Program-made: the position numbers and the translations under genes
The notes under the pieces: generated by a model
Databases searched by the model: none
Seen by the model: the letters and a program-made list of their open reading frames with translations, nothing else
What the model was told of the DNA's origin: nothing
NCBI RefSeq assembly: GCF_023612255.1
Contig: NZ_CP063231.1
Span: 1,098,001-1,162,000 of the forward strand
Reading direction: 5' to 3'
Origin: Luteibacter flocculans
GTDB taxonomy: Bacteria > Pseudomonadota > Gammaproteobacteria > Xanthomonadales > Rhodanobacteraceae
Length of the DNA stretch: 64,000 nucleotides
In this document: piece after piece, positions 1-64,000 of the stretch
Numbering within the stretch: position 1 is the stretch's first letter
Layout of the letters: every line of letters begins with the position of its first letter

Positions 1-904
1 GATGGTCGGGCGTGGGGACGAGAATCCAGCCTATGTAGTTGATTACCACCCGGGCCTCACTGAGGAGTCGGGTCTGTAGCGTGAAGTCGCGTGTTCCCCA
101 TGTCCGTGCATCGAGAAGGCCGGGGCCGATCCATGCCATGCCCAAAAGGAACGGCAGGCCAAGGCTCAATGCGTAGAACCATACGAGGCGTCGGTCCTTT
201 CCCGGTAAGTCTTGTCGCCACTGGAAGCGGAACACGAAGGCCTCGACGCAAAGGCCGTAGAGCGGCAGCAGGATCGAGGTTTCCTTCGCCATGGTGCCCA
301 GCAGTGCAGGTACGACAATCCAAGCCATGGCCCTGAGAAGGCCAGACTCACCTCGTTGCATGCGCTCCCGCGTGCGGACGTAGCCCAGCAGCCCTATCAG
401 CACGAATAGATTGGCCAGCGACTCCATGCGCTGGACGACATAAAGCACAGCGGTCAGGTTGATAGGAAGAAGCAGCCATGCAAGCGCCGCGGCGGCGGCG
501 ATGAACGTGCCTGTCTTTTCCGTATACGTTTCGTTTCGATCAAGGCGAAACAGGGCGGCGAACAGCAGATAGACGAGCAAGCCGTTGATCGCGTGCAAGG
601 CGATGTTCGTTGCCTTCATGGAAGCTGCATTCAGCCCCCCATTCATGAAGTAATCGAGCGCGAACGTCAGCGATGCCAATGGGCGCTTCAGTTCACTGGA
701 TGGTGAAGACAAGGCTGCTGCAGCCAACGACCCGATAGAAAGCTCGTGCGGTTGAACCTGGGGGTTGTCGACGATGTTGGGGTAGTCGTCGAAGAAGAAG
801 CCGCCTCCGAGCCCGGGCGCATAGACGGCTACCGTGATGGCGATCAGCGTCGCGATGATGGTGAGTTGTCGCCACTTCGCCTTAGAAACCAAGGCTTCCA
901 TCAT
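1..904 (-). CDS. GT-C-like multi-pass membrane glycosyltransferase, 3'-truncated by window edge
   Basis: About 301 codons are visible; the reading frame is open to base 1, so the C-terminus lies outside the window. It starts ATGATG, and its first ATG overlaps the stop of the preceding gene (ATGA at 904-901), implying translational coupling. After one N-terminal membrane helix comes a first loop with an Asp-Asp pair (FFFDDYPNI, DD at residues 39-40), the acidic first-loop signature expected of GT-C transferases. It is clearly homologous to the gene just upstream: both share YAPGL, KATN, VLYV.QRM, AKET and RDFTL blocks in the same order, so the pair is a tandem duplication. Position behind pilin genes suggests pilin or surface glycan transfer; the donor and acceptor cannot be read from sequence. 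Confidence 0.75.
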   Translation of the reverse strand, partial: MMEALVSKAKWRQLTIIATLIAITVAVYAPGLGGGFFFDDYPNIVDNPQVQPHELSIGSLAAAALSSPSSELKRPLASLTFALDYFMNGGLNAASMKATNIALHAINGLLVYLLFAALFRLDRNETYTEKTGTFIAAAAALAWLLLPINLTAVLYVVQRMESLANLFVLIGLLGYVRTRERMQRGESGLLRAMAWIVVPALLGTMAKETSILLPLYGLCVEAFVFRFQWRQDLPGKDRRLVWFYALSLGLPFLLGMAWIGPGLLDARTWGTRDFTLQTRLLSEARVVINYIGWILVPTPDH

Positions 905-2847
905 TTTTCGCTACCGTCGATCTGGCCGCGATCGAGCGCCTGACGAAACGTCTGGATCGCTAGGGTGAGGCGACGATCCGCCCCGCCTTCGGCACGCGAG
1001 AGTGATGCCAGGACTTCACGGCATCCCGCGATGTCACCAAGCGAAGCGTCCAGCTGAAAGAGCAGGACGCCGATGCCGTTGTTGCGATCACTATCCAGCC
1101 AAGCTTGCTTCACGACGTCGCGAGCTTCAGCGATGCGGCCGGCCTCCGCCATCATACGACCGGTGTTGTAGCGGGTCCGCCAGACGGGTTGATCGCGCGT
1201 TGCCTGGCCGCTTCCGTTCAACCAGGTCAGACTGACCATTGCCAGCCGCGCGGAATCCACGGACTTGCATCCCTCGGACACCTTTTGCGCCAGCAGCTCC
1301 CAACCGACCATGGCGTATGTCGTGATGCGTCCCTTGGCCCGTTGTTCGAATTCGTCATACAGCGCCTCGGGTGCCGGCTGGGTGTCGACGGCGCAATAGG
1401 CGACGAACCGCCATATGGTCGATGTGATGTGTTCGGACGCAGGTTCGGATTTTTCGCCTTGATTGATGTACGAGAGTGCGCCCTCAAGGTCTCCGGCAGC
1501 CAGGGCCTCTCCGGTGAAATTTGACAGCAATCGCGGCGAGTCAGCGTTGTAGCTGTACTGAACGGCATAAAAGGTCCGTGCGTCCTTCCATCCTTCGGCT
1601 TGGCTCCAGGTTCCAAGGCCATAGATCGCCACGCACGCTATGGCACATGCGATCAAGGCATGGCGTACGCGGGGCTTCTCCGTACGTGACGCCAGGAAGT
1701 GGTGGAGAAGGCCAACAAGACCGATGAGCGCAAACAGGGCGGCCCCGTAGTTGCGATGGTCGAAGTAGAGTTCGAGGCCAATCGGGCCCGCTTCCAGCGC
1801 ATGCGTTACCAGATAACCTGCTACGCCTAAGGCAAGGAGTGGGACACGACGACGCCAGACGACTGCGACCGCAATGGTGAGAATCCATGCTCCCAGGCTG
1901 AGGAGCGTCGTTCCTGGGCTGGTAAGCGATGTGGAGACCGGGTAGTTGTCGTGAAAAAGGCCCATGCGTGGGCCTACTGGTAAAAAGGTGGTTTGCAGGT
2001 AGCTCCACAGGACACGTGGCTCGGTTAGAAGCCGCTGCGGCAAGGTGAAATCGCGGTTCGCGTAGCCTCCAAGAATCCAATCAGGGCGCAGCAGGGCGAA
2101 GGCAATCGCGCAGATCGCGGGGATGCCCACGGTTACGGTGAAGAAGATGTCGATCTGACGGGGGCGCTGTCGTTTTTGAAAAAGCGTGTACTCAAGAACC
2201 GCAGCCAATGGCAGGGCAAGCGCGCCCGTCTCTTTTGCCGCTACCGCGAGCAAGGTCAGCGCGGGAACGCCTATCCACAAAGCCAAAGTGGCTGCGCGCG
2301 ACCCTTGCTGTACGCCACGCCGTGCCGCCATGAATGCGACCAAGGTGGCGAATGTCAGTAAGGTGGCCAGCTGCGCCATACGTTGTATGACGTAGAGCAC
2401 TGTGCTCACCTGCATGGGCAGCCACAGCCAGGCGACAGCGACGAACGCGGCAAGCCAACCGACATGCTTCGGCTGGATGCCTGCTTGTCGAAATACCTGC
2501 ACGCCGAGCACGAAGGCGAGCGCGCCACATGCCAGATGGACGGCGAGGTTGGTCGCCTTGAAGGCAAACGTCCCCAGGGCGGGGTCCGACGACGCGTTGG
2601 CCAGGAACGTGAGCATGCTCAACGGCCGGCCACCCGGACCGGACCGATTGTCGAACACGACACCTTGCCACGCGAGGTTACCGTCGACCCAGCGCTTCAA
2701 CGGTTCGAGATTGCCGATATCGTCGAGTAGGAAGGGGCCGTGCAGCCCCGGCGCGTACATCGCAATCGTCAGGCACAGAATGGCGAGGACGATTAGCCAT
2801 GCGAAGTTGCGCCGAGAAGCGACGCCGAATGCTATTTCAGTGGACAA
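901..2847 (-). CDS. GT-C-like membrane glycosyltransferase with C-terminal TPR-like region
   Basis: Protein of about 648 residues: roughly ten hydrophobic segments in the first 430 residues, then a soluble helical tail with TPR-like repeats. The first loop carries FLLDDIGNL (DD at 42-43), followed by RPLSMLTF, KATNLAVH, VLYVIQRM and AKETGAL, all matched in the neighbouring paralogue. This layout resembles TMTC/PMT-type GT-C enzymes, though the assignment is by architecture only. No ATG or GTG is available at the 5' end. I prefer TTG at 2847, which has GGAG five bases upstream; TTG at 2865 is the other option. It begins 37 bases (19 with the longer start) after a pilin gene on the same strand and is probably cotranscribed with it, which suggests a pilin-modifying role. 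Confidence 0.75.
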   Translation of the reverse strand: MSTEIAFGVASRRNFAWLIVLAILCLTIAMYAPGLHGPFLLDDIGNLEPLKRWVDGNLAWQGVVFDNRSGPGGRPLSMLTFLANASSDPALGTFAFKATNLAVHLACGALAFVLGVQVFRQAGIQPKHVGWLAAFVAVAWLWLPMQVSTVLYVIQRMAQLATLLTFATLVAFMAARRGVQQGSRAATLALWIGVPALTLLAVAAKETGALALPLAAVLEYTLFQKRQRPRQIDIFFTVTVGIPAICAIAFALLRPDWILGGYANRDFTLPQRLLTEPRVLWSYLQTTFLPVGPRMGLFHDNYPVSTSLTSPGTTLLSLGAWILTIAVAVVWRRRVPLLALGVAGYLVTHALEAGPIGLELYFDHRNYGAALFALIGLVGLLHHFLASRTEKPRVRHALIACAIACVAIYGLGTWSQAEGWKDARTFYAVQYSYNADSPRLLSNFTGEALAAGDLEGALSYINQGEKSEPASEHITSTIWRFVAYCAVDTQPAPEALYDEFEQRAKGRITTYAMVGWELLAQKVSEGCKSVDSARLAMVSLTWLNGSGQATRDQPVWRTRYNTGRMMAEAGRIAEARDVVKQAWLDSDRNNGIGVLLFQLDASLGDIAGCREVLASLSRAEGGADRRLTLAIQTFRQALDRGQIDGSEK

Positions 2848-2884
2848 GTGGACTCCGAGTGGCAAGGCACGTCGGAGTCAGCGA

Positions 2885-3325
2885 TCAGCTGCGACAGGTG
2901 CCGGGAAGGAATTTAGCTGCAAGATTGCCAGGTGTGCCGAAGCCCGCCGCGCCGTTGCAGCTCCACGTGATGATGCCACCGGAAGCCGTGGGCGTCAGCG
3001 TGAAGTTTTTCCCATCGACCTTGCTCGCGTCGATGTTCCGGAAGGTGACCTCGATCACCCCTTTGTTTTTGATGATGACCTGGCTCACGTAAGTACTGGC
3101 ACCCGTCTGGTAGCCCGCCTCTGCGGGGGTGCCCGGGAAGGCGCCTCGCGAACCATACGTCTCGGCGACGGCGTATTTCGCCGCGTCAGCGAGAACCAAC
3201 CCCTCCGATACCTTGGCGCGCCGGGTGTAGTCTTGGTATTGCGGGATGGCGATGGCCGCCAGGATGGCAATGATCGCCACCACGATCATCAGTTCGATGA
3301 GCGTGAAACCCTTGATCCCCTTCAT
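2885..3325 (-). CDS. type IV pilin (major pilin-like), ends in Cys-Arg-Ser
   Basis: A short basic leader MKGIKG precedes the processing site and the N-terminal helix [20 protein letters not shown], with Glu at mature position 5 (GFTLIE), the PilD recognition pattern. The tail has two cysteines (WSCNG...PGTCRS) that would form the disulfide D-loop. The ATG at 3325 is preferred over the one at 3331 because the AAGGGGGG purine run is then nine bases away and the leader becomes the normal six residues. The mature protein would be about 140 residues. The C-terminal residue is Ser, which the sister pilin at 3439-3882 lacks; in Pseudomonas aeruginosa group I pilins the terminal Ser is the O-glycosylation site. 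It lies directly ahead of the two GT-C genes. Confidence 0.93.
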
Positions 3326-3358
3326 GGCCATATGCCCCCCTTAAAGCATGGTCCGGGA

Positions 3359-3388
3359 TAAAAAGAAGGCTCCCGAGGGAGCCTTCTT
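3359..3388 (-). terminator. intrinsic terminator between the two pilin genes
   Basis: Read on the minus strand, a perfect GAAGGCTCC/GGAGCCTTC hairpin with a short CTCG-type loop is followed by five T residues (plus-strand A run 3360-3364). It lies 50 bases after the stop of the upstream pilin gene, so most transcripts from the sigma-54 promoter should end here and only readthrough would reach the second pilin and the GT-C genes. Confidence 0.85.
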
Positions 3389-3438
3389 CGCGACGCTCCA
3401 ACCTGACGGCTAGCGAGCGATGCCTTGCGCAAGCATTA

Positions 3439-3882
3439 TTACTTGCGGCAGTTGGCCGGGACGAACTTCGAGCCAATCGTGCCGCTGGTGCCGCCGAGAC
3501 CGGCCGCGCCGTTGCAATCCCACTGGATCGAGCCCTGGGTGGCGGTCGGGGTCAGAATGACCGTCTTGTTGTCGATGTTGGCATCCTTGATGTTCCGGTA
3601 GGTCACAGTGATCACGCCGTTAGCGATGCCTACGCTTGAAACAAAGGTGCTCTTCGCCGTCTGATAGCCAGCAGCAGCTTCGTCCTTCGGCCAAGCGCCT
3701 TTAGCCTGATACGTTTCCGAAACAGCCAGCTTGGCGGCGTCAGCCAGCACGAGGCCTTCCGACACCTTGGCGCGCTTGGTGTAGTCCTGGTACTGCGGGA
3801 TGGCGATGGCGGCCAGGATCGCGATGATCGCGACGACGATCATCAGTTCGATGAGCGTAAAGCCCTTCTGCATGGTCTTCAT
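3439..3882 (-). CDS. pilA: type IV major pilin
   Basis: 147 residues. The leader MKTMQKG is followed by [20 protein letters not shown] with Glu5, then [14 protein letters not shown], as in the other pilin here; about half the positions match between the two copies. The C-terminal cysteine pair (WDCNG...PANCRK) defines the D-loop. The protein would be processed by prepilin peptidase and assembled by the Pil machinery for twitching, adhesion and DNA uptake; none of those assembly genes is in this window. It is the first gene behind a sigma-54 promoter and has its own downstream terminator, consistent with being the abundantly expressed subunit. The symbol is assigned by family resemblance. Confidence 0.95.
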
Positions 3883-4018
3883 GGATGTTCCTCGAATGGT
3901 TAGCTAACCGTGGTGTTTTGACGCCCCCTGAGCCCTAGCACCGGACCTCCTAGGCTGGCCCGGTTCCCCCCTCGTCACACACTGAGGAAAAAACGACCAG
4001 GAAGCTCGCCGCGAAAAC

Positions 4019-4036
4019 AAGCACGTTATGTGCCAC
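4019..4036 (-). promoter_or_regulatory. sigma-54 (RpoN) promoter of pilA
   Basis: The minus strand reads GTGGCACATAACGTGCTT. This matches the TGGCAC-N5-TTGC consensus with the obligatory GG (4034-4033) and GC (4022-4021) exactly ten bases apart; one base of the -12 element differs. Transcription would begin near 4010, about 128 bases before the pilA start. Pilin genes of pseudomonads and xanthomonads are classically RpoN/PilR-dependent, which agrees with the site's position. Confidence 0.8.
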
Positions 4037-4147
4037 GTTTCGGGCGGCTTGCCCTGAACAGCAGGCGGGGCAGATTTTCCATACCGGCGGCGGTTACACA
4101 ATAGCTGTCGTTACAGGAATGCCGAGCGCGTCACGGACGTTGTGCCG

Positions 4148-4177
4148 ATAGTGACAAACCGCGTCACTATGTGACGC
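4148..4177. promoter_or_regulatory. GTGAC/GTCAC dyad array, candidate activator-binding region
   Basis: ATAGTGAC and GTCACTAT form an 8-base inverted repeat with a 7-base spacer (4148-4170). The right half is also part of a second dyad, GCGTCAC-TAT-GTGACGC (4161-4177). The array lies about 140-165 bases upstream of the predicted pilA start, the usual distance for enhancer-binding proteins such as PilR. On the minus strand the second dyad could also fold as a hairpin after the GT39-like gene, but no T run follows. Confidence 0.5.
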
Positions 4178-4202
4178 GCCTGGGCACTCTTCTTTTGTCG
4201 AT

Positions 4203-5528
4203 TCAAGCGGATGCGCGCACCGATCGGTGCTTCCACACCTGCCAGAGCATCCTTGCGCCGTTTACCGCCAGGAGTATTTCCAAGCCTCGATACGGTACGG
4301 CGTAGCGCGGTTCGGCCTGTAGCAGGGTGAAGGTCAGCGTTGCGAGGATGCCTATGGCTGCCATCCAGCGAAGCGCCAACGGGCGGTTTCTCGAAAGCAA
4401 TGCATCAAGGGTGCCTATGAGGGCCAGCAGGGCGATCCATGGGTTGAGCACGTAGCAGATGCCTTCCCACGCATGCAGCACGGCACTGTCCTCGAACAGG
4501 GAGTGCGCTGTGGGGAAGACATAGATGTCGCCTTGACCTACGGCGACGTTCCAGCCCCACAGCAGAGCGGGTTTGCTTGCGTACCAACCCATATAGCGCC
4601 ACGGATCTGCGGAGAGGCGGCGCCATAGCAAGGGCAGCCCTTCGGTCCACCCTGCCTGCATGGCCCGGGATTCCTGGTCGATCGCCGCCATGATGGCTTG
4701 TGCCTGGGGATCGTCTCTCTGGATCGCGTCGAACGCGGCCCGGTGGTATTCCGGCCATGCTCCTTGCACCAGGTTGATGGAAACCCTGGCGCTGGCATCC
4801 GTCGTTGGAGGCAGCATGGCGTTGCGAACGATCCAGGCGGCAGGGGGAAGTGCGCAAGCCACTAGGAGAGCCAGCCAGAGACGGCGGCGCGGCACGTCTT
4901 TCCAAAGCATGAGCGCACCCAGAAGCGGAGCCATGGGCAACACAACCGCGTTTGTTAGTGCGGCGGCCGAGAAGGCGAGACCGGCCATGGCAGCCAGCGG
5001 GATCGAACGCCGACGCAAGGACGTGTCGAGCAGCCATAGGGCTAGCGCGATCAAAAAGCCAAGCAGGGTTTCACTGAGGACGTAGCCTGCGAAGCCGACC
5101 AGGTGCGGCCAGAAGGCAAGGAGGATGCCGGCCGCGACGGCTGCCGCCATGCCCCCATAGCGGCGCGCGAGCGACATACACAAGCCCACGGTGGCCGTGC
5201 CGAGCACGCATTGCGTAAACAGAATGGCATCGTAGACCGCGGGACCGGTACCCCGAAGCGCCATCAATCCAGCCAGGAACGCCGGATAGCCGGGATCGCG
5301 GAAGCTGTCGGGAGCTACCATGGTGGCCATGGGGCGAGCTAGCGAAAACGTGCCGTGGTTCAGCAGGTTCCACGCATAGCAGAAGTATTGCCATGCGTCG
5401 CCTCGAAGCGGATCGTCGACCACCGCCGTGCGCACGTAAGCATAGCGAAGCACGAATGCGGCAATGCAGATCGCCGCTAGGAAGAGTGCTGAGCCTCGCG
5501 GCACTCGCGCAACGGTTTCGCTGGCCAA
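4203..5528 (-). CDS. GT39/PMT-like membrane glycosyltransferase
   Basis: About 441 residues with roughly ten hydrophobic helices. After the first helix the loop contains a Gly-Asp-Ala-Trp-Gln-Tyr stretch and AWNLLNHGTFS, followed by FRDPGYPAFLA, the pattern of PMT_2/ArnT-related transferases that use polyprenyl-phosphate sugars. The substrate is unknown. The frame has no ATG start; TTG at 5528 sits behind a GGGGAA run, with GTG at 5507 as alternative. It lies upstream of the pilA regulatory region on the same strand, so it may belong to the same pilin or surface glycosylation locus without being in the sigma-54 transcript. Confidence 0.7.
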   Translation of the reverse strand: MASETVARVPRGSALFLAAICIAAFVLRYAYVRTAVVDDPLRGDAWQYFCYAWNLLNHGTFSLARPMATMVAPDSFRDPGYPAFLAGLMALRGTGPAVYDAILFTQCVLGTATVGLCMSLARRYGGMAAAVAAGILLAFWPHLVGFAGYVLSETLLGFLIALALWLLDTSLRRRSIPLAAMAGLAFSAAALTNAVVLPMAPLLGALMLWKDVPRRRLWLALLVACALPPAAWIVRNAMLPPTTDASARVSINLVQGAWPEYHRAAFDAIQRDDPQAQAIMAAIDQESRAMQAGWTEGLPLLWRRLSADPWRYMGWYASKPALLWGWNVAVGQGDIYVFPTAHSLFEDSAVLHAWEGICYVLNPWIALLALIGTLDALLSRNRPLALRWMAAIGILATLTFTLLQAEPRYAVPYRGLEILLAVNGARMLWQVWKHRSVRASA

Positions 5529-5714
5529 TCGACATTCCCCTTTGCCCGTGCGCTTGCCGGGCGACGCACCAGCTTAGCCGATGGCAGCTACGGCCTCACA
5601 CCACGGTGCCGCGCGTGGAACGGTCGGCCAGGGTACCTCATGTGCAGACCCGGACAGCCGCCGATTCGCTTACATTAGGCGGAGTTATCCCGTCTCCACT
5701 GCCGAGGTGTCGTC

Positions 5715-6623
5715 TTGTCCAACCGTATTCTGCGTCGGCTTCGCGACAGCGTGCAGCGGTTTCTCCACCTTCAGGAGCGCCTCGACGCGATCGCCGTCCT
5801 GCAAGGCAGGGCGCTGGCTCAGGCCAATCGGCGGGAAGCTTTTACCATCCTGGGGGACTACGGCTTCAAAGTGTTCTCCCAGTGGGGAGAAGACGGCATC
5901 CTGCAGTTTCTGATCGGCGAGGTGGAGATCGCCAACAAGACCTTCATCGAGTTCGGCGTGGAGGACTTCACGGAGTCGAACTGCCGGTTCCTGATGATGA
6001 ACGACCAATGGCAGGGATTCGTCATTGATGGATCGGCACGGAATGTGGCGCGAATTCGCAGCTCTTATTATTTCTGGCGGCATGATCTGAATGCCCTCGC
6101 GGCGTTCATTACTCGCGACAACATCAACGATCTTCTTGCGCAAAGCGGAATGGATGAAGACCTCGGCATCCTCTCCGTGGACATCGACGGCAGCGATTAT
6201 CACGTGCTCGACGCGATCGTCGGATACAGGCCGCGCATACTTGTCTGCGAGTACAACCCGCTTTTTCCGTTGGATCGTGCCGTCACGATTCCCTACGCCA
6301 GTGATTTCCAAAGAACGCGGGTACACTACTCGAACCTCTATTTCGGAGCGTCACTTCCGGCTTTCCGCGCGCTTGCGGAAGGCAGAGGGTATGCCTTCGT
6401 GGGAACGAACGATGCTGGAAACAATGCCTTTTTCGTGCGAGACGACCTGCTGACCGAGCGCCTACGGCGGATGGCCGAGCACCCGGGAATCGCGCCTGCT
6501 CGATTTCGCGAATCCAGGACTCGCGACGGAAGCCTGTCTTACCTCTCTCCGCCGAAAGCAAAGGCGCTGATCGCAGGTCTTCCTGTCGTGGACTTGGATA
6601 CCGGTCAACTGATAGCCCTCTGA
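5715..6623 (+). CDS. FkbM-like (SAM-dependent methyltransferase-like) protein
   Basis: 302 residues. Start is TTG at 5715 with GAGG seven bases upstream. The N-terminal 45 residues are basic and helical. The core has FSQWGEDGIL (residues 54-63), then FIEFGVEDFTESN, which resembles methyltransferase motif I, and ILSVDIDGSDYHVL, which resembles the acidic strand of the Rossmann core. Proteins with this SQxGEDG...EFG..D pattern sit in polysaccharide and surface-glycan clusters and are usually called FkbM-family methyltransferases. Its location beside the GT39-like gene, transcribed divergently, fits surface glycan modification. The catalytic role is inferred. Confidence 0.6.
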   Translation: MSNRILRRLRDSVQRFLHLQERLDAIAVLQGRALAQANRREAFTILGDYGFKVFSQWGEDGILQFLIGEVEIANKTFIEFGVEDFTESNCRFLMMNDQWQGFVIDGSARNVARIRSSYYFWRHDLNALAAFITRDNINDLLAQSGMDEDLGILSVDIDGSDYHVLDAIVGYRPRILVCEYNPLFPLDRAVTIPYASDFQRTRVHYSNLYFGASLPAFRALAEGRGYAFVGTNDAGNNAFFVRDDLLTERLRRMAEHPGIAPARFRESRTRDGSLSYLSPPKAKALIAGLPVVDLDTGQLIAL

Positions 6624-6723
6624 CAGCACAAGTTTCCTGCCGCGGTCAGGCGTAGCGCGACTTGCAGGCACGGTCGCCTGGCCTTACCGTGCCCGTCCAA
6701 AGCACACCCAAGGGAGCCCCACC

Positions 6724-8814
6724 ATGAAACCCCTCTTCGCCGCGCTGGCCCTCGCGCTGGCGTCCGGCCCCGTCCTGGCCGCCGACGCCGATAGCGCCGC
6801 CCCGCATCCGTTCTCTATCCGCGACCTGGTCATGATGGATCGCGTGAGCGATCCGCAGTTGTCGCCGGATGGGCGTTACGCCCTGTTCTCGGTGCGATCC
6901 ACCGATTACGCGGCCAACAAGGGGTCGACTGCCATCTATGTGGTGGACCTCAACAAGCCCCCGCAGCCGGTGGAGGTCGTGGAGAAGGGTTCCTCGCCGC
7001 GCTGGGCGCCGGATGGGCAGTCCATCTATTACACCGCGCCGAAGGACGGCACCGCCCAGGTCTGGCATCGTCGTTTCGACGCCGATGCGTCGGGTAAAGG
7101 GCTCGCGCTGACCGTTCGCGCTGGCGAGGTGGTGACGGATGCGCCTCTGGACGTCAATGCATTCAAGCTGTCGCCCGACGGTGCGAAGCTGCTGCTGAGC
7201 TACGACGTCTTCACCGATTGCGCGGACCTGGCCTGCACCAAGGAGCGCCTGGACGGTCGCGAAAAGGACAAGTCCACCGGTACGGTGTACGACAAGCTGT
7301 TCGTTCGTCACTGGGACACCTGGGCCGATGGCCGGCGCTCGCAGCTCTTCGTCGCGGACGCCAATGCACCGTCGCAGCCGGTACTGCTGACCCGCGGCAT
7401 CGACGGCGATGTGCCGAGCAAGCCCTTTGGCGGCGATGACGAGTTCACCTTCTCGCCCGATGGCAAGACCGTGTATTTCGATGTGCGCATTGCCGGCAAG
7501 ACCGAGCCGTGGTCCACCAACTTCGACATCTATAGCGTGCCCGCCGATGGCTCGGCGGCACCGACCAATCTCACCGCGGACAACCTCGCGTGGGACGCCA
7601 ATCCGCTCGTGTCGCCGGACGGCCGCACGCTGTTCTATACGGCGATGAAGGAGCCGGGTTCGGAAGCGGATCGCTTTGCCATCATGGCGATGGATCTGGC
7701 GTCGGGAAGCAAGCGCGAAGTGGCGCCGTCGTGGGATCGCACTGCCAGCGCGCTGCAGCTTTCGGCCGATGGCAAGACGCTGTACACCACCACCGACGAT
7801 AACGGCCAGCATCCGCTGTTCGGCATCGATGTCGCAACGGGCAAAGTCAGCACCCTCGTCACCGATGGTGCGGTCAGCGCCTTCTCCGTCGGCAAGACGA
7901 AGATCCTGCTGTCGCGCGACGATCTGAAGCGCCCGGCCGATCTGTACACCGCCGATGCGAAGGGCAAGGGCCTGAAGCAGGTCACGCACTTCAATGCCAA
8001 GCGCATCAAGTCCGCGCAGACCGGCGATTTTGAGTTCTTCACCTTCAAGGGCTGGAACAACGAAACGGTACAGGGCTATGTCGTGAAGCCGGTGGGCTTC
8101 AAGCGCGGCAAGACCTACCCGGTGGCTTTCATCATTCACGGTGGCCCGCAGGGCGCCATGACCAACAGCTGGAGCTATCGCTGGAATGCGCAGACGTACG
8201 CCGGCCAGGGCTTTGCTGTCGTCACCGTCAACTTCCATGGTTCCACGGGCTACGGTCAGGCCTTCACCGAATCCATCTCGGGTGACTGGGGCGGCAAGCC
8301 GCTGGAGGATCTGAAGGCCGGCTGGACCGCCGCACTGTCGAAATACAGCTTCCTCGATGGCGATCGTGCCTGCGCGCTCGGCGCCAGCTACGGTGGCTAC
8401 ATGGTCTACTGGATGGCCGGTAACTGGAACCAGCCGTGGAAGTGCTTCGTCGACCACGACGGCGTCTTCGACGCCCGCGCGATGTACTACGACACGGACG
8501 AACTCTGGTTCGAGGAAAAGGAAAACGGCGGCACGCAGTTCGACCATCCGGAGAACTACGAGCGCTTCAATCCGATCAATCACGTGAAGGATTGGCGCGT
8601 GCCGATGCTCGTCATCCACGGCGGCAAGGACTTCCGCATTCCCGACACGCAGGGCATGGGCGCGTTCACCGCGCTGCAGCGTCGCGGCATCCCCAGCCAG
8701 TTCCTGCACTTCCCGGACGAGAACCACTGGGTGCTCAAGCCGCAGAACAGCGTGCAGTGGCATGAGACGGTCAATGCGTGGCTGAAGGAGTGGACGGCTC
8801 CGCAGGCTAAGTGA
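6724..8814 (+). CDS. exported S9-family prolyl oligopeptidase-type serine peptidase
   Basis: 696 residues. The first 20 (MKPLFAALALALASGPVLAA) are a clear Sec signal peptide, so the enzyme should be periplasmic or secreted. A beta-propeller with repeated SPDG motifs (about residues 40-420) precedes an alpha/beta-hydrolase domain. The nucleophile is Ser555 in GASYGGY; the likely partners are Asp636 in HGGKDFRIP and His668 in PDENHW, completing the triad in the right order. Such enzymes cleave short peptides after proline or remove acylated or dipeptide N-terminal units. It is a single gene, followed by a long hairpin; there is no sign of an operon partner. Confidence 0.93.
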   Translation: MKPLFAALALALASGPVLAADADSAAPHPFSIRDLVMMDRVSDPQLSPDGRYALFSVRSTDYAANKGSTAIYVVDLNKPPQPVEVVEKGSSPRWAPDGQSIYYTAPKDGTAQVWHRRFDADASGKGLALTVRAGEVVTDAPLDVNAFKLSPDGAKLLLSYDVFTDCADLACTKERLDGREKDKSTGTVYDKLFVRHWDTWADGRRSQLFVADANAPSQPVLLTRGIDGDVPSKPFGGDDEFTFSPDGKTVYFDVRIAGKTEPWSTNFDIYSVPADGSAAPTNLTADNLAWDANPLVSPDGRTLFYTAMKEPGSEADRFAIMAMDLASGSKREVAPSWDRTASALQLSADGKTLYTTTDDNGQHPLFGIDVATGKVSTLVTDGAVSAFSVGKTKILLSRDDLKRPADLYTADAKGKGLKQVTHFNAKRIKSAQTGDFEFFTFKGWNNETVQGYVVKPVGFKRGKTYPVAFIIHGGPQGAMTNSWSYRWNAQTYAGQGFAVVTVNFHGSTGYGQAFTESISGDWGGKPLEDLKAGWTAALSKYSFLDGDRACALGASYGGYMVYWMAGNWNQPWKCFVDHDGVFDARAMYYDTDELWFEEKENGGTQFDHPENYERFNPINHVKDWRVPMLVIHGGKDFRIPDTQGMGAFTALQRRGIPSQFLHFPDENHWVLKPQNSVQWHETVNAWLKEWTAPQAK

Positions 8815-8820
8815 TCAAGG

Positions 8821-8854
8821 CAATCGGTGGTGGCCATGGGGCCACCACCGATTG
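8821..8854. terminator. 15-bp perfect hairpin between convergent genes
   Basis: CAATCGGTGGTGGCC pairs perfectly with its complement across an ATGG loop, six bases after the S9 peptidase stop. There is no T run on either side, so termination strength is uncertain. It separates the peptidase from the convergent corA gene and could stabilise either 3' end. Confidence 0.6.
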
Positions 8855-8920
8855 CAAGTCGCTGGTGTGAAGGTGTGCTTTAGTCTGTGCAGCAGCGGGG
8901 GCGATGCGTGAGTCAAGAAC

Positions 8921-9943
8921 TCAAAACCACCGATTCCGCTTCAACGCAATGAATATCCCACCCACAATACAAGCCACCAGACACGTGATCGCCGGATAAG
9001 CCCAGGGCTTGTCCAACTCCGGCATGTGCACGAAGTTCATGCCGTACCAACTGGTGATCAAGGTGGGCGCCGCCAGCATGGCGGCCCAGCCTGCAAGCTT
9101 CTTCATCACCTCGTTCTGGCCGAAGGTGACCAGGGAGAGGTTGACGCTGATCGCTGCGCCGAGCATTTCGCGCATGGCCGAGATGGACTCGTTGACGCGG
9201 AATACGTGGTCGTAGATGTCGCGGAAGTAGGCGCGCAGTTCGTCGTGGATGAGGTGCGGGTGCAGGCGAACCAGCTGTGCCACTACGTCCTGTAGTGGCG
9301 CGACCGCCAGGCGCAGCGTCATCAGTTCGCGCTGCATGTCGTACAGGCGCTTGATCGTCTGGCGGTTGTACGTTTCCGCGAAGATGTCGTTTTCGAGCTC
9401 GTGCAGCTCTTCTCGGAAGTCGCGGACGATGGGCAGGAAGTTGTCCACGATGAAGTCGAGTACGGCATACAGCGCGTAGCTCGGTCCCATGGCGAGTAAT
9501 TCGGGGCTCTGTTCGCAACTGCGCCGTGCGGGCGCGTACGAGAGCGAGGCGCCGTGGCGCACCGTCACGAAATAGCGCTGGCCCACGAAAATCTGCGTTT
9601 CGCCGAAGGCGATGTTGCCGCCCACGAGCTGACCGGTCTGCGCCACGATGAAGAGGGAGTCGCCATAGGCCTCGATCTTCGTGCGTTGGTGCGCGTGCTG
9701 CGCATCCTCGATCGCCAGATCGTGCAGGTTGAACTCTTCCTGCAGCTTCAGCAGCAGGGCCTCGTCGGGCTCGTGCAGGCCCACCCACACGAACACATCC
9801 GGTTCCTTCAGCACATCGCTGATGGCGTCGATGGTGATGTCGCCGATGCGTTGGCCGTTCGTCCGGTACGCCACGCAGTTGATGACCATGCCATGGGACG
9901 GCTGGGTGGGGGTGCTTTCGGGAAGGGTCGATACGGAGGCCAT
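8921..9943 (-). CDS. corA: CorA-type magnesium/cobalt transporter
   Basis: 340 residues from the ATG at 9943. The frame continues upstream, but that extension is low-complexity and unlike the family. A long cytoplasmic alpha/beta N-domain is followed by an extended helix and two C-terminal transmembrane segments. The first helix ends in YGMNF (GMN at about 301-303), the selectivity-loop signature of CorA pentamers; the second helix ends in KRNRWF. It imports Mg2+, and Co2+ or Ni2+ less specifically. It stands alone, convergent with the S9 peptidase. Confidence 0.93.
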   Translation of the reverse strand: MASVSTLPESTPTQPSHGMVINCVAYRTNGQRIGDITIDAISDVLKEPDVFVWVGLHEPDEALLLKLQEEFNLHDLAIEDAQHAHQRTKIEAYGDSLFIVAQTGQLVGGNIAFGETQIFVGQRYFVTVRHGASLSYAPARRSCEQSPELLAMGPSYALYAVLDFIVDNFLPIVRDFREELHELENDIFAETYNRQTIKRLYDMQRELMTLRLAVAPLQDVVAQLVRLHPHLIHDELRAYFRDIYDHVFRVNESISAMREMLGAAISVNLSLVTFGQNEVMKKLAGWAAMLAAPTLITSWYGMNFVHMPELDKPWAYPAITCLVACIVGGIFIALKRNRWF

Positions 9944-10209
9944 GGCGGCATGATGCCGGGGCCGGCGTGACGCGGCAATTGCAGGCGTGGGTGAGGCACG
10001 TTCACACGATCTTGCTGGGCGGGTTCCTTTCCCCTGAGGCCGCGAGCTCAGTCCGGCGGTAGGCGCGCACCGATGGGCGGAGACGCATATCGGCGCGGCC
10101 CCGATGTTTTGCCCCGGGGGCGTCGATATAGCTTTGAGGGGCGGAGGACGCACGGCATCGGAACGGCGGTGCGCCCTTGCGCCAAGGACGCTATTTCAAG
10201 GAGAAGAGC

Positions 10210-11595
10210 ATGGCATCTGCGACACCGCTTCCTACGCTTCCATTCGATTACAAGACGTGGAAAGCCGGCACCTCGATCACTCTGCCGCCCCTGTTCGACA
10301 AGACCGCCCGGGCGAAATTCGACGCGCTGGACCGCGCCGTCGATGTCTATACGACCAAGGCCACACCGAGCGCGCTCGTGGTACTTCGTGCGGCGCTGCG
10401 GGACTGGATGGATCACAAGGACGACAAGGATGGCCCGGGCGCCTGGGCGGAGAGCAAGCGCAACCGCAAGTACCTCATCGCGCATCTGAACGCCGCGATC
10501 CATGGCGATACCGATGTCTCCCTCGGCATGCCTGAGATGATGTCGCCCGGCATGATCAACGCGCGGCTCGGCATTCTCTACCTGTTTGCCAATACCACCT
10601 GGGACGAGGGCGTCTTCCGTTTCGTCACCAGCGGCGTGCTGGACTTCGCGGGCAAGGGCGATGGCAAGCCGGCCGTTCGCGCCCTGAAGGCGAGCGACTG
10701 GTTGGTCAAGCCGGGTCCCGCGCCAACCGACGCGGTTCGCAAGGGGGCTCGCGACCGACTCGTAGCGCACTTGTCATCGCTGCACGACAAGCTCGCCATC
10801 GCCATCGAAGCGCAGTTGCCGAAACAGGACGCCGACAAGGATCAGGCGAAGAGCCTTCGGGACATGTGGGACGCCGTGCCGGGCGGCATGCAGGCGGCCT
10901 GCCGCTACCTGGTCGATAAGGCTCTCGATCAGATCGCGCCCTTCCTCGCCAACGGCGTCGGTACCGTGGAGGGCCTCATCAAGGCCACGTCCGCGGGCGT
11001 GGACCGCTATGTCGTGCATACGAAGGGCAAGGGCGTGTCCATCGTGCCGGGTACGCCGCGCAGTACCGTCGACGGCATCAAGCACGCCATGAATCTCGCC
11101 TTGGCATCGGAAACCTACGGCGTACTGCGCAGCGCTGGCGCGCTGACGCTGGAAGGTATCAGTGCGGGTATCGCGGGCACGATCATCGACGTGGCCTTCT
11201 CGGTGATCGAGGCGTTCGTTGCGCTCATCTGGCGCGTGCGCGACTTCTACCACCTTCGCGTGTTTCGGAAGGAGGCGAAGCAATACTGGGAAACGCGCGA
11301 AGATGCGAGCCCGATCCACGAGCGCCCGGCCGCATTCAACGCGTGGTACCGACGCGTGGCGCTCAAGGTGCCTGCGGTGCCGTGTCTCACGCTCACCAGT
11401 GGCATCTGTGGCGACAAGATGCGTCTGCTGCGCATGTTCGACAAGGAAGGCGAAGTCATCACCCCGGCAGCGTTCACGGCCGGCGTGGCCTACCTCGACA
11501 ACCTCAAGGCATGGGGTGCGAAGTATCTGGCCGATCTCGGCTATGACTTCGGCAGCGAGGATCCCATGATCGCCAAGTTGATCGCGACGCGCTGA
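10210..11595 (+). CDS. uncharacterised 461-residue protein with a central hydrophobic segment
   Basis: I do not recognise this family. The ATG at 10210 has AAGGAG seven bases upstream, so it is preferred to the start 33 bases earlier. The protein is charged and mostly helical, with no signal peptide. One strongly hydrophobic stretch (around residues 320-345, GISAGIAGTIIDVAFSVIEA followed by FVALIW) could span the membrane or form a hairpin. A Gly-rich turn KGKGVSIVPGTPRSTVDG precedes it. Two cysteines lie near PCLTLTSGICGD. The gene is isolated: corA diverges on one side and the DUF4105 gene converges on the other with a 15-base gap. Soluble N-terminal half plus a hydrophobic hairpin is compatible with a pore-forming or membrane-associated protein, but there is no evidence for a specific role and no adjacent candidate immunity gene. 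Confidence 0.75.
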   Translation: MASATPLPTLPFDYKTWKAGTSITLPPLFDKTARAKFDALDRAVDVYTTKATPSALVVLRAALRDWMDHKDDKDGPGAWAESKRNRKYLIAHLNAAIHGDTDVSLGMPEMMSPGMINARLGILYLFANTTWDEGVFRFVTSGVLDFAGKGDGKPAVRALKASDWLVKPGPAPTDAVRKGARDRLVAHLSSLHDKLAIAIEAQLPKQDADKDQAKSLRDMWDAVPGGMQAACRYLVDKALDQIAPFLANGVGTVEGLIKATSAGVDRYVVHTKGKGVSIVPGTPRSTVDGIKHAMNLALASETYGVLRSAGALTLEGISAGIAGTIIDVAFSVIEAFVALIWRVRDFYHLRVFRKEAKQYWETREDASPIHERPAAFNAWYRRVALKVPAVPCLTLTSGICGDKMRLLRMFDKEGEVITPAAFTAGVAYLDNLKAWGAKYLADLGYDFGSEDPMIAKLIATR

Positions 11596-11610
11596 CGCGC
11601 CACGCCGGCA

Positions 11611-12807
11611 TCAGTCGTGTCGGCGGCAGAAGGTCCAGGTCAAAGCGGCCCAGCAGGGAAGGGCGAAAAGGAGCCAGGGAAGGTTCCGCTGGGGGAAGTC
11701 GGGCCACAGATGCAGCAACAGCGCGATCGCGCATGCGGCAAACGATATCGCCGTGACGCGGGAGGTGGCACGACTGATCGGGCGTCCCGCGCGGCGAATC
11801 CGCCAGATGCCCGGGAGAATCGCAAACGCCAGCGGCGAGAACGCAAGCAGGTTGAAGTTGCCCCAGGCGGAGCGATGGAGTGTCAACGTCCACAGGGCCA
11901 GCATCAGCAGCCCCGCGAGGCCTGCAAACAACGCGTACAGCGTGCCTGCCGCCACGAACACGCCACGCGCACCACCACGTCGGGTGAGCGCAGGCAGGGC
12001 GAGCGGAACGGCGAACAGAAGGCCAGCGGCGAGCAACGGCCAGCGCAGATCCGGCGCACGATCCGGGGGCGGAGTCAGCTTCGCCGGCACCAGCAAAGTG
12101 TCTTCGGCCACCAGGGGGCGGCCATCGACGGAGATGCTGCGCAACTGGTCTTCGAGCGTCATCGGCAGGAAGCTCTCCTTCCAGGCCGTCATGGGCTGAT
12201 CGGCGTACGGTCCCAGGCCCAGGTCCATGCCAAGCATCAGCAGCGGCTGGTTGCTCATGAGTCGCGCGGTCTGCTCGCGGAACGTCATGCCGCCGGGTTG
12301 GTTGATCCACGCGGTGCTCAGCACGCCGCCGAGCGCATCGTCGAGTGCATCGCGCACGCGGGTGGTGCAGTTGTCGACGTAGTAGTCGTAGTGATAGCCC
12401 GCGTTCTCGGGGCGAATGTTCCAGAGCAGAAAGCGCCGCAGCCGTTCCTTCTGCGCGTCGTCCAGCGCCAACCGTTGGCGCCGCACGTAGCGGCCTTCGC
12501 TGGCGTAGAAATCGATGTCCGACTGCGTGCTCTCGGCATCCATGCGATAGGCCATGATGCCGCGCGCAAAATTCAGCAGGAAACCTTTCTGATCGAAATC
12601 GAACACGCCGTAATTGAAAGCGATGGATTCGCCGCTGACGGTGTCGCGCACTTCCAGTGCATCGTGGCCGAAGCGCTCCCAGTAGATGTCGCCGGGCCCG
12701 TAGGTCATCAGCGAGATTTCCAGGTTCGCCGCAGGCGCGTCGACGATGCCCGCGCGAACGGCAGGAGCGAGGCACACGGCCAGGACGAGAAGCAGAATTC
12801 GACACAT
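11611..12807 (-). CDS. DUF4105-domain membrane protein
   Basis: 398 residues from the ATG at 12807, which opens directly into a signal peptide or anchor (MCRILLLVLAVCLAPAVRAG); an upstream start would bury it. The N-terminal periplasmic DUF4105 domain has SLMTYGPGDIYWERFGHDAL, then FNYGVFDF and NYYVDNCTTR-like segments (YDYYVDNCTTRVRD), whose conserved His and Cys suggest a hydrolase-type active site. Four or five C-terminal hydrophobic segments anchor it in the inner membrane. Function is unknown in this family. It follows corC on the same strand, separated by a REP pair, and could be the last gene of that operon. Confidence 0.8.
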   Translation of the reverse strand: MCRILLLVLAVCLAPAVRAGIVDAPAANLEISLMTYGPGDIYWERFGHDALEVRDTVSGESIAFNYGVFDFDQKGFLLNFARGIMAYRMDAESTQSDIDFYASEGRYVRRQRLALDDAQKERLRRFLLWNIRPENAGYHYDYYVDNCTTRVRDALDDALGGVLSTAWINQPGGMTFREQTARLMSNQPLLMLGMDLGLGPYADQPMTAWKESFLPMTLEDQLRSISVDGRPLVAEDTLLVPAKLTPPPDRAPDLRWPLLAAGLLFAVPLALPALTRRGGARGVFVAAGTLYALFAGLAGLLMLALWTLTLHRSAWGNFNLLAFSPLAFAILPGIWRIRRAGRPISRATSRVTAISFAACAIALLLHLWPDFPQRNLPWLLFALPCWAALTWTFCRRHD

Positions 12808-12845
12808 GGGTTCGGTCAGGGGTCCGTCTAGGTAACGCACCACTT

Positions 12846-12944
12846 GTAGGAGCCGCCATGGCGGCGAGGGGAGATTGCCTCGAGGTGGGGTGATGCGAAA
12901 GCTTCACCGCTTCGTTGGCCTCTCGCCGCTATAGCGGCTCCCAC
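12846..12944. repeat. REP pair (BIME) A
   Basis: A GTAGGAGCCGCCATGGCGGCGA unit split as GTAGGAGCC + palindrome (12846-12868) faces an inverted unit CTCGCCGCTATAGCGG...CTCCCAC (12922-12944) across about 53 bases that include GCTTCACCGCTTCGTTGG. The head-to-head arrangement is typical of REP doublets. It lies between corC and the DUF4105 gene, which share a strand. Confidence 0.85.
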
Positions 12945-12959
12945 AGGTGGGTGTATGGG

Positions 12960-13811
12960 TCAGCCCGAGCCGTTTGCCGGAGCCACGTGAAACTGTTGTA
13001 CGCGACGGTCGTCCGCTTCCGTGACGCGGAACACGAAGTTGCCCACGGTGATCTCTTCGCCGGCAGCGGGCAGGTGACCGAACTCCGACGTGATCATGCC
13101 GCCGACGGTGTCGAACTCCTCGTCGGAGAAGTGCGCGCCAGCGACCTCGTTGAAATCGGCGATCGGCGTGAGCGCGCTTACGGCGAAACCGCCTTCGGGC
13201 AGCGGCTGCATCAGCACGGGCTCTTCCTCGTCATCGTGCTCGTCGTCGATCTCGCCGACGATCTGCTCGAGGACGTCCTCGATGGTGATGAGGCCGGCAA
13301 CGCCGCCGTACTCGTCGACCACCAGGGCCATGTGATTGCGGGTGAGGCGGAACTCCGCGAGCAGCACGTTGAGGCGCATCGACTCGGGGATCAGTACGGC
13401 GGGGCGGAGCAGGGCGCGCACGTCGCAGCCATCGCTCTGACCGAAATACTTCAGGAGATCCTTGGCGAGAAGGATGCCGAGGACTTCGTCCTTGTCTTCG
13501 CCATGTACGGGAAAGCGGGAGTGCCCCGATTCCACCACGGCGGCAAGGATGTCGGGCAGCGGCGCGTCGGCGGGAAGGCTGACGATCTGGGCGCGAGGCA
13601 CCATGACGTCGTCGACGCTGAGTTCGGTGACCTTGATCGCACCCTCGACCATGGTCAGGGTGTCGTTCGACAGCAGGCCGTTGGCCTGGGCGGCGCGCAG
13701 TTCCTCGATCAGTTCGTCGCGGTTGCGTGGCTCGCCGGAAAACATATGGCCCAGGCGGTCCCACCACGATCGGTGAGCCGGGCCGTTGGTACTACCAGGG
13801 TCCTCGTTCAT
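12960..13811 (-). CDS. corC: CorC/HlyC-type CBS-domain protein (Mg/Co homeostasis)
   Basis: 283 residues from the ATG at 13811 (MNEDPGSTN); the upstream extension would use TTG. It has an N-terminal linker, paired CBS domains (about residues 70-190; VMVPRAQIVSLPAD, SRFPVHGEDKDEVLGIL, MALVVDEYGGVAGLITIEDV) and a C-terminal CorC_HlyC domain (FDTVGGMITSEFGHLP). There are no transmembrane helices, matching the short soluble CorC class. CorC is linked to Mg2+/Co2+ efflux together with CorA, but corA is encoded 3 kb away here. It follows ybeY on the same strand across a 275-base REP-rich gap, the classic ybeZ-ybeY-corC order. Confidence 0.92.
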   Translation of the reverse strand: MNEDPGSTNGPAHRSWWDRLGHMFSGEPRNRDELIEELRAAQANGLLSNDTLTMVEGAIKVTELSVDDVMVPRAQIVSLPADAPLPDILAAVVESGHSRFPVHGEDKDEVLGILLAKDLLKYFGQSDGCDVRALLRPAVLIPESMRLNVLLAEFRLTRNHMALVVDEYGGVAGLITIEDVLEQIVGEIDDEHDDEEEPVLMQPLPEGGFAVSALTPIADFNEVAGAHFSDEEFDTVGGMITSEFGHLPAAGEEITVGNFVFRVTEADDRRVQQFHVAPANGSG

Positions 13812-13907
13812 TCTCTTTTGGGTTCGGCCCAAGTGGGCGGAACAAGCAGTCTACTGGAATTCGTGTGACGGTTCAGGTGAGCGATCCGCGTACCCCCGTG
13901 GAGATCG

Positions 13908-14076
13908 CTGTGGGAGCGGGTTCTTGCCGGTGGAGCCAGCCTGCTGGCGAGAGCAAGCTCGCCGGTGGGAGCCAGCCTGCTGGCGATAAGCCAACGGAGC
14001 GGTATGGCTGCGAGGCAAGCTCACATCGCCAGCAGGCTGGCTCCCACCGGCTTTTCGCCGCCATGGCGGCTCCCAC
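13908..14076. repeat. REP cluster B inside the ybeY-corC gap
   Basis: At least four units: GGTGGAGCCAGCCTGCTGGCGA (13930-13951) and GGTGGGAGCCAGCCTG... (13964-13987) in direct orientation, then inverted ATCGCCAGCAGGCTGGCTCC (14025-14048) and TTCGCCGCCATGGCGGCTCC (14054-14076); a degenerate unit begins near 13909. Two sequence subtypes are present (CAGCCTGCTGGCGA and CCGCCATGGCGGCGA). The inverted copies would fold into a large stem-loop in the mRNA between ybeY and corC. Confidence 0.88.
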
Positions 14077-14085
14077 AGGCGGCCG

Positions 14086-14556
14086 CTACGGAGCGGCTTC
14101 GTACGGATCGGGGATGCCCAGGCCGGCCAGGATGCGGGTTTCCAGGGCCTCCATGGCTTCTGCCTCGGCATCGTCGATGTGGTCGTAGCCGAGAAGGTGC
14201 AAGGTGCCGTGCACGGTCATGTGTGCCCAATGGTGGGCGGCCGTCTTGCCCTGCTCGGCGGCTTCGCGAGCCACCACCGGCGCGCAGATGACGAGGTCGC
14301 CGATCAGCGGCAGGTTCACCCCGGGCGGCAGGTCGGCGGGGAAGGAAAGCACATTGGTGGCGTAGTCACGGCCACGGTACTGAAGATTGAGGGCCTGCCC
14401 CTCGTCGGCATCGACGATACGGATGGCCACCTCGGTAGCCTTGCGTCGGCGGGCGCCCTTGAGCGCGGCCTCCACCCAGCGGCGGAAGCTGGCCGACGCG
14501 GGCACGCCTTTTCGCGACGCGGTGGCGTAGCCCACCGCGACATCCACCTGACTCAC
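14086..14556 (-). CDS. ybeY: endoribonuclease YbeY (16S rRNA maturation)
   Basis: 156 residues, usual length for the family. The zinc motif [15 protein letters not shown] (H-x3-H-x5-H type) is intact near residue 118. NVLSFPAD, seen as [11 protein letters not shown], is the second conserved block. YbeY acts in 16S rRNA 3'-end processing and ribosome quality control. The start is GTG at 14556 and overlaps the phoH stop as GTGA, so translation is probably coupled. Confidence 0.96.
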
Positions 14557-15542
14557 CGTTCTTCGTCCTGCTTCTGCTCGAAGGCTTCGTAGGCGCGCAC
14601 GATCTTCGCCACCAGCGGGTGGCGCACCACGTCGCGCGAGGTGAAGAAGGTGAAGCTGATGCCGTCCACGCCGCGCAGCACCTCGATGGCGTGGCGCAGG
14701 CCGGAACGCACGTTGCGCGGCAGGTCCACCTGGGAGACGTCGCCCGTGATCACCGCCACCGAGCCGAAGCCGATGCGGGTGAGGAACATCTTCATCTGCT
14801 CCACGGTGGTGTTCTGCGCTTCGTCGAGGATCACGTAGGCATCGTTGAGCGTGCGGCCGCGCATGTAGGCCAGCGGTGCGATCTCGATGACGTTGCGCTC
14901 GATGAGCTTGGACACCTTCTCGAAGCCGACCATCTCGTACAGTGCGTCGTAGAGCGGGCGCAGATACGGATCGATCTTCTGACTCAGGTCGCCAGGCAGG
15001 AAGCCCAGCTTTTCACCTGCTTCCACCGCCGGGCGCACGAGCAGCACGCGCTGCACGCGGTTGGCTTCCAGCGCTTCCACTGCACTGGCAACGGCGAGAT
15101 AGGTCTTGCCGGTGCCGGCGGGGCCGACGCCAAAGTTGATGTCGTGTGTGGTGATGGCGTGCAGGTAGCGCGCCTGGTTCGGTCCGCGGCCCTTGATGAC
15201 GCCGCGCTTCACCTTGATCACGACGTCCTGGGCCGACTCCGCCGCCTGTTCGTTCAAGGCGTCGATGCCGGACTCCGCCAGGCGCACGTTGATCGTCTGC
15301 CCGTTGAGCGTTTCGTGTTCGGTGGCGTCGTACAGCGCACGCAGCACCTGCTCGCCGGCCTTGGACGATGCTTCGTCGCCAATGACACGGAACAGGCTGC
15401 CGCGGTGGTCGATCTCGATACCGAGGCGCAACTCAATCTGGCGGATATGCTCGTCGAGCGGGCCGCAGAGATTGGCGAGGCGAACGTTGTCTTCGGGATC
15501 GAGGGCGAAATCGCGCTGGGAAAGTTGGGTCATGGCATTCAC
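14553..15542 (-). CDS. ybeZ: PhoH-like ATPase (YbeZ)
   Basis: 329 residues. The Walker A motif is [13 protein letters not shown] and the Walker B region is [12 protein letters not shown], both in the PhoH core (residues about 120-320); the N-terminal part is the usual KH-like extension. In enterics YbeZ partners YbeY in ribosome maturation. The start GTG at 15542 overlaps the miaB stop as GTGA; an ATG three codons later (15533) is the alternative. It sits between miaB and ybeY in a tightly overlapping operon. Confidence 0.95.
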
Positions 15543-16888
15543 GAGGCTAACGCGACCTCATCGTCCATCCGGACGCGGCCGCGCAGCGAGTTGGACATGG
15601 CCTCGGTGATCACGACGTCGACGAACTGCCCGATCATCCGTGGATGGCCGGGGAAGTTCACGTAGCGCATGTTCTCGGTGCGGCCGGTCATTTCGTTCGG
15701 ATTCTTGCGGCTGGGCTTTTCCACCAGCACGCGCTGCACGGTGCCGACCATCGCCTCGTTGATCCGGCGAGCGTTCTCGTTCAATACGGCCTGCAGGCGC
15801 GACAGGCGAGCATGCTTCACCTCGGCTGGCGTCTCGTCGGCGAGGTTGGCCGCAGGCGTGCCGGGGCGCGACGAGAAAATGAAGGAGAAGCTCTGGTCGA
15901 AGCCGACGTCGTCGATCAGCTTCATGGTCTTTTCGAAATCCTCGTCCGTCTCGCCAGGGAAGCCGACGATGAAGTCCGAGGAAATGCAGATGTCCGGGCG
16001 CACTGCGCGCAGCTTGCGGATGCGCTGCTTGAATTCCAGCGCCGTGTAACCGCGCTTCATGGCAGCGAGGATGCGGTCGGAACCGGCCTGCACCGGAAGA
16101 TGCAGGTAGTTGGCCAGTTGCGGCACGTTCGCATAGGCCTCGATCAGCGAGTCGGAGAACTCCAGCGGATGCGAGGTGGTGAAGCGGATGCGGCCGATGC
16201 CTTCGATCTGGGCAATGGCGTGGATCAGCACGGCAAGGTCGGCGGTTTCGCCGTCATGCGTCGGGCCGCGGTAGGCGTTGACGTTCTGGCCGAGCAGGTT
16301 GACCTCGCGCACGCCCTGTTCGGCGAGCTGGGCCACTTCGACGATCACGTCGTCGAACGGACGGCTGATTTCCTCGCCGCGGGTGTACGGCACCACGCAG
16401 TAAGAGCAGTACTTCGAGCAGCCTTCCATGATCGAGACGAAGGCGGTGGGGCCTTCCGCGCGCGGCTCGGGCAGGCGGTCGAACTTCTCGATCTCGGGGA
16501 AGCTGATGTCCACCTGCGCCTTGCCGCTGGCGCGCTGGGCTTCGATCATTTCGGGCAAGCGGTGCAGCGTCTGCGGGCCGAACACGAGGTCGACGTAGGG
16601 CGCGCGTTTGATGATGGCGTCGCCTTCCTGCGAGGCCACGCAACCGCCGACGCCGATCAGCACGGGCTTGCCGCCCTGCTTGTGCGCCTTCCAGCGACCC
16701 AACTGGCTGAAGACCTTTTCCTGCGCCTTCTCGCGGATCGAGCAGGTATTGACCAGGATGACGTCGGCTTCCGATTCGTCCTGGGTCAGCTCCAGACCAT
16801 GCGATGCCCGCAGCACGTCGGCCATCTTGGCCGAGTCGTACTCGTTCATCTGGCAGCCGTGGGTCTTGATGAATAGCTTGCCGCTCAT
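15539..16888 (-). CDS. miaB: tRNA-2-methylthio-N6-dimethylallyladenosine synthase MiaB
   Basis: 449 residues from the ATG at 16888 ([19 protein letters not shown]), which aligns with known MiaB N-termini; the frame remains open upstream but that part is not MiaB-like. The N-terminal methylthiotransferase domain carries the first-cluster cysteines ([21 protein letters not shown]). The radical-SAM motif is CSKYCSYC, in [19 protein letters not shown]-terminal TRAM domain follows (about residues 375-445). It adds the 2-methylthio group to i6A37 of tRNAs. It is the first gene of the miaB-phoH-ybeY-corC operon. Confidence 0.97.
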
Positions 16889-17115
16889 GGGCCGGGGCAC
16901 CGTGTTGCTGGGGGAATACCGAACCGCGTAGTTTACGCCGGGGCCGGCGCCCGTGCCACATCGGCGCGATGGATCAAGGACTTGCGTGAAGGCGGTCACG
17001 CTTGGGGTTCTTGGCAGGGCGAGGGGCCTCGGGCACACTCGCGCCCATGGTTCACGACGCGATGCCAGGGGACAGCGCCGGCCATCCCGCCCGCCGGTTC
17101 CCACGTGCTCGAACG

Positions 17116-18183
17116 ATGCCTCGACGGGTCGCGGCGTCGTGCGTCCTGCTGCTGGCCTTGGTCGCCGGCCCCGCGACCGCGGGCTCGCTATATCGCTGCG
17201 TCGGCAGTACCGGCGAGACGGTATTTTCTGGCAGCACGGCCGGCTATCGGGACTGCAAACGCATTGGCAGCACGCCGCCGGCTCGTCCGGCACGTCCCGC
17301 TGCGCCCGCGCCGTCGAAAAGTCCCGTGTTCGAGCCGGTCGAGGAAGCGCCGTCGCTGCGGGGTGTGATCGGGTCCGTGGTATCCGCGCCGTCGTCCGCC
17401 GCCTCGTTGGTCGGTGTCACCGGCGGGGTAGTGGGCAACGCTGCCGATGAAGTCGCGCCTCCCTCATTGCCCCCCGTCACCGCGCCCAAGGGCACGTGGG
17501 ATTACCGGGAGTCGTCCACGGCCGACCTCACTGTGGCCGAGGCGCCGCCGTCGCCCAAGGGATCACGTGTGCTGCGCGGCGCCGTCTACCGGATCACCCG
17601 GGCGGATGGCGGTGTGGAATACACCAACATCCCGCCAGGCGGCAGTGGGAAGGGGCAGAGCATCAAGATGCTCTTTACTTATATAGCGACCTGCGCTGCC
17701 TGCGACGTCCATTCGAAGATCGACTGGAACAGCGTGGCACTCAATATCTCGTCGTACGGCGAGGCCATTCATGCCGCCAGCAGCGAGTTCGGCGTCGACG
17801 AGGCGCTGCTGCGTGCCGTGATCCATGCCGAGAGCGCGTTCAATCCGCGCGCCTTGTCGGTTGCCGGGGCGCAGGGCCTGATGCAGTTGATTCCCGGCAC
17901 GGCCCGGGACATGGGCGTGCTCGATGCCTTCGACGCCAACCAGAACATTCGCGGCGGCGCGCGCTACCTCGCGCTCTTGCTGCGGAACTTCAACGGAAAC
18001 GAGCGCCTGGCAGCGGCCGCGTACAACGCCGGTCCGGGCGCGGTGCAGAAGTACAACGGCGTGCCGCCGTACGACGAAACGCAGGTCTACGTCGAGCGAG
18101 TGGGCGTGCTGCGCAAGCGTTACGCCGAGACCTTGAAACAACGGCCGAGCACCGGCGTGCCGCTGGCCGCCCGCGGGGCCTGA
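17116..18183 (+). CDS. secreted lytic transglycosylase with SLT domain
   Basis: 355 residues from the ATG at 17116, chosen because it opens a good signal peptide ([20 protein letters not shown], then TAG). A DUF4124-like strand follows ([14 protein letters not shown]), then a Pro/Ala-rich linker, a second similar motif ([20 protein letters not shown]), and the SLT domain from about residue 215. The catalytic Glu is about residue 239 in [18 protein letters not shown] and [16 protein letters not shown] complete the signature. It cleaves peptidoglycan glycan strands with 1,6-anhydro product. The gene diverges from miaB and is followed by REP DNA. Confidence 0.92.
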
Positions 18184-18215
18184 CCGACCCTACGACCGGT
18201 GCCAGTGGGCCCTTG

Positions 18216-18448
18216 CCGGTGGGAGTTCGCTGGTGGGGGCCAGCCTGCTGGCGATGAGGGCTTGCCTCACCGCGACACCGCTTCGTTGGCTTATCGCCAC
18301 CAGGGTGGCTCCCACCGGTGCCTTGGCTTATCGCCGCCATAGTGTGGCGATGGGGAGCTTGCTGGTGGGAGCCAGCCTGCTGGCGATGGGAGCCTGCCTC
18401 ACTGCTACACCGCTTCGTGGGCTTCTCGCCGCCATGGCGGCTCCCACA
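18216..18448. repeat. REP cluster C between convergent genes
   Basis: Two consecutive REP doublets: direct unit near 18232-18256 with inverted partner TTATCGCCACCAGGGTGGCT (18291-18316), then direct GGTGGGAGCCAGCCTGCTGG (18364-18387) with inverted TCTCGCCGCCATGGCGGCTC (18424-18447). The intervening segments share GCCTGCCTCAC and CACCGCTTCGT, so the whole doublet is duplicated. It fills the gap between the convergent transglycosylase and degS-like genes. Confidence 0.88.
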
Positions 18449-18460
18449 ATGGGGCACTGA

Positions 18461-19645
18461 TTACGGCTGCCGCAGTGCCTGCATCGGTGCGCTCGGCGGC
18501 CTTTGCGCAGGGGTGACGGTCGCGCTGAAAGGCGCGCCGTAGCGAAGACCGGAGATCTTCACGGGGACCCCCGGCTTCAACGACGCTTCGTGCCGACGAA
18601 GGTCCGAGGGATCGAGAATGTCTTCGTCGCCGATGCGCAGCAGCACGTCGCGCTGCTGGATGCCTGCGAGCGCGGCAGGACCACCCGGAGAGACCTCGTT
18701 CACGACGACACCGCGGGCCGCGGAAGGCAGGCCGCTATCGGCCGACACCGGCACGGCGCCGTAGTCCGCGCCAATCCAACCGCGCACCACGTGGCCGGTC
18801 TGCACGATCTGGTCGAGCACATCGCGGGCGCTCTGCACCGGAATGGCAAAGCCGATGCCTTCCGCGCCCACGGCCTGTCCGATCAGTGAGGTGTTGATGC
18901 CGACCAGTTCGCCATGGGCGTTGACCAGCGCACCGCCCGAGTTGCCGAAGTTGATCGCGGCGTCGGTCTGGATGAAATTCTCGAGGCTCGACAGGTTGAG
19001 CTGCCGCCCGATGGCGCTGACGATGCCCATCGTCACGGTCTGCCCGATGCCGAAGGGATTGCCGATCGCCAGGACCACGTCGCCCACGCGGGGACGGCTT
19101 TCCGCATCGGTCATGTGGATGGCAGGGAGGTTGCCTGCATCCACCTTGAGCACCGCGAGGTCGGTCTCGTCGTCCGAACCCACCACGCGCGCCTTGGCGA
19201 CCCGGCCGTCGTACAGCAGCAACTGGATGTCGTCCGCGTTGGCGATTACGTGGTTGTTGGTCAGTACGTAGCCATCGTCGCTGACGATCACGCCGGAGCC
19301 GAGGTTCTGCTGGCGACGTGTTCGCGCCGGGCCGGTGGGTACGCTGAAGATGCGCTGGAGCACCGGGTCCGAATAGAGCTCGCGCGGCTGCTCGGTGACC
19401 AGCTTGTTCGCATAGATGTTGACCACCGACGGCGCGGCCTTGGCCACGGCGTCGGCATAGGAGGCCGGGGCTGAGCCGGGCGCGTTCGCGGGTGCGGTCA
19501 CCTGACCGCCTGCGGAGGCGGGCGCGAGACGCTGGCGAAGGAAGGCACCGCTGCCCGGCCAGAACAGGCCGATCACGAAGGCGACGGCGAGGCCGAGCAC
19601 GACAAAGCGGGCGACGAAGGCGAGCGTGCGGGCGGCGTGTTTCAT
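18461..19645 (-). CDS. inner-membrane DegS/AlgW-type trypsin-PDZ protease
   Basis: 394 residues. A single N-terminal membrane anchor (about residues 8-28) replaces a cleavable signal peptide, then a trypsin-like domain and one PDZ domain (about 290-380). The catalytic triad is visible: His in VLTNNHVIAN, Asp in DDETDLAVLKVD, and Ser in NFGNSGGALV. One PDZ and an anchor fit DegS/AlgW, the sensor that starts RseA/MucA cleavage in the sigma-E envelope stress response, rather than two-PDZ DegP. The target is inferred. Confidence 0.88.
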   Translation of the reverse strand: MKHAARTLAFVARFVVLGLAVAFVIGLFWPGSGAFLRQRLAPASAGGQVTAPANAPGSAPASYADAVAKAAPSVVNIYANKLVTEQPRELYSDPVLQRIFSVPTGPARTRRQQNLGSGVIVSDDGYVLTNNHVIANADDIQLLLYDGRVAKARVVGSDDETDLAVLKVDAGNLPAIHMTDAESRPRVGDVVLAIGNPFGIGQTVTMGIVSAIGRQLNLSSLENFIQTDAAINFGNSGGALVNAHGELVGINTSLIGQAVGAEGIGFAIPVQSARDVLDQIVQTGHVVRGWIGADYGAVPVSADSGLPSAARGVVVNEVSPGGPAALAGIQQRDVLLRIGDEDILDPSDLRRHEASLKPGVPVKISGLRYGAPFSATVTPAQRPPSAPMQALRQP

Positions 19646-19768
19646 GAAAGAGCGCTGTGGTCCTGTCGTCGTCGCGTCGCCTTGCCCACGAAGCGCAACC
19701 TGTTGCCCGCGGTTCGGGCCGTTCCGTGGTGCCCCAGTCCCTACGAGATAGGGGGCGATGTCAGTTTA

Positions 19769-19797
19769 TTGTACGTGGCTGGTGCTGACGTTACACT
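19769..19797 (+). promoter_or_regulatory. putative sigma-70 promoter of petABC
   Basis: TTGTAC (19769-19774) and TACACT (19792-19797) are separated by 17 bases, about 80 bases before petA. Each hexamer matches the consensus at four of six positions. Confidence 0.4.
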
Positions 19798-19878
19798 GAC
19801 GCGATTTTGCGGAAGCCGATTTCCGAAAGAACCGGCGATGGGGTCCGCACCTCAATGGCATAAGTTCCGGAGAGCCTG

Positions 19879-20478
19879 ATGGCGAACGAAGTCGTCGATC
19901 ACGGGCGCCGTCGCTTCCTAACCGTTACGACAGCAGTTGTCGGCGGTGCGGGAGTGGTCGCGGCGGTCGTGCCCTTCATCAAGTCGTGGGAACCGAGCGC
20001 AAGGGCAAAGGCAGCAGGAGCGCCTGTCACGGTCGATATCAGTGCCATCGAGGCCGGCCAGAAGGTCACCTTCGCGTGGCGCAGCCTTCCGGTCTTCGTC
20101 GTCAACCGCACCAAGGACCAGCTGGCCCAGTTGAAGGGCCTCGAGCCCCGTTTGCTGGACCCGCAGTCGTCCGACGCGGCACAGCAGCCGAAGTACGCCA
20201 CCAACGAGACCCGCTCGATCAAGCCCGAATGGCTGGTCGTCATCGGTCTGTGCACCCATCTGGGCTGCGTGCCCGACTTCGTGCCGGACATCAAGCCCGA
20301 GCCGTTCGACGCCAACTGGAAGGGTGGTTTCTACTGCCCCTGCCATAAGTCACGGTACGACCTCTCCGGCCGTGTCTTCAGCGGCGTGCCCGCACCGAAG
20401 AACCTGCCCGTGCCGCCGTACCACTTCGTCGACGACACGCACATTCAGATCGGCGTGGATCCGAAGGAGGCAGGCTGA
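19879..20478 (+). CDS. petA: Rieske iron-sulfur subunit of cytochrome bc1
   Basis: 199 residues. The N-terminus has the twin-arginine-type stretch GRRRFL followed by a membrane helix. The [2Fe-2S] ligands are in CTHLGC (C125, H127) and CPCHKSRYD (C153-C155-H156 region). It takes electrons from quinol and passes them to cytochrome c1. It is the first gene of petABC; its stop overlaps the petB start (TGATG). Confidence 0.97.
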
Positions 20479-21779
20479 TGGCTAAGGTCTTTACCCGCAT
20501 CGGTGACTGGGTCAACGAGCGTGCCCCGAGCCTGGCGCCGATGTACCGGAAGCACATGACGGAGTACTTCGCGCCGAAGAACTTCAACCTCTGGTACTAC
20601 TTCGGTTCGCTGGCGCTGCTGGTCCTGGTCAACCAGATCATCACCGGCATCTTCCTCACCATGAACTACAAGACGAGTGCGGCGGAAGCCTTCAACTCGG
20701 TCGAGTACATCATGCGCGACGTGGAGTGGGGCTGGCTGATCCGCTACATGCACTCCACCGGTGCGTCGCTGTTCTTCGTGGTGGTTTTCCTGCACATGTT
20801 CCGCGGGATCATGTACGGCTCGTTCAAGCGTCCGCGCGAGCTGGTCTGGATCCTCGGCATGCTGATCTTCCTCGTGCTGATGGCCGAGGCGTTCATGGGC
20901 TACGTGCTGCCGTGGGGCAACATGTCGTTCTGGGGTGCCAAGGTGATCATCTCGCTGTTCGGCACCATTCCCTACATCGGCGGTTCGCTGGTGGAGTGGA
21001 TCATGGGCGACTTCCTGCCCGCCGACGCCACGCTCAACCGCTTCTTCGCGCTGCACGTGATCGCGCTGCCGCTGGTGCTGCTGCTCCTGGTGGTGCTGCA
21101 TCTCGCGGCACTGCATGAAGTGGGTTCGAACAACCCCGATGGCGTCGACGTGAAGCACGGCCCGAAGGGCAACAAGTGGAACCCCGAGAAGCCCATCGAT
21201 GCCATCCCGTTCCATCCGTACTACACGGTGAAGGACCTGGTGGGCGTCGGCTTCTTCCTCACGATCGCCGCGTTCATCATCTTCTTCGCGCCGACGTTCG
21301 GCGGCTGGTTCCTGGAGCACGACAACTTCACGCCGGCCAACAACCTCGTCACGCCGAGCCACATCAAACCGTCGTGGTACTTCACGCCGTTCTACGCGAT
21401 TCTGCGCATGATCCCGTCGTTCTTCGGTACGGCGATCTGGGGCGTGATCGGCATGTTCGGCGCGATCCTGCTGCTGGCACTGCTGCCTTGGCTCGACAAG
21501 GGCGCCGTTCGCTCGGTCCGCTACCGCGGCCTCGGTTTCCGCATTGCCCTGGGCGTGCTCGTGGTGTCCTTCCTTGCCCTGGGCCTGGTCGGTGCGGGCG
21601 TCACCGCCGAGCTGATTCCGGTGTGGTTCCCGGGCGCTGACGTCACCACCGTGGAGAACGCCTTCGGCCGACTCATGGTGCTGGGCTACTTCGGGTTCTT
21701 CGTATTCGTATGGGTCTATACGCGCTTTGGGTTCGAGAAGACCAAGCCGGTTCCGGAACGGGTGACGATGCATGATTAA
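20478..21779 (+). CDS. petB: cytochrome b subunit of cytochrome bc1
   Basis: 433 residues with the full eight-helix cytochrome b layout. Haem-ligand His residues lie in helices B and D (WLIRYMHSTGAS; FFALHVIALPL). The PEW-type quinol-site loop is present as TPSHIKPSWYF, and GYVLPWGNMSFWGA is typical. AAGGAGG at 20464-20470 gives a strong ribosome site seven bases before the ATG, within the end of petA. Confidence 0.97.
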   Translation: MAKVFTRIGDWVNERAPSLAPMYRKHMTEYFAPKNFNLWYYFGSLALLVLVNQIITGIFLTMNYKTSAAEAFNSVEYIMRDVEWGWLIRYMHSTGASLFFVVVFLHMFRGIMYGSFKRPRELVWILGMLIFLVLMAEAFMGYVLPWGNMSFWGAKVIISLFGTIPYIGGSLVEWIMGDFLPADATLNRFFALHVIALPLVLLLLVVLHLAALHEVGSNNPDGVDVKHGPKGNKWNPEKPIDAIPFHPYYTVKDLVGVGFFLTIAAFIIFFAPTFGGWFLEHDNFTPANNLVTPSHIKPSWYFTPFYAILRMIPSFFGTAIWGVIGMFGAILLLALLPWLDKGAVRSVRYRGLGFRIALGVLVVSFLALGLVGAGVTAELIPVWFPGADVTTVENAFGRLMVLGYFGFFVFVWVYTRFGFEKTKPVPERVTMHD

Positions 21780-22524
21780 GCGCTCTATCTCCGCCATCGC
21801 CCTGGCGCTGGGCCTCGCGGTCGCCACGCTTCCCGCCCTGGCCTCCGAAGGTGAGGGGCTCGCGTCGGCCGGCACCAACGTGTCGGATCGCGCGTCCCTG
21901 CAGCGCGGCGCCAAGTTGTTCTTCAACTACTGCGTGGGTTGCCACTCGCTGAAGTACGTGCGCTATTCGCGCCTCGCTTCCGACCTCGGCCTGTCCGAGG
22001 AAGAGGTGATGACGAACTTCAACTTCACGGGAGCGAAGTTCGGCGAGCCGGTGATCTCGCACATGCCGGCCGAGGACGCCAAGGCCTGGTTCGGCAAGGA
22101 TCCGCCGGATCTCTCGCTGGAAGCGCGCGCCAAGGGCGTGGACTTCATCTACAACTATCTGAACTCGTTCTACCTCGACCCGAGCCGGCCGGTAGGCTGG
22201 AACAACACCGTGTTCCCGAATGCGTCCATGCCCAATCCCCTGTGGGAGTTGCAGGGCCTGCAGACGGCGGTGCACGGCGAGGCGGCGCCGGGGCAGGAAG
22301 CGGCGGTGGAAAAGCTGGAAATCTCCACGCCGGGTCGCATGACGCCGGAGGAATTCCACAGCGCCACACGCGACCTCACCACCTTCCTCGAATACACCGC
22401 AGAGCCCGCTGCGCTCGAGCGGCAGTCGGTGGGCGTCTGGGTCATCCTGTTCCTGGCTGGCCTGACCTTCCTCCTGTACCTTCTGAAACATGAGTACTGG
22501 AAGGACGTTCACGAAAGTCACTGA
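21772..22524 (+). CDS. petC: cytochrome c1 subunit of cytochrome bc1
   Basis: 250 residues; overlaps petB by eight bases. A signal peptide (to about residue 24) precedes the single haem site CVGCH (C54, C57, H58). The distal Met ligand is probably in the GWNNTVFPNASMPNPLW segment. A C-terminal helix (about 223-240) anchors it in the inner membrane. It closes the petABC operon and is followed by a terminator. Confidence 0.96.
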   Translation: MIKRSISAIALALGLAVATLPALASEGEGLASAGTNVSDRASLQRGAKLFFNYCVGCHSLKYVRYSRLASDLGLSEEEVMTNFNFTGAKFGEPVISHMPAEDAKAWFGKDPPDLSLEARAKGVDFIYNYLNSFYLDPSRPVGWNNTVFPNASMPNPLWELQGLQTAVHGEAAPGQEAAVEKLEISTPGRMTPEEFHSATRDLTTFLEYTAEPAALERQSVGVWVILFLAGLTFLLYLLKHEYWKDVHESH

Positions 22525-22535
22525 CTGACGTCCCC

Positions 22536-22567
22536 ACGGGGCGGCCCCGGCGGGTCGCCCCGTTTTC
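22536..22567 (+). terminator. intrinsic terminator of petABC
   Basis: ACGGGGCG (22536-22543) pairs with CGCCCCGT (22556-22563) across a GC-rich loop, followed by a short T tract. It lies 12 bases after the petC stop and 30 bases before sspA. Confidence 0.75.
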
Positions 22568-22597
22568 GTTGAGGCAGCAGGGAGGGAGATCGAAAGC

Positions 22598-23242
22598 ATG
22601 GTCCAGAACGCACGTTCGCGCTCGGCTCTGACGCTGTACACCAGCGCCGACGACATCCATTGCCATCGCACACGTCTCGTACTGGCCGCCAAAGGCGTCG
22701 CCTACGACCGGATCATCGTGAAAGCCGATGAGCCGACGCCCGATCTCCTCGAACTGAATCCCTACGGCACCCTGCCGACCCTGGTCGACCGGGACCTCAC
22801 GCTCTACGACCCGGCCGTGGTCGTCGAGTACCTCGACGAGCGCTATCCGCACCCGCCATTGATGCCGATCGATCCGCTATCCCGGGCGCGTCTGCGTTTG
22901 GGCACCTGGCGCATCGAAAACGACTGGCTGCCCGAGATCGAGGCCATCGGCGAGGGTGGCAAGGTCGCGGAGGGTGCCCGTAAGCGCTTGCGCGAGCAGC
23001 TGTTGATGTCGGTGCCGCTGTTCAAGGCATCGCGGTTCTTCCTCAACCCGGAAATGAGCCTCATCGACTGCCTGGTGGCGCCAGTGGTGTGGCGCTTGCC
23101 GCACTTGGGCGTGGATCTGGGCAAGGAAGGCAAGCCGATCATCGATTACGGCGAGCGCCTGTTCCATAGCCAGGGCTTCGCCCGCAGCCTCACGCCCGAA
23201 GAGCGCGATATGCGCCCGGACTTCAATTTCAGCCCGGGTTAG
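22598..23242 (+). CDS. sspA: stringent starvation protein A (GST-fold)
   Basis: 214 residues with an N-terminal thioredoxin-like GST domain (YTSADDIHCHRTRLVLAAKG, NPYGTLPTLVD, VVVEYLDERYPHPPL) and a helical C-terminal domain. SspA binds RNA polymerase and alters transcription in stationary phase and starvation. The petABC-sspA-sspB order is conserved in many gammaproteobacteria. A GGGAGGGAG run precedes the ATG at a slightly long spacing. Confidence 0.95.
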   Translation: MVQNARSRSALTLYTSADDIHCHRTRLVLAAKGVAYDRIIVKADEPTPDLLELNPYGTLPTLVDRDLTLYDPAVVVEYLDERYPHPPLMPIDPLSRARLRLGTWRIENDWLPEIEAIGEGGKVAEGARKRLREQLLMSVPLFKASRFFLNPEMSLIDCLVAPVVWRLPHLGVDLGKEGKPIIDYGERLFHSQGFARSLTPEERDMRPDFNFSPG

Positions 23243-23342
23243 CCCCGCGCAGGCGCGTATCGCTTAAACTCTCCTCTGGCCTTGCCCTGCCGGGGCTCTT
23301 GGTGATCCCCGACCAACCGGCGGGTACGACGAGGACGGTTCC

Positions 23343-23807
23343 ATGGATACGAACGAAAATGCGGGCATGACTTCGAATCGCCCCTACCTGCTGCGCGCCA
23401 TCTACGACTGGATCAGCGACAACGGCCTGACGCCGTACGTGCTGGTGGACGCCGCCAAGCCGGGCGTCAAGGTGCCGGCTCATGTCGTGAAGAACGGTCA
23501 GGTGGTGCTCAACCTGGCGATGCGCGCAGTGGGCAATCTCGACCTCGGCAACGACCGGATTGCTTTCCAGGCGCGCTTCTCGGGCGTCAGCCAGTCCATC
23601 GTCATCCCGGTGCAGGCCGTGCTGGCGCTCTACGCGCAGGAAAACGGCCAGGGCATGATGTTCCCGGCCGACGAGAACGATGCGCTGCCGTCCAATGGGC
23701 CCGAAGCGGCCGACGAGGCCAATGAAGCCAACGAGACGCCGCCGAACGTGGGTGGCGACGACGATCGGCCGAAGCGCGGTGCTCCGCATCTGCGCGTGGT
23801 GAAGTAA
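23343..23807 (+). CDS. sspB: ClpXP adaptor SspB
   Basis: 154 residues. The substrate-binding domain shows RPYLLRAIYDWISDNGLTPY, VLNLAMRAVGNLDLGND and LALYAQENGQGMMF, as in known SspB. An acidic linker (residues about 110-140) leads to the C-terminal ClpX-docking tail RGAPHLRVVK. It delivers ssrA-tagged proteins to ClpXP. The start could be the ATG at 23343 (GAGG upstream) or 23367; I keep the first. Confidence 0.95.
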   Translation: MDTNENAGMTSNRPYLLRAIYDWISDNGLTPYVLVDAAKPGVKVPAHVVKNGQVVLNLAMRAVGNLDLGNDRIAFQARFSGVSQSIVIPVQAVLALYAQENGQGMMFPADENDALPSNGPEAADEANEANETPPNVGGDDDRPKRGAPHLRVVK

Positions 23808-23837
23808 CGACGCGGTGTTTCGGGTGACGGCGAGGCC

Positions 23838-24233
23838 CTAGTGCAGCCGTCGCCGATCCGCGAGTGACACCACGTTGCCCGAGTGGACCACCGAATCGGT
23901 GGCGACCACGGTCTCCAGTTCCGGCGAACCTGACAGCGGCAACGAAAAACTCGCCACGTCGTTGCCCGCCATCCACAGGCGTGCAGGTTGGCGGGATTGC
24001 CCGTCCTCGCTCACTTCGAACGCGTAGCAGCGCTCCAGCCGGCGCACGCCATCCACGCCCTGCAGGCGGATAGCGCGCAGGCCGACGCTCTGGTCGAGCA
24101 GTTGCAGGCTGTGGCGTTTGCACAGGGCGGTGGCGGCACGCACCGCGACCTCGCGCGCACGCGTCAGCCGGTACCAGCAGGCGACGGTCGCAGCCAGGAC
24201 GAAGAGCCAGAAGAGATCGGTGAAGGAAGACAT
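23838..24233 (-). CDS. DUF3301 small membrane protein
   Basis: 131 residues from the ATG at 24233 (MSSFTDLFWLFVLAATVACW), which begins with a single N-terminal membrane helix. The soluble remainder has the family's RAREVAVRAATALCKRHSLQ and LDQSVGLRAIRLQ segments. Function is unknown. It follows nadC on the same strand with a 55-base gap and is convergent with sspB, so it probably ends the trm112-DUF1631-nadC-DUF3301 transcript. Confidence 0.8.
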   Translation of the reverse strand: MSSFTDLFWLFVLAATVACWYRLTRAREVAVRAATALCKRHSLQLLDQSVGLRAIRLQGVDGVRRLERCYAFEVSEDGQSRQPARLWMAGNDVASFSLPLSGSPELETVVATDSVVHSGNVVSLADRRRLH

Positions 24234-24288
24234 GGGGTCAGTGTGTGGCCGAGCAGCGCTTGCCACAAGTCCCGTACGGCGCCGGTCG

Positions 24289-25161
24289 CTACGCGGCCAC
24301 GTCGAGCCGCAACGACAGGTCGATGGCGCGCACGTGCTTGGTCAGCGCCCCGCTGGAAATGAAGTCGACGCCGGTCTCCGCGATGGCGCGGATGGTGTCG
24401 AGTTCGACGTTGCCGGACACTTCGAGCGGAATACGTCCCGCTGCGAGCGCCACGGCGTCGGTCAGCATGGCGGGCGTGAAGTTGTCCAGCAAGGCGCGGT
24501 CGGCGCCCGCGGCGATGGCCTGCGCCAGCTCGTCGAGTGTTTCCACCTCGACGATCAACGGCAGGTTCGGGTGGATGGTACGCGCTGCACGCACCGCGGC
24601 GGGGATGCCGCCCGCGGCGATGATGTGGTTTTCCTTGAGCATCATCGCGTCGAACAAGCCGATGCGGTGATTCGTGCCGCCACCGCATCGCACGGCGTAT
24701 TTCTGAGCCAGGCGCAGGCCAGGAATCGTCTTGCGCGTATCGAGCACGCGGGTGCGCGTACCGGCAATGGCATCCACGTAGCGCGCCGTGACGGTTGCGG
24801 TGGCCGAGAGCATCTGCAGGAAATTCAGTGCCGACCGTTCGGCCGTCACCAGAGCCCGTGCCTTGCCGGCCATGCGACAGATGGCGCTGCCAGCGGCAAC
24901 GCGATCGCCGTCATGCGCGAGCCACTCGATGCGTACATCGGCATCGAGCGTGCGGAAGCAGGCGTCGAACCAGGCGGTGCCACACAGCACGGCGTTCTCG
25001 CGGCAGGTGAGTACCGCGGTAGCGGTGGCCTGCGGATCGAGCAGGTCGGCTGTGGCATCGCCAGGACCGATGTCCTCAGCGAACGCACGTGACACATCGG
25101 ACTGAATCGCTTCGGCCGACGGCAATGCGCTGGCCAGGTCGCGCAAATCGGCAGGACTCAT
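24289..25161 (-). CDS. nadC: nicotinate-nucleotide pyrophosphorylase (quinolinate PRTase)
   Basis: 290 residues, standard length. Conserved elements: the DTRKTIPGLR loop, RCGGGTNHRIGLFDAMMLKENH, and IVEVETLDEL near the active site, with SGNVELDTIRA at the C-terminal end. It converts quinolinate and PRPP to nicotinate mononucleotide in NAD synthesis. Its ATG overlaps the DUF1631 stop (ATGA), so it is translationally coupled to that gene. Confidence 0.97.
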   Translation of the reverse strand: MSPADLRDLASALPSAEAIQSDVSRAFAEDIGPGDATADLLDPQATATAVLTCRENAVLCGTAWFDACFRTLDADVRIEWLAHDGDRVAAGSAICRMAGKARALVTAERSALNFLQMLSATATVTARYVDAIAGTRTRVLDTRKTIPGLRLAQKYAVRCGGGTNHRIGLFDAMMLKENHIIAAGGIPAAVRAARTIHPNLPLIVEVETLDELAQAIAAGADRALLDNFTPAMLTDAVALAAGRIPLEVSGNVELDTIRAIAETGVDFISSGALTKHVRAIDLSLRLDVAA

Positions 25162-27440
25162 TCGGCTTCCGGCTGGCGGAGGCGTTCCACGATGGCATCC
25201 ATCGCGCGATCAAAGAGCAGCGTCGAATCGAGCACGCGACCGGTGCCCGCGGCGAAGGCCTGAGCGAGGCCCGCGAGACTGTGGTCTGCGACCTTGAGTC
25301 CGCGACGATTGACGAACAGGTAGCGTCCGCTGATCGGGCTGATCCACGACAGCTTGGCGCGATCGGTGGTGCCGTCCGGTGCGGTGAATTCAAGCCACTG
25401 GCCGACCTTCAGCTCGCGTGCCTGCGCCAGGAACCGTTCGTCGAAGGCGTCGTCGCTCAGGGCCTCCACTTCGTCGTCGGGCTCGGGCTCGGCGACGGGT
25501 TCCTCGATCGCTTGAATGGCTTCCGGCAACGGCATGACGCTGGAGACAATGGTGCCCGATGCGGTTTCCGGTGCTGCCTCGCCCAACTGCTGGCGATAGA
25601 ACGCATGCAACTGGCCGAGCAATTGCTCGGTGTCCGTCTCCTGGAACGCGACAGCCGCGAGCCCGCGACGAAGCGAGCGCTCGATACCGGGCAGCGTGGC
25701 GCGCAGCTCGCGCCGTGCGTTCGCGTCGTGCGCGGGACGTGCGCTGGTAATGAAGTCGTCGATGAAGCGGACGGACTCACGGAACTCGGGCGATTCCTCG
25801 CCCTGGCGGAGCAGGGTGAGCACGATGTAGTTCGCCCAGGCACGCGTCAGCACGCCATAGATAAGCGGTGGCAGCGAGGCGCCGCCGATGCGACCGACGA
25901 TCTCCTGCGCCGCGCGACGGCGGGCCTGCTCGAGCTTCTCGCGACCACGGGTCGATTCCGCAACGCGTTGCTCGGCCAGCTCCGCGCGTTTGCGGCTGAT
26001 GTCGAGGAAGTCCTGCAGTTCGCCGGCAAGCCGCGTGAAGATGGCAACGTCGTCGTCGAAGTCGTGCAGCAGACGCTCGACGATGGACTTCACCTTGTCG
26101 AACAGGCGTCCGTCGCGATCCGCTTCGGTCGACCAGCCCTTCGCGGCATCGGCGAGCGCATCGAGCAACTGGCGTGCCGGGTGCGATTTGTGCGCGAACA
26201 GGCGGCGGTCGAGCAGGGCGACCTTGAGATAAGGAATCTGCAGGCGTGCCAGCATGACCTGCATCTCGGCCGGCAGGTTGTGGTCTTCGAGGATGAACTC
26301 GAACAGCATGCCGACGAGATCGATCGTGTCCTCGTCCATGCCCGATACGTGGGCCGTCTGCTGGCCGCGCAACTGGCCGATCTGCGCGAGCAGTTGCTCC
26401 TTGAGCTGAGCCACGTCGCGCGTGACGTCGGCCTGCGTCGCGAGCGGCGCCGCATTGCTCGGCAGCACCGCGATCTGGCTTTGCAGCAGCGTCAACGCAC
26501 CGAGCAACTCGGCCGCGCTCGGCAGCGGTCCGGTGGGCATCGGCGTGCCGCTGGCCGAACCACCCATGCCAGGGCTTGCGGTGTCGCCACGCCGCGCAGA
26601 AAACAACGCGTGCAGCGACTGCATGAACTCGGCCGCGGCAGCATCGGTTACCGGCACCGCAGGCCCGCCCGGCGTGCCGGGGACGGTATTGGACACGGGG
26701 CCGATCGGTGCCGGTGCATCGCTGCGCCGGGTGGGAATCTCGTGGCGCAACTGCGGAAGGACGCCGGCTGCCGCGAGTTCGTTGTTGATGTCGTCGTAGA
26801 GCTCGTCGATGCCGGCGAGCACGTAACGATCGAACAGCTTGTAGATGATGAGCTTGACCCGGACCTCGACCATCAACTCGCGCATGGCCTGACGGAAGGC
26901 GCTGGCGAGCGACGCCGGTCCGACCGGATTCGTGGCGTCGTCCATCCGTGCGCCGCCGCAGATGACCGACAGGCGCTGGTTCACGGCGAAGAGCGCGCGG
27001 GCGAGGCGCTGCTCGTTCTTGCCGATCATGCTCGTGATGGCGAGCGATTCTTCGAGTTCGTTTTCGCCGACGAGGCTGAGCTCGATGTTGGCGAGCGGCC
27101 GGCTGACCGTTTCCGTCTCCGGCGCGTGCGTGCGGCCGGCCGAGAAATCGGCGAGGTCGCGGGCCACCTGACCGAGAAAGGTACGCTCCACGATCGCGCG
27201 CTTCTTGCGCACTTCGCGCATGCCGTCGAAGAACTGGGTCTGCGCCGCGTTGTTCTCTGCCTTTTCAGCGAGATCGAACAACGCGTCGTCGATGTTCTCG
27301 AACATGTTCGAGGCCAGCGCGTGCAGGCGCTTGGTCGCCAGACCGCGGACCGTGACCAGCAGCGCGCCCACGCGCTCGCTGCGCGGATCCAGGCGCTGAC
27401 TGAGATCGACGACGTTGGATGGCTCGCTCGCGTTGTTCAT
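25158..27440 (-). CDS. DUF1631 family protein
   Basis: 760 residues from the ATG at 27440, which has AGGA six bases upstream; the start 57 bases earlier lacks support. The sequence is helical and charged, without signal peptide or membrane helices. Family segments include KRLHALASNMFENIDDALFD near the N-terminus, YKLFDRYVLAGIDELYDDIN near 220, and QWLEFTAPDG with RYLFVNRRGLKVADHSLAGL near the C-terminus, the last resembling a PilZ-like fold (inferred). The function of DUF1631 is not established. It precedes nadC. Confidence 0.85.
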   Translation of the reverse strand: MNNASEPSNVVDLSQRLDPRSERVGALLVTVRGLATKRLHALASNMFENIDDALFDLAEKAENNAAQTQFFDGMREVRKKRAIVERTFLGQVARDLADFSAGRTHAPETETVSRPLANIELSLVGENELEESLAITSMIGKNEQRLARALFAVNQRLSVICGGARMDDATNPVGPASLASAFRQAMRELMVEVRVKLIIYKLFDRYVLAGIDELYDDINNELAAAGVLPQLRHEIPTRRSDAPAPIGPVSNTVPGTPGGPAVPVTDAAAAEFMQSLHALFSARRGDTASPGMGGSASGTPMPTGPLPSAAELLGALTLLQSQIAVLPSNAAPLATQADVTRDVAQLKEQLLAQIGQLRGQQTAHVSGMDEDTIDLVGMLFEFILEDHNLPAEMQVMLARLQIPYLKVALLDRRLFAHKSHPARQLLDALADAAKGWSTEADRDGRLFDKVKSIVERLLHDFDDDVAIFTRLAGELQDFLDISRKRAELAEQRVAESTRGREKLEQARRRAAQEIVGRIGGASLPPLIYGVLTRAWANYIVLTLLRQGEESPEFRESVRFIDDFITSARPAHDANARRELRATLPGIERSLRRGLAAVAFQETDTEQLLGQLHAFYRQQLGEAAPETASGTIVSSVMPLPEAIQAIEEPVAEPEPDDEVEALSDDAFDERFLAQARELKVGQWLEFTAPDGTTDRAKLSWISPISGRYLFVNRRGLKVADHSLAGLAQAFAAGTGRVLDSTLLFDRAMDAIVERLRQPEAE

Positions 27441-27518
27441 CGCGCATCCTGGATGAGTACTAGGCCCCCGCCCGAAGGGCCATTGTGCGGGAACCAATGC
27501 TTTATAGCGTGACCTGCG

Positions 27519-27809
27519 TCACGGATTTTGCGCGAGAGCCGGGTTCCCTGGGAAGCCCTGGAGCTGCACGGTGCCGATGCCGGCCTCGGGGAGCATGACC
27601 GGAATGCCGTCCTCCACGCGATAGACGACCTGGCCGTCGGTGGTGATCAGCCCTTCGGCGATCGGCTCGGCGACCTTTTCACCCGCCACGGTGTCCAGCG
27701 AGCCGGCACGGATGGCGTTGTTGAGTTGATCGCGCTCGGCCGACGTAAGCGGGCGCAGCGGACGCTTGCTGACCGGGCAGCAGAGAATGTCGAGGAGACG
27801 CTTGTCCAT
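27519..27809 (-). CDS. Trm112-family (YcaR-like) small protein
   Basis: 96 residues from the ATG at 27809 (MDKRLLDILCCPVSKRPL). The N-terminal CCP motif and the later GLITTDGQVVYRVEDGIPVM segment are the Trm112/YcaR signature; family members bind zinc or chaperone methyltransferases. It is longer than E. coli YcaR (about 60), with an inserted helical region (residues 25-60). It diverges from purE across 74 bases and is upstream of DUF1631 on the same strand. Confidence 0.88.
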   Translation of the reverse strand: MDKRLLDILCCPVSKRPLRPLTSAERDQLNNAIRAGSLDTVAGEKVAEPIAEGLITTDGQVVYRVEDGIPVMLPEAGIGTVQLQGFPGNPALAQNP

Positions 27810-27883
27810 GGGGCAACGGCCGCAGAGGGCCAACCTGATAAACGGGAATGCCTTTACAATAGCGACTTTTGGGTGCTCCGGCC

Positions 27884-28399
27884 ATGATTTCCAACGGCGG
27901 CAACGAAGCGGGCGCGCCACGCGTAGGCGTGGTGATGGGCTCGCGCTCGGACTGGGAAACGATGGAACATGCCTCGGCCACGTTGGCCCGGATGGGCATC
28001 GTGCATGAGGTTCGCGTGGTCTCCGCGCACCGCACTCCCGACCTGCTGTTCGACTATGCCGCCACGGCTCGCGATCGCGGTATCCAGGTCATCGTGGCCG
28101 GTGCCGGTGGCGCTGCGCATCTCCCGGGCATGCTCGCGGCGAAGACACCGCTGCCGGTGTTCGGCGTGCCGGTGCAGTCCAAGGCCTTGAATGGCATGGA
28201 TTCCTTACTGTCGATCGCGCAGATGCCGGCCGGCATTCCCGTGGGCACGCTGGCGATCGGCCGTGCAGGGGCGACCAACGCCGCGTTGCTCGCGGCCTCG
28301 GTGCTGGCCCTGCACGACAGCGCGGTCGCCGCGGCGCTCGACGCCTTCCGTGCCGAGCAGACCCGTACGGTGCTCGACAACCCGGACCCGCGCGCATGA
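27884..28399 (+). CDS. purE: N5-carboxyaminoimidazole ribonucleotide mutase
   Basis: 171 residues from the ATG at 27884; a TTG five codons upstream is unlikely. It shows [37 protein letters not shown] and the C-terminal [20 protein letters not shown] core. PurE moves the carboxyl group from N5-CAIR to give CAIR in purine synthesis. A TACAAT hexamer at 27855-27860 may be the -10 element, giving a short leader. It overlaps purK by four bases (ATGA). Confidence 0.97.
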
Positions 28400-29550
28400 A
28401 CCGGACGCTCCCTACGGTAGGCATCCTCGGCGGCGGGCAGCTTGCGCGGATGCTCGCGCTGGCCGCGGCACCGCTGGGCATCCGTACGCTTGCGCTGGAC
28501 CCGGCCGCGGATGCCTGCGCGGGGCAGGTGGCCGAGTTGATCGCGGCGGGCTGGAACGATGAAGCCGCCTTGGCAGCCCTCGCCAGTCGCGTGGATGCGA
28601 TCACCTTCGATTTCGAGAACGTCCCGGCCACGACGGCGGAGCGCCTTGCGGACCAGGTAGAGGTCCATCCCAATCCTCGCGCGCTGGCCGTGGCTCAGGA
28701 CCGCATGGCCGAGAAGACGCTGTTCCGCGAGACGGGCTTGAACACGCCGGAGTTCGCCGCGGTCGATACGCAGGCCGATCTCGTGGCCGCCGTCGAGCGC
28801 ATCGGTCTTCCCGCCATTCTCAAGACGCGTCGGCTGGGTTACGACGGCAAGGGTCAGTTTCGACTCAAGGTGCCGGCGGATATCGACGCCGCCTGGTCCG
28901 CTCTAGGCGAGGCAGCGGCCGAGCATGGGCTGATCCTCGAGGCTTTCGTTCCGTTCGATCGCGAGCTGTCGGTCGTGGCCGTGCGTGCGCGCGACGGCGA
29001 GTTCCGTACCTGGCCGTTGACCCGCAACTGGCATGTGGACGGCGTGCTCTCGCTGAGCCTCGCGCCTGCGCCCGATACGTCGGACGAGCTGGAACAGGCC
29101 GCGGTCGCGCAGGCCAAGGCGATTGCGGAGCGGCTCGATTATGTCGGCGTGTTCGCGCTCGAGCTGTTCGTCCGAGGCGGAGAGCTGCTCGGTAACGAAA
29201 TGGCGCCGCGCGTGCACAACTCCGGTCACTGGACCATCGAAGGCGCGCACACCAGCCAGTTCGAAAACCACATTCGTGCGGTGCTGGGTCTGCCGCTGGG
29301 CGATACCGGTGTCCGTGGCGCCAGCGCGATGCTCAACTGGATTGGCGACATGCCCGAGGCGACGCCCGTGCTTGCGGTGGCCGACGGCCATTGGCACGAC
29401 TACGGAAAGGATGCGCGCCCGGGTCGCAAGGTGGGCCATGCCACGATCTGCGCCAGCGATGCGGGCAGCCTGCGTGCGAAGCTGGTGGAGGTGGGTGCGG
29501 CGCTGAATCGCGAGGCGCAGGTAGCGCCGGCGATCGAGGTGCTTGGCTAA
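28396..29550 (+). CDS. purK: N5-carboxyaminoimidazole ribonucleotide synthase
   Basis: 384 residues. ATP-grasp protein: N-terminal [20 protein letters not shown], central [15 protein letters not shown], then [14 protein letters not shown] and [20 protein letters not shown]. It uses ATP and bicarbonate to make N5-CAIR from AIR, the substrate of PurE. Its start overlaps the purE stop. A 14-bp inverted-repeat terminator follows. Confidence 0.97.
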
Positions 29551-29563
29551 TCACGTGCCAGCT

Positions 29564-29597
29564 CGATCAGGCGCCGGGCTCAGCCGGCGCCTGATCG
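29564..29597. terminator. bidirectional hairpin between purK and sodB
   Basis: CGATCAGGCGCCGG (29564-29577) pairs with CCGGCGCCTGATCG (29584-29597) around a six-base loop. It lies between convergent purK and sodB, 13 bases after purK and ten bases before the sodB stop, so it could serve both. No strong T run is present. Confidence 0.65.
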
Positions 29598-29606
29598 AAG
29601 ACGACC

Positions 29607-30188
29607 TCAGGCCATGTTCTTGGCAGCGAAGTCCCAATTCACCACGCTCCAGAAGGCTTCGAGATACTTCGGGCGCGCGTTGCGGTAATCGATGTAATAG
29701 GCGTGTTCCCACACGTCGGCCGTGAACAGCGGCTTGTCGCTGCCGGTGATCGGCGTGGCCGCGTTGGAGGTATTCACGATCGCCAGCGAGCCATCCGGAC
29801 GCTGCACCAGCCAGGTCCAGCCCGAGCCGAAGTTGCCGGCGGCCTGCTTGCTGAACTCTTCCTTGAACTTGTCGACCGAGCCGAAGGCCTTGGTCAGGGC
29901 GTCTGCCAGCTTGGCCGGCGGCTCGGCAGCCTGCGTCGCCGGGCGCATCGAGTGCCAGTAGAACGTGTGGTTCCAGATCTGCGCGGCATTGTTGAAGATG
30001 CCGCCGGACGAGGTCTTGACGATCTCTTCCAGGCTCTTGCCCTCGAACTCCGTGCCCTTGATCAGGTTGTTGAGGTTCGTGACGTAGGTCTGGTGATGCT
30101 TGCCGTAGTGAAACTCGAGGGTCTCGGCGGAGATGGCCGGCTCCAGCGCATTCTTTTCATAGGGGAGCGGGGGAAGTTCGAACGCCAT
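29607..30188 (-). CDS. sodB: iron superoxide dismutase
   Basis: 193 residues, normal length. Metal ligands are seen in [11 protein letters not shown] (His27), NHTFYWHS (His about 74) and [11 protein letters not shown] (Asp about 157 and His about 161). The [11 protein letters not shown] motif and Gln at the active site (NAAQIWN) fit the Fe-type rather than Mn-type enzyme. It detoxifies superoxide in the cytoplasm. It is a single gene, divergent from grxD. Confidence 0.96.
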
Positions 30189-30298
30189 TGCGGGACTCCT
30201 TAGCGGTTGGCTGGGGGGAAAGGGTGCGGGCAGGAGGCGCGAGGCCCGGCGCTGCTACACTATGCAATCACTCGCATTCTAATGATGAAACCCGAGCT

Positions 30299-30622
30299 AT
30301 GGACGTCGCAGACGAGATCAAGGCCATCGTTCAGGCCCACCCGATCGTGCTTTTCATGAAAGGCACACCGGAATATCCCACCTGCGGATTCTCCGATCGC
30401 GCGGCGAAGGCCTTGGAGGCGGCGGGTGCCGTGTTCCATTCGGTGAACGTGCTGGCGGATCCTCGGATTCGCGCGGGGCTGCCGCAGCTGTCGAACTGGC
30501 CGACGTTCCCGCAGTTGTTCCTGCTGGGCGAGTTCATCGGCGGATGCGACATCGTTGAGGATCTGCATGCGGCGGGCGAGCTGGAGCGCATGGCGGCCGA
30601 CGTCGCGGGGGCGAATACGTGA
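30299..30622 (+). CDS. grxD: monothiol glutaredoxin (Grx4/GrxD)
   Basis: 107 residues from the ATG at 30299; the frame is open upstream but the family N-terminus is MDVADEIKAIV. The monothiol active site is TCGFS in GTPEYPTCGFS, with TFPQLFLLGEFIGGCDI later. Grx4 coordinates a shared [2Fe-2S] cluster and delivers Fe-S clusters. Its last codon overlaps the downstream SDR start. Confidence 0.95.
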   Translation: MDVADEIKAIVQAHPIVLFMKGTPEYPTCGFSDRAAKALEAAGAVFHSVNVLADPRIRAGLPQLSNWPTFPQLFLLGEFIGGCDIVEDLHAAGELERMAADVAGANT

Positions 30623-31392
30623 GCAGCCTGCCGTCGGCGCACCTGCCGTCCGGCTGGGCGCCGGTCCCGGGCAGTCTCGCGGGGCGCGTGGTCATCGTCA
30701 CCGGTGCCACCGGTGGCTTGGGCGGCGAGACGGCTAAAGCGGCGGTGCTCGCCGGTGCCACGGTCGTCATCACTGGCCGCAAGGTGCGTGCGCTGGAAAA
30801 ACGCTACGACGAACTCGTGGCGCTGGGTGGCAGCGAGCCTGTGATCCACCCGCTCGATCTCGAAAGCGCCACGCCCGCCGACTACGCCGCGCTGGCCGAA
30901 GGCATCGAGAATGAATTCGGTCGGCTGGACGGCATCGTGCATGCGGCCGCCCATTTCAACGAACTCACGCCGATCGCCATGCACAAGCCGGACGACTGGC
31001 TGCGTGCCATGCAAGTCAACGTATCGGCGCCGTTCGCGCTGACCCAGGCGTGCATGCCGCTGCTGACGAAAGCCGACGACAGCGCGGTGATCTTCGTGCT
31101 CGACGACCCGGAGCTGCTTTCTCGCGCGCACTGGGGCGGCTACGGCGTATCCAAAGCGGCCGTGGAACGCATGGCCGCCGTGCTGCATGCGGAGAACGGC
31201 CGCAACGCCATGCGTGTGCATGCCGTGCTGCCGGCGCCGATGCGTACGGCACTGCGTCGTGCCGCCTACTACGGCGAGAACACGCTGGAACGGCCGCTAC
31301 CCACGGCCTCGGCGGATGCCATCGTTTATCTGCTTTCCCGTGCCGGTGCGGAAGCGCGCGGTACCGTGCTCGACCTTCGCCACACCCACTGA
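30619..31392 (+). CDS. short-chain dehydrogenase/reductase (YciK-like)
   Basis: 257 residues; start is GTG at 30619 overlapping the grxD stop as GTGA. SDR features: nucleotide loop TGATGGLGGETA, the strand LDGIVHAAAHFNEL (AAAH replacing NNAG), catalytic Tyr and Lys in YGVSKAAVE. The substrate is unknown. Coupling to grxD suggests a shared transcript, with marC 53 bases downstream. Confidence 0.9.
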   Translation: MSSLPSAHLPSGWAPVPGSLAGRVVIVTGATGGLGGETAKAAVLAGATVVITGRKVRALEKRYDELVALGGSEPVIHPLDLESATPADYAALAEGIENEFGRLDGIVHAAAHFNELTPIAMHKPDDWLRAMQVNVSAPFALTQACMPLLTKADDSAVIFVLDDPELLSRAHWGGYGVSKAAVERMAAVLHAENGRNAMRVHAVLPAPMRTALRRAAYYGENTLERPLPTASADAIVYLLSRAGAEARGTVLDLRHTH

Positions 31393-31445
31393 CCCACGTC
31401 GCCTGCATGATGCGGGCAAACCACGCTTAGAAGGAGCTCTTCTCC

Positions 31446-32054
31446 ATGGAAACGCAGATGACGACGTTATCCGCGGGCATCCTGCTGTTCCTGATCATGG
31501 ACCCGCTGGGCAACATTCCGTTGTTCCTCGCCCTGTTGAAGGACGTGCCGCCGCAGCGCCGCCGCAAGGTCATGATTCGCGAGCTGCTGATCGCGCTGGC
31601 GGTGCTGGTCGCGTTCCTGCTCGGCGGGCAGTACATCCTGAAGGTGCTGCAGCTGCGCCAGGAGTCGGTGAGCATTGCCGGCGGTATCGTCCTGTTCCTG
31701 ATCGGCATTCGCATGGTCTTCCCTCCGGTGGAGGGCGGCGTCTTCGGCAAGCCCGGTGAGGGCGAGCCGTTCATCGTGCCGATGGCGATTCCCGGCGTTG
31801 CCGGCCCCTCGGCCATGGCGGCCCTGCTGCTGCTCACCAATTCGCAGCCCGGCCGCACGGCGGAGTGGGGTATCGCGCTGTTCCTGGCCTGGCTTGCCAC
31901 GGCGATCATCCTGCTCAGCTCCACCTTCCTCTTCCGTTGGCTGGGCGAGAGCGTGCTCACGGCCATGGAGCGCCTGATGGGTATGCTCCTGATTGCCCTT
32001 TCGGTGCAGATGTTCCTGAGCGGCCTGTCCGCTTACCTGCATATCGCCACCTAG
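31446..32054 (+). CDS. MarC-family integral membrane protein
   Basis: 202 residues with six hydrophobic helices. Family blocks: FLIMDPLGNIPLFLALLKD, GGIVLFLIGIRMVFPP and VPMAIPGVAGPSAMAALLLL. AAGGAG nine bases upstream gives the start. MarC proteins lack a secure transport substrate; the old link to multiple antibiotic resistance was withdrawn. Likely the last gene after grxD and the SDR. Confidence 0.9.
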   Translation: METQMTTLSAGILLFLIMDPLGNIPLFLALLKDVPPQRRRKVMIRELLIALAVLVAFLLGGQYILKVLQLRQESVSIAGGIVLFLIGIRMVFPPVEGGVFGKPGEGEPFIVPMAIPGVAGPSAMAALLLLTNSQPGRTAEWGIALFLAWLATAIILLSSTFLFRWLGESVLTAMERLMGMLLIALSVQMFLSGLSAYLHIAT

Positions 32055-32185
32055 CGTATGCCTAGGCTTGTTGCCGCAAGAACATACGCGACGGTAGGGT
32101 TACTGTCATAATTGCCCGCGAGCATGGTCAGGGGATGGGAATGTCCTATTCCCCGGGCATGGGGCAAGCCCCAAGGGGCAACGAG

Positions 32186-32266
32186 ATGTTCGAAGGCGAT
32201 ATGAGAAAACACGACTCCGCACCGGCCCGGCAAGGTAGCCACCGTTCGACGTCAAAGGGAGCCTAA
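32186..32266 (+). CDS. possible 26-codon upstream reading frame
   Basis: ATG at 32186 has AAGGGG nine bases before it and runs 26 codons to TAA at 32264-32266, three bases before the next gene's ATG; the peptide begins MFEGDMRKHD. The downstream gene's own GGGAG lies inside this frame, so translation could influence it. Conservation has not been tested; low support. Confidence 0.25.
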   Translation: MFEGDMRKHDSAPARQGSHRSTSKGA

Positions 32267-32269
32267 GTC

Positions 32270-33976
32270 ATGTTGAGCATCGATCGCGCGCTGCTGGACC
32301 GGATGCCCTGGCTTGCGCAGCATCCGCGCCTGCGCAAACCCCTCGTCGGCATGCTGGAAAGCCTGGCCCACGAAGACCGGTTCAATCGCACACTCGCGTT
32401 TGCGGGCCCGGCGCAGGGCTTCGAGTTCTGCGAAAAGACGCTTGACTATCTCGGCGTGAGTTGCCGCGTCACCGAACGCGAACGCGAGAACATTCCGGTG
32501 GAGGGACCGCTCATCGTCGTGGCCAATCATCCGTTGGGCATGGTCGACGCCATCGCGCTCATCCAGTTGATCGGCTCGGTACGCCGTGACGTTCGCATCC
32601 TCGGTAACGACGTGCTCGCGGCCGTACCCCAGTTGGGCTCGCTGCTGCTGCCCGTGGACGTGTTCGGCAAGGGTGCCACCTCGAAGATGCGCGCGGTGTT
32701 CCGCGCCGTCGAGGCCGGCGAAGTGCTGATCATGTTCCCCGCGGGCGAAGTGTCGCGCGTGCGCCCGGGTGGCGTGCGTGACGGCAAGTGGTCCGACGGT
32801 TTCGCGCGCATCGCCATGCGTGCCGGTGTGCCGGTGCTTCCCGTGCATATCGCCGCGCGCAATTCGGTCGCCTTCTATGGCCTTTCCATGCTCGCCAAGC
32901 CGCTCAGCACCGCCATGCTGCCGCGCGAAGCGACCTCGGGCCGGCAGCGCGTGGGCTTCCGCATTGGCAAGCTGGTCGATGCGGATGAGCTGAAACAGAC
33001 CAGCGGCGGCTCGTCGGAGCAGGCCGCGAAGCTGATGCGTCGGCATGTCTATCGACTTGCACGCCAGCGCGGTCTCGTGTTCGGCGGCCAGACGCCGCTG
33101 GCTCATCCGGAGCCGGTGGAGCGCGTTGTCGCGGAACTCGACAAGGCCGAACTGCTCGCCGAACTCGCCGATGGCAAGAAGATCCTGCTGATGCAGGGCT
33201 CGTCCGACAGCTATGCCATGCGCGAGATCGGGCGTCTGCGCGAACTCACGTTCCGCCGCGTGGGCGAGGGCACCGGCAAGCGCCGCGATCTCGACGCCTA
33301 CGATGCGCTCTACGAACACCTTGTGCTGTGGGACGCGAAAGCTTTGCGCATCGTCGGTGCGTATCGCTTTGGCCATGGCGGTCGCTTGATCGCCGAGCAC
33401 GGCATGAGCGCCCTGTACACATCCAGCCTGTTCGATTACTCGCCTGCACTGGAATCGCGCCTCGCTCAGGGTCTTGAACTCGGGCGTAGCTTCATCGCGC
33501 CTGCGTACTGGCGCTCGCGTGCGCTCGACCAGCTCTGGCAGGGCATCGGCCTGTACCTCCAGCGTCACCGCGAACTGCGTTATTTGTTCGGTCCTGTGAG
33601 CATGTCGGTCAGCATGCCGCGTGAAGCACGCGAGTGGATCGCGGCGGCTCACCAGCACTTCTTCGGTGTACAGGGTCTCGCCGCCGCGCGGCAGCCCTTC
33701 GTCATTCCGGAGGCCACCATCGATTCGGTGCGCCGCGAACTCGAAGGGCTCGATCCCGCAACCGGGCTGGGCAAGCTGAAGCATCGTCTCGATGCGCTCG
33801 GCGTCACGCTGCCGGTGCTCTATCGCCAGTACGTCGATCTCGTGGAACCGGAAGGTGTGCAGTTCCTTGCCTTCGGCGAAGACCCCGATTTCTCCGGCTG
33901 CGTGGACGGCCTGGTGATGCTCGACCTGGCCTCGCTCAAGCCGGCCAAGCGTTCGCGCTACCTCGGCAAGGTGTGA
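32270..33976 (+). CDS. olsF: two-domain acyltransferase, probable ornithine lipid synthase OlsF
   Basis: 568 residues. The N-terminal half is a PlsC-like O-acyltransferase: VANHPLGMVDAIAL (the H-x4-D box at about residue 85), then MFPAGEVSRVRPGG and VPVLPVHI. The C-terminal half (about 300-520) resembles the OlsB/GNAT N-acyltransferase, with FRRVGEGTGKRRDLDAYDAL and ELGRSFIAPAYW. This O-acyl plus N-acyl fusion is the arrangement described for OlsF, which makes ornithine lipid from ornithine and two acyl-ACPs at the membrane. A general hemolysin-like acyltransferase is the alternative. GGGAG lies nine bases before the ATG. Confidence 0.7.
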   Translation: MLSIDRALLDRMPWLAQHPRLRKPLVGMLESLAHEDRFNRTLAFAGPAQGFEFCEKTLDYLGVSCRVTERERENIPVEGPLIVVANHPLGMVDAIALIQLIGSVRRDVRILGNDVLAAVPQLGSLLLPVDVFGKGATSKMRAVFRAVEAGEVLIMFPAGEVSRVRPGGVRDGKWSDGFARIAMRAGVPVLPVHIAARNSVAFYGLSMLAKPLSTAMLPREATSGRQRVGFRIGKLVDADELKQTSGGSSEQAAKLMRRHVYRLARQRGLVFGGQTPLAHPEPVERVVAELDKAELLAELADGKKILLMQGSSDSYAMREIGRLRELTFRRVGEGTGKRRDLDAYDALYEHLVLWDAKALRIVGAYRFGHGGRLIAEHGMSALYTSSLFDYSPALESRLAQGLELGRSFIAPAYWRSRALDQLWQGIGLYLQRHRELRYLFGPVSMSVSMPREAREWIAAAHQHFFGVQGLAAARQPFVIPEATIDSVRRELEGLDPATGLGKLKHRLDALGVTLPVLYRQYVDLVEPEGVQFLAFGEDPDFSGCVDGLVMLDLASLKPAKRSRYLGKV

Positions 33977-33987
33977 CCACTTTCGGG

Positions 33988-34011
33988 CCGGCCGGAATAT
34001 CTTCCGGCCGG
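33988..34011 (+). terminator. terminator-like hairpin after olsF
   Basis: CCGGCCGGAA pairs perfectly with TTCCGGCCGG across TATC, 11 bases after the stop. No T run follows, so it may stabilise the 3' end or give Rho-assisted termination. Confidence 0.55.
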
Positions 34012-34364
34012 TATCCCGGTGAGGCTGGAAAAATACCTATTTCCTGCTGATAAAAAATCGTCAGATAATCGCTAAACTGTCATTCGGCAGTGCTACGGTA
34101 CTGCCTCGTTAGGTCACAACATCCCTCGTGGCATTGGCTTGAGGGGTTCAGTGGGTCACTCGGTGTTTTTTCGTCCCGGCAAAGATGCTGGGCGATTCGC
34201 TGTGTCTGGAGAAAACGTTTTTTCTTGCGTAGACGTAATAAATATCGATGCAGAGATAATCGCCAATTAATTACGAAAACCATTATTTCAAACGACGGAT
34301 CGAATGATTTCACGTGGTCAGGAGAGACCGCCATTAACTAGACAAATTTTCAGGAAACCTGTCG
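34012..34364 (+). other. AT-rich leader region of TonB-dependent receptor
   Basis: About 350 bases with no supportable gene and clearly lower GC than the flanks. GATAAT at 34064-34069 is a good -10 hexamer, but the -35 (TTCCTG at 34041) is poor. If used, the mRNA leader would be nearly 290 bases, long for a receptor gene. AGGAAA nine bases before the ATG at 34365 is the ribosome site. Confidence 0.4.
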
Positions 34365-36815
34365 ATGAACCGCAATTCCCTTTCGGCCGCGATCGCCGTG
34401 ACCCTTTTCGTGGCCGCAGGCGCCGCACTGGCCCAGGACGCCAGTCCCCAGACCAACGCCACGCAGCCGCAGCGTTCCAACGTGGCGAGCAGCTCGAACA
34501 CGACGAATGACAACGCCACGCGCCGCGCCACGCAGCAGATGAGCGCAGTGCAGGTGAAGGCCAACTCGCTGGCGTTGGGCGGTGGCCTGATGTCCATCCA
34601 GGACGCGCCGAAAGCGGTTTCGACCGTGTCCCGCGAGGCCATCGTCAAGGCGGCGCCGGGTGCCACCTTCGTGCAGGCGATCAATTCGATTCCGGGCGTG
34701 GTGTCGTCTACCGACGACTACACCGGCCTCAATGACGGCAACGCCAGTGTCCGTGGCTTTCCGCTCGACGAAATCGGCGTCACGGTCAACGGTGCGCCGA
34801 TCAACGACAGCGGCAACTACAAGATCTACTCGTCCGAGTACGGCGACACCGAGAACATGGGCGACATCACCGTCCAGCAGGGCTATCCGGACAATGACTC
34901 ACCGATCGCAGGCGCGGCGGGTGGTTCCATCGCCTGGGTGACCGTCGATCCGTCGCACCAGGCCGGCCTGGACTTCAGCCAGACCCTTGGCGACAACAGC
35001 TACCACCGCACGTTCATGCGCCTCAATACGGGCGACCTGGGTCCTGTGCGTTCGTGGCTGTCGTACTCCAATAACGAAACGAACCTGTGGCGCGGCCGCG
35101 GCAAGTCGAAGGTGACCAAGGTCGACGGCAAGTCGGTCTGGCAGATCGACGACAAGAACTCGATCTCGTTCTCGTTGCAGTACAACCGCGAGGTCAAGAC
35201 CAACTACGAGTCACTGACCAAGGCTCAGGCCGCCGCGGACTACAAGCAGAGCTACCTCGGCACCTACACCCGTGGCAGCACCAGCAGCAACTACTACGCG
35301 CTGCATCAGAATCCGTTCCGCAACTACCTCGCCAGCCTCGATGGTGAGTTCACCCTCACCGACAGCATGCGCCTGTCCGTGGTGCCGTACTTCCAGTATG
35401 GCTACGGCGGTGGCGGCAGCGGCAGCACGGTCACCGAGAACCCGCTGGCCAACGACAACTACTTCAAGTCGGTGAACGTCGACCTCGATGGTGACGGCAA
35501 GATCAGCGGCACGAAGCTGGTCAACTCGCTGAGCTATTCGTACACCTACCGTCCCGGCGTGATCGCCAAGCTCAATCAGGATCTGAGCGACAACAACAGC
35601 CTGGAATACGGCGTGTGGTACGAGCGGCCGCGTCAGCAGCAGGGTCAGGTACTCGTGCCCGTGGATCCTGCCACCGGCGTGCCCGTCGACACCTGGGGCA
35701 AGGACGTGCTGATCCGCTACCCGGATGGCAAGGTGCAGAAGGTGTACGACCAGTACACCACCACCACGAACGAGAAGGCCTTCATCACCGACAACTGGAC
35801 GCCGAACGACCAGTGGACGTTCTCCGGCAGCCTCGCCTACGTATGGACCAAGCGTGACGGCTATATCGCTGAGTATCCGAATTCCATCGGCTCGATCAGC
35901 GCAGCAGGGAAGGTGACCACGACGAATGCGCAGTTCGACGCGTCGCCGACGGCGACCTTCCACAAGTTCACGCCCACGGCGGGCGCGAAATATCAGCTCA
36001 ATGACGAGAACCAGTTCTATTTCGGTATCGGCAAGACGTTCCGTGCACCGATCAACGGCGCACTGCTGAGCAACGCCCTTTACGGTTACGGCTCGTCGGC
36101 CGCTGCCGCGCTGCCGAACAAGCCGGAGACCTCGACCACCGCCGATCTGGGCTGGCGTTTCTATGGCGAACGCATCTCGGCGAACATCGATGCCTATGCG
36201 TCGAATCTCAACAACAAGCAGGTTTCGGGCTTCGACCAGACGACCGGGCTGACGGTCTATACACAGTTGCAGAAGGTGCACATGCGCGGCCTCAACGCCG
36301 AGAGCAGCTTCAAGCTGGATGACCAGTGGACGGTGTATGCAAACTATTCGTACACGCGTGCCCTGATGCAGGACGACCTCAACTCGCTGGGCGACGGCAT
36401 CTACAACACGAAGGGCAAGACCCTGCTCAACGTGCCGAAGAACTCGGGTTACGTCGCAGTCGACTACCACAACGGGCCGTTCTGGGCTTCGCTGAGTGCC
36501 AAATACCAGGGCGCGATCTGGGGCGACTGGTCGAATACCGAACGCGTGGGCGGGTACGCAACGATCGACCTGGGCACCGGCTGGAATTTCGACGACTTCT
36601 CGCCGTGGTTCCGCAAGCCGTACATCAAGGTCAACGTGTTCAACCTGGCCGACCGCAAGGCGCTTACCTATGCGAGCAACGTCTCCGCATTCCTGGCCAG
36701 CAACCCGGGCAAGATCAAGGATGCGAACGGAACGACGCTCTACGCCACGGCGCCGTACTACTCGATCCTGCAGGAACGCACCTTCATGGTGACCTTCGGC
36801 GCCTCGTTCTTCTGA
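34365..36815 (+). CDS. TonB-dependent outer-membrane receptor
   Basis: 816 residues. Signal peptide to about residue 23 (VAAGAALAQ). A low-complexity Asn/Thr/Ser-rich stretch precedes the plug domain (about residues 75-210: ISMQ-like MSIQDAPKAVSTVSRE, GVTVNGAPINDSGNY). The rest is a beta-barrel ending in FMVTFGASFF, with the terminal aromatic expected for outer-membrane insertion. Plug motifs are of the siderophore/unknown-substrate type; no partner transport gene is adjacent, so the substrate cannot be assigned. Confidence 0.92.
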   Translation: MNRNSLSAAIAVTLFVAAGAALAQDASPQTNATQPQRSNVASSSNTTNDNATRRATQQMSAVQVKANSLALGGGLMSIQDAPKAVSTVSREAIVKAAPGATFVQAINSIPGVVSSTDDYTGLNDGNASVRGFPLDEIGVTVNGAPINDSGNYKIYSSEYGDTENMGDITVQQGYPDNDSPIAGAAGGSIAWVTVDPSHQAGLDFSQTLGDNSYHRTFMRLNTGDLGPVRSWLSYSNNETNLWRGRGKSKVTKVDGKSVWQIDDKNSISFSLQYNREVKTNYESLTKAQAAADYKQSYLGTYTRGSTSSNYYALHQNPFRNYLASLDGEFTLTDSMRLSVVPYFQYGYGGGGSGSTVTENPLANDNYFKSVNVDLDGDGKISGTKLVNSLSYSYTYRPGVIAKLNQDLSDNNSLEYGVWYERPRQQQGQVLVPVDPATGVPVDTWGKDVLIRYPDGKVQKVYDQYTTTTNEKAFITDNWTPNDQWTFSGSLAYVWTKRDGYIAEYPNSIGSISAAGKVTTTNAQFDASPTATFHKFTPTAGAKYQLNDENQFYFGIGKTFRAPINGALLSNALYGYGSSAAAALPNKPETSTTADLGWRFYGERISANIDAYASNLNNKQVSGFDQTTGLTVYTQLQKVHMRGLNAESSFKLDDQWTVYANYSYTRALMQDDLNSLGDGIYNTKGKTLLNVPKNSGYVAVDYHNGPFWASLSAKYQGAIWGDWSNTERVGGYATIDLGTGWNFDDFSPWFRKPYIKVNVFNLADRKALTYASNVSAFLASNPGKIKDANGTTLYATAPYYSILQERTFMVTFGASFF

Positions 36816-36838
36816 CGAAAACGTAGCGCGCAGGACCT

Positions 36839-36879
36839 AAGGCCTGAGTCCGGCATGGCGCCGGACTCAGGCCTTTTTG
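36839..36879 (+). terminator. intrinsic terminator of TonB receptor gene
   Basis: GGCCTGAGTCCGGC (36841-36854) pairs perfectly with GCCGGACTCAGGCC (36860-36873) over ATGGC, with TTTTT following. Strong rho-independent terminator 24 bases after the stop. Confidence 0.92.
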
Positions 36880-36888
36880 TTTGCGCTT

Positions 36889-36972
36889 GGTGGGAGCCGG
36901 CCTGCCGGCGATGGGTGCTCGCGCCGCACCTGCCCTCTGGCGCGGGATCGCCGCCAGGACGCGGCTCCCACC
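36889..36972. repeat. REP pair D
   Basis: Direct unit GGTGGGAGCCGGCCTGCCGG (36889-36912) and inverted GATCGCCGCCAGGACGCGGC (36946-36972) separated by about 33 bases, just behind the receptor terminator. Confidence 0.82.
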
Positions 36973-37249
36973 CGAGTGCCCATGCGAGGTTTCACTCCCT
37001 CGCGGGCTCCCACATTGGCTCCCGCAGTTAAAAAGGGCGCGCCACAAATGTCTGCGAGTGAGCCGCGAAACCTCGTGGCATGGCGGGGGACCTTGCGACA
37101 GGCCTCAACGTGAAGTCCTGCGATGGTGCGCCGGTGGCTTCTCCGTCTCCGACAGCACTTCCTCTTGGTAAAAATAAATATCTTTAAATAACAATAAGAT
37201 GAGCCGAAAACCAGTCCGCGTAGGAAAAAGTGGTATTTATGAATCCGGC

Positions 37250-37278
37250 GTGAAAACGTTACAAATCTGTCATACAAT
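37250..37278 (+). promoter_or_regulatory. sigma-70-type promoter of the Oar-like receptor
   Basis: GTGAAA (37250-37255), 17 bases, TACAAT (37273-37278). Transcription would begin near 37285, leaving a leader of about 170 bases that contains the CRP/Clp palindrome. Confidence 0.55.
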
Positions 37279-37322
37279 GCCGTTAAAGTTGGCTTAACAA
37301 CTGTCGCCACCGGGTCCATGGA

Positions 37323-37338
37323 TGTGACCGGGATCACA
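37323..37338. promoter_or_regulatory. perfect CRP/Clp palindrome TGTGA-N6-TCACA
   Basis: TGTGACCGGGATCACA matches both half-sites of the CRP consensus exactly with the right spacer. Clp, the xanthomonad CRP homologue, uses the same consensus. It lies about 45 bases downstream of the predicted transcription start, a position that suits repression, unless a second promoter downstream is used. Confidence 0.6.
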
Positions 37339-37455
37339 CGAGACGACACAGCCAAGAAGATTGGGGAACGCTCGAACGGAATCCACTGCCCGGCTTAGCC
37401 AGGCGCCCTCCGTTCGGCCGAAATTTTTCGTTGCAAGCCACAGGGTCGACCATTG

Positions 37456-40400
37456 ATGAATAGCCGAGTCCGCGCCAAACTTTTGCCGTTTGCGATCGCA
37501 TCGCTGCTCGCGGCACCTGCCTTCGCGCAGGAGACGTCCTCCACGATCAGCGGTCGCGTCGTTGACGCCAGCGGCCAGCCGGTCGCCAATGCCACCGTCG
37601 TCATCGTGCATGAGCCGTCGGGCACCACGAAGACCACCACCACCGACGTCAACGGCCGCTACTCGGCCCAGGGTCTGCGCGTGGGCGGTCCGTTCGACGT
37701 GACCGCCACCAAGGACGGCATGCCGTCGGTTCGCCAGGACAATGTCTACCTGCAGCTCGGTAGCGACACAGCCGTGAACCTCAGCGCCTCCGCTGCCAGC
37801 GCCGCCGACGCGACCGCGCTGGGCGCCGTCACCGTGTCGGCCGTGTCGGGCCAGTTCACCTCGGAGAACAAGGGTCTCGGCACCAACATCTCGCAGGCTC
37901 AGCTCAAGGCGGCACCGTCGCCGAGCCGTAACATCGCGGACATCGCGCGCCTCGATCCGCGCGTGACCGTCGACCACGGTACGGGCGCCATCTCGGCCAA
38001 CGGCCAGAACACCCGCCTCAACAGCATCAAGGTCGACGGCCTGGGCGTGGGCGACCCGTTCGGTCTGAACTCCACCGGCATGCCGACGGTCGGCTCGCCG
38101 GTGTCGATGGACACCATCGACTCGTTCAACATCTCCACCGCCAACTACGACGTCGCTTCCGACACCGTCGGCGCCGACATCAATGCGGTGACGAAGTCCG
38201 GTACCAACGAGTTCCATGGCTCGGTGTACTACGGCTTCAAGAACGCCAGCAGCATGGTCGGCAAGGCCGGCTGGCTCGACAACAACCGCGACTACACCGA
38301 GTTCGACCGTAACTGGACGGCCGGTGCGACCGTCGGTGGCCCGATCATCAAGGACAAGCTGTTCTTCTTCGCGGGCTACGAGAAGGAAGAAGTCACGGGT
38401 CTCAGCTCGGGTGCCGTCAACGGTCTCGATCCGACCCTCAGCCGCTCGACGATCAACAAGGTCTCGCCGGGCGACCTGCAGAGCATCATCAATGCGGCGA
38501 ACGGTCTCGGCCTGCAGCCGGGCTCGACCGGTGCCAACGCCGGTACGCTGACCGACAAGCGCTACATCGCCAAGCTCGACTGGAACATCACCGACGGCCA
38601 CCGCATGAACCTTGCGTACTCGCGTACCAAGGAAGTGAAGCCCAATCCGCAGGGCAACGGTACCTCGTCGATCGGCCTGTCCAGCTACTGGTACACCGTC
38701 AATTCCGACATCAAGAACTACACCCTGCAGTCGTTCGACGACTGGAGCGACATCTTCTCGTCGGAAACCAAGATCGGCTACAGCGACTACCAGCTCAACC
38801 GCTCGGTGCCGTACCAGCAGCCGCAGATCACCGTGCGCCTGAACAATACCGGCTTCGGTACCAGCGCCACCGGTCCGACGATCAACCTCGGCGAAGACCA
38901 GTTCAGCCACTACAACTCCGCGTCGGTGAAGAGCCTGAACGCGATGTGGGCGGGCACGCTGTACCTCGACGACCACACCATCAAGGGTGGCTTCGAGTGG
39001 GAGCGCAACCGCATCTACAACCTGTTCGGTCGTACCGAGTTCGGTGCGTACACCTTCGGCAACAACGGCCTGAACAACTTCGGTCCGGGCCTGTACAGCA
39101 ACTACTCGCTGTACCAGCCGGCACCCGGTTACTCGCTCGACGACATCGCTGCGAAGTGGGAGCTGCGTCGTCACACGTTCTTCCTGCAGGACACCTGGCA
39201 GGCGACCGATCAGTTGTCGATCCAGTACGGCTTCCGCGTCAACAAGTACCTGACCGACGACAAGCCGCTGTACAACGCTGACTTCCAGCGCACCTTCGGC
39301 TTCAGCAACGCCAACACGATCAACGGCAGCAAGCTCGTCGAGCCGCGCCTGTCGTTCAACTACAGCTTCGACAGCGAGTACAAGACGCAGCTGCGTGGTG
39401 GCGTTGGCCTGTTCCAGTCCGATCCGCCGACCGTGTGGATGACGAACCCGTACCAGAACAACGGTATCAACATCGTCACCTACTCGTACGACCGTCAGCC
39501 GGACGGCATCACGTGTAAGCTCGGTTCGCAGACGCTTCCGTGCCCCCCGTTCAGCTCGAACCCGTTCAAGCAGCCGACCAGCGGCCCGGGTACGGTGCCG
39601 CAGCAGGCCGTCGACACCGTCGACAAGAACTTCAAGCTGCCGAGCGTGTGGAAGTCGTCGATCGCGTTCGATCGTGAGCTGCCGTGGCAGGGCATCATCG
39701 CCAGCATCGAGTGGCAGCACCTCGACGTGCAGGACGGCATCCTGTACCAGAACCTCAACCTGGGCGCCCCGACGGGCGTCATGCCGGACGGTCGCTACAC
39801 CTATGCCGGTTGCATTGGTGGCTCCACGCCGGTGGGTGGTGCGACGGGTGCCAACTGCCGCACTAACTTGACGGGTTCCAACACGGGTGGCTCATTCGCC
39901 CGTGCTCGCCAGAACGGCCGCTTCGCCCAGGGCGTGACCTACCTGACCAACACCCACAAGGGTGGTGCCGACACCGTGACGCTGTCGTTCTCGAAGCCGA
40001 TGGCCGACGGTTGGTCCTGGAGCGTCGCCGCGACGGGCGGTCACTCGACCGAAGTGAACCCGGGCACCTCCAGCCAGGCGACCTCGAACTACTCGAACAG
40101 CGCCTGGTACAACCCGAACGAAGACGTCGCATCGACGGCGAACACCAACATCTCCAAGCGCCTCAACGCGTCGCTCACCTGGCAGCACAACTTCTTCGGT
40201 GACTACGCCACGAGCGTCAGCGTGTTCTACGACGGCCACACCGGCGTGCCGTACAGCTGGATCTTCGGCAACGACTCGAACGGCGACAGCTACTCCAAGG
40301 ATCTGGCGTACATTCCGAAGCGCGGCGACGGTACGATCTTCCGCAATTCGGGTGGCACGGCCGCGGCCTCGCAGCAGTTGGTCGACCAGTTCTACAACTA

Positions 40401-40812
40401 CATCCAGAACGACAACTACCTGCGCAAGGAACAGGGCAAGGTTGCCAAGCGCAACGGCGCCACGTCGGCCTGGGTCAACCAGATCGACCTGAGCCTGAGC
40501 CAGGAAGTGCCCGGCATCTTCAAGGGCAACAAGGGCGAGATCCGTCTCGACATCTACAACTTCCTGAACCTGGTGAACAAGAACCTGGGCCAGCAGTCGT
40601 ACATCGGCTTCCCGTACACCCGCACCCTCGCCAACTTCGGTGGCGTGGACCCGACCACGGGCAAGTACATCTACAACCTGCCGACCGACGCCAACGGCAA
40701 CTACCAGCCGGGCCTGAAGGGCATCTACGACGCCCCGACCGACAACAGCGCGACCAAGGTCAACCCGGTCTCCCGCTGGTCGGCCATGCTGACCCTGCGC
40801 TACACGTTCTAA
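37456..40812 (+). CDS. Oar-like TonB-dependent receptor with carboxypeptidase-regulatory-like domain
   Basis: 1118 residues from the ATG at 37456. Signal peptide to about residue 24 (LLAAPAFAQ). An N-terminal Ig-like/CarboxypepD_reg domain (about 30-110: SGRVVDASGQPVANATVVIV, DVNGRYSAQGLRVG) is followed by a plug domain (about 130-250) and a very large beta-barrel ending MLTLRYTF. This is the Oar architecture from Myxococcus and many xanthomonads, implicated in polymer or signal uptake. Its codon use is strongly biased to G/C-ending codons, suggesting high expression. Single gene with its own terminator. Confidence 0.93.
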   Translation: MNSRVRAKLLPFAIASLLAAPAFAQETSSTISGRVVDASGQPVANATVVIVHEPSGTTKTTTTDVNGRYSAQGLRVGGPFDVTATKDGMPSVRQDNVYLQLGSDTAVNLSASAASAADATALGAVTVSAVSGQFTSENKGLGTNISQAQLKAAPSPSRNIADIARLDPRVTVDHGTGAISANGQNTRLNSIKVDGLGVGDPFGLNSTGMPTVGSPVSMDTIDSFNISTANYDVASDTVGADINAVTKSGTNEFHGSVYYGFKNASSMVGKAGWLDNNRDYTEFDRNWTAGATVGGPIIKDKLFFFAGYEKEEVTGLSSGAVNGLDPTLSRSTINKVSPGDLQSIINAANGLGLQPGSTGANAGTLTDKRYIAKLDWNITDGHRMNLAYSRTKEVKPNPQGNGTSSIGLSSYWYTVNSDIKNYTLQSFDDWSDIFSSETKIGYSDYQLNRSVPYQQPQITVRLNNTGFGTSATGPTINLGEDQFSHYNSASVKSLNAMWAGTLYLDDHTIKGGFEWERNRIYNLFGRTEFGAYTFGNNGLNNFGPGLYSNYSLYQPAPGYSLDDIAAKWELRRHTFFLQDTWQATDQLSIQYGFRVNKYLTDDKPLYNADFQRTFGFSNANTINGSKLVEPRLSFNYSFDSEYKTQLRGGVGLFQSDPPTVWMTNPYQNNGINIVTYSYDRQPDGITCKLGSQTLPCPPFSSNPFKQPTSGPGTVPQQAVDTVDKNFKLPSVWKSSIAFDRELPWQGIIASIEWQHLDVQDGILYQNLNLGAPTGVMPDGRYTYAGCIGGSTPVGGATGANCRTNLTGSNTGGSFARARQNGRFAQGVTYLTNTHKGGADTVTLSFSKPMADGWSWSVAATGGHSTEVNPGTSSQATSNYSNSAWYNPNEDVASTANTNISKRLNASLTWQHNFFGDYATSVSVFYDGHTGVPYSWIFGNDSNGDSYSKDLAYIPKRGDGTIFRNSGGTAAASQQLVDQFYNYIQNDNYLRKEQGKVAKRNGATSAWVNQIDLSLSQEVPGIFKGNKGEIRLDIYNFLNLVNKNLGQQSYIGFPYTRTLANFGGVDPTTGKYIYNLPTDANGNYQPGLKGIYDAPTDNSATKVNPVSRWSAMLTLRYTF

Positions 40813-40835
40813 GCGAAAGATTCGCTTGCTACACG

Positions 40836-40865
40836 ACCGGCACCCGCGAGGGTGCCGGTTTTTTT
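40836..40865 (+). terminator. intrinsic terminator of Oar-like receptor
   Basis: ACCGGCACCC (40836-40845), loop GCGA, GGGTGCCGGT (40850-40859), then six further T residues. Textbook terminator 24 bases past the stop. Confidence 0.95.
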
Positions 40866-41001
40866 GTGCGCCGACTGGGGCGGCCACGTCGCCGAGCCGC
40901 GGCTCTTGACCCCCGCCGACCTGTCGCGTGATGCTAGGCGGTCCGCTCCCGGGTGGGGGCGGGGTTCGCCGCTAATTCGCGGTCAGAAGGACAGTAACTC
41001 C

Positions 41002-42399
41002 ATGAATGCCATCCACTTCGGGGAGCCGGTCAACGGCAAGACCGTCAGCGCTCGCGTATCGCCGGCCGGCGGCCTCGACATCCTTTCCCGCAACGAAGTC
41101 GCGCGTCTGCGCGACGCGAGCGGGTCCGGGCTGCACCAGTTGTTGCGCCGTTGCGCGCTCGCGGTGCTCACCTCGGGCAATCTTTCCGACGATCCGGGCT
41201 CGATCTTCGAGCAGTATCCGGACTTCGACATCCAGGTGCTGCAGGAAGACCGCGGCATCAAGATCGAGCTGAAGAACGCGCCCGAGCAGGCGTTCGTCGA
41301 CGGTCGCATCATTCGCGGCATCAACGAACTGCTGGTCGCCGTGGTGCGCGACATCGTGTACGTGTCCACGCAGTTGGAAACCGGCGCGTTCGATCTCGAC
41401 GATACCGTCGGCATTACGCATGCGGTGTTCGAGATCCTGCGCAATTCGCGCATTCTGCGCCCGCAGGTCGATCCCAACCTCGTGGTCTGCTGGGGTGGTC
41501 ACTCCATCTCGCGCGACGAGTACGAATACACCAAGCGTGTGGGTTACCAGCTCGGTCTGCGCAGCCTGGACATCTGCACGGGCTGCGGTCCGGGTGCGAT
41601 GAAGGGCCCGATGAAGGGCGCGACCATTGCGCACGCGAAGCAGCGCCGCAAGGGCAACCGCTACATCGGCGTGACCGAGCCGGGGATCATCGCGGCGGAA
41701 TCGCCGAACCCGATCGTCAACAACCTCGTGATCATGCCGGACATCGAGAAGCGTCTCGAGGCGTTCGTTCGCCTCGGCCACGGCATCATCGTGTTCCCGG
41801 GCGGTGTGGGCACGGCGGAAGAAATCCTCTACATGCTCGGCATCCTGCTGCTGCCGCAGAACAAGGGCATTCCGTTCCCGCTGATCTTCACCGGTCCGCA
41901 GAACTCGGCGTCGTACTTCGAGCAGATCGATCGCTTCCTGCGTCTCGCGCTCGGCGACGAAGTGGCGAGCCACTACAAGATCATCATCGACGATCCCGCT
42001 GCCGTGGCGCACGCGATGGTGGCCGGCATCGACAAGGTGCGCAATCACCGTCTGGACAACAAGGACGCCTTCTTCTTCAACTGGGCCCTGGACATCCCGC
42101 TGCCGTTCCAGCAGCCATTCCGTCCGACCCACGAAGCGATGGCCGGCCTCGCGTTGCATCGCGGCCGTCCGCGTCACGAGCTTGCAGCCGATCTGCGTCG
42201 CGCGTTCTCCGGCATCGTCGCCGGCAACGTGAAGGAAGAGGGCGTCAAGGCGATCGCGGAGCACGGCCCGTTCGTGATCGACGGCGAGACCGAGATCATG
42301 TTGGCGCTCGACGATCTGCTGAAGGCCTTCGTGGAGCAGCACCGCATGAAGCTCCCCGGCGGCACCGCTTACGAGCCGTGCTACGTGGTGCGTACGTAA
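41002..42399 (+). CDS. ppnN: pyrimidine/purine nucleotide 5'-monophosphate nucleosidase PpnN
   Basis: 465 residues from the ATG at 41002 (AGAAGG upstream); the family length is about 454. The LOG-like core has CWGGHSISRDEYEYTK, CTGCGPGAMKGPMKGA and FPGGVGTAEE (PGGVGT at about 266-271), the nucleotide-cleaving signature. PpnN hydrolyses NMPs to base and ribose 5-phosphate and is stimulated by (p)ppGpp in E. coli. A TTGACC at 40906 with a weak -10 may be its promoter. Confidence 0.92.
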   Translation: MNAIHFGEPVNGKTVSARVSPAGGLDILSRNEVARLRDASGSGLHQLLRRCALAVLTSGNLSDDPGSIFEQYPDFDIQVLQEDRGIKIELKNAPEQAFVDGRIIRGINELLVAVVRDIVYVSTQLETGAFDLDDTVGITHAVFEILRNSRILRPQVDPNLVVCWGGHSISRDEYEYTKRVGYQLGLRSLDICTGCGPGAMKGPMKGATIAHAKQRRKGNRYIGVTEPGIIAAESPNPIVNNLVIMPDIEKRLEAFVRLGHGIIVFPGGVGTAEEILYMLGILLLPQNKGIPFPLIFTGPQNSASYFEQIDRFLRLALGDEVASHYKIIIDDPAAVAHAMVAGIDKVRNHRLDNKDAFFFNWALDIPLPFQQPFRPTHEAMAGLALHRGRPRHELAADLRRAFSGIVAGNVKEEGVKAIAEHGPFVIDGETEIMLALDDLLKAFVEQHRMKLPGGTAYEPCYVVRT

Positions 42400-42534
42400 G
42401 TCGAGCAGGACGGGACGGGCGATGCATCGCCCGTCCCGATGCTGAATGTGATGCGAGAGCACGTATCTCGCGTCACAAGGTCTAGACGGCCCCGCGGGCG
42501 AGGATGCGGCCACCAGCCACTGGCGGAGAGCCTC

Positions 42535-42690
42535 ATGCTTATCACCATCCTTCTCATTGTCCTGATCATTGCCCTCATCGGCGGCCTGCCGACCTGGGGC
42601 TATTCCAGCTCCTGGGGTTACGGTCCCAGCGGTGGTATCGGTGTCATTCTCGCGATTGTCCTGATCTGCTGGCTGCTTGGCGTATTCTGA
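42535..42690 (+). CDS. DUF3309 small hydrophobic protein
   Basis: 51 residues from the ATG at 42535, with CGGAGAG upstream. Two hydrophobic segments flank a Gly/Ser/Tyr-rich turn (GLPTWGYSSSWGYGPSGG), which is the DUF3309 pattern. Likely an inner-membrane miniprotein of unknown function, often stress-related in other bacteria. A long hairpin follows. Confidence 0.82.
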   Translation: MLITILLIVLIIALIGGLPTWGYSSSWGYGPSGGIGVILAIVLICWLLGVF

Positions 42691-42697
42691 GCGTCCC

Positions 42698-42734
42698 GCC
42701 CCGGGGTGGCACCCATGTGGTGCGACCCCGGGGC
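42698..42734 (+). terminator. long hairpin after DUF3309 gene
   Basis: GCCCCGGGGT (42698-42707) pairs with ACCCCGGGGC (42725-42734), and inside it GCACC with GGTGC. No T run follows. It separates the DUF3309 gene from the next small gene. Confidence 0.6.
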
Positions 42735-42764
42735 CGATGACGCGTAAGCGTCTCTGGAGCCGCC

Positions 42765-42899
42765 ATGCCTCGACCCCACCGTCCCGTGCCCGACACTGAC
42801 AAAAGCCTTCCCGGCACGTCGCCGCCGCCCTTCGACCATGAACCGATCGAGCGCCCCGGGCCGGATCCGGATACCGACGGCGAGCCCCTGGAGCCTTGA
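42765..42899 (+). CDS. 44-residue Pro/Asp-rich small protein
   Basis: ATG at 42765 with TGGAG six bases upstream; 44 residues to TGA at 42897-42899. Composition is extreme: Pro, Asp and Glu dominate, with the tail PGPDPDTDGEPLEP, and it should be disordered. The stop overlaps the start of the glycosylase gene (TGATG), which argues for translation and coupling. I do not recognise a family. Confidence 0.6.
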   Translation: MPRPHRPVPDTDKSLPGTSPPPFDHEPIERPGPDPDTDGEPLEP

Positions 42900-43501
42900 T
42901 GGCGGGGCGTTCTCGCTGGCCCGGCAGCATCCTGCCCCGTGCGTTCTTCCAGCGCGATCCGCGCGTGGTCGGTCCCGAGTTGCTCAACAAGGTGCTCGCC
43001 TGTGCTGACGGGCGTGCGGGGCGCATCGTGGAAGTGGAAGCCTATTGCGGCGCCTTCGACCCCGCTGCGCACACCTATCGCGGTAAGACCAAGCGCAATG
43101 CCGTCATGTTCGGTCCGCCCGGGCATATGTATGTCTACTTCACCTACGGGATGCACTGGTGCTGCAACACGGTCTGCGGCGAGGACGGCGAGGGCTCCGG
43201 CGTGCTCATTCGCGCGTTGGACCCGTTGGCCGGTATCGAGCGGATGCGCGAAGCGCGGCCCAAGGTGCGCCGCGATCGCGAGCTGTGCAGCGGACCCGCC
43301 CGCCTGACCCAGGCCATGGGCATCACGGGTGCGCAGAACGGGATCGATCTCGTGCGGGCTCGGGATGGGTACACTGTCGTCGACGACGGAACCCCCGCTC
43401 CGGAGAACGTGCCGGGTTCGGCACGCATCGGTATCCGCGAAGGCACCGATCTCCTCTGGCGCTGGTTCGTTGCCGGCAACCCGAACGTCTCGCGACCCTG
43501 A
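42899..43501 (+). CDS. 3-methyladenine DNA glycosylase (AAG/MPG family)
   Basis: 200 residues, within family size. Motifs: LPRAFFQRDPRVVGPELL, GRIVEVEAYCGAFDPAAHTY (catalytic Glu in VEVEAY), RGKTKRNAVMFGPPGHMYVY and GSGVLIRALDP. It removes alkylated and deaminated purines in base excision repair. The ATG at 42899 overlaps the stop of the 44-residue gene. The hybrid kinase follows 83 bases downstream. Confidence 0.92.
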   Translation: MAGRSRWPGSILPRAFFQRDPRVVGPELLNKVLACADGRAGRIVEVEAYCGAFDPAAHTYRGKTKRNAVMFGPPGHMYVYFTYGMHWCCNTVCGEDGEGSGVLIRALDPLAGIERMREARPKVRRDRELCSGPARLTQAMGITGAQNGIDLVRARDGYTVVDDGTPAPENVPGSARIGIREGTDLLWRWFVAGNPNVSRP

Positions 43502-43584
43502 ATTCCGCGACGAGCTGAGTGAAGACGTCTTCACGTCTCCATGAGGGGTGCGCCGTTAGGTTGCCACCGCGGCCGAGGACATCC

Positions 43585-45138
43585 ATGAAAAGTGACGACA
43601 TCGACGAGCTAAGACGCAGCCGTGAGCAGTTCCGGCTGCTGGTCCAGGGTGTCGCGGACTACGCGATCTACATGCTCGATCCCGAAGGAAACGTTTCCAG
43701 CTGGAACTCCGGCGCGGAGCGCATCAAGGGCTATCGGCCGGACGAGATCATCGGGCTGCATTACTCGACGTTCTTCGCCCCCGAGGACGTGGAGCGCCGC
43801 GAACCGTGGTCGAACCTGGCGGCAGCCAAGGCGTCCGGGCGGCTGGAAACGGAAGGCTGGCGGGTGCGCAAGGACGGCAGCCGTTTCTGGGCTCACGTGG
43901 TCCTCGATCGCATCGACGACGACGATGGGCAATTCGTCGGATTCGCCAAGGTGACGCGCGACGTCACCGAGCAGAGGAACACCGCCCTTGCCCTGGAGCA
44001 GGCGCGCAATGCGCTGTTCCAATCACAGAAGCTCGAGGCGGTCGGCCAGCTTACGGGCGGCGTGGCACACGACTTCAACAACTTGTTGATGGCGATCCAC
44101 GGCAATCTGGACCTGCTCACCCAGCGTGACGACCTCCCCGATCGCGCGCGCCCGCTGGTGGCGAATGCGTTGAGTGGCGTGCGTCGTGGCGTGGCGCTGG
44201 TGCAGCGCATGCTGGCCTTCGCGCGACGCCAGCAGCTTCATCTCGCCCCCGTGCTGCTGCCCGACCTCGTGCACGGCATGGCCGATCTCGTGCGTACGTC
44301 GCTGGGGCCGTCGGTGCTGGTGGAGGCGAGCTTTCCGTTGTCCTTGCCGCCGGTCATGGCGGACGCCAACCAGTTGGAGCTGTGCCTGCTGAACCTCGCG
44401 GTGAATGCGCGCGATGCGATGCCGGATGGGGGCACCCTGACCATCTCGGCCCGCGCGGAAAGTGTCCAGGATGGGCGTGCGCTCGGGATCGGCCCGGGGC
44501 AGTACGTCCGCCTGTCGCTGGCCGATACCGGCGAAGGCATGGATGAGGCCACGTTGAGCCGGGCCACCGAGCCGTTTTTCACCACCAAGGGCGTCGGCAA
44601 GGGGACGGGTCTGGGCCTGTCGATGGTGCACGGCATCGTGCAGCAGTGTGGCGGCGCTCTACGTCTGAGCAGCACGCGCCCGGGCGGCACGACCGTGGAC
44701 ATCTGGCTGCCCGTTGCCGGCGCCCTCGGTCTCGGAGCTGACGCTCCCCCGGCCATCGCGCCATCGACGCATTACGCCGCGCCCATGGATGGGCGGGCGA
44801 CGTCGATCCTTGTGGTCGACGACGACCCTCTGGTGCTCTCGACCACGGTCGAGATGCTTTGCTTTGCCGGCTACGAAGCCATAGGTGCGTCGTCCGGTGC
44901 GCAGGCGCTCAAAATGCTCGATGAATCACCCTCGGTGTCCGTAGTGCTTACCGACCACGCCATGCCCGGCATGACGGGCGTGGAACTGGCCTCGCGGCTG
45001 GCGAAGACGCGTCCCGACCTGCATGTCGTCCTGGCCAGTGGCTACGCCGAATTGCCCGACCACACGCCCGGCATCCACGCGCGGCTGCAGAAACCGTACG
45101 GGCGGGAGGAACTGCTCGCCGCATTGCGCTTCGCGTGA
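43585..45138 (+). CDS. hybrid sensor histidine kinase, PAS-HisKA-HATPase-REC
   Basis: 517 residues from the ATG at 43585, with GAGGA six bases upstream. No transmembrane segment, so it is cytoplasmic. PAS domain about residues 15-135 (WNSGAERIKGY, GWRVRKDGSRFW); phospho-acceptor His162 in GGVAHDFNNLL; N-box LCLLNLAVNARDAMPDGG, G-box LADTGEGM and GKGTGLGLSMVHG; receiver domain from about 405 with acidic VVDDDP and phospho-Asp457 in LTDHAMPG. No dedicated response regulator adjoins, so it may pass phosphate to a remote partner. Confidence 0.92.
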   Translation: MKSDDIDELRRSREQFRLLVQGVADYAIYMLDPEGNVSSWNSGAERIKGYRPDEIIGLHYSTFFAPEDVERREPWSNLAAAKASGRLETEGWRVRKDGSRFWAHVVLDRIDDDDGQFVGFAKVTRDVTEQRNTALALEQARNALFQSQKLEAVGQLTGGVAHDFNNLLMAIHGNLDLLTQRDDLPDRARPLVANALSGVRRGVALVQRMLAFARRQQLHLAPVLLPDLVHGMADLVRTSLGPSVLVEASFPLSLPPVMADANQLELCLLNLAVNARDAMPDGGTLTISARAESVQDGRALGIGPGQYVRLSLADTGEGMDEATLSRATEPFFTTKGVGKGTGLGLSMVHGIVQQCGGALRLSSTRPGGTTVDIWLPVAGALGLGADAPPAIAPSTHYAAPMDGRATSILVVDDDPLVLSTTVEMLCFAGYEAIGASSGAQALKMLDESPSVSVVLTDHAMPGMTGVELASRLAKTRPDLHVVLASGYAELPDHTPGIHARLQKPYGREELLAALRFA

Positions 45139-45166
45139 GAAGCATCCGTGGCAGCGCTGCCAATGC

Positions 45167-45195
45167 TTGACAGCCCTACGGTACTTGCACAAAAT
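45167..45195 (+). promoter_or_regulatory. promoter of tRNA-Asn
   Basis: TTGACA (perfect -35, 45167-45172), 17 bases, CAAAAT (45190-45195). Transcription would begin about six bases before the mature tRNA. Confidence 0.75.
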
Positions 45196-45207
45196 ACGTG
45201 GCTCCCC

Positions 45208-45284
45208 GCCCGAATAGCTCAGCCGGTTAGAGCACTTGACTGTTAATCAGGGGGTCGTTGGTTCGAGTCCAACTTCGGGCGCCA
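45208..45284 (+). tRNA. tRNA-Asn (GTT)
   Basis: 77 bases with CCA encoded. Acceptor GCCCGAA pairs with TTCGGGC, D-arm AGCTCAGCCGGTTAGAGC, anticodon stem CTTGA/TCAGG with loop CTGTTAA (anticodon GTT at 45242-45244), T-loop GGTTCGAGTCC. All stems are intact. Confidence 0.98.
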
Positions 45285-45291
45285 GATTGAG

Positions 45292-45320
45292 AAAGCCGTG
45301 CAGCGATGCACGGCTTTTTT
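45292..45320 (+). terminator. intrinsic terminator of tRNA-Asn
   Basis: AAAGCCGTGCA pairs with TGCACGGCTTT across GCGA, followed by more T residues; it begins eight bases after the tRNA 3' end. Confidence 0.93.
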
Positions 45321-45348
45321 CGTTTTAGAACTGGCCCACAGCAGGTCG

Positions 45349-45870
45349 TCAGCGGCGCGTACCCGCCAGCGCGCAGGCGGTGGCGTCATCGTCCTTGGCG
45401 CGTTCTCGCCGAGCAACGCCTGATTTGGGCACCACGATCGAGACCGCCGTGGCGGCGCGGCCGCGAACGCACAGCGTTATCCTCTGGTTGTCGGCCGTCG
45501 TGCCGTCCTCGTCGAAGCGCACGGCAAGGCGGTGGCCGCGGTGGGCCGAGAGGGCGGCATCGAGTGCATCCACGCGGTCGAACACCGTGTGTCGTTCCTC
45601 GTCGTAGGCGATCCAGCCGCGGGTCCAGTCCACCCAGTCCTGGCACGTATGGCCGTTGGCGCTCGCGCAGGTGCGTGTGGCGTGGTTGCGCCTCACCGCA
45701 GCCGTGCGTGCGCGCTCCAGCGTGTCCAGCAGCGCCTCGGCGGAGGCCCCCAGGCGATGGCGCGCCATGGCTTCGGCCAGGCGGGGCAGGGCAATGGCCC
45801 CGACCAGGGCGACGATGAGCAGCACCGTCACCAGTTCGATCAACGTGAAACCACGGGGGCGCGGCGGCAT
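45349..45870 (-). CDS. GspH/FimT-type minor pseudopilin
   Basis: 173 residues. Prepilin-like N-terminus MPPRPRGFTLIELVTVLLIV with Gly before Phe and Glu5, so processed by prepilin peptidase. The globular part has GspH/FimT features: RTAAVRRNHATRTCASANG with paired cysteines, and ITLCVRGRAATAVSIVVPKS. It may be a minor pilin in type IV pilus priming or a stray type II secretion pseudopilin. It is unusual in standing alone, convergent with tRNA-Asn and divergent from uvrB. Confidence 0.85.
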   Translation of the reverse strand: MPPRPRGFTLIELVTVLLIVALVGAIALPRLAEAMARHRLGASAEALLDTLERARTAAVRRNHATRTCASANGHTCQDWVDWTRGWIAYDEERHTVFDRVDALDAALSAHRGHRLAVRFDEDGTTADNQRITLCVRGRAATAVSIVVPKSGVARRERAKDDDATACALAGTRR

Positions 45871-46000
45871 GATTCATTCCGTAGTGGCCGGGGCCAAGGG
45901 ATGATCGCGGCCGGGCCCGACGCCGCCCATCGGGGAGATACATCACGGCGTGTAGGCGTTCGCCGTTTAAACTCGACCTTCGAACCTGCATATAGCCGTC

Positions 46001-48025
46001 ATGACCGATCGCTTCCAGCTCGTTTCACCGTACAAGCCCTCTGGCGACCAGCCGGAGGCCATCCGCCGTCTCACCGAGGGTTTCGAGGCGGGTCTTGCCG
46101 CCCAGACCCTGCTCGGCGTCACCGGTTCGGGCAAGACCTTCACGATCGCCAACGTGGTCGAAAAGGTGCAGAAGCCCACCATCGTGCTCGCGCCCAACAA
46201 GACGCTGGCGGCGCAGTTGTATGGCGAGTTCAAGGAGTTCTTCCCGCATAACGCGGTGGAATACTTCGTCAGCTATTACGACTACTACCAGCCGGAAGCC
46301 TACGTCGTGGCCTCGGATACCTTCATCGAGAAGGATTCGAGCATCAACGACCATATCGAGCAGATGCGTCTGGCAGCGACGAAGGCGCTGCTGTCCCGCC
46401 GCGATTCGCTGATCGTGGCGACGGTCTCGGCCATCTACGGCCTCGGCGATCCCGAAGACTACATGAGCCTGCGCCTCATTCTTTCGCGTGGCGAGCACAT
46501 CGAGCAGCGGGCACTGATCCGCCAGCTCACCGAGCTGCAGTACGTGCGCAACGAGATGGAACTGCGTCGCGGTACCTATCGCGTGCGCGGCGAAGTGGTG
46601 GACGTGTTCCCGGCGGAATCGGAATCCGAAGCGCTGCGCATCGAGCTGTTCGACGGCGATGTGGAGAACCTGTCGCTGTTCGACCCGCTGACGGGCGAGG
46701 TGCTGCGCAAGGTGCCGCGCTATACGGTGTACCCGAAGACCCATTACGCCAGCACGCGACAGAGCGTGCTGAATGCGATGGAGACGATCAAGATCGAATT
46801 GTCCGAGCGCCTCGAACAGCTCTATCGCGACAACAAGCTCGTGGAAGCCCAGCGGCTCGAGCAGCGCACGCGCTTCGATCTGGAAATGATGGCCGAGGTG
46901 GGCTTCTGCCAGGGCATCGAAAACTATTCGCGACACATGACCCGCCGCGGTCCCGGCGAGCCGCCGCCCACCTTGTTCGACTATCTGCCGCCGGATGCGT
47001 TGATGGTGGTGGACGAATCGCACGTGACCGTGCCGCAGCTCGGTGCCATGTACAAGGGCGATCGTTCACGCAAGGAGACCCTCGTGGAGTTCGGTTTCCG
47101 CTTGCCGTCCGCGATGGATAACCGTCCGCTGCGTTTCGAGGAATGGGAGCGTCGTGCACCGCGTGCGATCTACGTATCCGCCACGCCTGCGAAGTACGAA
47201 CTGGAGCGCTCCGACAGCAACGTCGTGGAGCTGGTGGTGCGCCCGACCGGGTTGATCGATCCGGAAGTGGAGGTGCGTCCCGTGCGCACGCAGGTCGACG
47301 ACCTGCTCGGCGAGATCCACAAGCGCGTCGCCATGGGCGATCGTGTGCTGGTCACCACGCTGACCAAGCGCATGGCCGAGAACCTCACGGATTACCTGTC
47401 CGAGCACGATGTGAAGGTGCGCTACCTGCACGCGGACATCGACACCGTGGAGCGCACCGAGATCATCCGAGACCTGCGTCTCGGCGAATTCGATGTGCTG
47501 GTGGGCATCAACCTGCTGCGCGAAGGCCTGGACATGCCCGAGGTCTCGCTGGTGGCGGTGCTCGATGCCGACAAGGAAGGCTTCCTCCGTTCGACCCGTA
47601 GCCTGATCCAGACGATCGGTCGAGCCGCCCGTAATGTGCGCGGCAAGGCGATCCTCTACGCCGACGAGATCACCGGCTCGATGAAGGAAGCCATGGAGGA
47701 GACGGCCCGCCGTCGCGAAAAGCAGGTGGAATACAACACGGCGCACGGGATCACGCCGAAGACCGTGGTTCGCCGCATTGCAGACATCATGGAAGGCGCA
47801 CGCGCGGACGTCGGTTCGCGCGGTGGCAAGGGCAAGAAGGGAAGGGACGCGAAGAAGGTAGCCGAGGAAGCGCCGGACTACGGTTCGCTTACCCCGGAGC
47901 AGGTCGGCTCCACCATCAAGAAACTCGAGGCGCGCATGTACAAGCACGCGCAGAACCTCGAGTTCGAAGAGGCCGGAAAGCTGCGCGACGAGATCCACCG
48001 CCTGCGCGAGCGGGCCCTGCGCTGA
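46001..48025 (+). CDS. uvrB: excinuclease ABC subunit B
   Basis: 674 residues, standard size. Walker A is [10 protein letters not shown] (K45), the damage-binding beta-hairpin is [11 protein letters not shown], the helicase motif DESHVTVPQ follows, and a C-terminal UVR domain ([19 protein letters not shown]) ends it. UvrB verifies bulky lesions with UvrA and recruits UvrC. I saw no convincing LexA box upstream. Confidence 0.98.
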
Positions 48026-48055
48026 CGCCAGGGCGCCGGATTTCCGGCCGACCTC

Positions 48056-48084
48056 TTGCAGGGGCGGGCGGTGGCCGGTAAACT
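48056..48084 (+). promoter_or_regulatory. promoter of tRNA-Val
   Basis: TTGCAG (48056-48061), 17 bases, TAAACT (48079-48084); start expected just before the mature tRNA. Confidence 0.6.
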
Positions 48085-48096
48085 GCGCAGCTCTTC

Positions 48097-48171
48097 GGGC
48101 GGTTAGCTCAGCGGTAGAGCACTACCTTGACATGGTAGGGGTCACAAGTTCGATCCTTGTACCGCCCACCA
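48097..48171 (+). tRNA. tRNA-Val (GAC)
   Basis: 75 bases with CCA encoded. Acceptor GGGCGGT pairs with ACCGCCC, anticodon stem CTACC/GGTAG with loop TTGACAT (GAC at 48129-48131), T-loop AGTTCGATCC. Intact cloverleaf. Confidence 0.98.
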
Positions 48172-48209
48172 CTTTCCCACAAGCGAAAAGTGGCCTGAAG
48201 ACAAAGACT

Positions 48210-48234
48210 AAGGAGCCCGCAAGGCTCCTTTTTT
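48210..48234 (+). terminator. intrinsic terminator of tRNA-Val
   Basis: AAGGAGCC pairs with GGCTCCTT over CGCAA, then a T run; 38 bases after the tRNA. Confidence 0.9.
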
Positions 48235-48337
48235 CTTGCCTGGAGCCCGAGCAAGAGGCCGTTCCTGACATGTCACCCAGCACGCGGGCCGTATGCCTGC
48301 CTGGGCTACACTGACGTCTTTTGGTGGAGCGTCGCCA

Positions 48338-48757
48338 GTGGCCTACCTGCTGACCAAGTCCCTGCACATCGTCTTTGTCATCGCCTGGATGGCCACGGTG
48401 TTCTACCTGCCGCGGATTCTCGTCAACATCGCGGAGGCTGGCGCGGAGCCTGCCGTGAAGGCGCGTCTCGAGTTGATGGGGCGCCGGCTCTACAAGTTCG
48501 GCCACAGCATGTTCGGCCTGGCCTTTCTGTTCGGCCTCGTGCTCTGGCTCTACTTCCACATCAGCGGCGGCTGGCTGCATGCCAAGATCGCGCTGGTCCT
48601 CGTGATGCTCGGCTACTTCATCTGGTCCGGCCGGTTGCTGAAGCGCAGCATGGCCGGCGGCAGCCTCCCGCCGTCGCGCACACTGAGGTTGTTCAACGAA
48701 TTGCCGGTGCTGGTGCTGCTCGCCATCGTCTATCTCGTCGTCGCCAAGCCGTTCTGA
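48338..48757 (+). CDS. HemJ/CopD-like membrane protein (candidate protoporphyrinogen oxidase)
   Basis: 139 residues from GTG at 48338, with GGAG eight bases upstream; an earlier ATG would add an implausible tail. Four hydrophobic helices. The conserved HemJ-type features are KSLHIVFVIAWMATVFYLPR (His in helix 1), LYKFGHSMFGL, and GWLHAKIALVLVML (His and Lys of helix 3). HemJ oxidises protoporphyrinogen IX in bacteria lacking HemG and HemY. It could instead be a related copper-resistance-like protein. It lies upstream of recC. Confidence 0.7.
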   Translation: MAYLLTKSLHIVFVIAWMATVFYLPRILVNIAEAGAEPAVKARLELMGRRLYKFGHSMFGLAFLFGLVLWLYFHISGGWLHAKIALVLVMLGYFIWSGRLLKRSMAGGSLPPSRTLRLFNELPVLVLLAIVYLVVAKPF

Positions 48758-48824
48758 GGTCTCGTCCGGCGAGACGGGGATCGGCGATGATGCGAGCCGA
48801 CGTATTTCGTCCTGGAGGCGCTCG

Positions 48825-51800
48825 TTGAGCGACGCGCACGACATCGTGCCGGGCCTGATGGTCCTGCACGGCAATCGCCTTGAAGAACTGCGCGATGTGC
48901 TGGTTGGCTGGCTGGCGCGCACGCCGTTGCGTCCGCTCGAAGACGAGTGGGTACTGGTGCAATCCAACGGCATTGCGCAGTGGTTTCGCATGGCGCTGGC
49001 GCGCGGTCGGGACGAGGGCGGCCTGGGCATCGCCGCGGCAGTGAATGTCGAGCTGCCGGGCCGTTTCCTGTGGGTTGCCTATCGCGCCGTGCTGGGTCGC
49101 GACGCCGTGCCGCCCGAATCTCCCTTCGATAAATCACGCCTCGTGTGGCGCTTGATGCGGCTCTTGCCCGCGGTGTCGCACGAGGCGGGTTTCGAGCCGC
49201 TCGCGGCATTTCTCGGTGCTGGCGACGACGCTCGCAAATGTCACCAACTGGCCGAGCGACTGGCCGACCTGTACGACCAGTACCAGGTCTACCGCGCTGA
49301 CTGGCTCGACGATTGGGCCGCGGGGCGCGACGTGATGCGCGACGCGCGCGGTGGCGCACCGGACCTCGATGCGGGCGACCGCTGGCAGGCCGAACTCTGG
49401 CGACGCCTCCTGGCCGACGTCGGCGACGCGGATGCCGATGGCCATCGCGCGGCCGTGCACGAGCGCTTTCTCGACGCGGTCGCCCGTGCCGTGGAGCGCC
49501 CGGCCGGGCTGCCTCGGCGGATCGTGGTGTTCGGCATGTCGTCGCTTCCGCGGCAGACCCTGGAAGCGCTATCGGCGCTGTCGCGCTGGTCGCAGGTGCT
49601 GCTCGTGGTGATGAATCCGTGCCGCCACTACTGGGCCGACATCGTCGACGATCGCGAGCTGCTGCGCGCAGAACGTCGCCGGCAAAGCGCGAAGCCCGGC
49701 ATGCCGGTGCAACTGTCGGACGAGGAATTGCACCTGCACGCCCACCCGTTGCTGGCGGCGTGGGGCAAGCAGGGACGCGACTATATTCGGCTGCTGGACG
49801 AATTCGATCACCCGGACAGTTACCGCGAACGCTTCACCGCGTGGGACCAGCGCATCGACCTGTTCGTCGAGCCGCGCACGGAAACGCTACTGGGCCAGGT
49901 GCAGGCGGCGATCCTGGATCTGGAGCCGCTGCCGGCGACGCCACGCACGCTGGACGCCGACGACACCTCCATCGCCTTCCACGTGGCGCACGGTCCCCAG
50001 CGCGAGGTAGAGATACTGCACGACCAGTTGCTCGCGCGTTTCGAGGACGCCGCCCGTCGCGGCGCTCCGATCCTGCCGCGCGACGTGATCGTGATGGTGC
50101 CTGACATCGAGACCTACGGGCCGCACATCGACGCGGTCTTCGGCCGCGTACCGCGCGACGACGCGCGTTTCATTCCCTACAGCATCGCGGACCGCACGGC
50201 GCGCGGCACGGCGCCGATGATCATGGCGCTCGACATGCTGCTGGCGCTGCCCGAATCGCGCTTCGGCATCGGCGACATGGCCGACATGCTGGACGTGCCG
50301 GCCGTGCGCCAGCGCTTCGACCTTGGCGAGGACGACCTGCCGCTCCTGCAGCGCTGGATCAACGGCGCAGGGGTTCGCTGGGGCCTCGACGCATCGCAGC
50401 GCGCATCGCTGGACCTGCCGCCCCTCGAACAGAACACCTGGACCTTCGGCCTCCGCCGCATGCTCCTCGGCTACGCTGCGGGTCAGGGCGAGGCGTGGGG
50501 CGACATCGAGCCCTACGGTGAAATCGGAGGCCTGGATGCGCGCCTCGTCGGGCCGCTGGCGGATCTGCTCGATTCCCTGGGGCATCACTGGCGCGAACTC
50601 GCGCAACCGGCGCCGCCGGCCGTGTGGGGCGAGCGCCTGCGTGCATTGCTGCGCGATCTGTTCGCACCGTCCGAGCCCGAGGACCGCATGTTGCACATGC
50701 GGCTGCTCGATACGCTGGAAGCGTGGGAGCGCGCCTGCGCCGAGGCCTCGTTCGAACAGCCGCTACCGGTGGACGTCGTGCGCGAGGCGTGGCTCGCACC
50801 ATTCGACGACAACGGGCTATCCAAACGCTTTCTTGCTGGCGCCGTGAGCTTCGGCACGTTGATGCCGATGCGCGCCATTCCGTTTCGCCTCGTCTGCCTG
50901 CTGGGCATGAACGATGGCGCCTATCCGCGCGCGCGGCCGCCGATGGATTTCGACCTGATGGCGCGCGGCGGCGCATGGCGTCCTGGCGATCGCTCGCGTC
51001 GAGAGGACGACCGCTATCTGTTCCTGGAAGCGCTGCTTTCCGCGCGCGATGCATTGCACGTCGGCTGGGTGGGCCGCAGTGCGCGGGACAATGCCGAGCT
51101 GGCACCGTCCGTCTTGGTCGGCCAATTGCGCGATTACCTCGCTGCGGGCTGGCGCGCAGCGGGCGGTGGCGACGCCTTGCCGGCGCTGACCGTCGAACAT
51201 CCGCTGCAGCCATTCAGTCGCGCGTACTTCCAGGCGGGCGACCGGCGGTTGTTCACCTATGCCGGCGAGTGGCGCAGTGCACACGATACGCGCGACGAAC
51301 ATCGCGACGCGCCGCTCGAGCCGCTCGTCGTCGAGCGGCCGCTGGCGATCGCCACGCTTCGCCGCTTCCTGCGCCATCCGGTGAGGGAGTTCTTCAACAG
51401 TCGCCTCGGTGTCCGCTTCGACGTGGCGGAAGCCGCGGCGGATGACAACGAACCATTCTCGCTGGGCGGGCTCGATCGCTACGGCATGACCGACATCCTC
51501 TTGCGCGCCGCCCTGCGCGAGACGGAAAGCGATCCTCTCGCCGCCATCGGTGCCGCCAGTGCGCGCCTGCGCCGCAGCGGTGTGCTGCCCATGGGCGGCT
51601 TCGCCGACATGGCCGCGCAGACGCTGGAGGAAGGGGCACTGGCCGTCCATGCGCGCTACGTCGCCGAGCGCGCGCGTTGGCCCGTGGATGCCGGCAAACG
51701 AGAACTGAGCGTCGCCATCGATGGCCTGTTCATCGAGGACTGGCTGACGGGCCTCCACGCGGACGACAACGGCAGGCTGGCAGCGCTGCGCGCGTCGCCG

Positions 51801-52256
51801 ACGGCCGTGCTGGACAAGGACGGCCGGCCACTCGCCCATCGCATGGTGGAGCCCTGGGTCGAACATCTCGTGGCGCAGGCGGGCGGATTTGCGGTGGAAA
51901 CGCGCTACGTCGGTCCGGATGCCACGGTCGTCATACCGCCGCTTCCGCTCGACAGCGCGCACGTCGCTCTCCTGCGCGTGGTACGCATGTGGCGAGAAGG
52001 CATGTGCCGTCCGCTGCCTGTCGCGTTGCGCGCGGCGCTGGCGTGGTTGGCCGAGGACGAGGCACGGGCAGAGACCGCGGCGCGGCTGGCCTATGGCCCG
52101 GCAGTGCCGGGCAGTCTGGTGCCTGGCGAGGTCGACAAGGATGCGTATCTGCGTCGGGCGTATCCGTCGTTCGGTGCGCTGCTGGCGGCGGGGTTCGTCG
52201 ACTGGTTGCCAGCTTACGCGGAGTTCCTGGCGGCATTGCAGGTGGAGGCCGCATGA
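48825..52256 (+). CDS. recC: exodeoxyribonuclease V gamma subunit
   Basis: 1143 residues. The start is TTG at 48825, behind GGAGG seven bases away. Family segments: MVLHGNRLEELRDVLVGWL, QSNGIAQWFRMALA, PGRFLWVAYRAVLG near the N-terminus; MVPDIETYGPHID and VCLLGMNDGAYPR centrally. RecC has a defunct helicase fold that recognises Chi and splits DNA strands. It overlaps recB by four bases (ATGA). Confidence 0.96.
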   Translation: MSDAHDIVPGLMVLHGNRLEELRDVLVGWLARTPLRPLEDEWVLVQSNGIAQWFRMALARGRDEGGLGIAAAVNVELPGRFLWVAYRAVLGRDAVPPESPFDKSRLVWRLMRLLPAVSHEAGFEPLAAFLGAGDDARKCHQLAERLADLYDQYQVYRADWLDDWAAGRDVMRDARGGAPDLDAGDRWQAELWRRLLADVGDADADGHRAAVHERFLDAVARAVERPAGLPRRIVVFGMSSLPRQTLEALSALSRWSQVLLVVMNPCRHYWADIVDDRELLRAERRRQSAKPGMPVQLSDEELHLHAHPLLAAWGKQGRDYIRLLDEFDHPDSYRERFTAWDQRIDLFVEPRTETLLGQVQAAILDLEPLPATPRTLDADDTSIAFHVAHGPQREVEILHDQLLARFEDAARRGAPILPRDVIVMVPDIETYGPHIDAVFGRVPRDDARFIPYSIADRTARGTAPMIMALDMLLALPESRFGIGDMADMLDVPAVRQRFDLGEDDLPLLQRWINGAGVRWGLDASQRASLDLPPLEQNTWTFGLRRMLLGYAAGQGEAWGDIEPYGEIGGLDARLVGPLADLLDSLGHHWRELAQPAPPAVWGERLRALLRDLFAPSEPEDRMLHMRLLDTLEAWERACAEASFEQPLPVDVVREAWLAPFDDNGLSKRFLAGAVSFGTLMPMRAIPFRLVCLLGMNDGAYPRARPPMDFDLMARGGAWRPGDRSRREDDRYLFLEALLSARDALHVGWVGRSARDNAELAPSVLVGQLRDYLAAGWRAAGGGDALPALTVEHPLQPFSRAYFQAGDRRLFTYAGEWRSAHDTRDEHRDAPLEPLVVERPLAIATLRRFLRHPVREFFNSRLGVRFDVAEAAADDNEPFSLGGLDRYGMTDILLRAALRETESDPLAAIGAASARLRRSGVLPMGGFADMAAQTLEEGALAVHARYVAERARWPVDAGKRELSVAIDGLFIEDWLTGLHADDNGRLAALRASPTAVLDKDGRPLAHRMVEPWVEHLVAQAGGFAVETRYVGPDATVVIPPLPLDSAHVALLRVVRMWREGMCRPLPVALRAALAWLAEDEARAETAARLAYGPAVPGSLVPGEVDKDAYLRRAYPSFGALLAAGFVDWLPAYAEFLAALQVEAA

Positions 52257-55200
52257 GCACGCCGATGCAGCCACTGCAGCCTGTGACCATGCCATTGCAT
52301 GGCGTGCGCCTCATCGAGGCGAGCGCAGGCACCGGCAAGACCTGGACCATCGCGGCGCTCTATGTGCGCGCCGTGTTGGGTCACGACATGCCGCAGCCCT
52401 TGCTTCCGCCGCAGTTGCTCGTGGTCACGTTCACCGAAGCCGCCACGCAGGAGCTGCGCGAGCGCATCCGTGCACGTCTCGTGGAGGCGGCTCGCGCGTT
52501 CCGCGCGTCGGCATCCGACGAGCCGTTCCTGGCCGAGCTGATCGCGACCTATCCCGTCGACGCGCACGCGTCATGTGCCCGACGTCTCGAACTGGCCGCG
52601 CAGTGGATGGACGAAGCGGCGATCTTCACCATCCACGGCTGGAGCCAGCGCATGCTCACCCAGCATGCCTTCGGCAGCGGACACGCATTCGCGCTCACGC
52701 TGGAACCGGACGAAAGCGAGTTGCTGGCCGATTGCGTTCGCGACTACTGGCGTCAGACGTTCTATCCGTTGCCGCCACGGCAGGCCGAGATGGTGCTGGA
52801 AGAATGGCGCTCGCCCGACGACTTGCTGCGTGCGCTGAAACCACTGTTCTACGGCGGCGAAGTCACGCTGCGTGTCGCGGGTGAGGTGCTTGCCGCCGCG
52901 ACCGATCCGCGCGCATTGATGGCCTCGCGCGAGGCATGGCAAGCCGAGCACGATCGGCTGCTCGCGGAAGCGGCGGAGGCGTGGCGCAGCGATGTCGATC
53001 GTATCGAAGCCCTGCTCACCGAGGCGTCCGCGACCAAGGTGTTGAACAACACGCGCTATCGTCCCGATCGCATGCCGGGCTATCTCGCCCCGGTGCGACG
53101 TTGGGCGTTCGGCGGTGAGGCGATCGAGGAAGCGCTGCAGCGTTTCACCGCCACGCGCCTGGCGGATGCCGCAGGCAAGGGCAAACAGCGTCCGGAACAT
53201 CCGGCGTTTGCAGCGTTGGATGCCTGGCAAGCGTGGCATGAGCACAAGGTCGACATTCGCCACGCCTTGCTGGTCGATGCGCTGGCGCGCGTGCGCGAAC
53301 GGTTTGCTGCGCAGAAGCGGCGGCGCGCACAGATCGGGTTCGACGACCTGCTGCATCGTCTCGACGCTGCTCTGCGCAGCGACGCGGGAGACGCCTTGGC
53401 TGAAACCATTCGCCGGCAGTTCCCGCTGGCGTTGATCGACGAGTTTCAGGACACCGATCCCGTTCAGTACCGCATTTTCAGTCGCATCTATGCCGGTGTC
53501 CCCGACGTTGGCCTGTTGTTGATCGGCGATCCGAAGCAGGCGATCTACGCCTTCCGCGGTGCCGATATTCATACCTATCTCTCGGCGCGTGCGCAGGCGC
53601 TCGCGCCGCACTACAGCCTGGACACGAACTACCGCTCGAGTCACGCCATGATCGAGGCGGTCAATGCCGTCTTCCTGCACGGCGAGCGGCATCCTCGTGG
53701 CGCCTTTCATTTTCCGGATCGCGGCTTGCCCTTCGCGGCGGTGAGCGCAAAGGGCAGGGCGGAGCGCTTCGTCGTCGCCAAGGAATCGCAGCCGGCGTTG
53801 CGCCTCTGGCTGCTCGACGACGAACGGCCCGTCGGCGTGCGTCATTACCGCGAGCAGATGGCGGACGCGTGCGCCAGCGAGATCGTGCGCCTGCTGGAAG
53901 GTGCCACGCGCGGGGACACGGGGTTTGCCGAGGCAGACGGGCACATCGTGCCGCTCCGTCCGGCGGACGTGGCCGTGCTCGTGCGCAGCCGCTCGGAAGC
54001 GGCACAGGTGCGAGCGTCGCTGGCTGCCCGTCAGGTTCGCAGCGTGTTTTTGTCCGATCGCGATTCGGTCTGGGAAAGCACGGAGGCGGAGGACGTACTC
54101 GCGTGGTTGCGTGCCGCCGCTGCCCCTGCGTCGGACACGGCGATGCGCGCGGCCCTGGCTACACGCACGCTCGACCTTGGCTATACCGAACTCGAACAGC
54201 TGAATGTGGACGAGGCCCATTGGGAGCGCCGCGGCGAGGAATTCCTGGCCCTGCGCCAGGTCTGGCAGCATGCCGGCGTGCTTGCGATGCTGCATGCGCT
54301 GCTGCATCGCTTCGACCTGCCGGCACGCCTGCTCCCGCGCGCTGGTGGCGAGCGCGCGCTGACCAATGTGCTGCATCTGGCCGAGTTGTTGCAGCACGCG
54401 GCTTCCACGCTCGACGGCGAGCAGGCCCTGATTCGCCACGTGGCCGAACGCATCGCCGATACGGCCAGCCACCATGGCGACGACCAGCTCGTGCGCCTGG
54501 AAAGCGATGACGATGTGGTCAAAGTGATCACGATCCACAAGTCCAAGGGCCTGGAGTACCCGATCGTATTCCTGCCGTTTGTCTGTGCCAGCGGCGGTCC
54601 GCATCCGGGCCAAACCGCTTATCGATATCACGATGGGACGGGAAGCCAACTGGAGCTGGTGAGCAAGTCGAAAGGCGGCGCCGCTTCCGAACAGGCCAAG
54701 GACGCGGCGGATCTGGCGGCAATGCAGGAAGACCTGCGCCTGCTCTATGTAGCGATGACGCGTGCACGACACGCTTGCTACGTGGGTGTCGCGCCGGTGT
54801 GCCACGGCACCTCGCGTACGCCGCAGGTGCATCGCAGCGCGTTCGGGCATTTGCTCAGCGGTGGCGAGGAGATCGGCAACGGTCGCATCGCGGGCCTGCT
54901 GCACGAGCTGGCGCAGGCTACGCCGTCGATCCGCGTGGAATACATGCCGCCCCCTGACGAGCGCCGTTTTGTCGCGCCGGATCGTCCCGAGGCAGCGCGA
55001 CCCGCACGAGAGGCCATGGCGAGGCGCGCGGACCCCTGGCGCATCGCCAGCTACAGCGGCCTGCGCTATGCGGACGAGGTGTCTGCACCGGAAACCGCGA
55101 CGGACGACGTCATCGTGGAATACGCCACCGAGCCCGTCGTCGCGGCCCCGGCTGTGGCAGGTATTCACGCCTTCGAGCGGGGCGCAGAGGCGGGTACCTT

Positions 55201-55900
55201 CCTGCACGATCTTCTCGAATGGATTGCGGAGGAAGGCTTCGCCATCGTAGCCAGTGATTCCGCACGGCTGCGTGACACGGTGGCGCGCCGTTGCGAACGG
55301 CGGGGCTGGAGTGCATTCATCGATCTCTTGACGGATTGGCTGTCGATGCTTTTGCGGACGCCGCTGGCGCTGCCGGACGGTGGCCAGCTCGCGCTTGCCT
55401 CGCTCGACGATCCCTCGCGCTATCGTGCCGAGCTGGAGTTCCTGTTCGCCTCGCGTGGCGTCGATACGCTCGCCCTGGATCGCATCGTGCGCGAGCACAC
55501 CTTGGATGGCGAGGCGCGCCCGACGCTGGCCGCGGACATCATCAACGGTATGCTCAAGGGCTTCATCGATCTGATCGTCGAGCACGAAGGACGCTGGTAC
55601 GTCATCGACTACAAGTCGAACTGGCTTGGCGTGGATGCTCAGGCGTACACGACCGCTGCGATGCGCCGCTCCATTCTGGAAGCGCGCTACGAACTGCAAT
55701 ACGCGTTGTACCTGCTTGCATTGCATCGCCAACTGCGCGCCCGACTCGGTGACGCCTACGACTACGACACGCACATCGGTGGTGCGGTCTATCTCTATCT
55801 GCGTGGCGTGGATGGGCACGGGCACGGGGTGCACGTGGAACGGCCGCCTCGGGCGATGATCGAGGCGATGGATCGGTTGTTCGAAGGAGCCTCCGCATGA
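52253..55900 (+). CDS. recB: exodeoxyribonuclease V beta subunit (helicase-nuclease)
   Basis: 1215 residues from the ATG at 52253, which overlaps the recC stop; the frame is open further upstream within recC but this start is right for the family. Walker A is EASAGTGKTW (K29). UvrD-like motifs follow: LIDEFQDTDP, GDPKQAIYAFRGAD, TIHKSKGLEYPIVFLP and LLYVAMTRARHA. The C-terminal nuclease has YVIDYKSN (D1119, K1121). The 3'-5' helicase and only nuclease of RecBCD. Confidence 0.97.
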   Translation: MSTPMQPLQPVTMPLHGVRLIEASAGTGKTWTIAALYVRAVLGHDMPQPLLPPQLLVVTFTEAATQELRERIRARLVEAARAFRASASDEPFLAELIATYPVDAHASCARRLELAAQWMDEAAIFTIHGWSQRMLTQHAFGSGHAFALTLEPDESELLADCVRDYWRQTFYPLPPRQAEMVLEEWRSPDDLLRALKPLFYGGEVTLRVAGEVLAAATDPRALMASREAWQAEHDRLLAEAAEAWRSDVDRIEALLTEASATKVLNNTRYRPDRMPGYLAPVRRWAFGGEAIEEALQRFTATRLADAAGKGKQRPEHPAFAALDAWQAWHEHKVDIRHALLVDALARVRERFAAQKRRRAQIGFDDLLHRLDAALRSDAGDALAETIRRQFPLALIDEFQDTDPVQYRIFSRIYAGVPDVGLLLIGDPKQAIYAFRGADIHTYLSARAQALAPHYSLDTNYRSSHAMIEAVNAVFLHGERHPRGAFHFPDRGLPFAAVSAKGRAERFVVAKESQPALRLWLLDDERPVGVRHYREQMADACASEIVRLLEGATRGDTGFAEADGHIVPLRPADVAVLVRSRSEAAQVRASLAARQVRSVFLSDRDSVWESTEAEDVLAWLRAAAAPASDTAMRAALATRTLDLGYTELEQLNVDEAHWERRGEEFLALRQVWQHAGVLAMLHALLHRFDLPARLLPRAGGERALTNVLHLAELLQHAASTLDGEQALIRHVAERIADTASHHGDDQLVRLESDDDVVKVITIHKSKGLEYPIVFLPFVCASGGPHPGQTAYRYHDGTGSQLELVSKSKGGAASEQAKDAADLAAMQEDLRLLYVAMTRARHACYVGVAPVCHGTSRTPQVHRSAFGHLLSGGEEIGNGRIAGLLHELAQATPSIRVEYMPPPDERRFVAPDRPEAARPAREAMARRADPWRIASYSGLRYADEVSAPETATDDVIVEYATEPVVAAPAVAGIHAFERGAEAGTFLHDLLEWIAEEGFAIVASDSARLRDTVARRCERRGWSAFIDLLTDWLSMLLRTPLALPDGGQLALASLDDPSRYRAELEFLFASRGVDTLALDRIVREHTLDGEARPTLAADIINGMLKGFIDLIVEHEGRWYVIDYKSNWLGVDAQAYTTAAMRRSILEARYELQYALYLLALHRQLRARLGDAYDYDTHIGGAVYLYLRGVDGHGHGVHVERPPRAMIEAMDRLFEGASA

Positions 55901-57771
55901 TCGCCGATGGCGTTGCATGGCTCGATCAAGCGCTTGCCGAGGGCCGGATCGAGCGCGTCGATCGGGCCTTTGCCCGTTTCCTGCGCACGCTGGACCCGGC
56001 GGTCGATCCGCGTGTTCAGGTGGCTGCCGCACTCCTGAGTCGCGAACTGGGCGAGGGGCATATCTGCATGCCGCTGACGACCTTGCGCGAGCGCGAGCCG
56101 GCGCTTGGCGATCCGTCGCTTTTTCTTTCCTCGACGCCGTTGGTGGCCTCAGCCGATGGCGATCCGTCGGCACCCTTGGTGCTCGACCACGATCTGCTCT
56201 ATATGCGCCGTTTCTGGCGCGACGAATCCCGCGTTGCGCAAGCAATCGTCGGCCGGCTCGGCGTGCAGCCGGTGCATCCGGATCTGCCCGCGGAACTTGA
56301 GCGGCTGTTTCCATCCGACGATGTGCGACCGGACTGGCAGAAGATCGCCTGCGCGCTGGCAGCGCGGTCCCGCTTCGCCGTCATCACGGGGGGGCCGGGC
56401 ACTGGTAAGACGACCACCGTCGTGCGCCTGCTCGGCTTGCTGCAGACCTTGGCGTTACGCGAAGGCGGGAGTCGCCTGCGCATTCGCCTAGCCGCGCCAA
56501 CCGGTAAGGCGGCGGCACGGCTCAATGCGTCCATCGCCGGGCAGGTAGCGCAGTTGCAGGTCGATCCTGCGGTGAAGCAGGCGATTCCCGCTGAGGTGAC
56601 CACGTTGCATCGCCTGCTCGGCAGTCGCCCGGATACGCGAGCGTTCCGTCACGATGCAGAGAACCCGTTGCACCTCGACGTACTCGTCATCGACGAGGCA
56701 TCGATGATCGACCTCGAGATGATGGCTGCGACGCTCGATGCCTTGCCGCCAACGGCACGGCTTGTGCTGCTCGGCGACAAGGATCAGCTTTCATCGGTGG
56801 AAGCCGGTGCGGTGCTCGGTGACCTTTGCGCTCGTGCGGACGTCGGCCACTACTCACTCGCGACGCGTGACTGGATTGCGGCAGCCTGCGAGGAAGACGT
56901 GTCGGCCTGGACGGATGGCGACAGCGCACGTGCGTTGGATCAGCATGTGGCCATGCTGCGGCACAGTCGCCGCTTCGGCAGCGACAGCGGCATCGGCGCG
57001 CTGGCGACGGCGATCAATCAGGGCGATGCGCACGCAGCGCGCGCCGTGTTTGCGTCATTCGCCGACGTGACGCTCGGCGCGCCGTCGCCTGCTGCGATCG
57101 CCACCTTGGCCATCGAGGGGCGTGACGGCGCGCCTGGCTATCGGCATTACCTCGACGCCATCGAGAACACACGCCCCTCGGTCGGCGCGAGCGAAGACGA
57201 ACTGATGCAGTGGGGCCGTGGCGCCTTGCGTGCCTATGCCGGGTTCCAGCTGCTTTGCGCCACGCGCCTCGGCGAGCATGGCGTGCTCGCGCAGAACGCG
57301 CGCATCGCACAGGGATTGCTGGATCGTGGCCTGATCGAAGCGACGGGCGGTTGGTACGAAGGGCGCCCTGTCATGTTGACCCGCAACGACTACGCGCTGG
57401 GCCTCATGAACGGCGACGTGGGCGTGACGCTATGGGTACCCGATGGCCGCGGCGGCATGGCCTTGCGCGTGGCGTTTTCGGTGATGGACGAACACGGCGG
57501 CGAGCGCATTCGTTTCGTGGTGCCGAGCCGGCTGGTGGCGGTGGAGACGGTGTACGCGATGACGGTGCACAAGTCGCAGGGTTCCGAGTTCGAACATACG
57601 GCGCTGGCCTTGCCGCCCGAACCGTCGCCGGTGCTGACCCGCGAACTCGTCTATACCGGCGTGACCCGTGCGCGTCGCTGGTTCACGCTGTTGGCCGCGC
57701 CGGACATCCTCGGCTACGCCGTGCAGCGGAAAACGCAGCGAGCCTCGGGGCTGCTGCGTCGTTTGCTCTGA
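55897..57771 (+). CDS. recD: exodeoxyribonuclease V alpha subunit (5'-3' helicase)
   Basis: 624 residues; ATG overlaps the recB stop as ATGA. Walker A GGPGTGKTTTV (residues 165-175), Walker B VLVIDEASMIDLEMM, GDKDQLSSVEAG, and C-terminal TVHKSQGSEF and YTGVTRAR. It completes the C-B-D operon. The stop lies nine bases from the convergent epimerase stop, without an obvious terminator between. Confidence 0.96.
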   Translation: MIADGVAWLDQALAEGRIERVDRAFARFLRTLDPAVDPRVQVAAALLSRELGEGHICMPLTTLREREPALGDPSLFLSSTPLVASADGDPSAPLVLDHDLLYMRRFWRDESRVAQAIVGRLGVQPVHPDLPAELERLFPSDDVRPDWQKIACALAARSRFAVITGGPGTGKTTTVVRLLGLLQTLALREGGSRLRIRLAAPTGKAAARLNASIAGQVAQLQVDPAVKQAIPAEVTTLHRLLGSRPDTRAFRHDAENPLHLDVLVIDEASMIDLEMMAATLDALPPTARLVLLGDKDQLSSVEAGAVLGDLCARADVGHYSLATRDWIAAACEEDVSAWTDGDSARALDQHVAMLRHSRRFGSDSGIGALATAINQGDAHAARAVFASFADVTLGAPSPAAIATLAIEGRDGAPGYRHYLDAIENTRPSVGASEDELMQWGRGALRAYAGFQLLCATRLGEHGVLAQNARIAQGLLDRGLIEATGGWYEGRPVMLTRNDYALGLMNGDVGVTLWVPDGRGGMALRVAFSVMDEHGGERIRFVVPSRLVAVETVYAMTVHKSQGSEFEHTALALPPEPSPVLTRELVYTGVTRARRWFTLLAAPDILGYAVQRKTQRASGLLRRLL

Positions 57772-57780
57772 CTAACGCGT

Positions 57781-58791
57781 CTAGTCCGCCGCGTAGAAGC
57801 GCTTGTACCACTCGGCAAATTTCGCCAGCCCCTCGTCGATCGACGTCGAGGGCGCATAACCGACATCGCGACGCAACGCCGACACATCTGCCCATGTATC
57901 CGGCACATCGCCCGGCTGCATGGGCAGCAGGCGCTTCTCTACTGTGCGTCCGAGGTGTTTTTCGAGCGTGGCGATGAAATCGAGTAACTGCACCGGCTCG
58001 TCGTTGCCGATGTTGTAGACGCGATACGGCGCGGCCGACGATCCTGCGTTCGGATTGACCGGATCGTAGGAAGGATCTGGCGCAGCAGGATGGTCGAGCG
58101 TACGAATCACACCCTCGACGATGTCGTCGATGTAGGTGAAGTCGCGGCTGTGCTGGCCATGGTTGAACACGTCGATCGGTTCGCCGCGCATGATCCGGCT
58201 CGCAAAGAGGATCGGCGACATGTCCGGGCGACCCCATGGTCCGTACACGGTGAAGAAGCGCAGGCCCGTCGTCGGCAGACCGAACAGGTGGCTATACGTA
58301 TGTGCCATCAGCTCGTTCGATTTCTTCGTGGCAGCGTAGAGGCTTACCGGGTGATCCACGGCGTCCTCCACGGCGAAGGGCATCTTGCGATTGGCGCCGT
58401 ACACGGAGCTGGATGACGCGTAGACCAGGTGGCCCACCGCATGCCGGCGGCATGCCTCCAGCACGTTGACGAACCCGACGAGATTGCTCTGCACGTAGGC
58501 ATGCGGGTGGGTCAGCGAGTAACGCACCCCCGCCTGCGCCGCGAGATTGACCACGCGCTCGGGCTGGAAGTCGGCGAAGGCGCGGTCGACCGCCGCCTGC
58601 TCCGCCAGGTCGGCGCGCAGGTGGGTGTAACTAGGATGGGCCGAGAAGCGCGCGAGGCGGGCTTCTTTCAGTGCCGGATCGTAGTAATCGTTGTGGTTGT
58701 CGAAGCCCAGTACGGTGTCCCCGCGGGCGAGCAGGCGCTCGGTAAGGGCCGAGCCGATGAAGCCGGCGCTGCCGGTGACCAGGATGCGCAT
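57781..58791 (-). CDS. NAD-dependent epimerase, probable UDP-glucuronate 4-epimerase
   Basis: 336 residues. SDR-extended fold: TGSAGFIGSALTERLL (NAD loop), GFDNHNDYYDPALKEARL, HLRADLAE, NLAAQAGVRYSLTHP, SSSSVYGANRKMPF and catalytic YAATKKSNE. The NDYYD segment and RFFTVYGPWGRPDM are typical of UDP-glucuronate 4-epimerases feeding uronic-acid surface polymers, but UDP-glucose or UDP-GlcNAc epimerases are close relatives. It is transcribed away from thrS. Confidence 0.88.
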   Translation of the reverse strand: MRILVTGSAGFIGSALTERLLARGDTVLGFDNHNDYYDPALKEARLARFSAHPSYTHLRADLAEQAAVDRAFADFQPERVVNLAAQAGVRYSLTHPHAYVQSNLVGFVNVLEACRRHAVGHLVYASSSSVYGANRKMPFAVEDAVDHPVSLYAATKKSNELMAHTYSHLFGLPTTGLRFFTVYGPWGRPDMSPILFASRIMRGEPIDVFNHGQHSRDFTYIDDIVEGVIRTLDHPAAPDPSYDPVNPNAGSSAAPYRVYNIGNDEPVQLLDFIATLEKHLGRTVEKRLLPMQPGDVPDTWADVSALRRDVGYAPSTSIDEGLAKFAEWYKRFYAAD

Positions 58792-58839
58792 GAGATGACC
58801 TGCGATGTGAGCGGTCTCACAGTGTAACGGAGGCGCCGA

Positions 58840-58868
58840 TTGACACGGCAGCGGCCGTGATCTAGCTT
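58840..58868 (+). promoter_or_regulatory. promoter of thrS
   Basis: A perfect TTGACA (58840-58845) and TAGCTT (58863-58868) 17 bases apart. Transcription would begin near 58875, giving a 150-base leader before thrS. Confidence 0.6.
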
Positions 58869-58925
58869 TTGCCCGATATCCACGAGACGAAGGTGGCCCG
58901 CGGCAACGCCGGCCGAGTGTGCGAC

Positions 58926-58952
58926 ATGCGGACTACGCGCTTCCCAACCTGA
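58926..58952 (+). CDS. putative thrS leader peptide with three Thr codons
   Basis: ATG at 58926, eight residues MRTTRFPT, then TGA. Three of seven post-initiator codons are Thr (ACT, ACG, ACC), in the leader of threonyl-tRNA synthetase and 28 bases before the terminator arm. The Shine-Dalgarno is weak (GAG about eight bases away); a GTG three codons upstream in frame is an alternative start. Reads as a control peptide, not a functional protein. Confidence 0.5.
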   Translation: MRTTRFPT

Positions 58953-58980
58953 TCCCACGCCACGTCTTCGTCATCTTTCG

Positions 58981-59006
58981 AAGGGCGCCTGGCGCCCTTT
59001 TTGTTT
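58981..59006 (+). terminator. intrinsic terminator (attenuator) in thrS leader
   Basis: AAGGGCG (58981-58987) pairs with CGCCCTT (58993-58999) over CCTGG, followed by T-rich TTTTTGTTTG. The only plus-strand transcript here comes from the thrS promoter, so this terminator lies between promoter and coding region. A competing CTTCG (58966-58970)/CGAAG (58979-58983) pairing would disrupt its 5' arm. Confidence 0.8.
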
Positions 59007-59024
59007 GTCCGGAACCACGCATCC

Positions 59025-60926
59025 ATGATCCAGATCACGCTACCCGACGGCAGCCAGCGCCCGTTCGAGCATCCCGTCACCGTACAGGACGTCGCCGCCT
59101 CGATCGGCGCCGGTCTCGCCAAGGCTACGCTCGCCGGCAAGGTCGACGGCAAGCTCGTCGATGCCAGCTTCCTCATCGACCATGACGCCGCGCTCGAGAT
59201 CGTCACCGAGAAGAGCCCGGAGGCGCTGGATATCCTGCGCCACTCCACGGCTCATCTTCTCGGCCAGGCCGTGCAGCGCCTGTTCCCCGGCGCGCAGGTC
59301 ACGATCGGCCCGGTGATCGACAACGGCTTCTATTACGACTTCGCGTACGAACGCCCCTTCACGCCCGACGACCTGGAAGCCATCCAGGCGGAAATGGAGA
59401 AGATCGTGAAGGAGCAGATTCCCGTCACGCGCTCGGTGAAGAGCCGCGACGAGGCCATCCGCTTCTTCCGCGACATGGGCGAGGAATACAAGGCGCAGAT
59501 CATCGAGGGCATTCCGTCCAACGAAGAGCTCTCGCTTTATACCCAGGGCGAGTTCACCGATCTGTGCCGCGGCCCGCACGTGTCCAACACCGGCAAGCTG
59601 CGCGCGTTCAAGCTCATGAAGGTGGCCGGTGCCTATTGGCGCGGCGATTCCAACAACGCGATGCTGACCCGCATCTACGGCACCGCCTGGCTGAACGACA
59701 AGGATCTCAAGGCCTACCTGCTGCAACTCGAGGAGGCCGAGAAGCGCGACCACCGCCGCATCGGCAAGCAGCTCGATCTGTTCCACCAGCAGGAAGAAGC
59801 GCCGGGCATGGTGTTCTGGCACCCGAAGGGCTGGGCCATCTGGCAGGCGGTCGAGCAGTACGTTCGTGGCGTCTATCGCCGCAGCGGCTACCAGGAAGTG
59901 CGCGGCCCGCAGATCATGGACGTGAGCCTGTGGAAGAAGTCCGGCCATTGGGACAACTACCAGGAAAACATGTTCTTTACCGAGTCGGAAAAGCGTACCT
60001 ATGCGCTTAAGCCGATGAACTGCCCGGGCCACGTGCAGATCTTCAACACCAATCTGCACAGCTATCGCGACCTGCCGATCCGCTACGGCGAATTCGGTGG
60101 CTGCCATCGCAACGAGCCCTCGGGCGCGCTGCACGGCATCATGCGCGTGCGCGCCTTCACCCAGGACGACGGGCACATCTTCTGCACGCCCGCGCAGATC
60201 GAGGGCGAGGTCGCGGCCTTCCACGCGCAGGCCATGAAGGTCTACGACGATTTCGGCTTCAACGACATCGCGATGAAGATCGCGCTGCGTCCGGACAAGC
60301 GGATCGGCTCGGACGAGGTTTGGGACAAGGCCGAGCACGCGCTGCGCGCGGCGCTGTCGGCTGCCGGTGTTGCCTGGGAGGAACTGCCGGGTGAGGGTGC
60401 CTTCTACGGCCCGAAGATCGAGTACCACATGAAGGACTCCATCGGCCGCGCCTGGCAGGTAGGCACGATGCAGGTCGATTTCATGATGCCCGAGCGCCTG
60501 GGGGCCGAGTACGTCGACGAGCACAGCCAGCGCCAGCACCCGGTCATGCTGCATCGGGCCATCGTCGGGTCGATGGAGCGCTTCATCGGCATCCTGATCG
60601 AGCACCATGCGGGCTTGCTTCCGACGTGGCTTGCCCCCATTCAGGCGGTGGCGTTCAGCATCACCGACGCTCAGGCCGATTATGTGCGTGAAGTGGTGCA
60701 AACCCTTGTCGGACAAGGCTTCAGGGTGGATGCCGATTTGCGCAACGAAAAAGTCGGATATAAAATCCGCGAGCATACGTTGCAGAAGGTTCCCTATCTC
60801 ATCGTGGTCGGAGACCGCGAAAAGGAAACGGGTACCATTTCCGTACGTACCCGCGGGGGCGAAGACCTCGGCAGCATGCCGGTGGCACAATTCGTCGCAC
60901 GTTTGGAAGCCGAGACCCGCCGCTAG
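59025..60926 (+). CDS. thrS: threonyl-tRNA synthetase
   Basis: 633 residues from the ATG at 59025 ([11 protein letters not shown]), giving the correct TGS-domain N-terminus; the frame is open upstream through the attenuator. Order: TGS (1-60), editing domain with [12 protein letters not shown], class II core with motif 2 region [15 protein letters not shown], and anticodon-binding domain ending about 630. It charges tRNA-Thr. infC follows after 44 bases in the same operon. Confidence 0.97.
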
Positions 60927-60970
60927 GCCGCGGGTCCGGTATTGAGATCATTCTTCTGGAGGATAGCGGT

Positions 60971-61498
<528 letters not shown>

Positions 61499-61508
61499 TC
61501 TCTGAAAC

Positions 61509-61593
61509 TGTGGGAGCCGCTATAGCGGCGAGAAGCCCACGGAGCCATGAAGCGGCGGGGCAGGTTGTCCTCGCCGCTATAGCGGCTCCTACA
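61509..61593. repeat. REP pair E between infC and rpmI
   Basis: Direct TGTGGGAGCCGCTATAGCGG (61509-61528, palindromic GCCGCTATAGCGGC) faces inverted CCTCGCCGCTATAGCGGCTC (61569-61588) across about 40 bases, inside the infC-rpmI gap of a translation operon. Confidence 0.9.
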
Positions 61594-61618
61594 CATAGCC
61601 TTAAGATTCGTGTATCAT
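61590..61618 (+). promoter_or_regulatory. putative internal promoter of rpmI-rplT
   Basis: TACACA (61590-61595), 17 bases, TATCAT (61613-61618). The -35 hexamer is at the edge of the REP unit. The transcript would have a leader of about 105 bases, and CGGAGCATTCCG (61721-61732) can fold over the Shine-Dalgarno just before the rpmI ATG. Confidence 0.45.
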
Positions 61619-61732
61619 CGCCGGCTCGGTCCGTATGGATGGGCCGATTCACCGTACCCGGCAGGAAGGAAAGTGCAGGCGCTTCAACGCCTTGCCGCCG
61701 GATCAGTCAGCAACCGAATACGGAGCATTCCG

Positions 61733-61930
61733 ATGCCCAAGATCAAGACCAACCGGGCGGCCGCGAAGCGTTTTCGCAAGACCGCGTCGGGCAAGTTCAA
61801 GGCCGGTCACGCCTTCAAGTCGCACATCCTGACCAAGAAGTCGACCAAGCGTAAGCGCGGCCTGCGCGCTCCCAACCACGTCAAAGCGTGCGACACCAAG
61901 GGTGTAGCTCGCATGTTGCCGTATCTCTAA
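61733..61930 (+). CDS. rpmI: 50S ribosomal protein L35
   Basis: 65 residues from the ATG at 61733: [20 protein letters not shown] and [13 protein letters not shown] are diagnostic. The frame is open upstream, but the extension is not ribosomal. GGAG lies seven bases away. rplT follows 14 bases downstream. Confidence 0.98.
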
Positions 61931-61944
61931 GGGAGGCTTGAACC

Positions 61945-62304
61945 ATGGCTCGTGTTAAGCGTGGCGTTACCGCCCGTCGTCGTCACAAGAAGATCATCGG
62001 CCGTGCCAAGGGCTACTACAACGCCCGCCGCAAGGTATTCCGCGTAGCCAACCAGGCCGTCATCAAGGCCGGTCAGTACGCCTACATCGGTCGCAAGCAG
62101 CGCAAGCGCCAGTTCCGCGCGCTGTGGATCGTCCGTATCAACGCCGCCGCTCGTCAGTTCGGTCTGTCGTACAGCCGCCTGATCAATGGTCTGGCCAAGG
62201 CCAACATCTCGGTCGACCGCAAGGTCCTCGCCGACCTGGCCGTGCATGACATCAAGGCGTTTGGCGCGATCGCAGAGAAGGCCAAGGCCAGTCTGGCTGC
62301 GTAA
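61945..62304 (+). CDS. rplT: 50S ribosomal protein L20
   Basis: 119 residues, full length: [20 protein letters not shown] and [20 protein letters not shown] are typical. GGGAGG precedes the ATG. L20 is an early assembly protein and in E. coli represses rpmI-rplT translation. Confidence 0.98.
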
Positions 62305-62342
62305 TCCGCTTTACCACGCGCGGTAGCAATGCCGCGCGATGA

Positions 62343-63407
<1,065 letters not shown>

Positions 63408-63420
63408 TCCGTCTCGCCGT

Positions 63421-63443
63421 ATGGCCGGCACGAAGCCGGCCAT
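63421..63443 (+). other. hairpin between pheS and pheT
   Basis: ATGGCCGGC (63421-63429) pairs with GCCGGCCAT (63435-63443) over ACGAA, without a T run. It could stabilise the pheS mRNA or modulate pheT expression. Confidence 0.5.
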
Positions 63444-63470
63444 CGATTCCACGTTCAACGAGTGGCTCTC

Positions 63471-64000
63471 ATGAAATTCTCCGAAAACTGGCTGCGCGAA
63501 CTGGTCACCATCGATGCGGATCGCGCCGCTCTGGTCCACGCGCTGACGATGTCGGGCCTGGAAGTCGAAGAGGTCACCCCGCTGGGTGATGGCCTCGACG
63601 GCGTCGTGGTCGCCGAGATCGTCGCCGCCACGAAGCATCCCGAAGCCGATCGCCTGCAGGTGTGCACGGTGGATGCGGGGCAGGGCGCTCCGCTGCAGAT
63701 CGTATGTGGCGCACCCAACGCCCGCGTCGGCATTCGCGTGCCGCTCGCCATGGTCGGCGCCACGCTTCCCGGTGGCATCCAGATCAAGGCAGCGAAGCTG
63801 CGCGGCGTCGAGTCGTTCGGCATGCTGTGTTCGGCGAAGGAGCTCGGCATCGATGCCGATGCGTCCGGCCTGCTCGAGCTGCCCAGCGACGCGCCGATCG
63901 GCAAGCCGCTCGCGGCGTACCTCGGTCTGCCGGACGCCAGCATCGAGCTGAAGATCACGCCCAATCGTCCGGACGTGCTCGGCCTGCAAGGGCTGGCGCA
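63471..64000 (+). CDS. pheT: phenylalanyl-tRNA synthetase beta subunit, truncated by window end
   Basis: About 176 codons visible from the ATG at 63471 (MKFSENWLRELVTIDADR). The tRNA-binding OB-fold (residues about 40-150) shows VVVAEIVAATKHPEADRLQV and IVCGAPNARVG, then SFGMLCSAKELG; B3/B4 sequence begins at ITPNRPDVLGLQG. The remainder lies beyond the window. Confidence 0.96.
   Translation, partial: MKFSENWLRELVTIDADRAALVHALTMSGLEVEEVTPLGDGLDGVVVAEIVAATKHPEADRLQVCTVDAGQGAPLQIVCGAPNARVGIRVPLAMVGATLPGGIQIKAAKLRGVESFGMLCSAKELGIDADASGLLELPSDAPIGKPLAAYLGLPDASIELKITPNRPDVLGLQGLA

What the first reader, a model, noticed from the sequence alone, without database searches (positions are those of the whole stretch)
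58840..59025. Possible threonine leader-peptide attenuator controlling thrS
Within 150 bases the leader has a TTGACA promoter, a peptide MRTTRFPT (three Thr codons of eight), then an intrinsic terminator upstream of threonyl-tRNA synthetase. A CTTCG/CGAAG pairing can compete with the terminator arm. In E. coli thrS is controlled translationally by an mRNA operator, so ribosome-stalling attenuation here would be a different mechanism. The weak Shine-Dalgarno of the peptide is the main doubt.
Basis: partly seen in the sequence, partly recalled or inferred. Interest (0 to 1): 0.72.

Follow-up and report, generated by a model that had tools for sequence, protein, structure and literature searches.

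The report
Threonine leader-peptide switch before thrS
Before the gene for threonyl-tRNA synthetase lies a conserved RNA switch in which a ribosome reading a tiny threonine-rich peptide probably decides whether the gene is transcribed, where E. coli uses an enzyme-binding RNA for the same gene.

Summary
The leader holds TTGACA-17-TAGCTT, an ATG ORF (MRTTRFPT) and an intrinsic terminator 24 nt before thrS. Of 199 thrS upstream regions, 76 carry the motif G[CT]GACATG; all 76 have a short ORF there. Among 63 distinct ORFs codon 3 is Thr in 63, codon 4 in 53, written with all four Thr codons. A Thr ORF followed by a terminator occurs in 35 of 37 genomes of the window's family, 25 of 33 of a second family and 33 of 53 betaproteobacterial records, but in 2 of 99 genomes of other families. 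Of those 99, 34 have an E. coli-like anticodon-mimic hairpin instead. In the window's family that region also pairs with the segment after the stop codon; in the second family it does not. The antiterminator is weakly supported. A 2010 paper not held here may already predict it.

The parts
58840..58868 (+). Promoter: TTGACA, 17 nt, TAGCTT
   Evidence: same layout in 32 of 37 genomes of the family; not found by the consensus scan; no transcript data.
58886..58897 (+). Region 1: GACGAAGGTGGC, holding the leader peptide's Shine-Dalgarno AGGTG (58891-58895)
   Evidence: GGTGG invariant in 38 of 38; pairs better with its own region 2 than with those of other species (0 of 5000 permutations reach it).
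58894..58915 (+). Hairpin P1 between Shine-Dalgarno and start codon
   Evidence: 6 of 6 pairs change on both sides in the second family (31 sequences), 2 of 8 in the window's family (38).
58926..58952 (+). Leader peptide ORF MRTTRFPT with stop; control codons ACT ACG at codons 3 and 4
   Evidence: codon 3 Thr in 63 of 63 distinct ORFs, codon 4 in 53 of 63.
58955..58972 (+). Region 2: can pair with region 1 or with region 3
   Evidence: with region 1; with region 3, weak.
58979..58992 (+). Region 3: CGAAGGGCGCCTGG, 5' arm and loop of the terminator, partner in the possible antiterminator
   Evidence: folds.
58980..59006 (+). Intrinsic terminator, stem 58980-59000 and T-rich tail
59025..60926 (+). 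thrS, threonyl-tRNA synthetase, followed by infC, rpmI, rplT, pheS on the same strand
   Evidence: TIGR00418, E 1.2e-214; infC and pheS also matched. rpmI and rplT are named from the ORF list by recall; co-transcription not tested.

Best explanation
It is a threonine-specific, ribosome-mediated transcription attenuator of thrS. Ribosomes load at AGGUG, which the P1 hairpin brings near AUG, and read AUG CGG ACU ACG. With enough Thr-tRNA the ribosome finishes the eight codons and leaves; region 2 then pairs with region 1 (which also hides the Shine-Dalgarno), region 3 is left to the terminator's 3' arm, and RNA polymerase stops 24 nt before thrS. With little Thr-tRNA the ribosome waits at codons 3-4, just after initiation, and keeps region 1 from pairing; region 2 pairs with region 3 before the 3' arm is made, the terminator does not form, and thrS is transcribed. 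Shown by sequence: conserved Thr ORF, promoter, terminator, P1 hairpin and, in the window's family, region 1-region 2 pairing. Inferred: translation of the peptide, stalling, the antiterminator, and the response to threonine.
For: Codon pattern: 61 of 63 codon-3 Thr are ACT, while ACT is 1 of 98 Thr codons in six window genes. Thr is the amino acid most often found in such ORFs in each of the five groups that have them, and shuffles give means of 0.00-0.10. Contrast with 99 genomes of other families: 2. A covariance model of the leader finds one copy per matched genome in 105 of 250 genomes of the order; in all 42 whose thrS place was known it lies 22-174 nt before thrS (21 of the 42 were in the model). 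That varying distance fits transcription control better than hiding of the thrS ribosome site. P1 covariation. Region 1-region 2 coevolution in the window's family. Folds of the window's RNA before the terminator's 3' arm: with ribosome and region 1 masked, 7.1 expected region 2-3 pairs; with the ribosome at the stop, 5.1 region 1-2 and 0.5 region 2-3 pairs.
Against: Antiterminator barely better than shuffles: mean z 0.51, 3 of 38 at p<=0.05 in the window's family; 1.13, 11 of 31 in the second; a duplex test gave mean z 0.03 and -0.50. At equilibrium the terminator still wins downstream of a stalled ribosome (5.3 terminator against 3.6 region 2-3 pairs), so the model needs timing; and if region 1 stays free beside the stalled ribosome, region 1-2 keeps 2.8 pairs. 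Region 1-2 pairing is absent in the second family (4505 of 5000 permutations reach it) and modest in betaproteobacteria (82 of 5000, 5 of 34 singly); with a longer region 1 the window's family also gives less (mean z -0.97, 5 of 35). 4 of 76 anchored leaders have no terminator found (L033, L037, L142, L160) and 10 of 63 ORFs lack Thr at codon 4. Whole-leader fold no better than shuffles (z -0.36). Effective spacing after P1 is about 12 nt, long for a Shine-Dalgarno. No expression data.
Confidence: 0.85

Rival explanations
1. The leader is an E. coli-type operator: ThrRS binds a tRNA-Thr anticodon mimic next to the thrS ribosome site and blocks translation.
For: E. coli thrS has it, and 34 of 99 other-family genomes carry a hairpin of 6 or more pairs with CGT or GGT in the loop close to thrS. 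The loosest test also gives 7 of 37 and 11 of 33 in the two main families.
Against: Those hits are mostly the terminator or other hairpins; the tighter test leaves 1 of 37 and 5 of 33 (the 5 are terminators), the strict pattern 1 of 37 and 0 of 33. P1 loops carry no Thr anticodon. The operator needs neither a Thr ORF nor a terminator.
Confidence: 0.03
2. The terminator ends a separate small RNA and thrS has its own promoter; the ORF is incidental.
For: A leader ended at 59006 would look like a small RNA of about 130 nt.
Against: Only 18 nt lie between the T tract and the thrS start. Thr codons are conserved with synonymous changes. One copy per genome, before thrS in 42 of 42 checked.
Confidence: 0.04
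3. Leader-peptide control of another kind: the ribosome on the ORF acts through Rho, RNA decay or the thrS ribosome site, or senses translation in general, not Thr-tRNA.
For: In the window the terminator ends 24 nt from thrS, close to its ribosome site; the antiterminator is weakly supported; in the second family no region 1-2 pairing is seen.
Against: Codon identity is Thr in groups with unlike leaders (MTPRTTT, MFKRTTTTRTSR, MKTTTKN). The element's 3' end lies up to 174 nt from thrS.
Confidence: 0.08

Closest known systems
Ribosome-mediated attenuators (trpL, hisL, thrL; pheM before pheST in E. coli; recalled)
   Same: Short ORF with codons for the cognate amino acid, then possible competing hairpins and an intrinsic terminator; pheM serves an aminoacyl-tRNA synthetase.
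   Different: Target is thrS; control codons at positions 3-4, right after the start; region 1 is the leader's own Shine-Dalgarno in the window's family; the ribosome site is split by a hairpin.
E. coli thrS translational operator (reviewed in PMC11088916 and used in PMC3858243; passages seen)
   Same: Same gene. Its ribosome site too is interrupted by a hairpin (PMC3858243).
   Different: There the hairpin is bound by ThrRS and precedes thrS itself; here a hairpin splits the ribosome site of a leader peptide, carries no anticodon mimic, and control would be on transcription.
Hairpin-shortened Shine-Dalgarno spacing of phage T4 genes 38 and 25 (review PMC3014915, passages seen)
   Same: A hairpin between Shine-Dalgarno and AUG shortens a long spacing (22 to 5 and 27 to 11 nt there; about 30 to 12 here).
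   Different: Here it serves a leader peptide, next to the segment that can pair with the region after the stop codon.
Rfam Thr_leader RF00506
   Same: Thr-rich leader peptide and terminator.
   Different: No match at this place.

Membership tests
Ribosome-mediated transcription attenuators | Leader ORF rich in codons of the cognate amino acid, conserved as codons | tested here: met
Ribosome-mediated transcription attenuators | Intrinsic terminator between ORF and gene | tested here: met
   terminator in 35 of 37 of the family; pairs vary and are kept
Ribosome-mediated transcription attenuators | Antiterminator that excludes the terminator | tested here: inconclusive
   Forms in staged folds; weak against shuffles
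Ribosome-mediated transcription attenuators | Upstream pairing that frees the terminator (1:2) | tested here: inconclusive
   Supported in the window's family, not in the second family
Ribosome-mediated transcription attenuators | Read-through responds to charging of the cognate tRNA | not testable with these tools
   Needs RNA or reporter data
E. coli-type thrS operator | Anticodon-arm mimic (CGU/GGU loop) just before the thrS ribosome site | tested here: not met
   the strict pattern was written after looking at the sequences
Rfam Thr_leader RF00506 | Score above the family cut-off at this place | tested here: not met
   No hit up to E 10; none at this place in the genome up to E 1
T-box | Rfam T-box match in the leader | tested here: not met
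   No match
Hairpin-shortened Shine-Dalgarno spacing | Conserved Shine-Dalgarno far from AUG, with a covarying hairpin between | tested here: met
   hairpin-less relatives L141, L155, L038, L041 have AGGTG 4 nt from ATG
Hairpin-shortened Shine-Dalgarno spacing | Breaking the hairpin lowers translation | not testable with these tools
   Needs a reporter

The most novel reading that the evidence does not exclude
The sensing surface is the leader's own Shine-Dalgarno. A ribosome stalled within the first four codons still covers the Shine-Dalgarno region, and that decides between region 1-2 pairing (off) and region 2-3 pairing (on); the P1 hairpin spaces the ribosome site so that it can double as region 1. 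This start-proximal design, in a leader that stands where other Gammaproteobacteria have a tRNA-mimic operator, is not excluded for the window's family. (Lowered from 0.40 after one search showed no region 1-2 pairing in the second family.)
Probability: 0.35. Interest if true: 0.72.

Novelty: new variant of a known kind. Interest (0 to 1): 0.6.

Why it matters
thrS is the textbook case of an aminoacyl-tRNA synthetase controlled by mimicry of its tRNA. Here two large groups of Proteobacteria seem to use a ribosome-based sensor at the same gene, while many other families keep the mimic, so an exchange of sensors can be followed across genomes. The split ribosome site and control codons right after the start make a simple, testable variant of attenuation. 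As thrS stands first in the gene order thrS-infC-rpmI-rplT-pheS, the switch could tie threonine supply to several translation genes.

Tried and rejected
Considered and rejected: E. coli-type operator, T-box, Rfam Thr_leader. A GTG start nine bases upstream (GTG TGC GAC ATG) is in frame in the window but reads GCG or GGG in many relatives, so ATG is preferred. Whole-leader fold stability gave nothing. Duplex energies with long partners were noisy: L116 has eleven consecutive pairs yet p 0.42 (0.000 by helix length). A region 1 inside the betaproteobacterial ORF: 14 of 34 with a 6-mer complement, one of the 34 a mis-picked ORF (L073); not pressed. The two-sequence alignment served nothing.

Dropped or limited rows: for the structure alignments, leaders without a detected terminator and three duplicate records (L053, L159, L164) were left out, giving 38 and 31 sequences. 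Class sample: 99 of the 104 matched genomes; left out G000, G037 and three whose match begins inside the protein (G124, G130, G171). Second family: 32 of the 57 matched genomes (30 of them the best-scoring) plus G057. One search keeps the best 80 of at least 582 hits, so its records are no even sample; I sorted them into groups by title, and L058, titled only Gammaproteobacteria, was put with Xanthomonadales. Some of those records are the same strains as genomes in f1 and f2.

Not found in print, some of which list only part of their hits (15 of 53, 10 of 26). Naville and Gautheret 2010 (PMC2965389) was seen in passages; it names threonyl-tRNA synthetase only for E. coli; its tables were not seen. 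PMC4833913, PMC10272879 and PMC3766115 were seen in passages. Lopatovskaya et al. 2010 (pmid 20198868; seen as a reference) and Vitreschak et al. 2004 are not held.

Full report
What is there. The window (G000, contig 1, 1098001-1162000) carries thrS at 59025-60926 (TIGR00418). I call its family f1 (Rhodanobacteraceae-like) and the second family f2 (Xanthomonadaceae-like: L055 Luteimonas and L057 Pseudoxanthomonas have the same leaders as f2 genomes). These names are my inference from record titles; genome handles bear none.

Upstream of thrS all features of the finding are present. The terminator ends 24 nt before the ATG of thrS. The promoter was not reported by the consensus scan, but TTGACA, 17 or 18 nt, [TC][AT]NNNT stands there in 32 of 37 f1 leaders.

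Coding evidence. Of 199 upstream regions 76 hold G[CT]GACATG, and all 76 have a short ORF from that ATG. Among 63 distinct ORFs codon 3 is Thr in 63 (ACT 61, ACG 2) and codon 4 in 53 (ACC 32, ACG 15, ACT 3, ACA 3); the stop is codon 9 in 51. ACT is 1 of 98 Thr codons in six window genes. A constant ACT may also reflect a need of the RNA; I cannot separate the two.

Chance and breadth. The test was an ATG ORF of 5-16 codons with two or more Thr besides Met, and a terminator within 110 nt after its stop: f1 35 of 37, f2 25 of 33, other families of the order 15 of 20, named Xanthomonadales records 8 of 12, named betaproteobacterial records 33 of 53; against other families of the class 1 of 29 and other named records 1 of 15. 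Twenty rounds of shuffles gave means of 0.00-0.10. Arg is second in f1 (21 of 37) and in betaproteobacteria (22 of 53), because of MRTTR and MTPRT. A further 70 genomes of other families gave 1, a betaproteobacterial-type MTPRT peptide, so 2 of 99 in all.

The f1 covariance model found one match in each of 105 of 250 genomes of the order at E 1e-4. In f1, 49 genomes match and 3 are listed without a match; 125 non-matching genomes are not listed, but the list runs by kinship. Many f1 matches are by construction, as their leaders built the model. For the 42 genomes whose thrS place was known, 42 matches lie 22-174 nt before thrS; 21 of these were not in the model.

The operator elsewhere. E. coli thrS has GTGATCTTTCGTGTGGGTCAC before its ribosome site, like the published anticodon-like domain (review passages). 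Three tests were made. A loose one (5 or more pairs, CGT in a loop of 7-9, within 90 nt) gave 7 of 37 f1, 11 of 33 f2, 4 of 20, 14 of 29 other families, with shuffle rates of 0.06-0.11. A tighter one (6 or more pairs, CGT or GGT) gave 1 of 37, 5 of 33 (all terminator hairpins), 0 of 20, 4 of 53 betaproteobacterial, 34 of 99 other families and 6 of 15 other named records. A strict pattern, written after looking, gave 1 of 37, 0 of 33, 0 of 20, 0 of 12, 1 of 53, against 11 of 29, 19 of 70 and 7 of 15. So leader peptide and operator look mutually exclusive between groups; many genomes of other families have neither by these tests.

The ribosome site of the peptide. GGTGG is invariant in 38 of 38 f1 leaders. 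AGGUG matches the complement of the 3' end of 16S rRNA (recalled) but lies 30 nt from AUG, with hairpin P1 between. In f2 6 of 6 P1 pairs show changes on both sides and 90.3% of cells are paired; for P1 and terminator together 0 of 500 shuffles reach the observed covariation. In f1 P1 is nearly constant, 2 of 8 pairs changed on both sides. Four relatives without this hairpin (L141, L155, L038, L041) have AGGTG 4 nt from ATG. Ten loci, six of other families, two of f2 (L165, L169) and two named Lysobacteraceae records, show a third form: a purine-rich stretch, a hairpin GUUC/GAAC, GUCC/GGAC or GCCC/GGGC, then AUCAC[CG]AUG. A hairpin that shortens the spacing is known from phage T4 (review passages). 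I take that as the function of P1; it is inference.

Competing pairings. In 38 f1 leaders region 1 (58886-58897) pairs better with its own region 2 (58959-58972) than with those of other species (mean -14.1 against -12.6 kcal/mol; 0 of 5000 permutations; 1 of 5000 in the 24 nearest genomes) and than with shuffled partners (mean z -1.81, 19 of 38 below -1.64). Permutation does not remove relatedness, so few independent events may lie behind this. With a longer region 1 the excess falls (mean z -0.97, 5 of 35; control +0.30). In f2 it is absent: mean z -0.17, 0.02, and the longest helix is no longer than chance (4505 of 5000 permutations). In betaproteobacteria it is modest: 82 of 5000 permutations, 5 of 34 singly, with ten consecutive pairs in L116.

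Region 2 can also pair with region 3 (58955-58970 with 58979-58992), taking the terminator's 5' arm. Folds of the window's RNA, ended before the terminator's 3' arm: free RNA is split (3.1 region 1-2, 3.9 region 2-3 pairs); ribosome on the Thr codons, region 1 free, 2.8 and 5.2; region 1 masked too, 0 and 7.1; ribosome at the stop, 5.1 and 0.5. Complete RNA: free, 8.1 region 1-2 and 8.8 terminator pairs; downstream of a stalled ribosome 3.6 region 2-3 and 5.3 terminator pairs, so at equilibrium the terminator is still favoured and the model needs the antiterminator to form first. Against shuffles the antiterminator is slightly favoured in f1 and more so in f2, not at all in a duplex test. This is the weakest link.

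Reading. The best explanation is Thr-dependent ribosome-mediated attenuation (0.85): ORF, codons, terminator and position rest on sequence evidence, the switch itself on inference. The finer claim, that a stalled ribosome acts by holding the Shine-Dalgarno region, is less sure (0.35, lowered). Membership in the general kind is met on ORF and terminator, open on the alternative pairings, untested on function.

Novelty. No paper found in the library describes a thrS leader-peptide attenuator. Lopatovskaya et al. 2010, whose title covers aminoacyl-tRNA operons, is not held and may predict it; if so the split ribosome site and the start-proximal control codons would be the new part. On present evidence I rate it a new variant of a known kind.

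Noticed in passing
window 60958-61030: infC seems to start at ATC 60971 (GGAGG at 60958-60962, then in frame ATTDNKGNRKNNDIRVPK), not at the listed GTG 61019; a rare start codon would fit the known self-control of IF3 (recalled).
   Followed up: no
window 62353-62387: A strong hairpin (GGGGAGAAGG/CCTTCTCCCC) followed by ATTCTTTTTT lies between rplT and pheS, about 27 nt before the likely pheS start at 62415; a possible second attenuator, without an obvious Phe leader peptide.
   Followed up: no
window 48097-48171; 75 of 199 loci by an anticodon-arm motif: tRNA-Val(GAC) seems to stand shortly before the thrS leader or gene in many Proteobacteria (motif only, not checked with a tRNA finder); in the window it lies about 10.7 kb upstream, with recD and an epimerase-like gene among those in between.
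   Followed up: partly
L203, L204, L218, L224, L241, L253 and others: Operator-type hairpins of other Gammaproteobacteria sometimes carry GGT instead of CGT in the loop, matching another Thr anticodon.
   Followed up: no
L055, L141, L146, L148, L152, L153, L158, L163: In the second family the terminator loop often reads CTCGT, like the operator loop, and CGAGG upstream can pair with it (L163: CCACGAGG/CCTCGTGG). It may be part of an antiterminator or a ThrRS contact.
   Followed up: partly
L026, L027: Between terminator and thrS these relatives carry copies of a palindromic stretch CCGGCCATCCATGGCCGG.
   Followed up: no
G000:C1:827157-827222 (L272): A sub-threshold match to Rfam Thr_leader (35.7 bits, cut-off 55) elsewhere in the genome; the same search also gives sub-threshold hits in most control genomes; not examined.
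   Followed up: no
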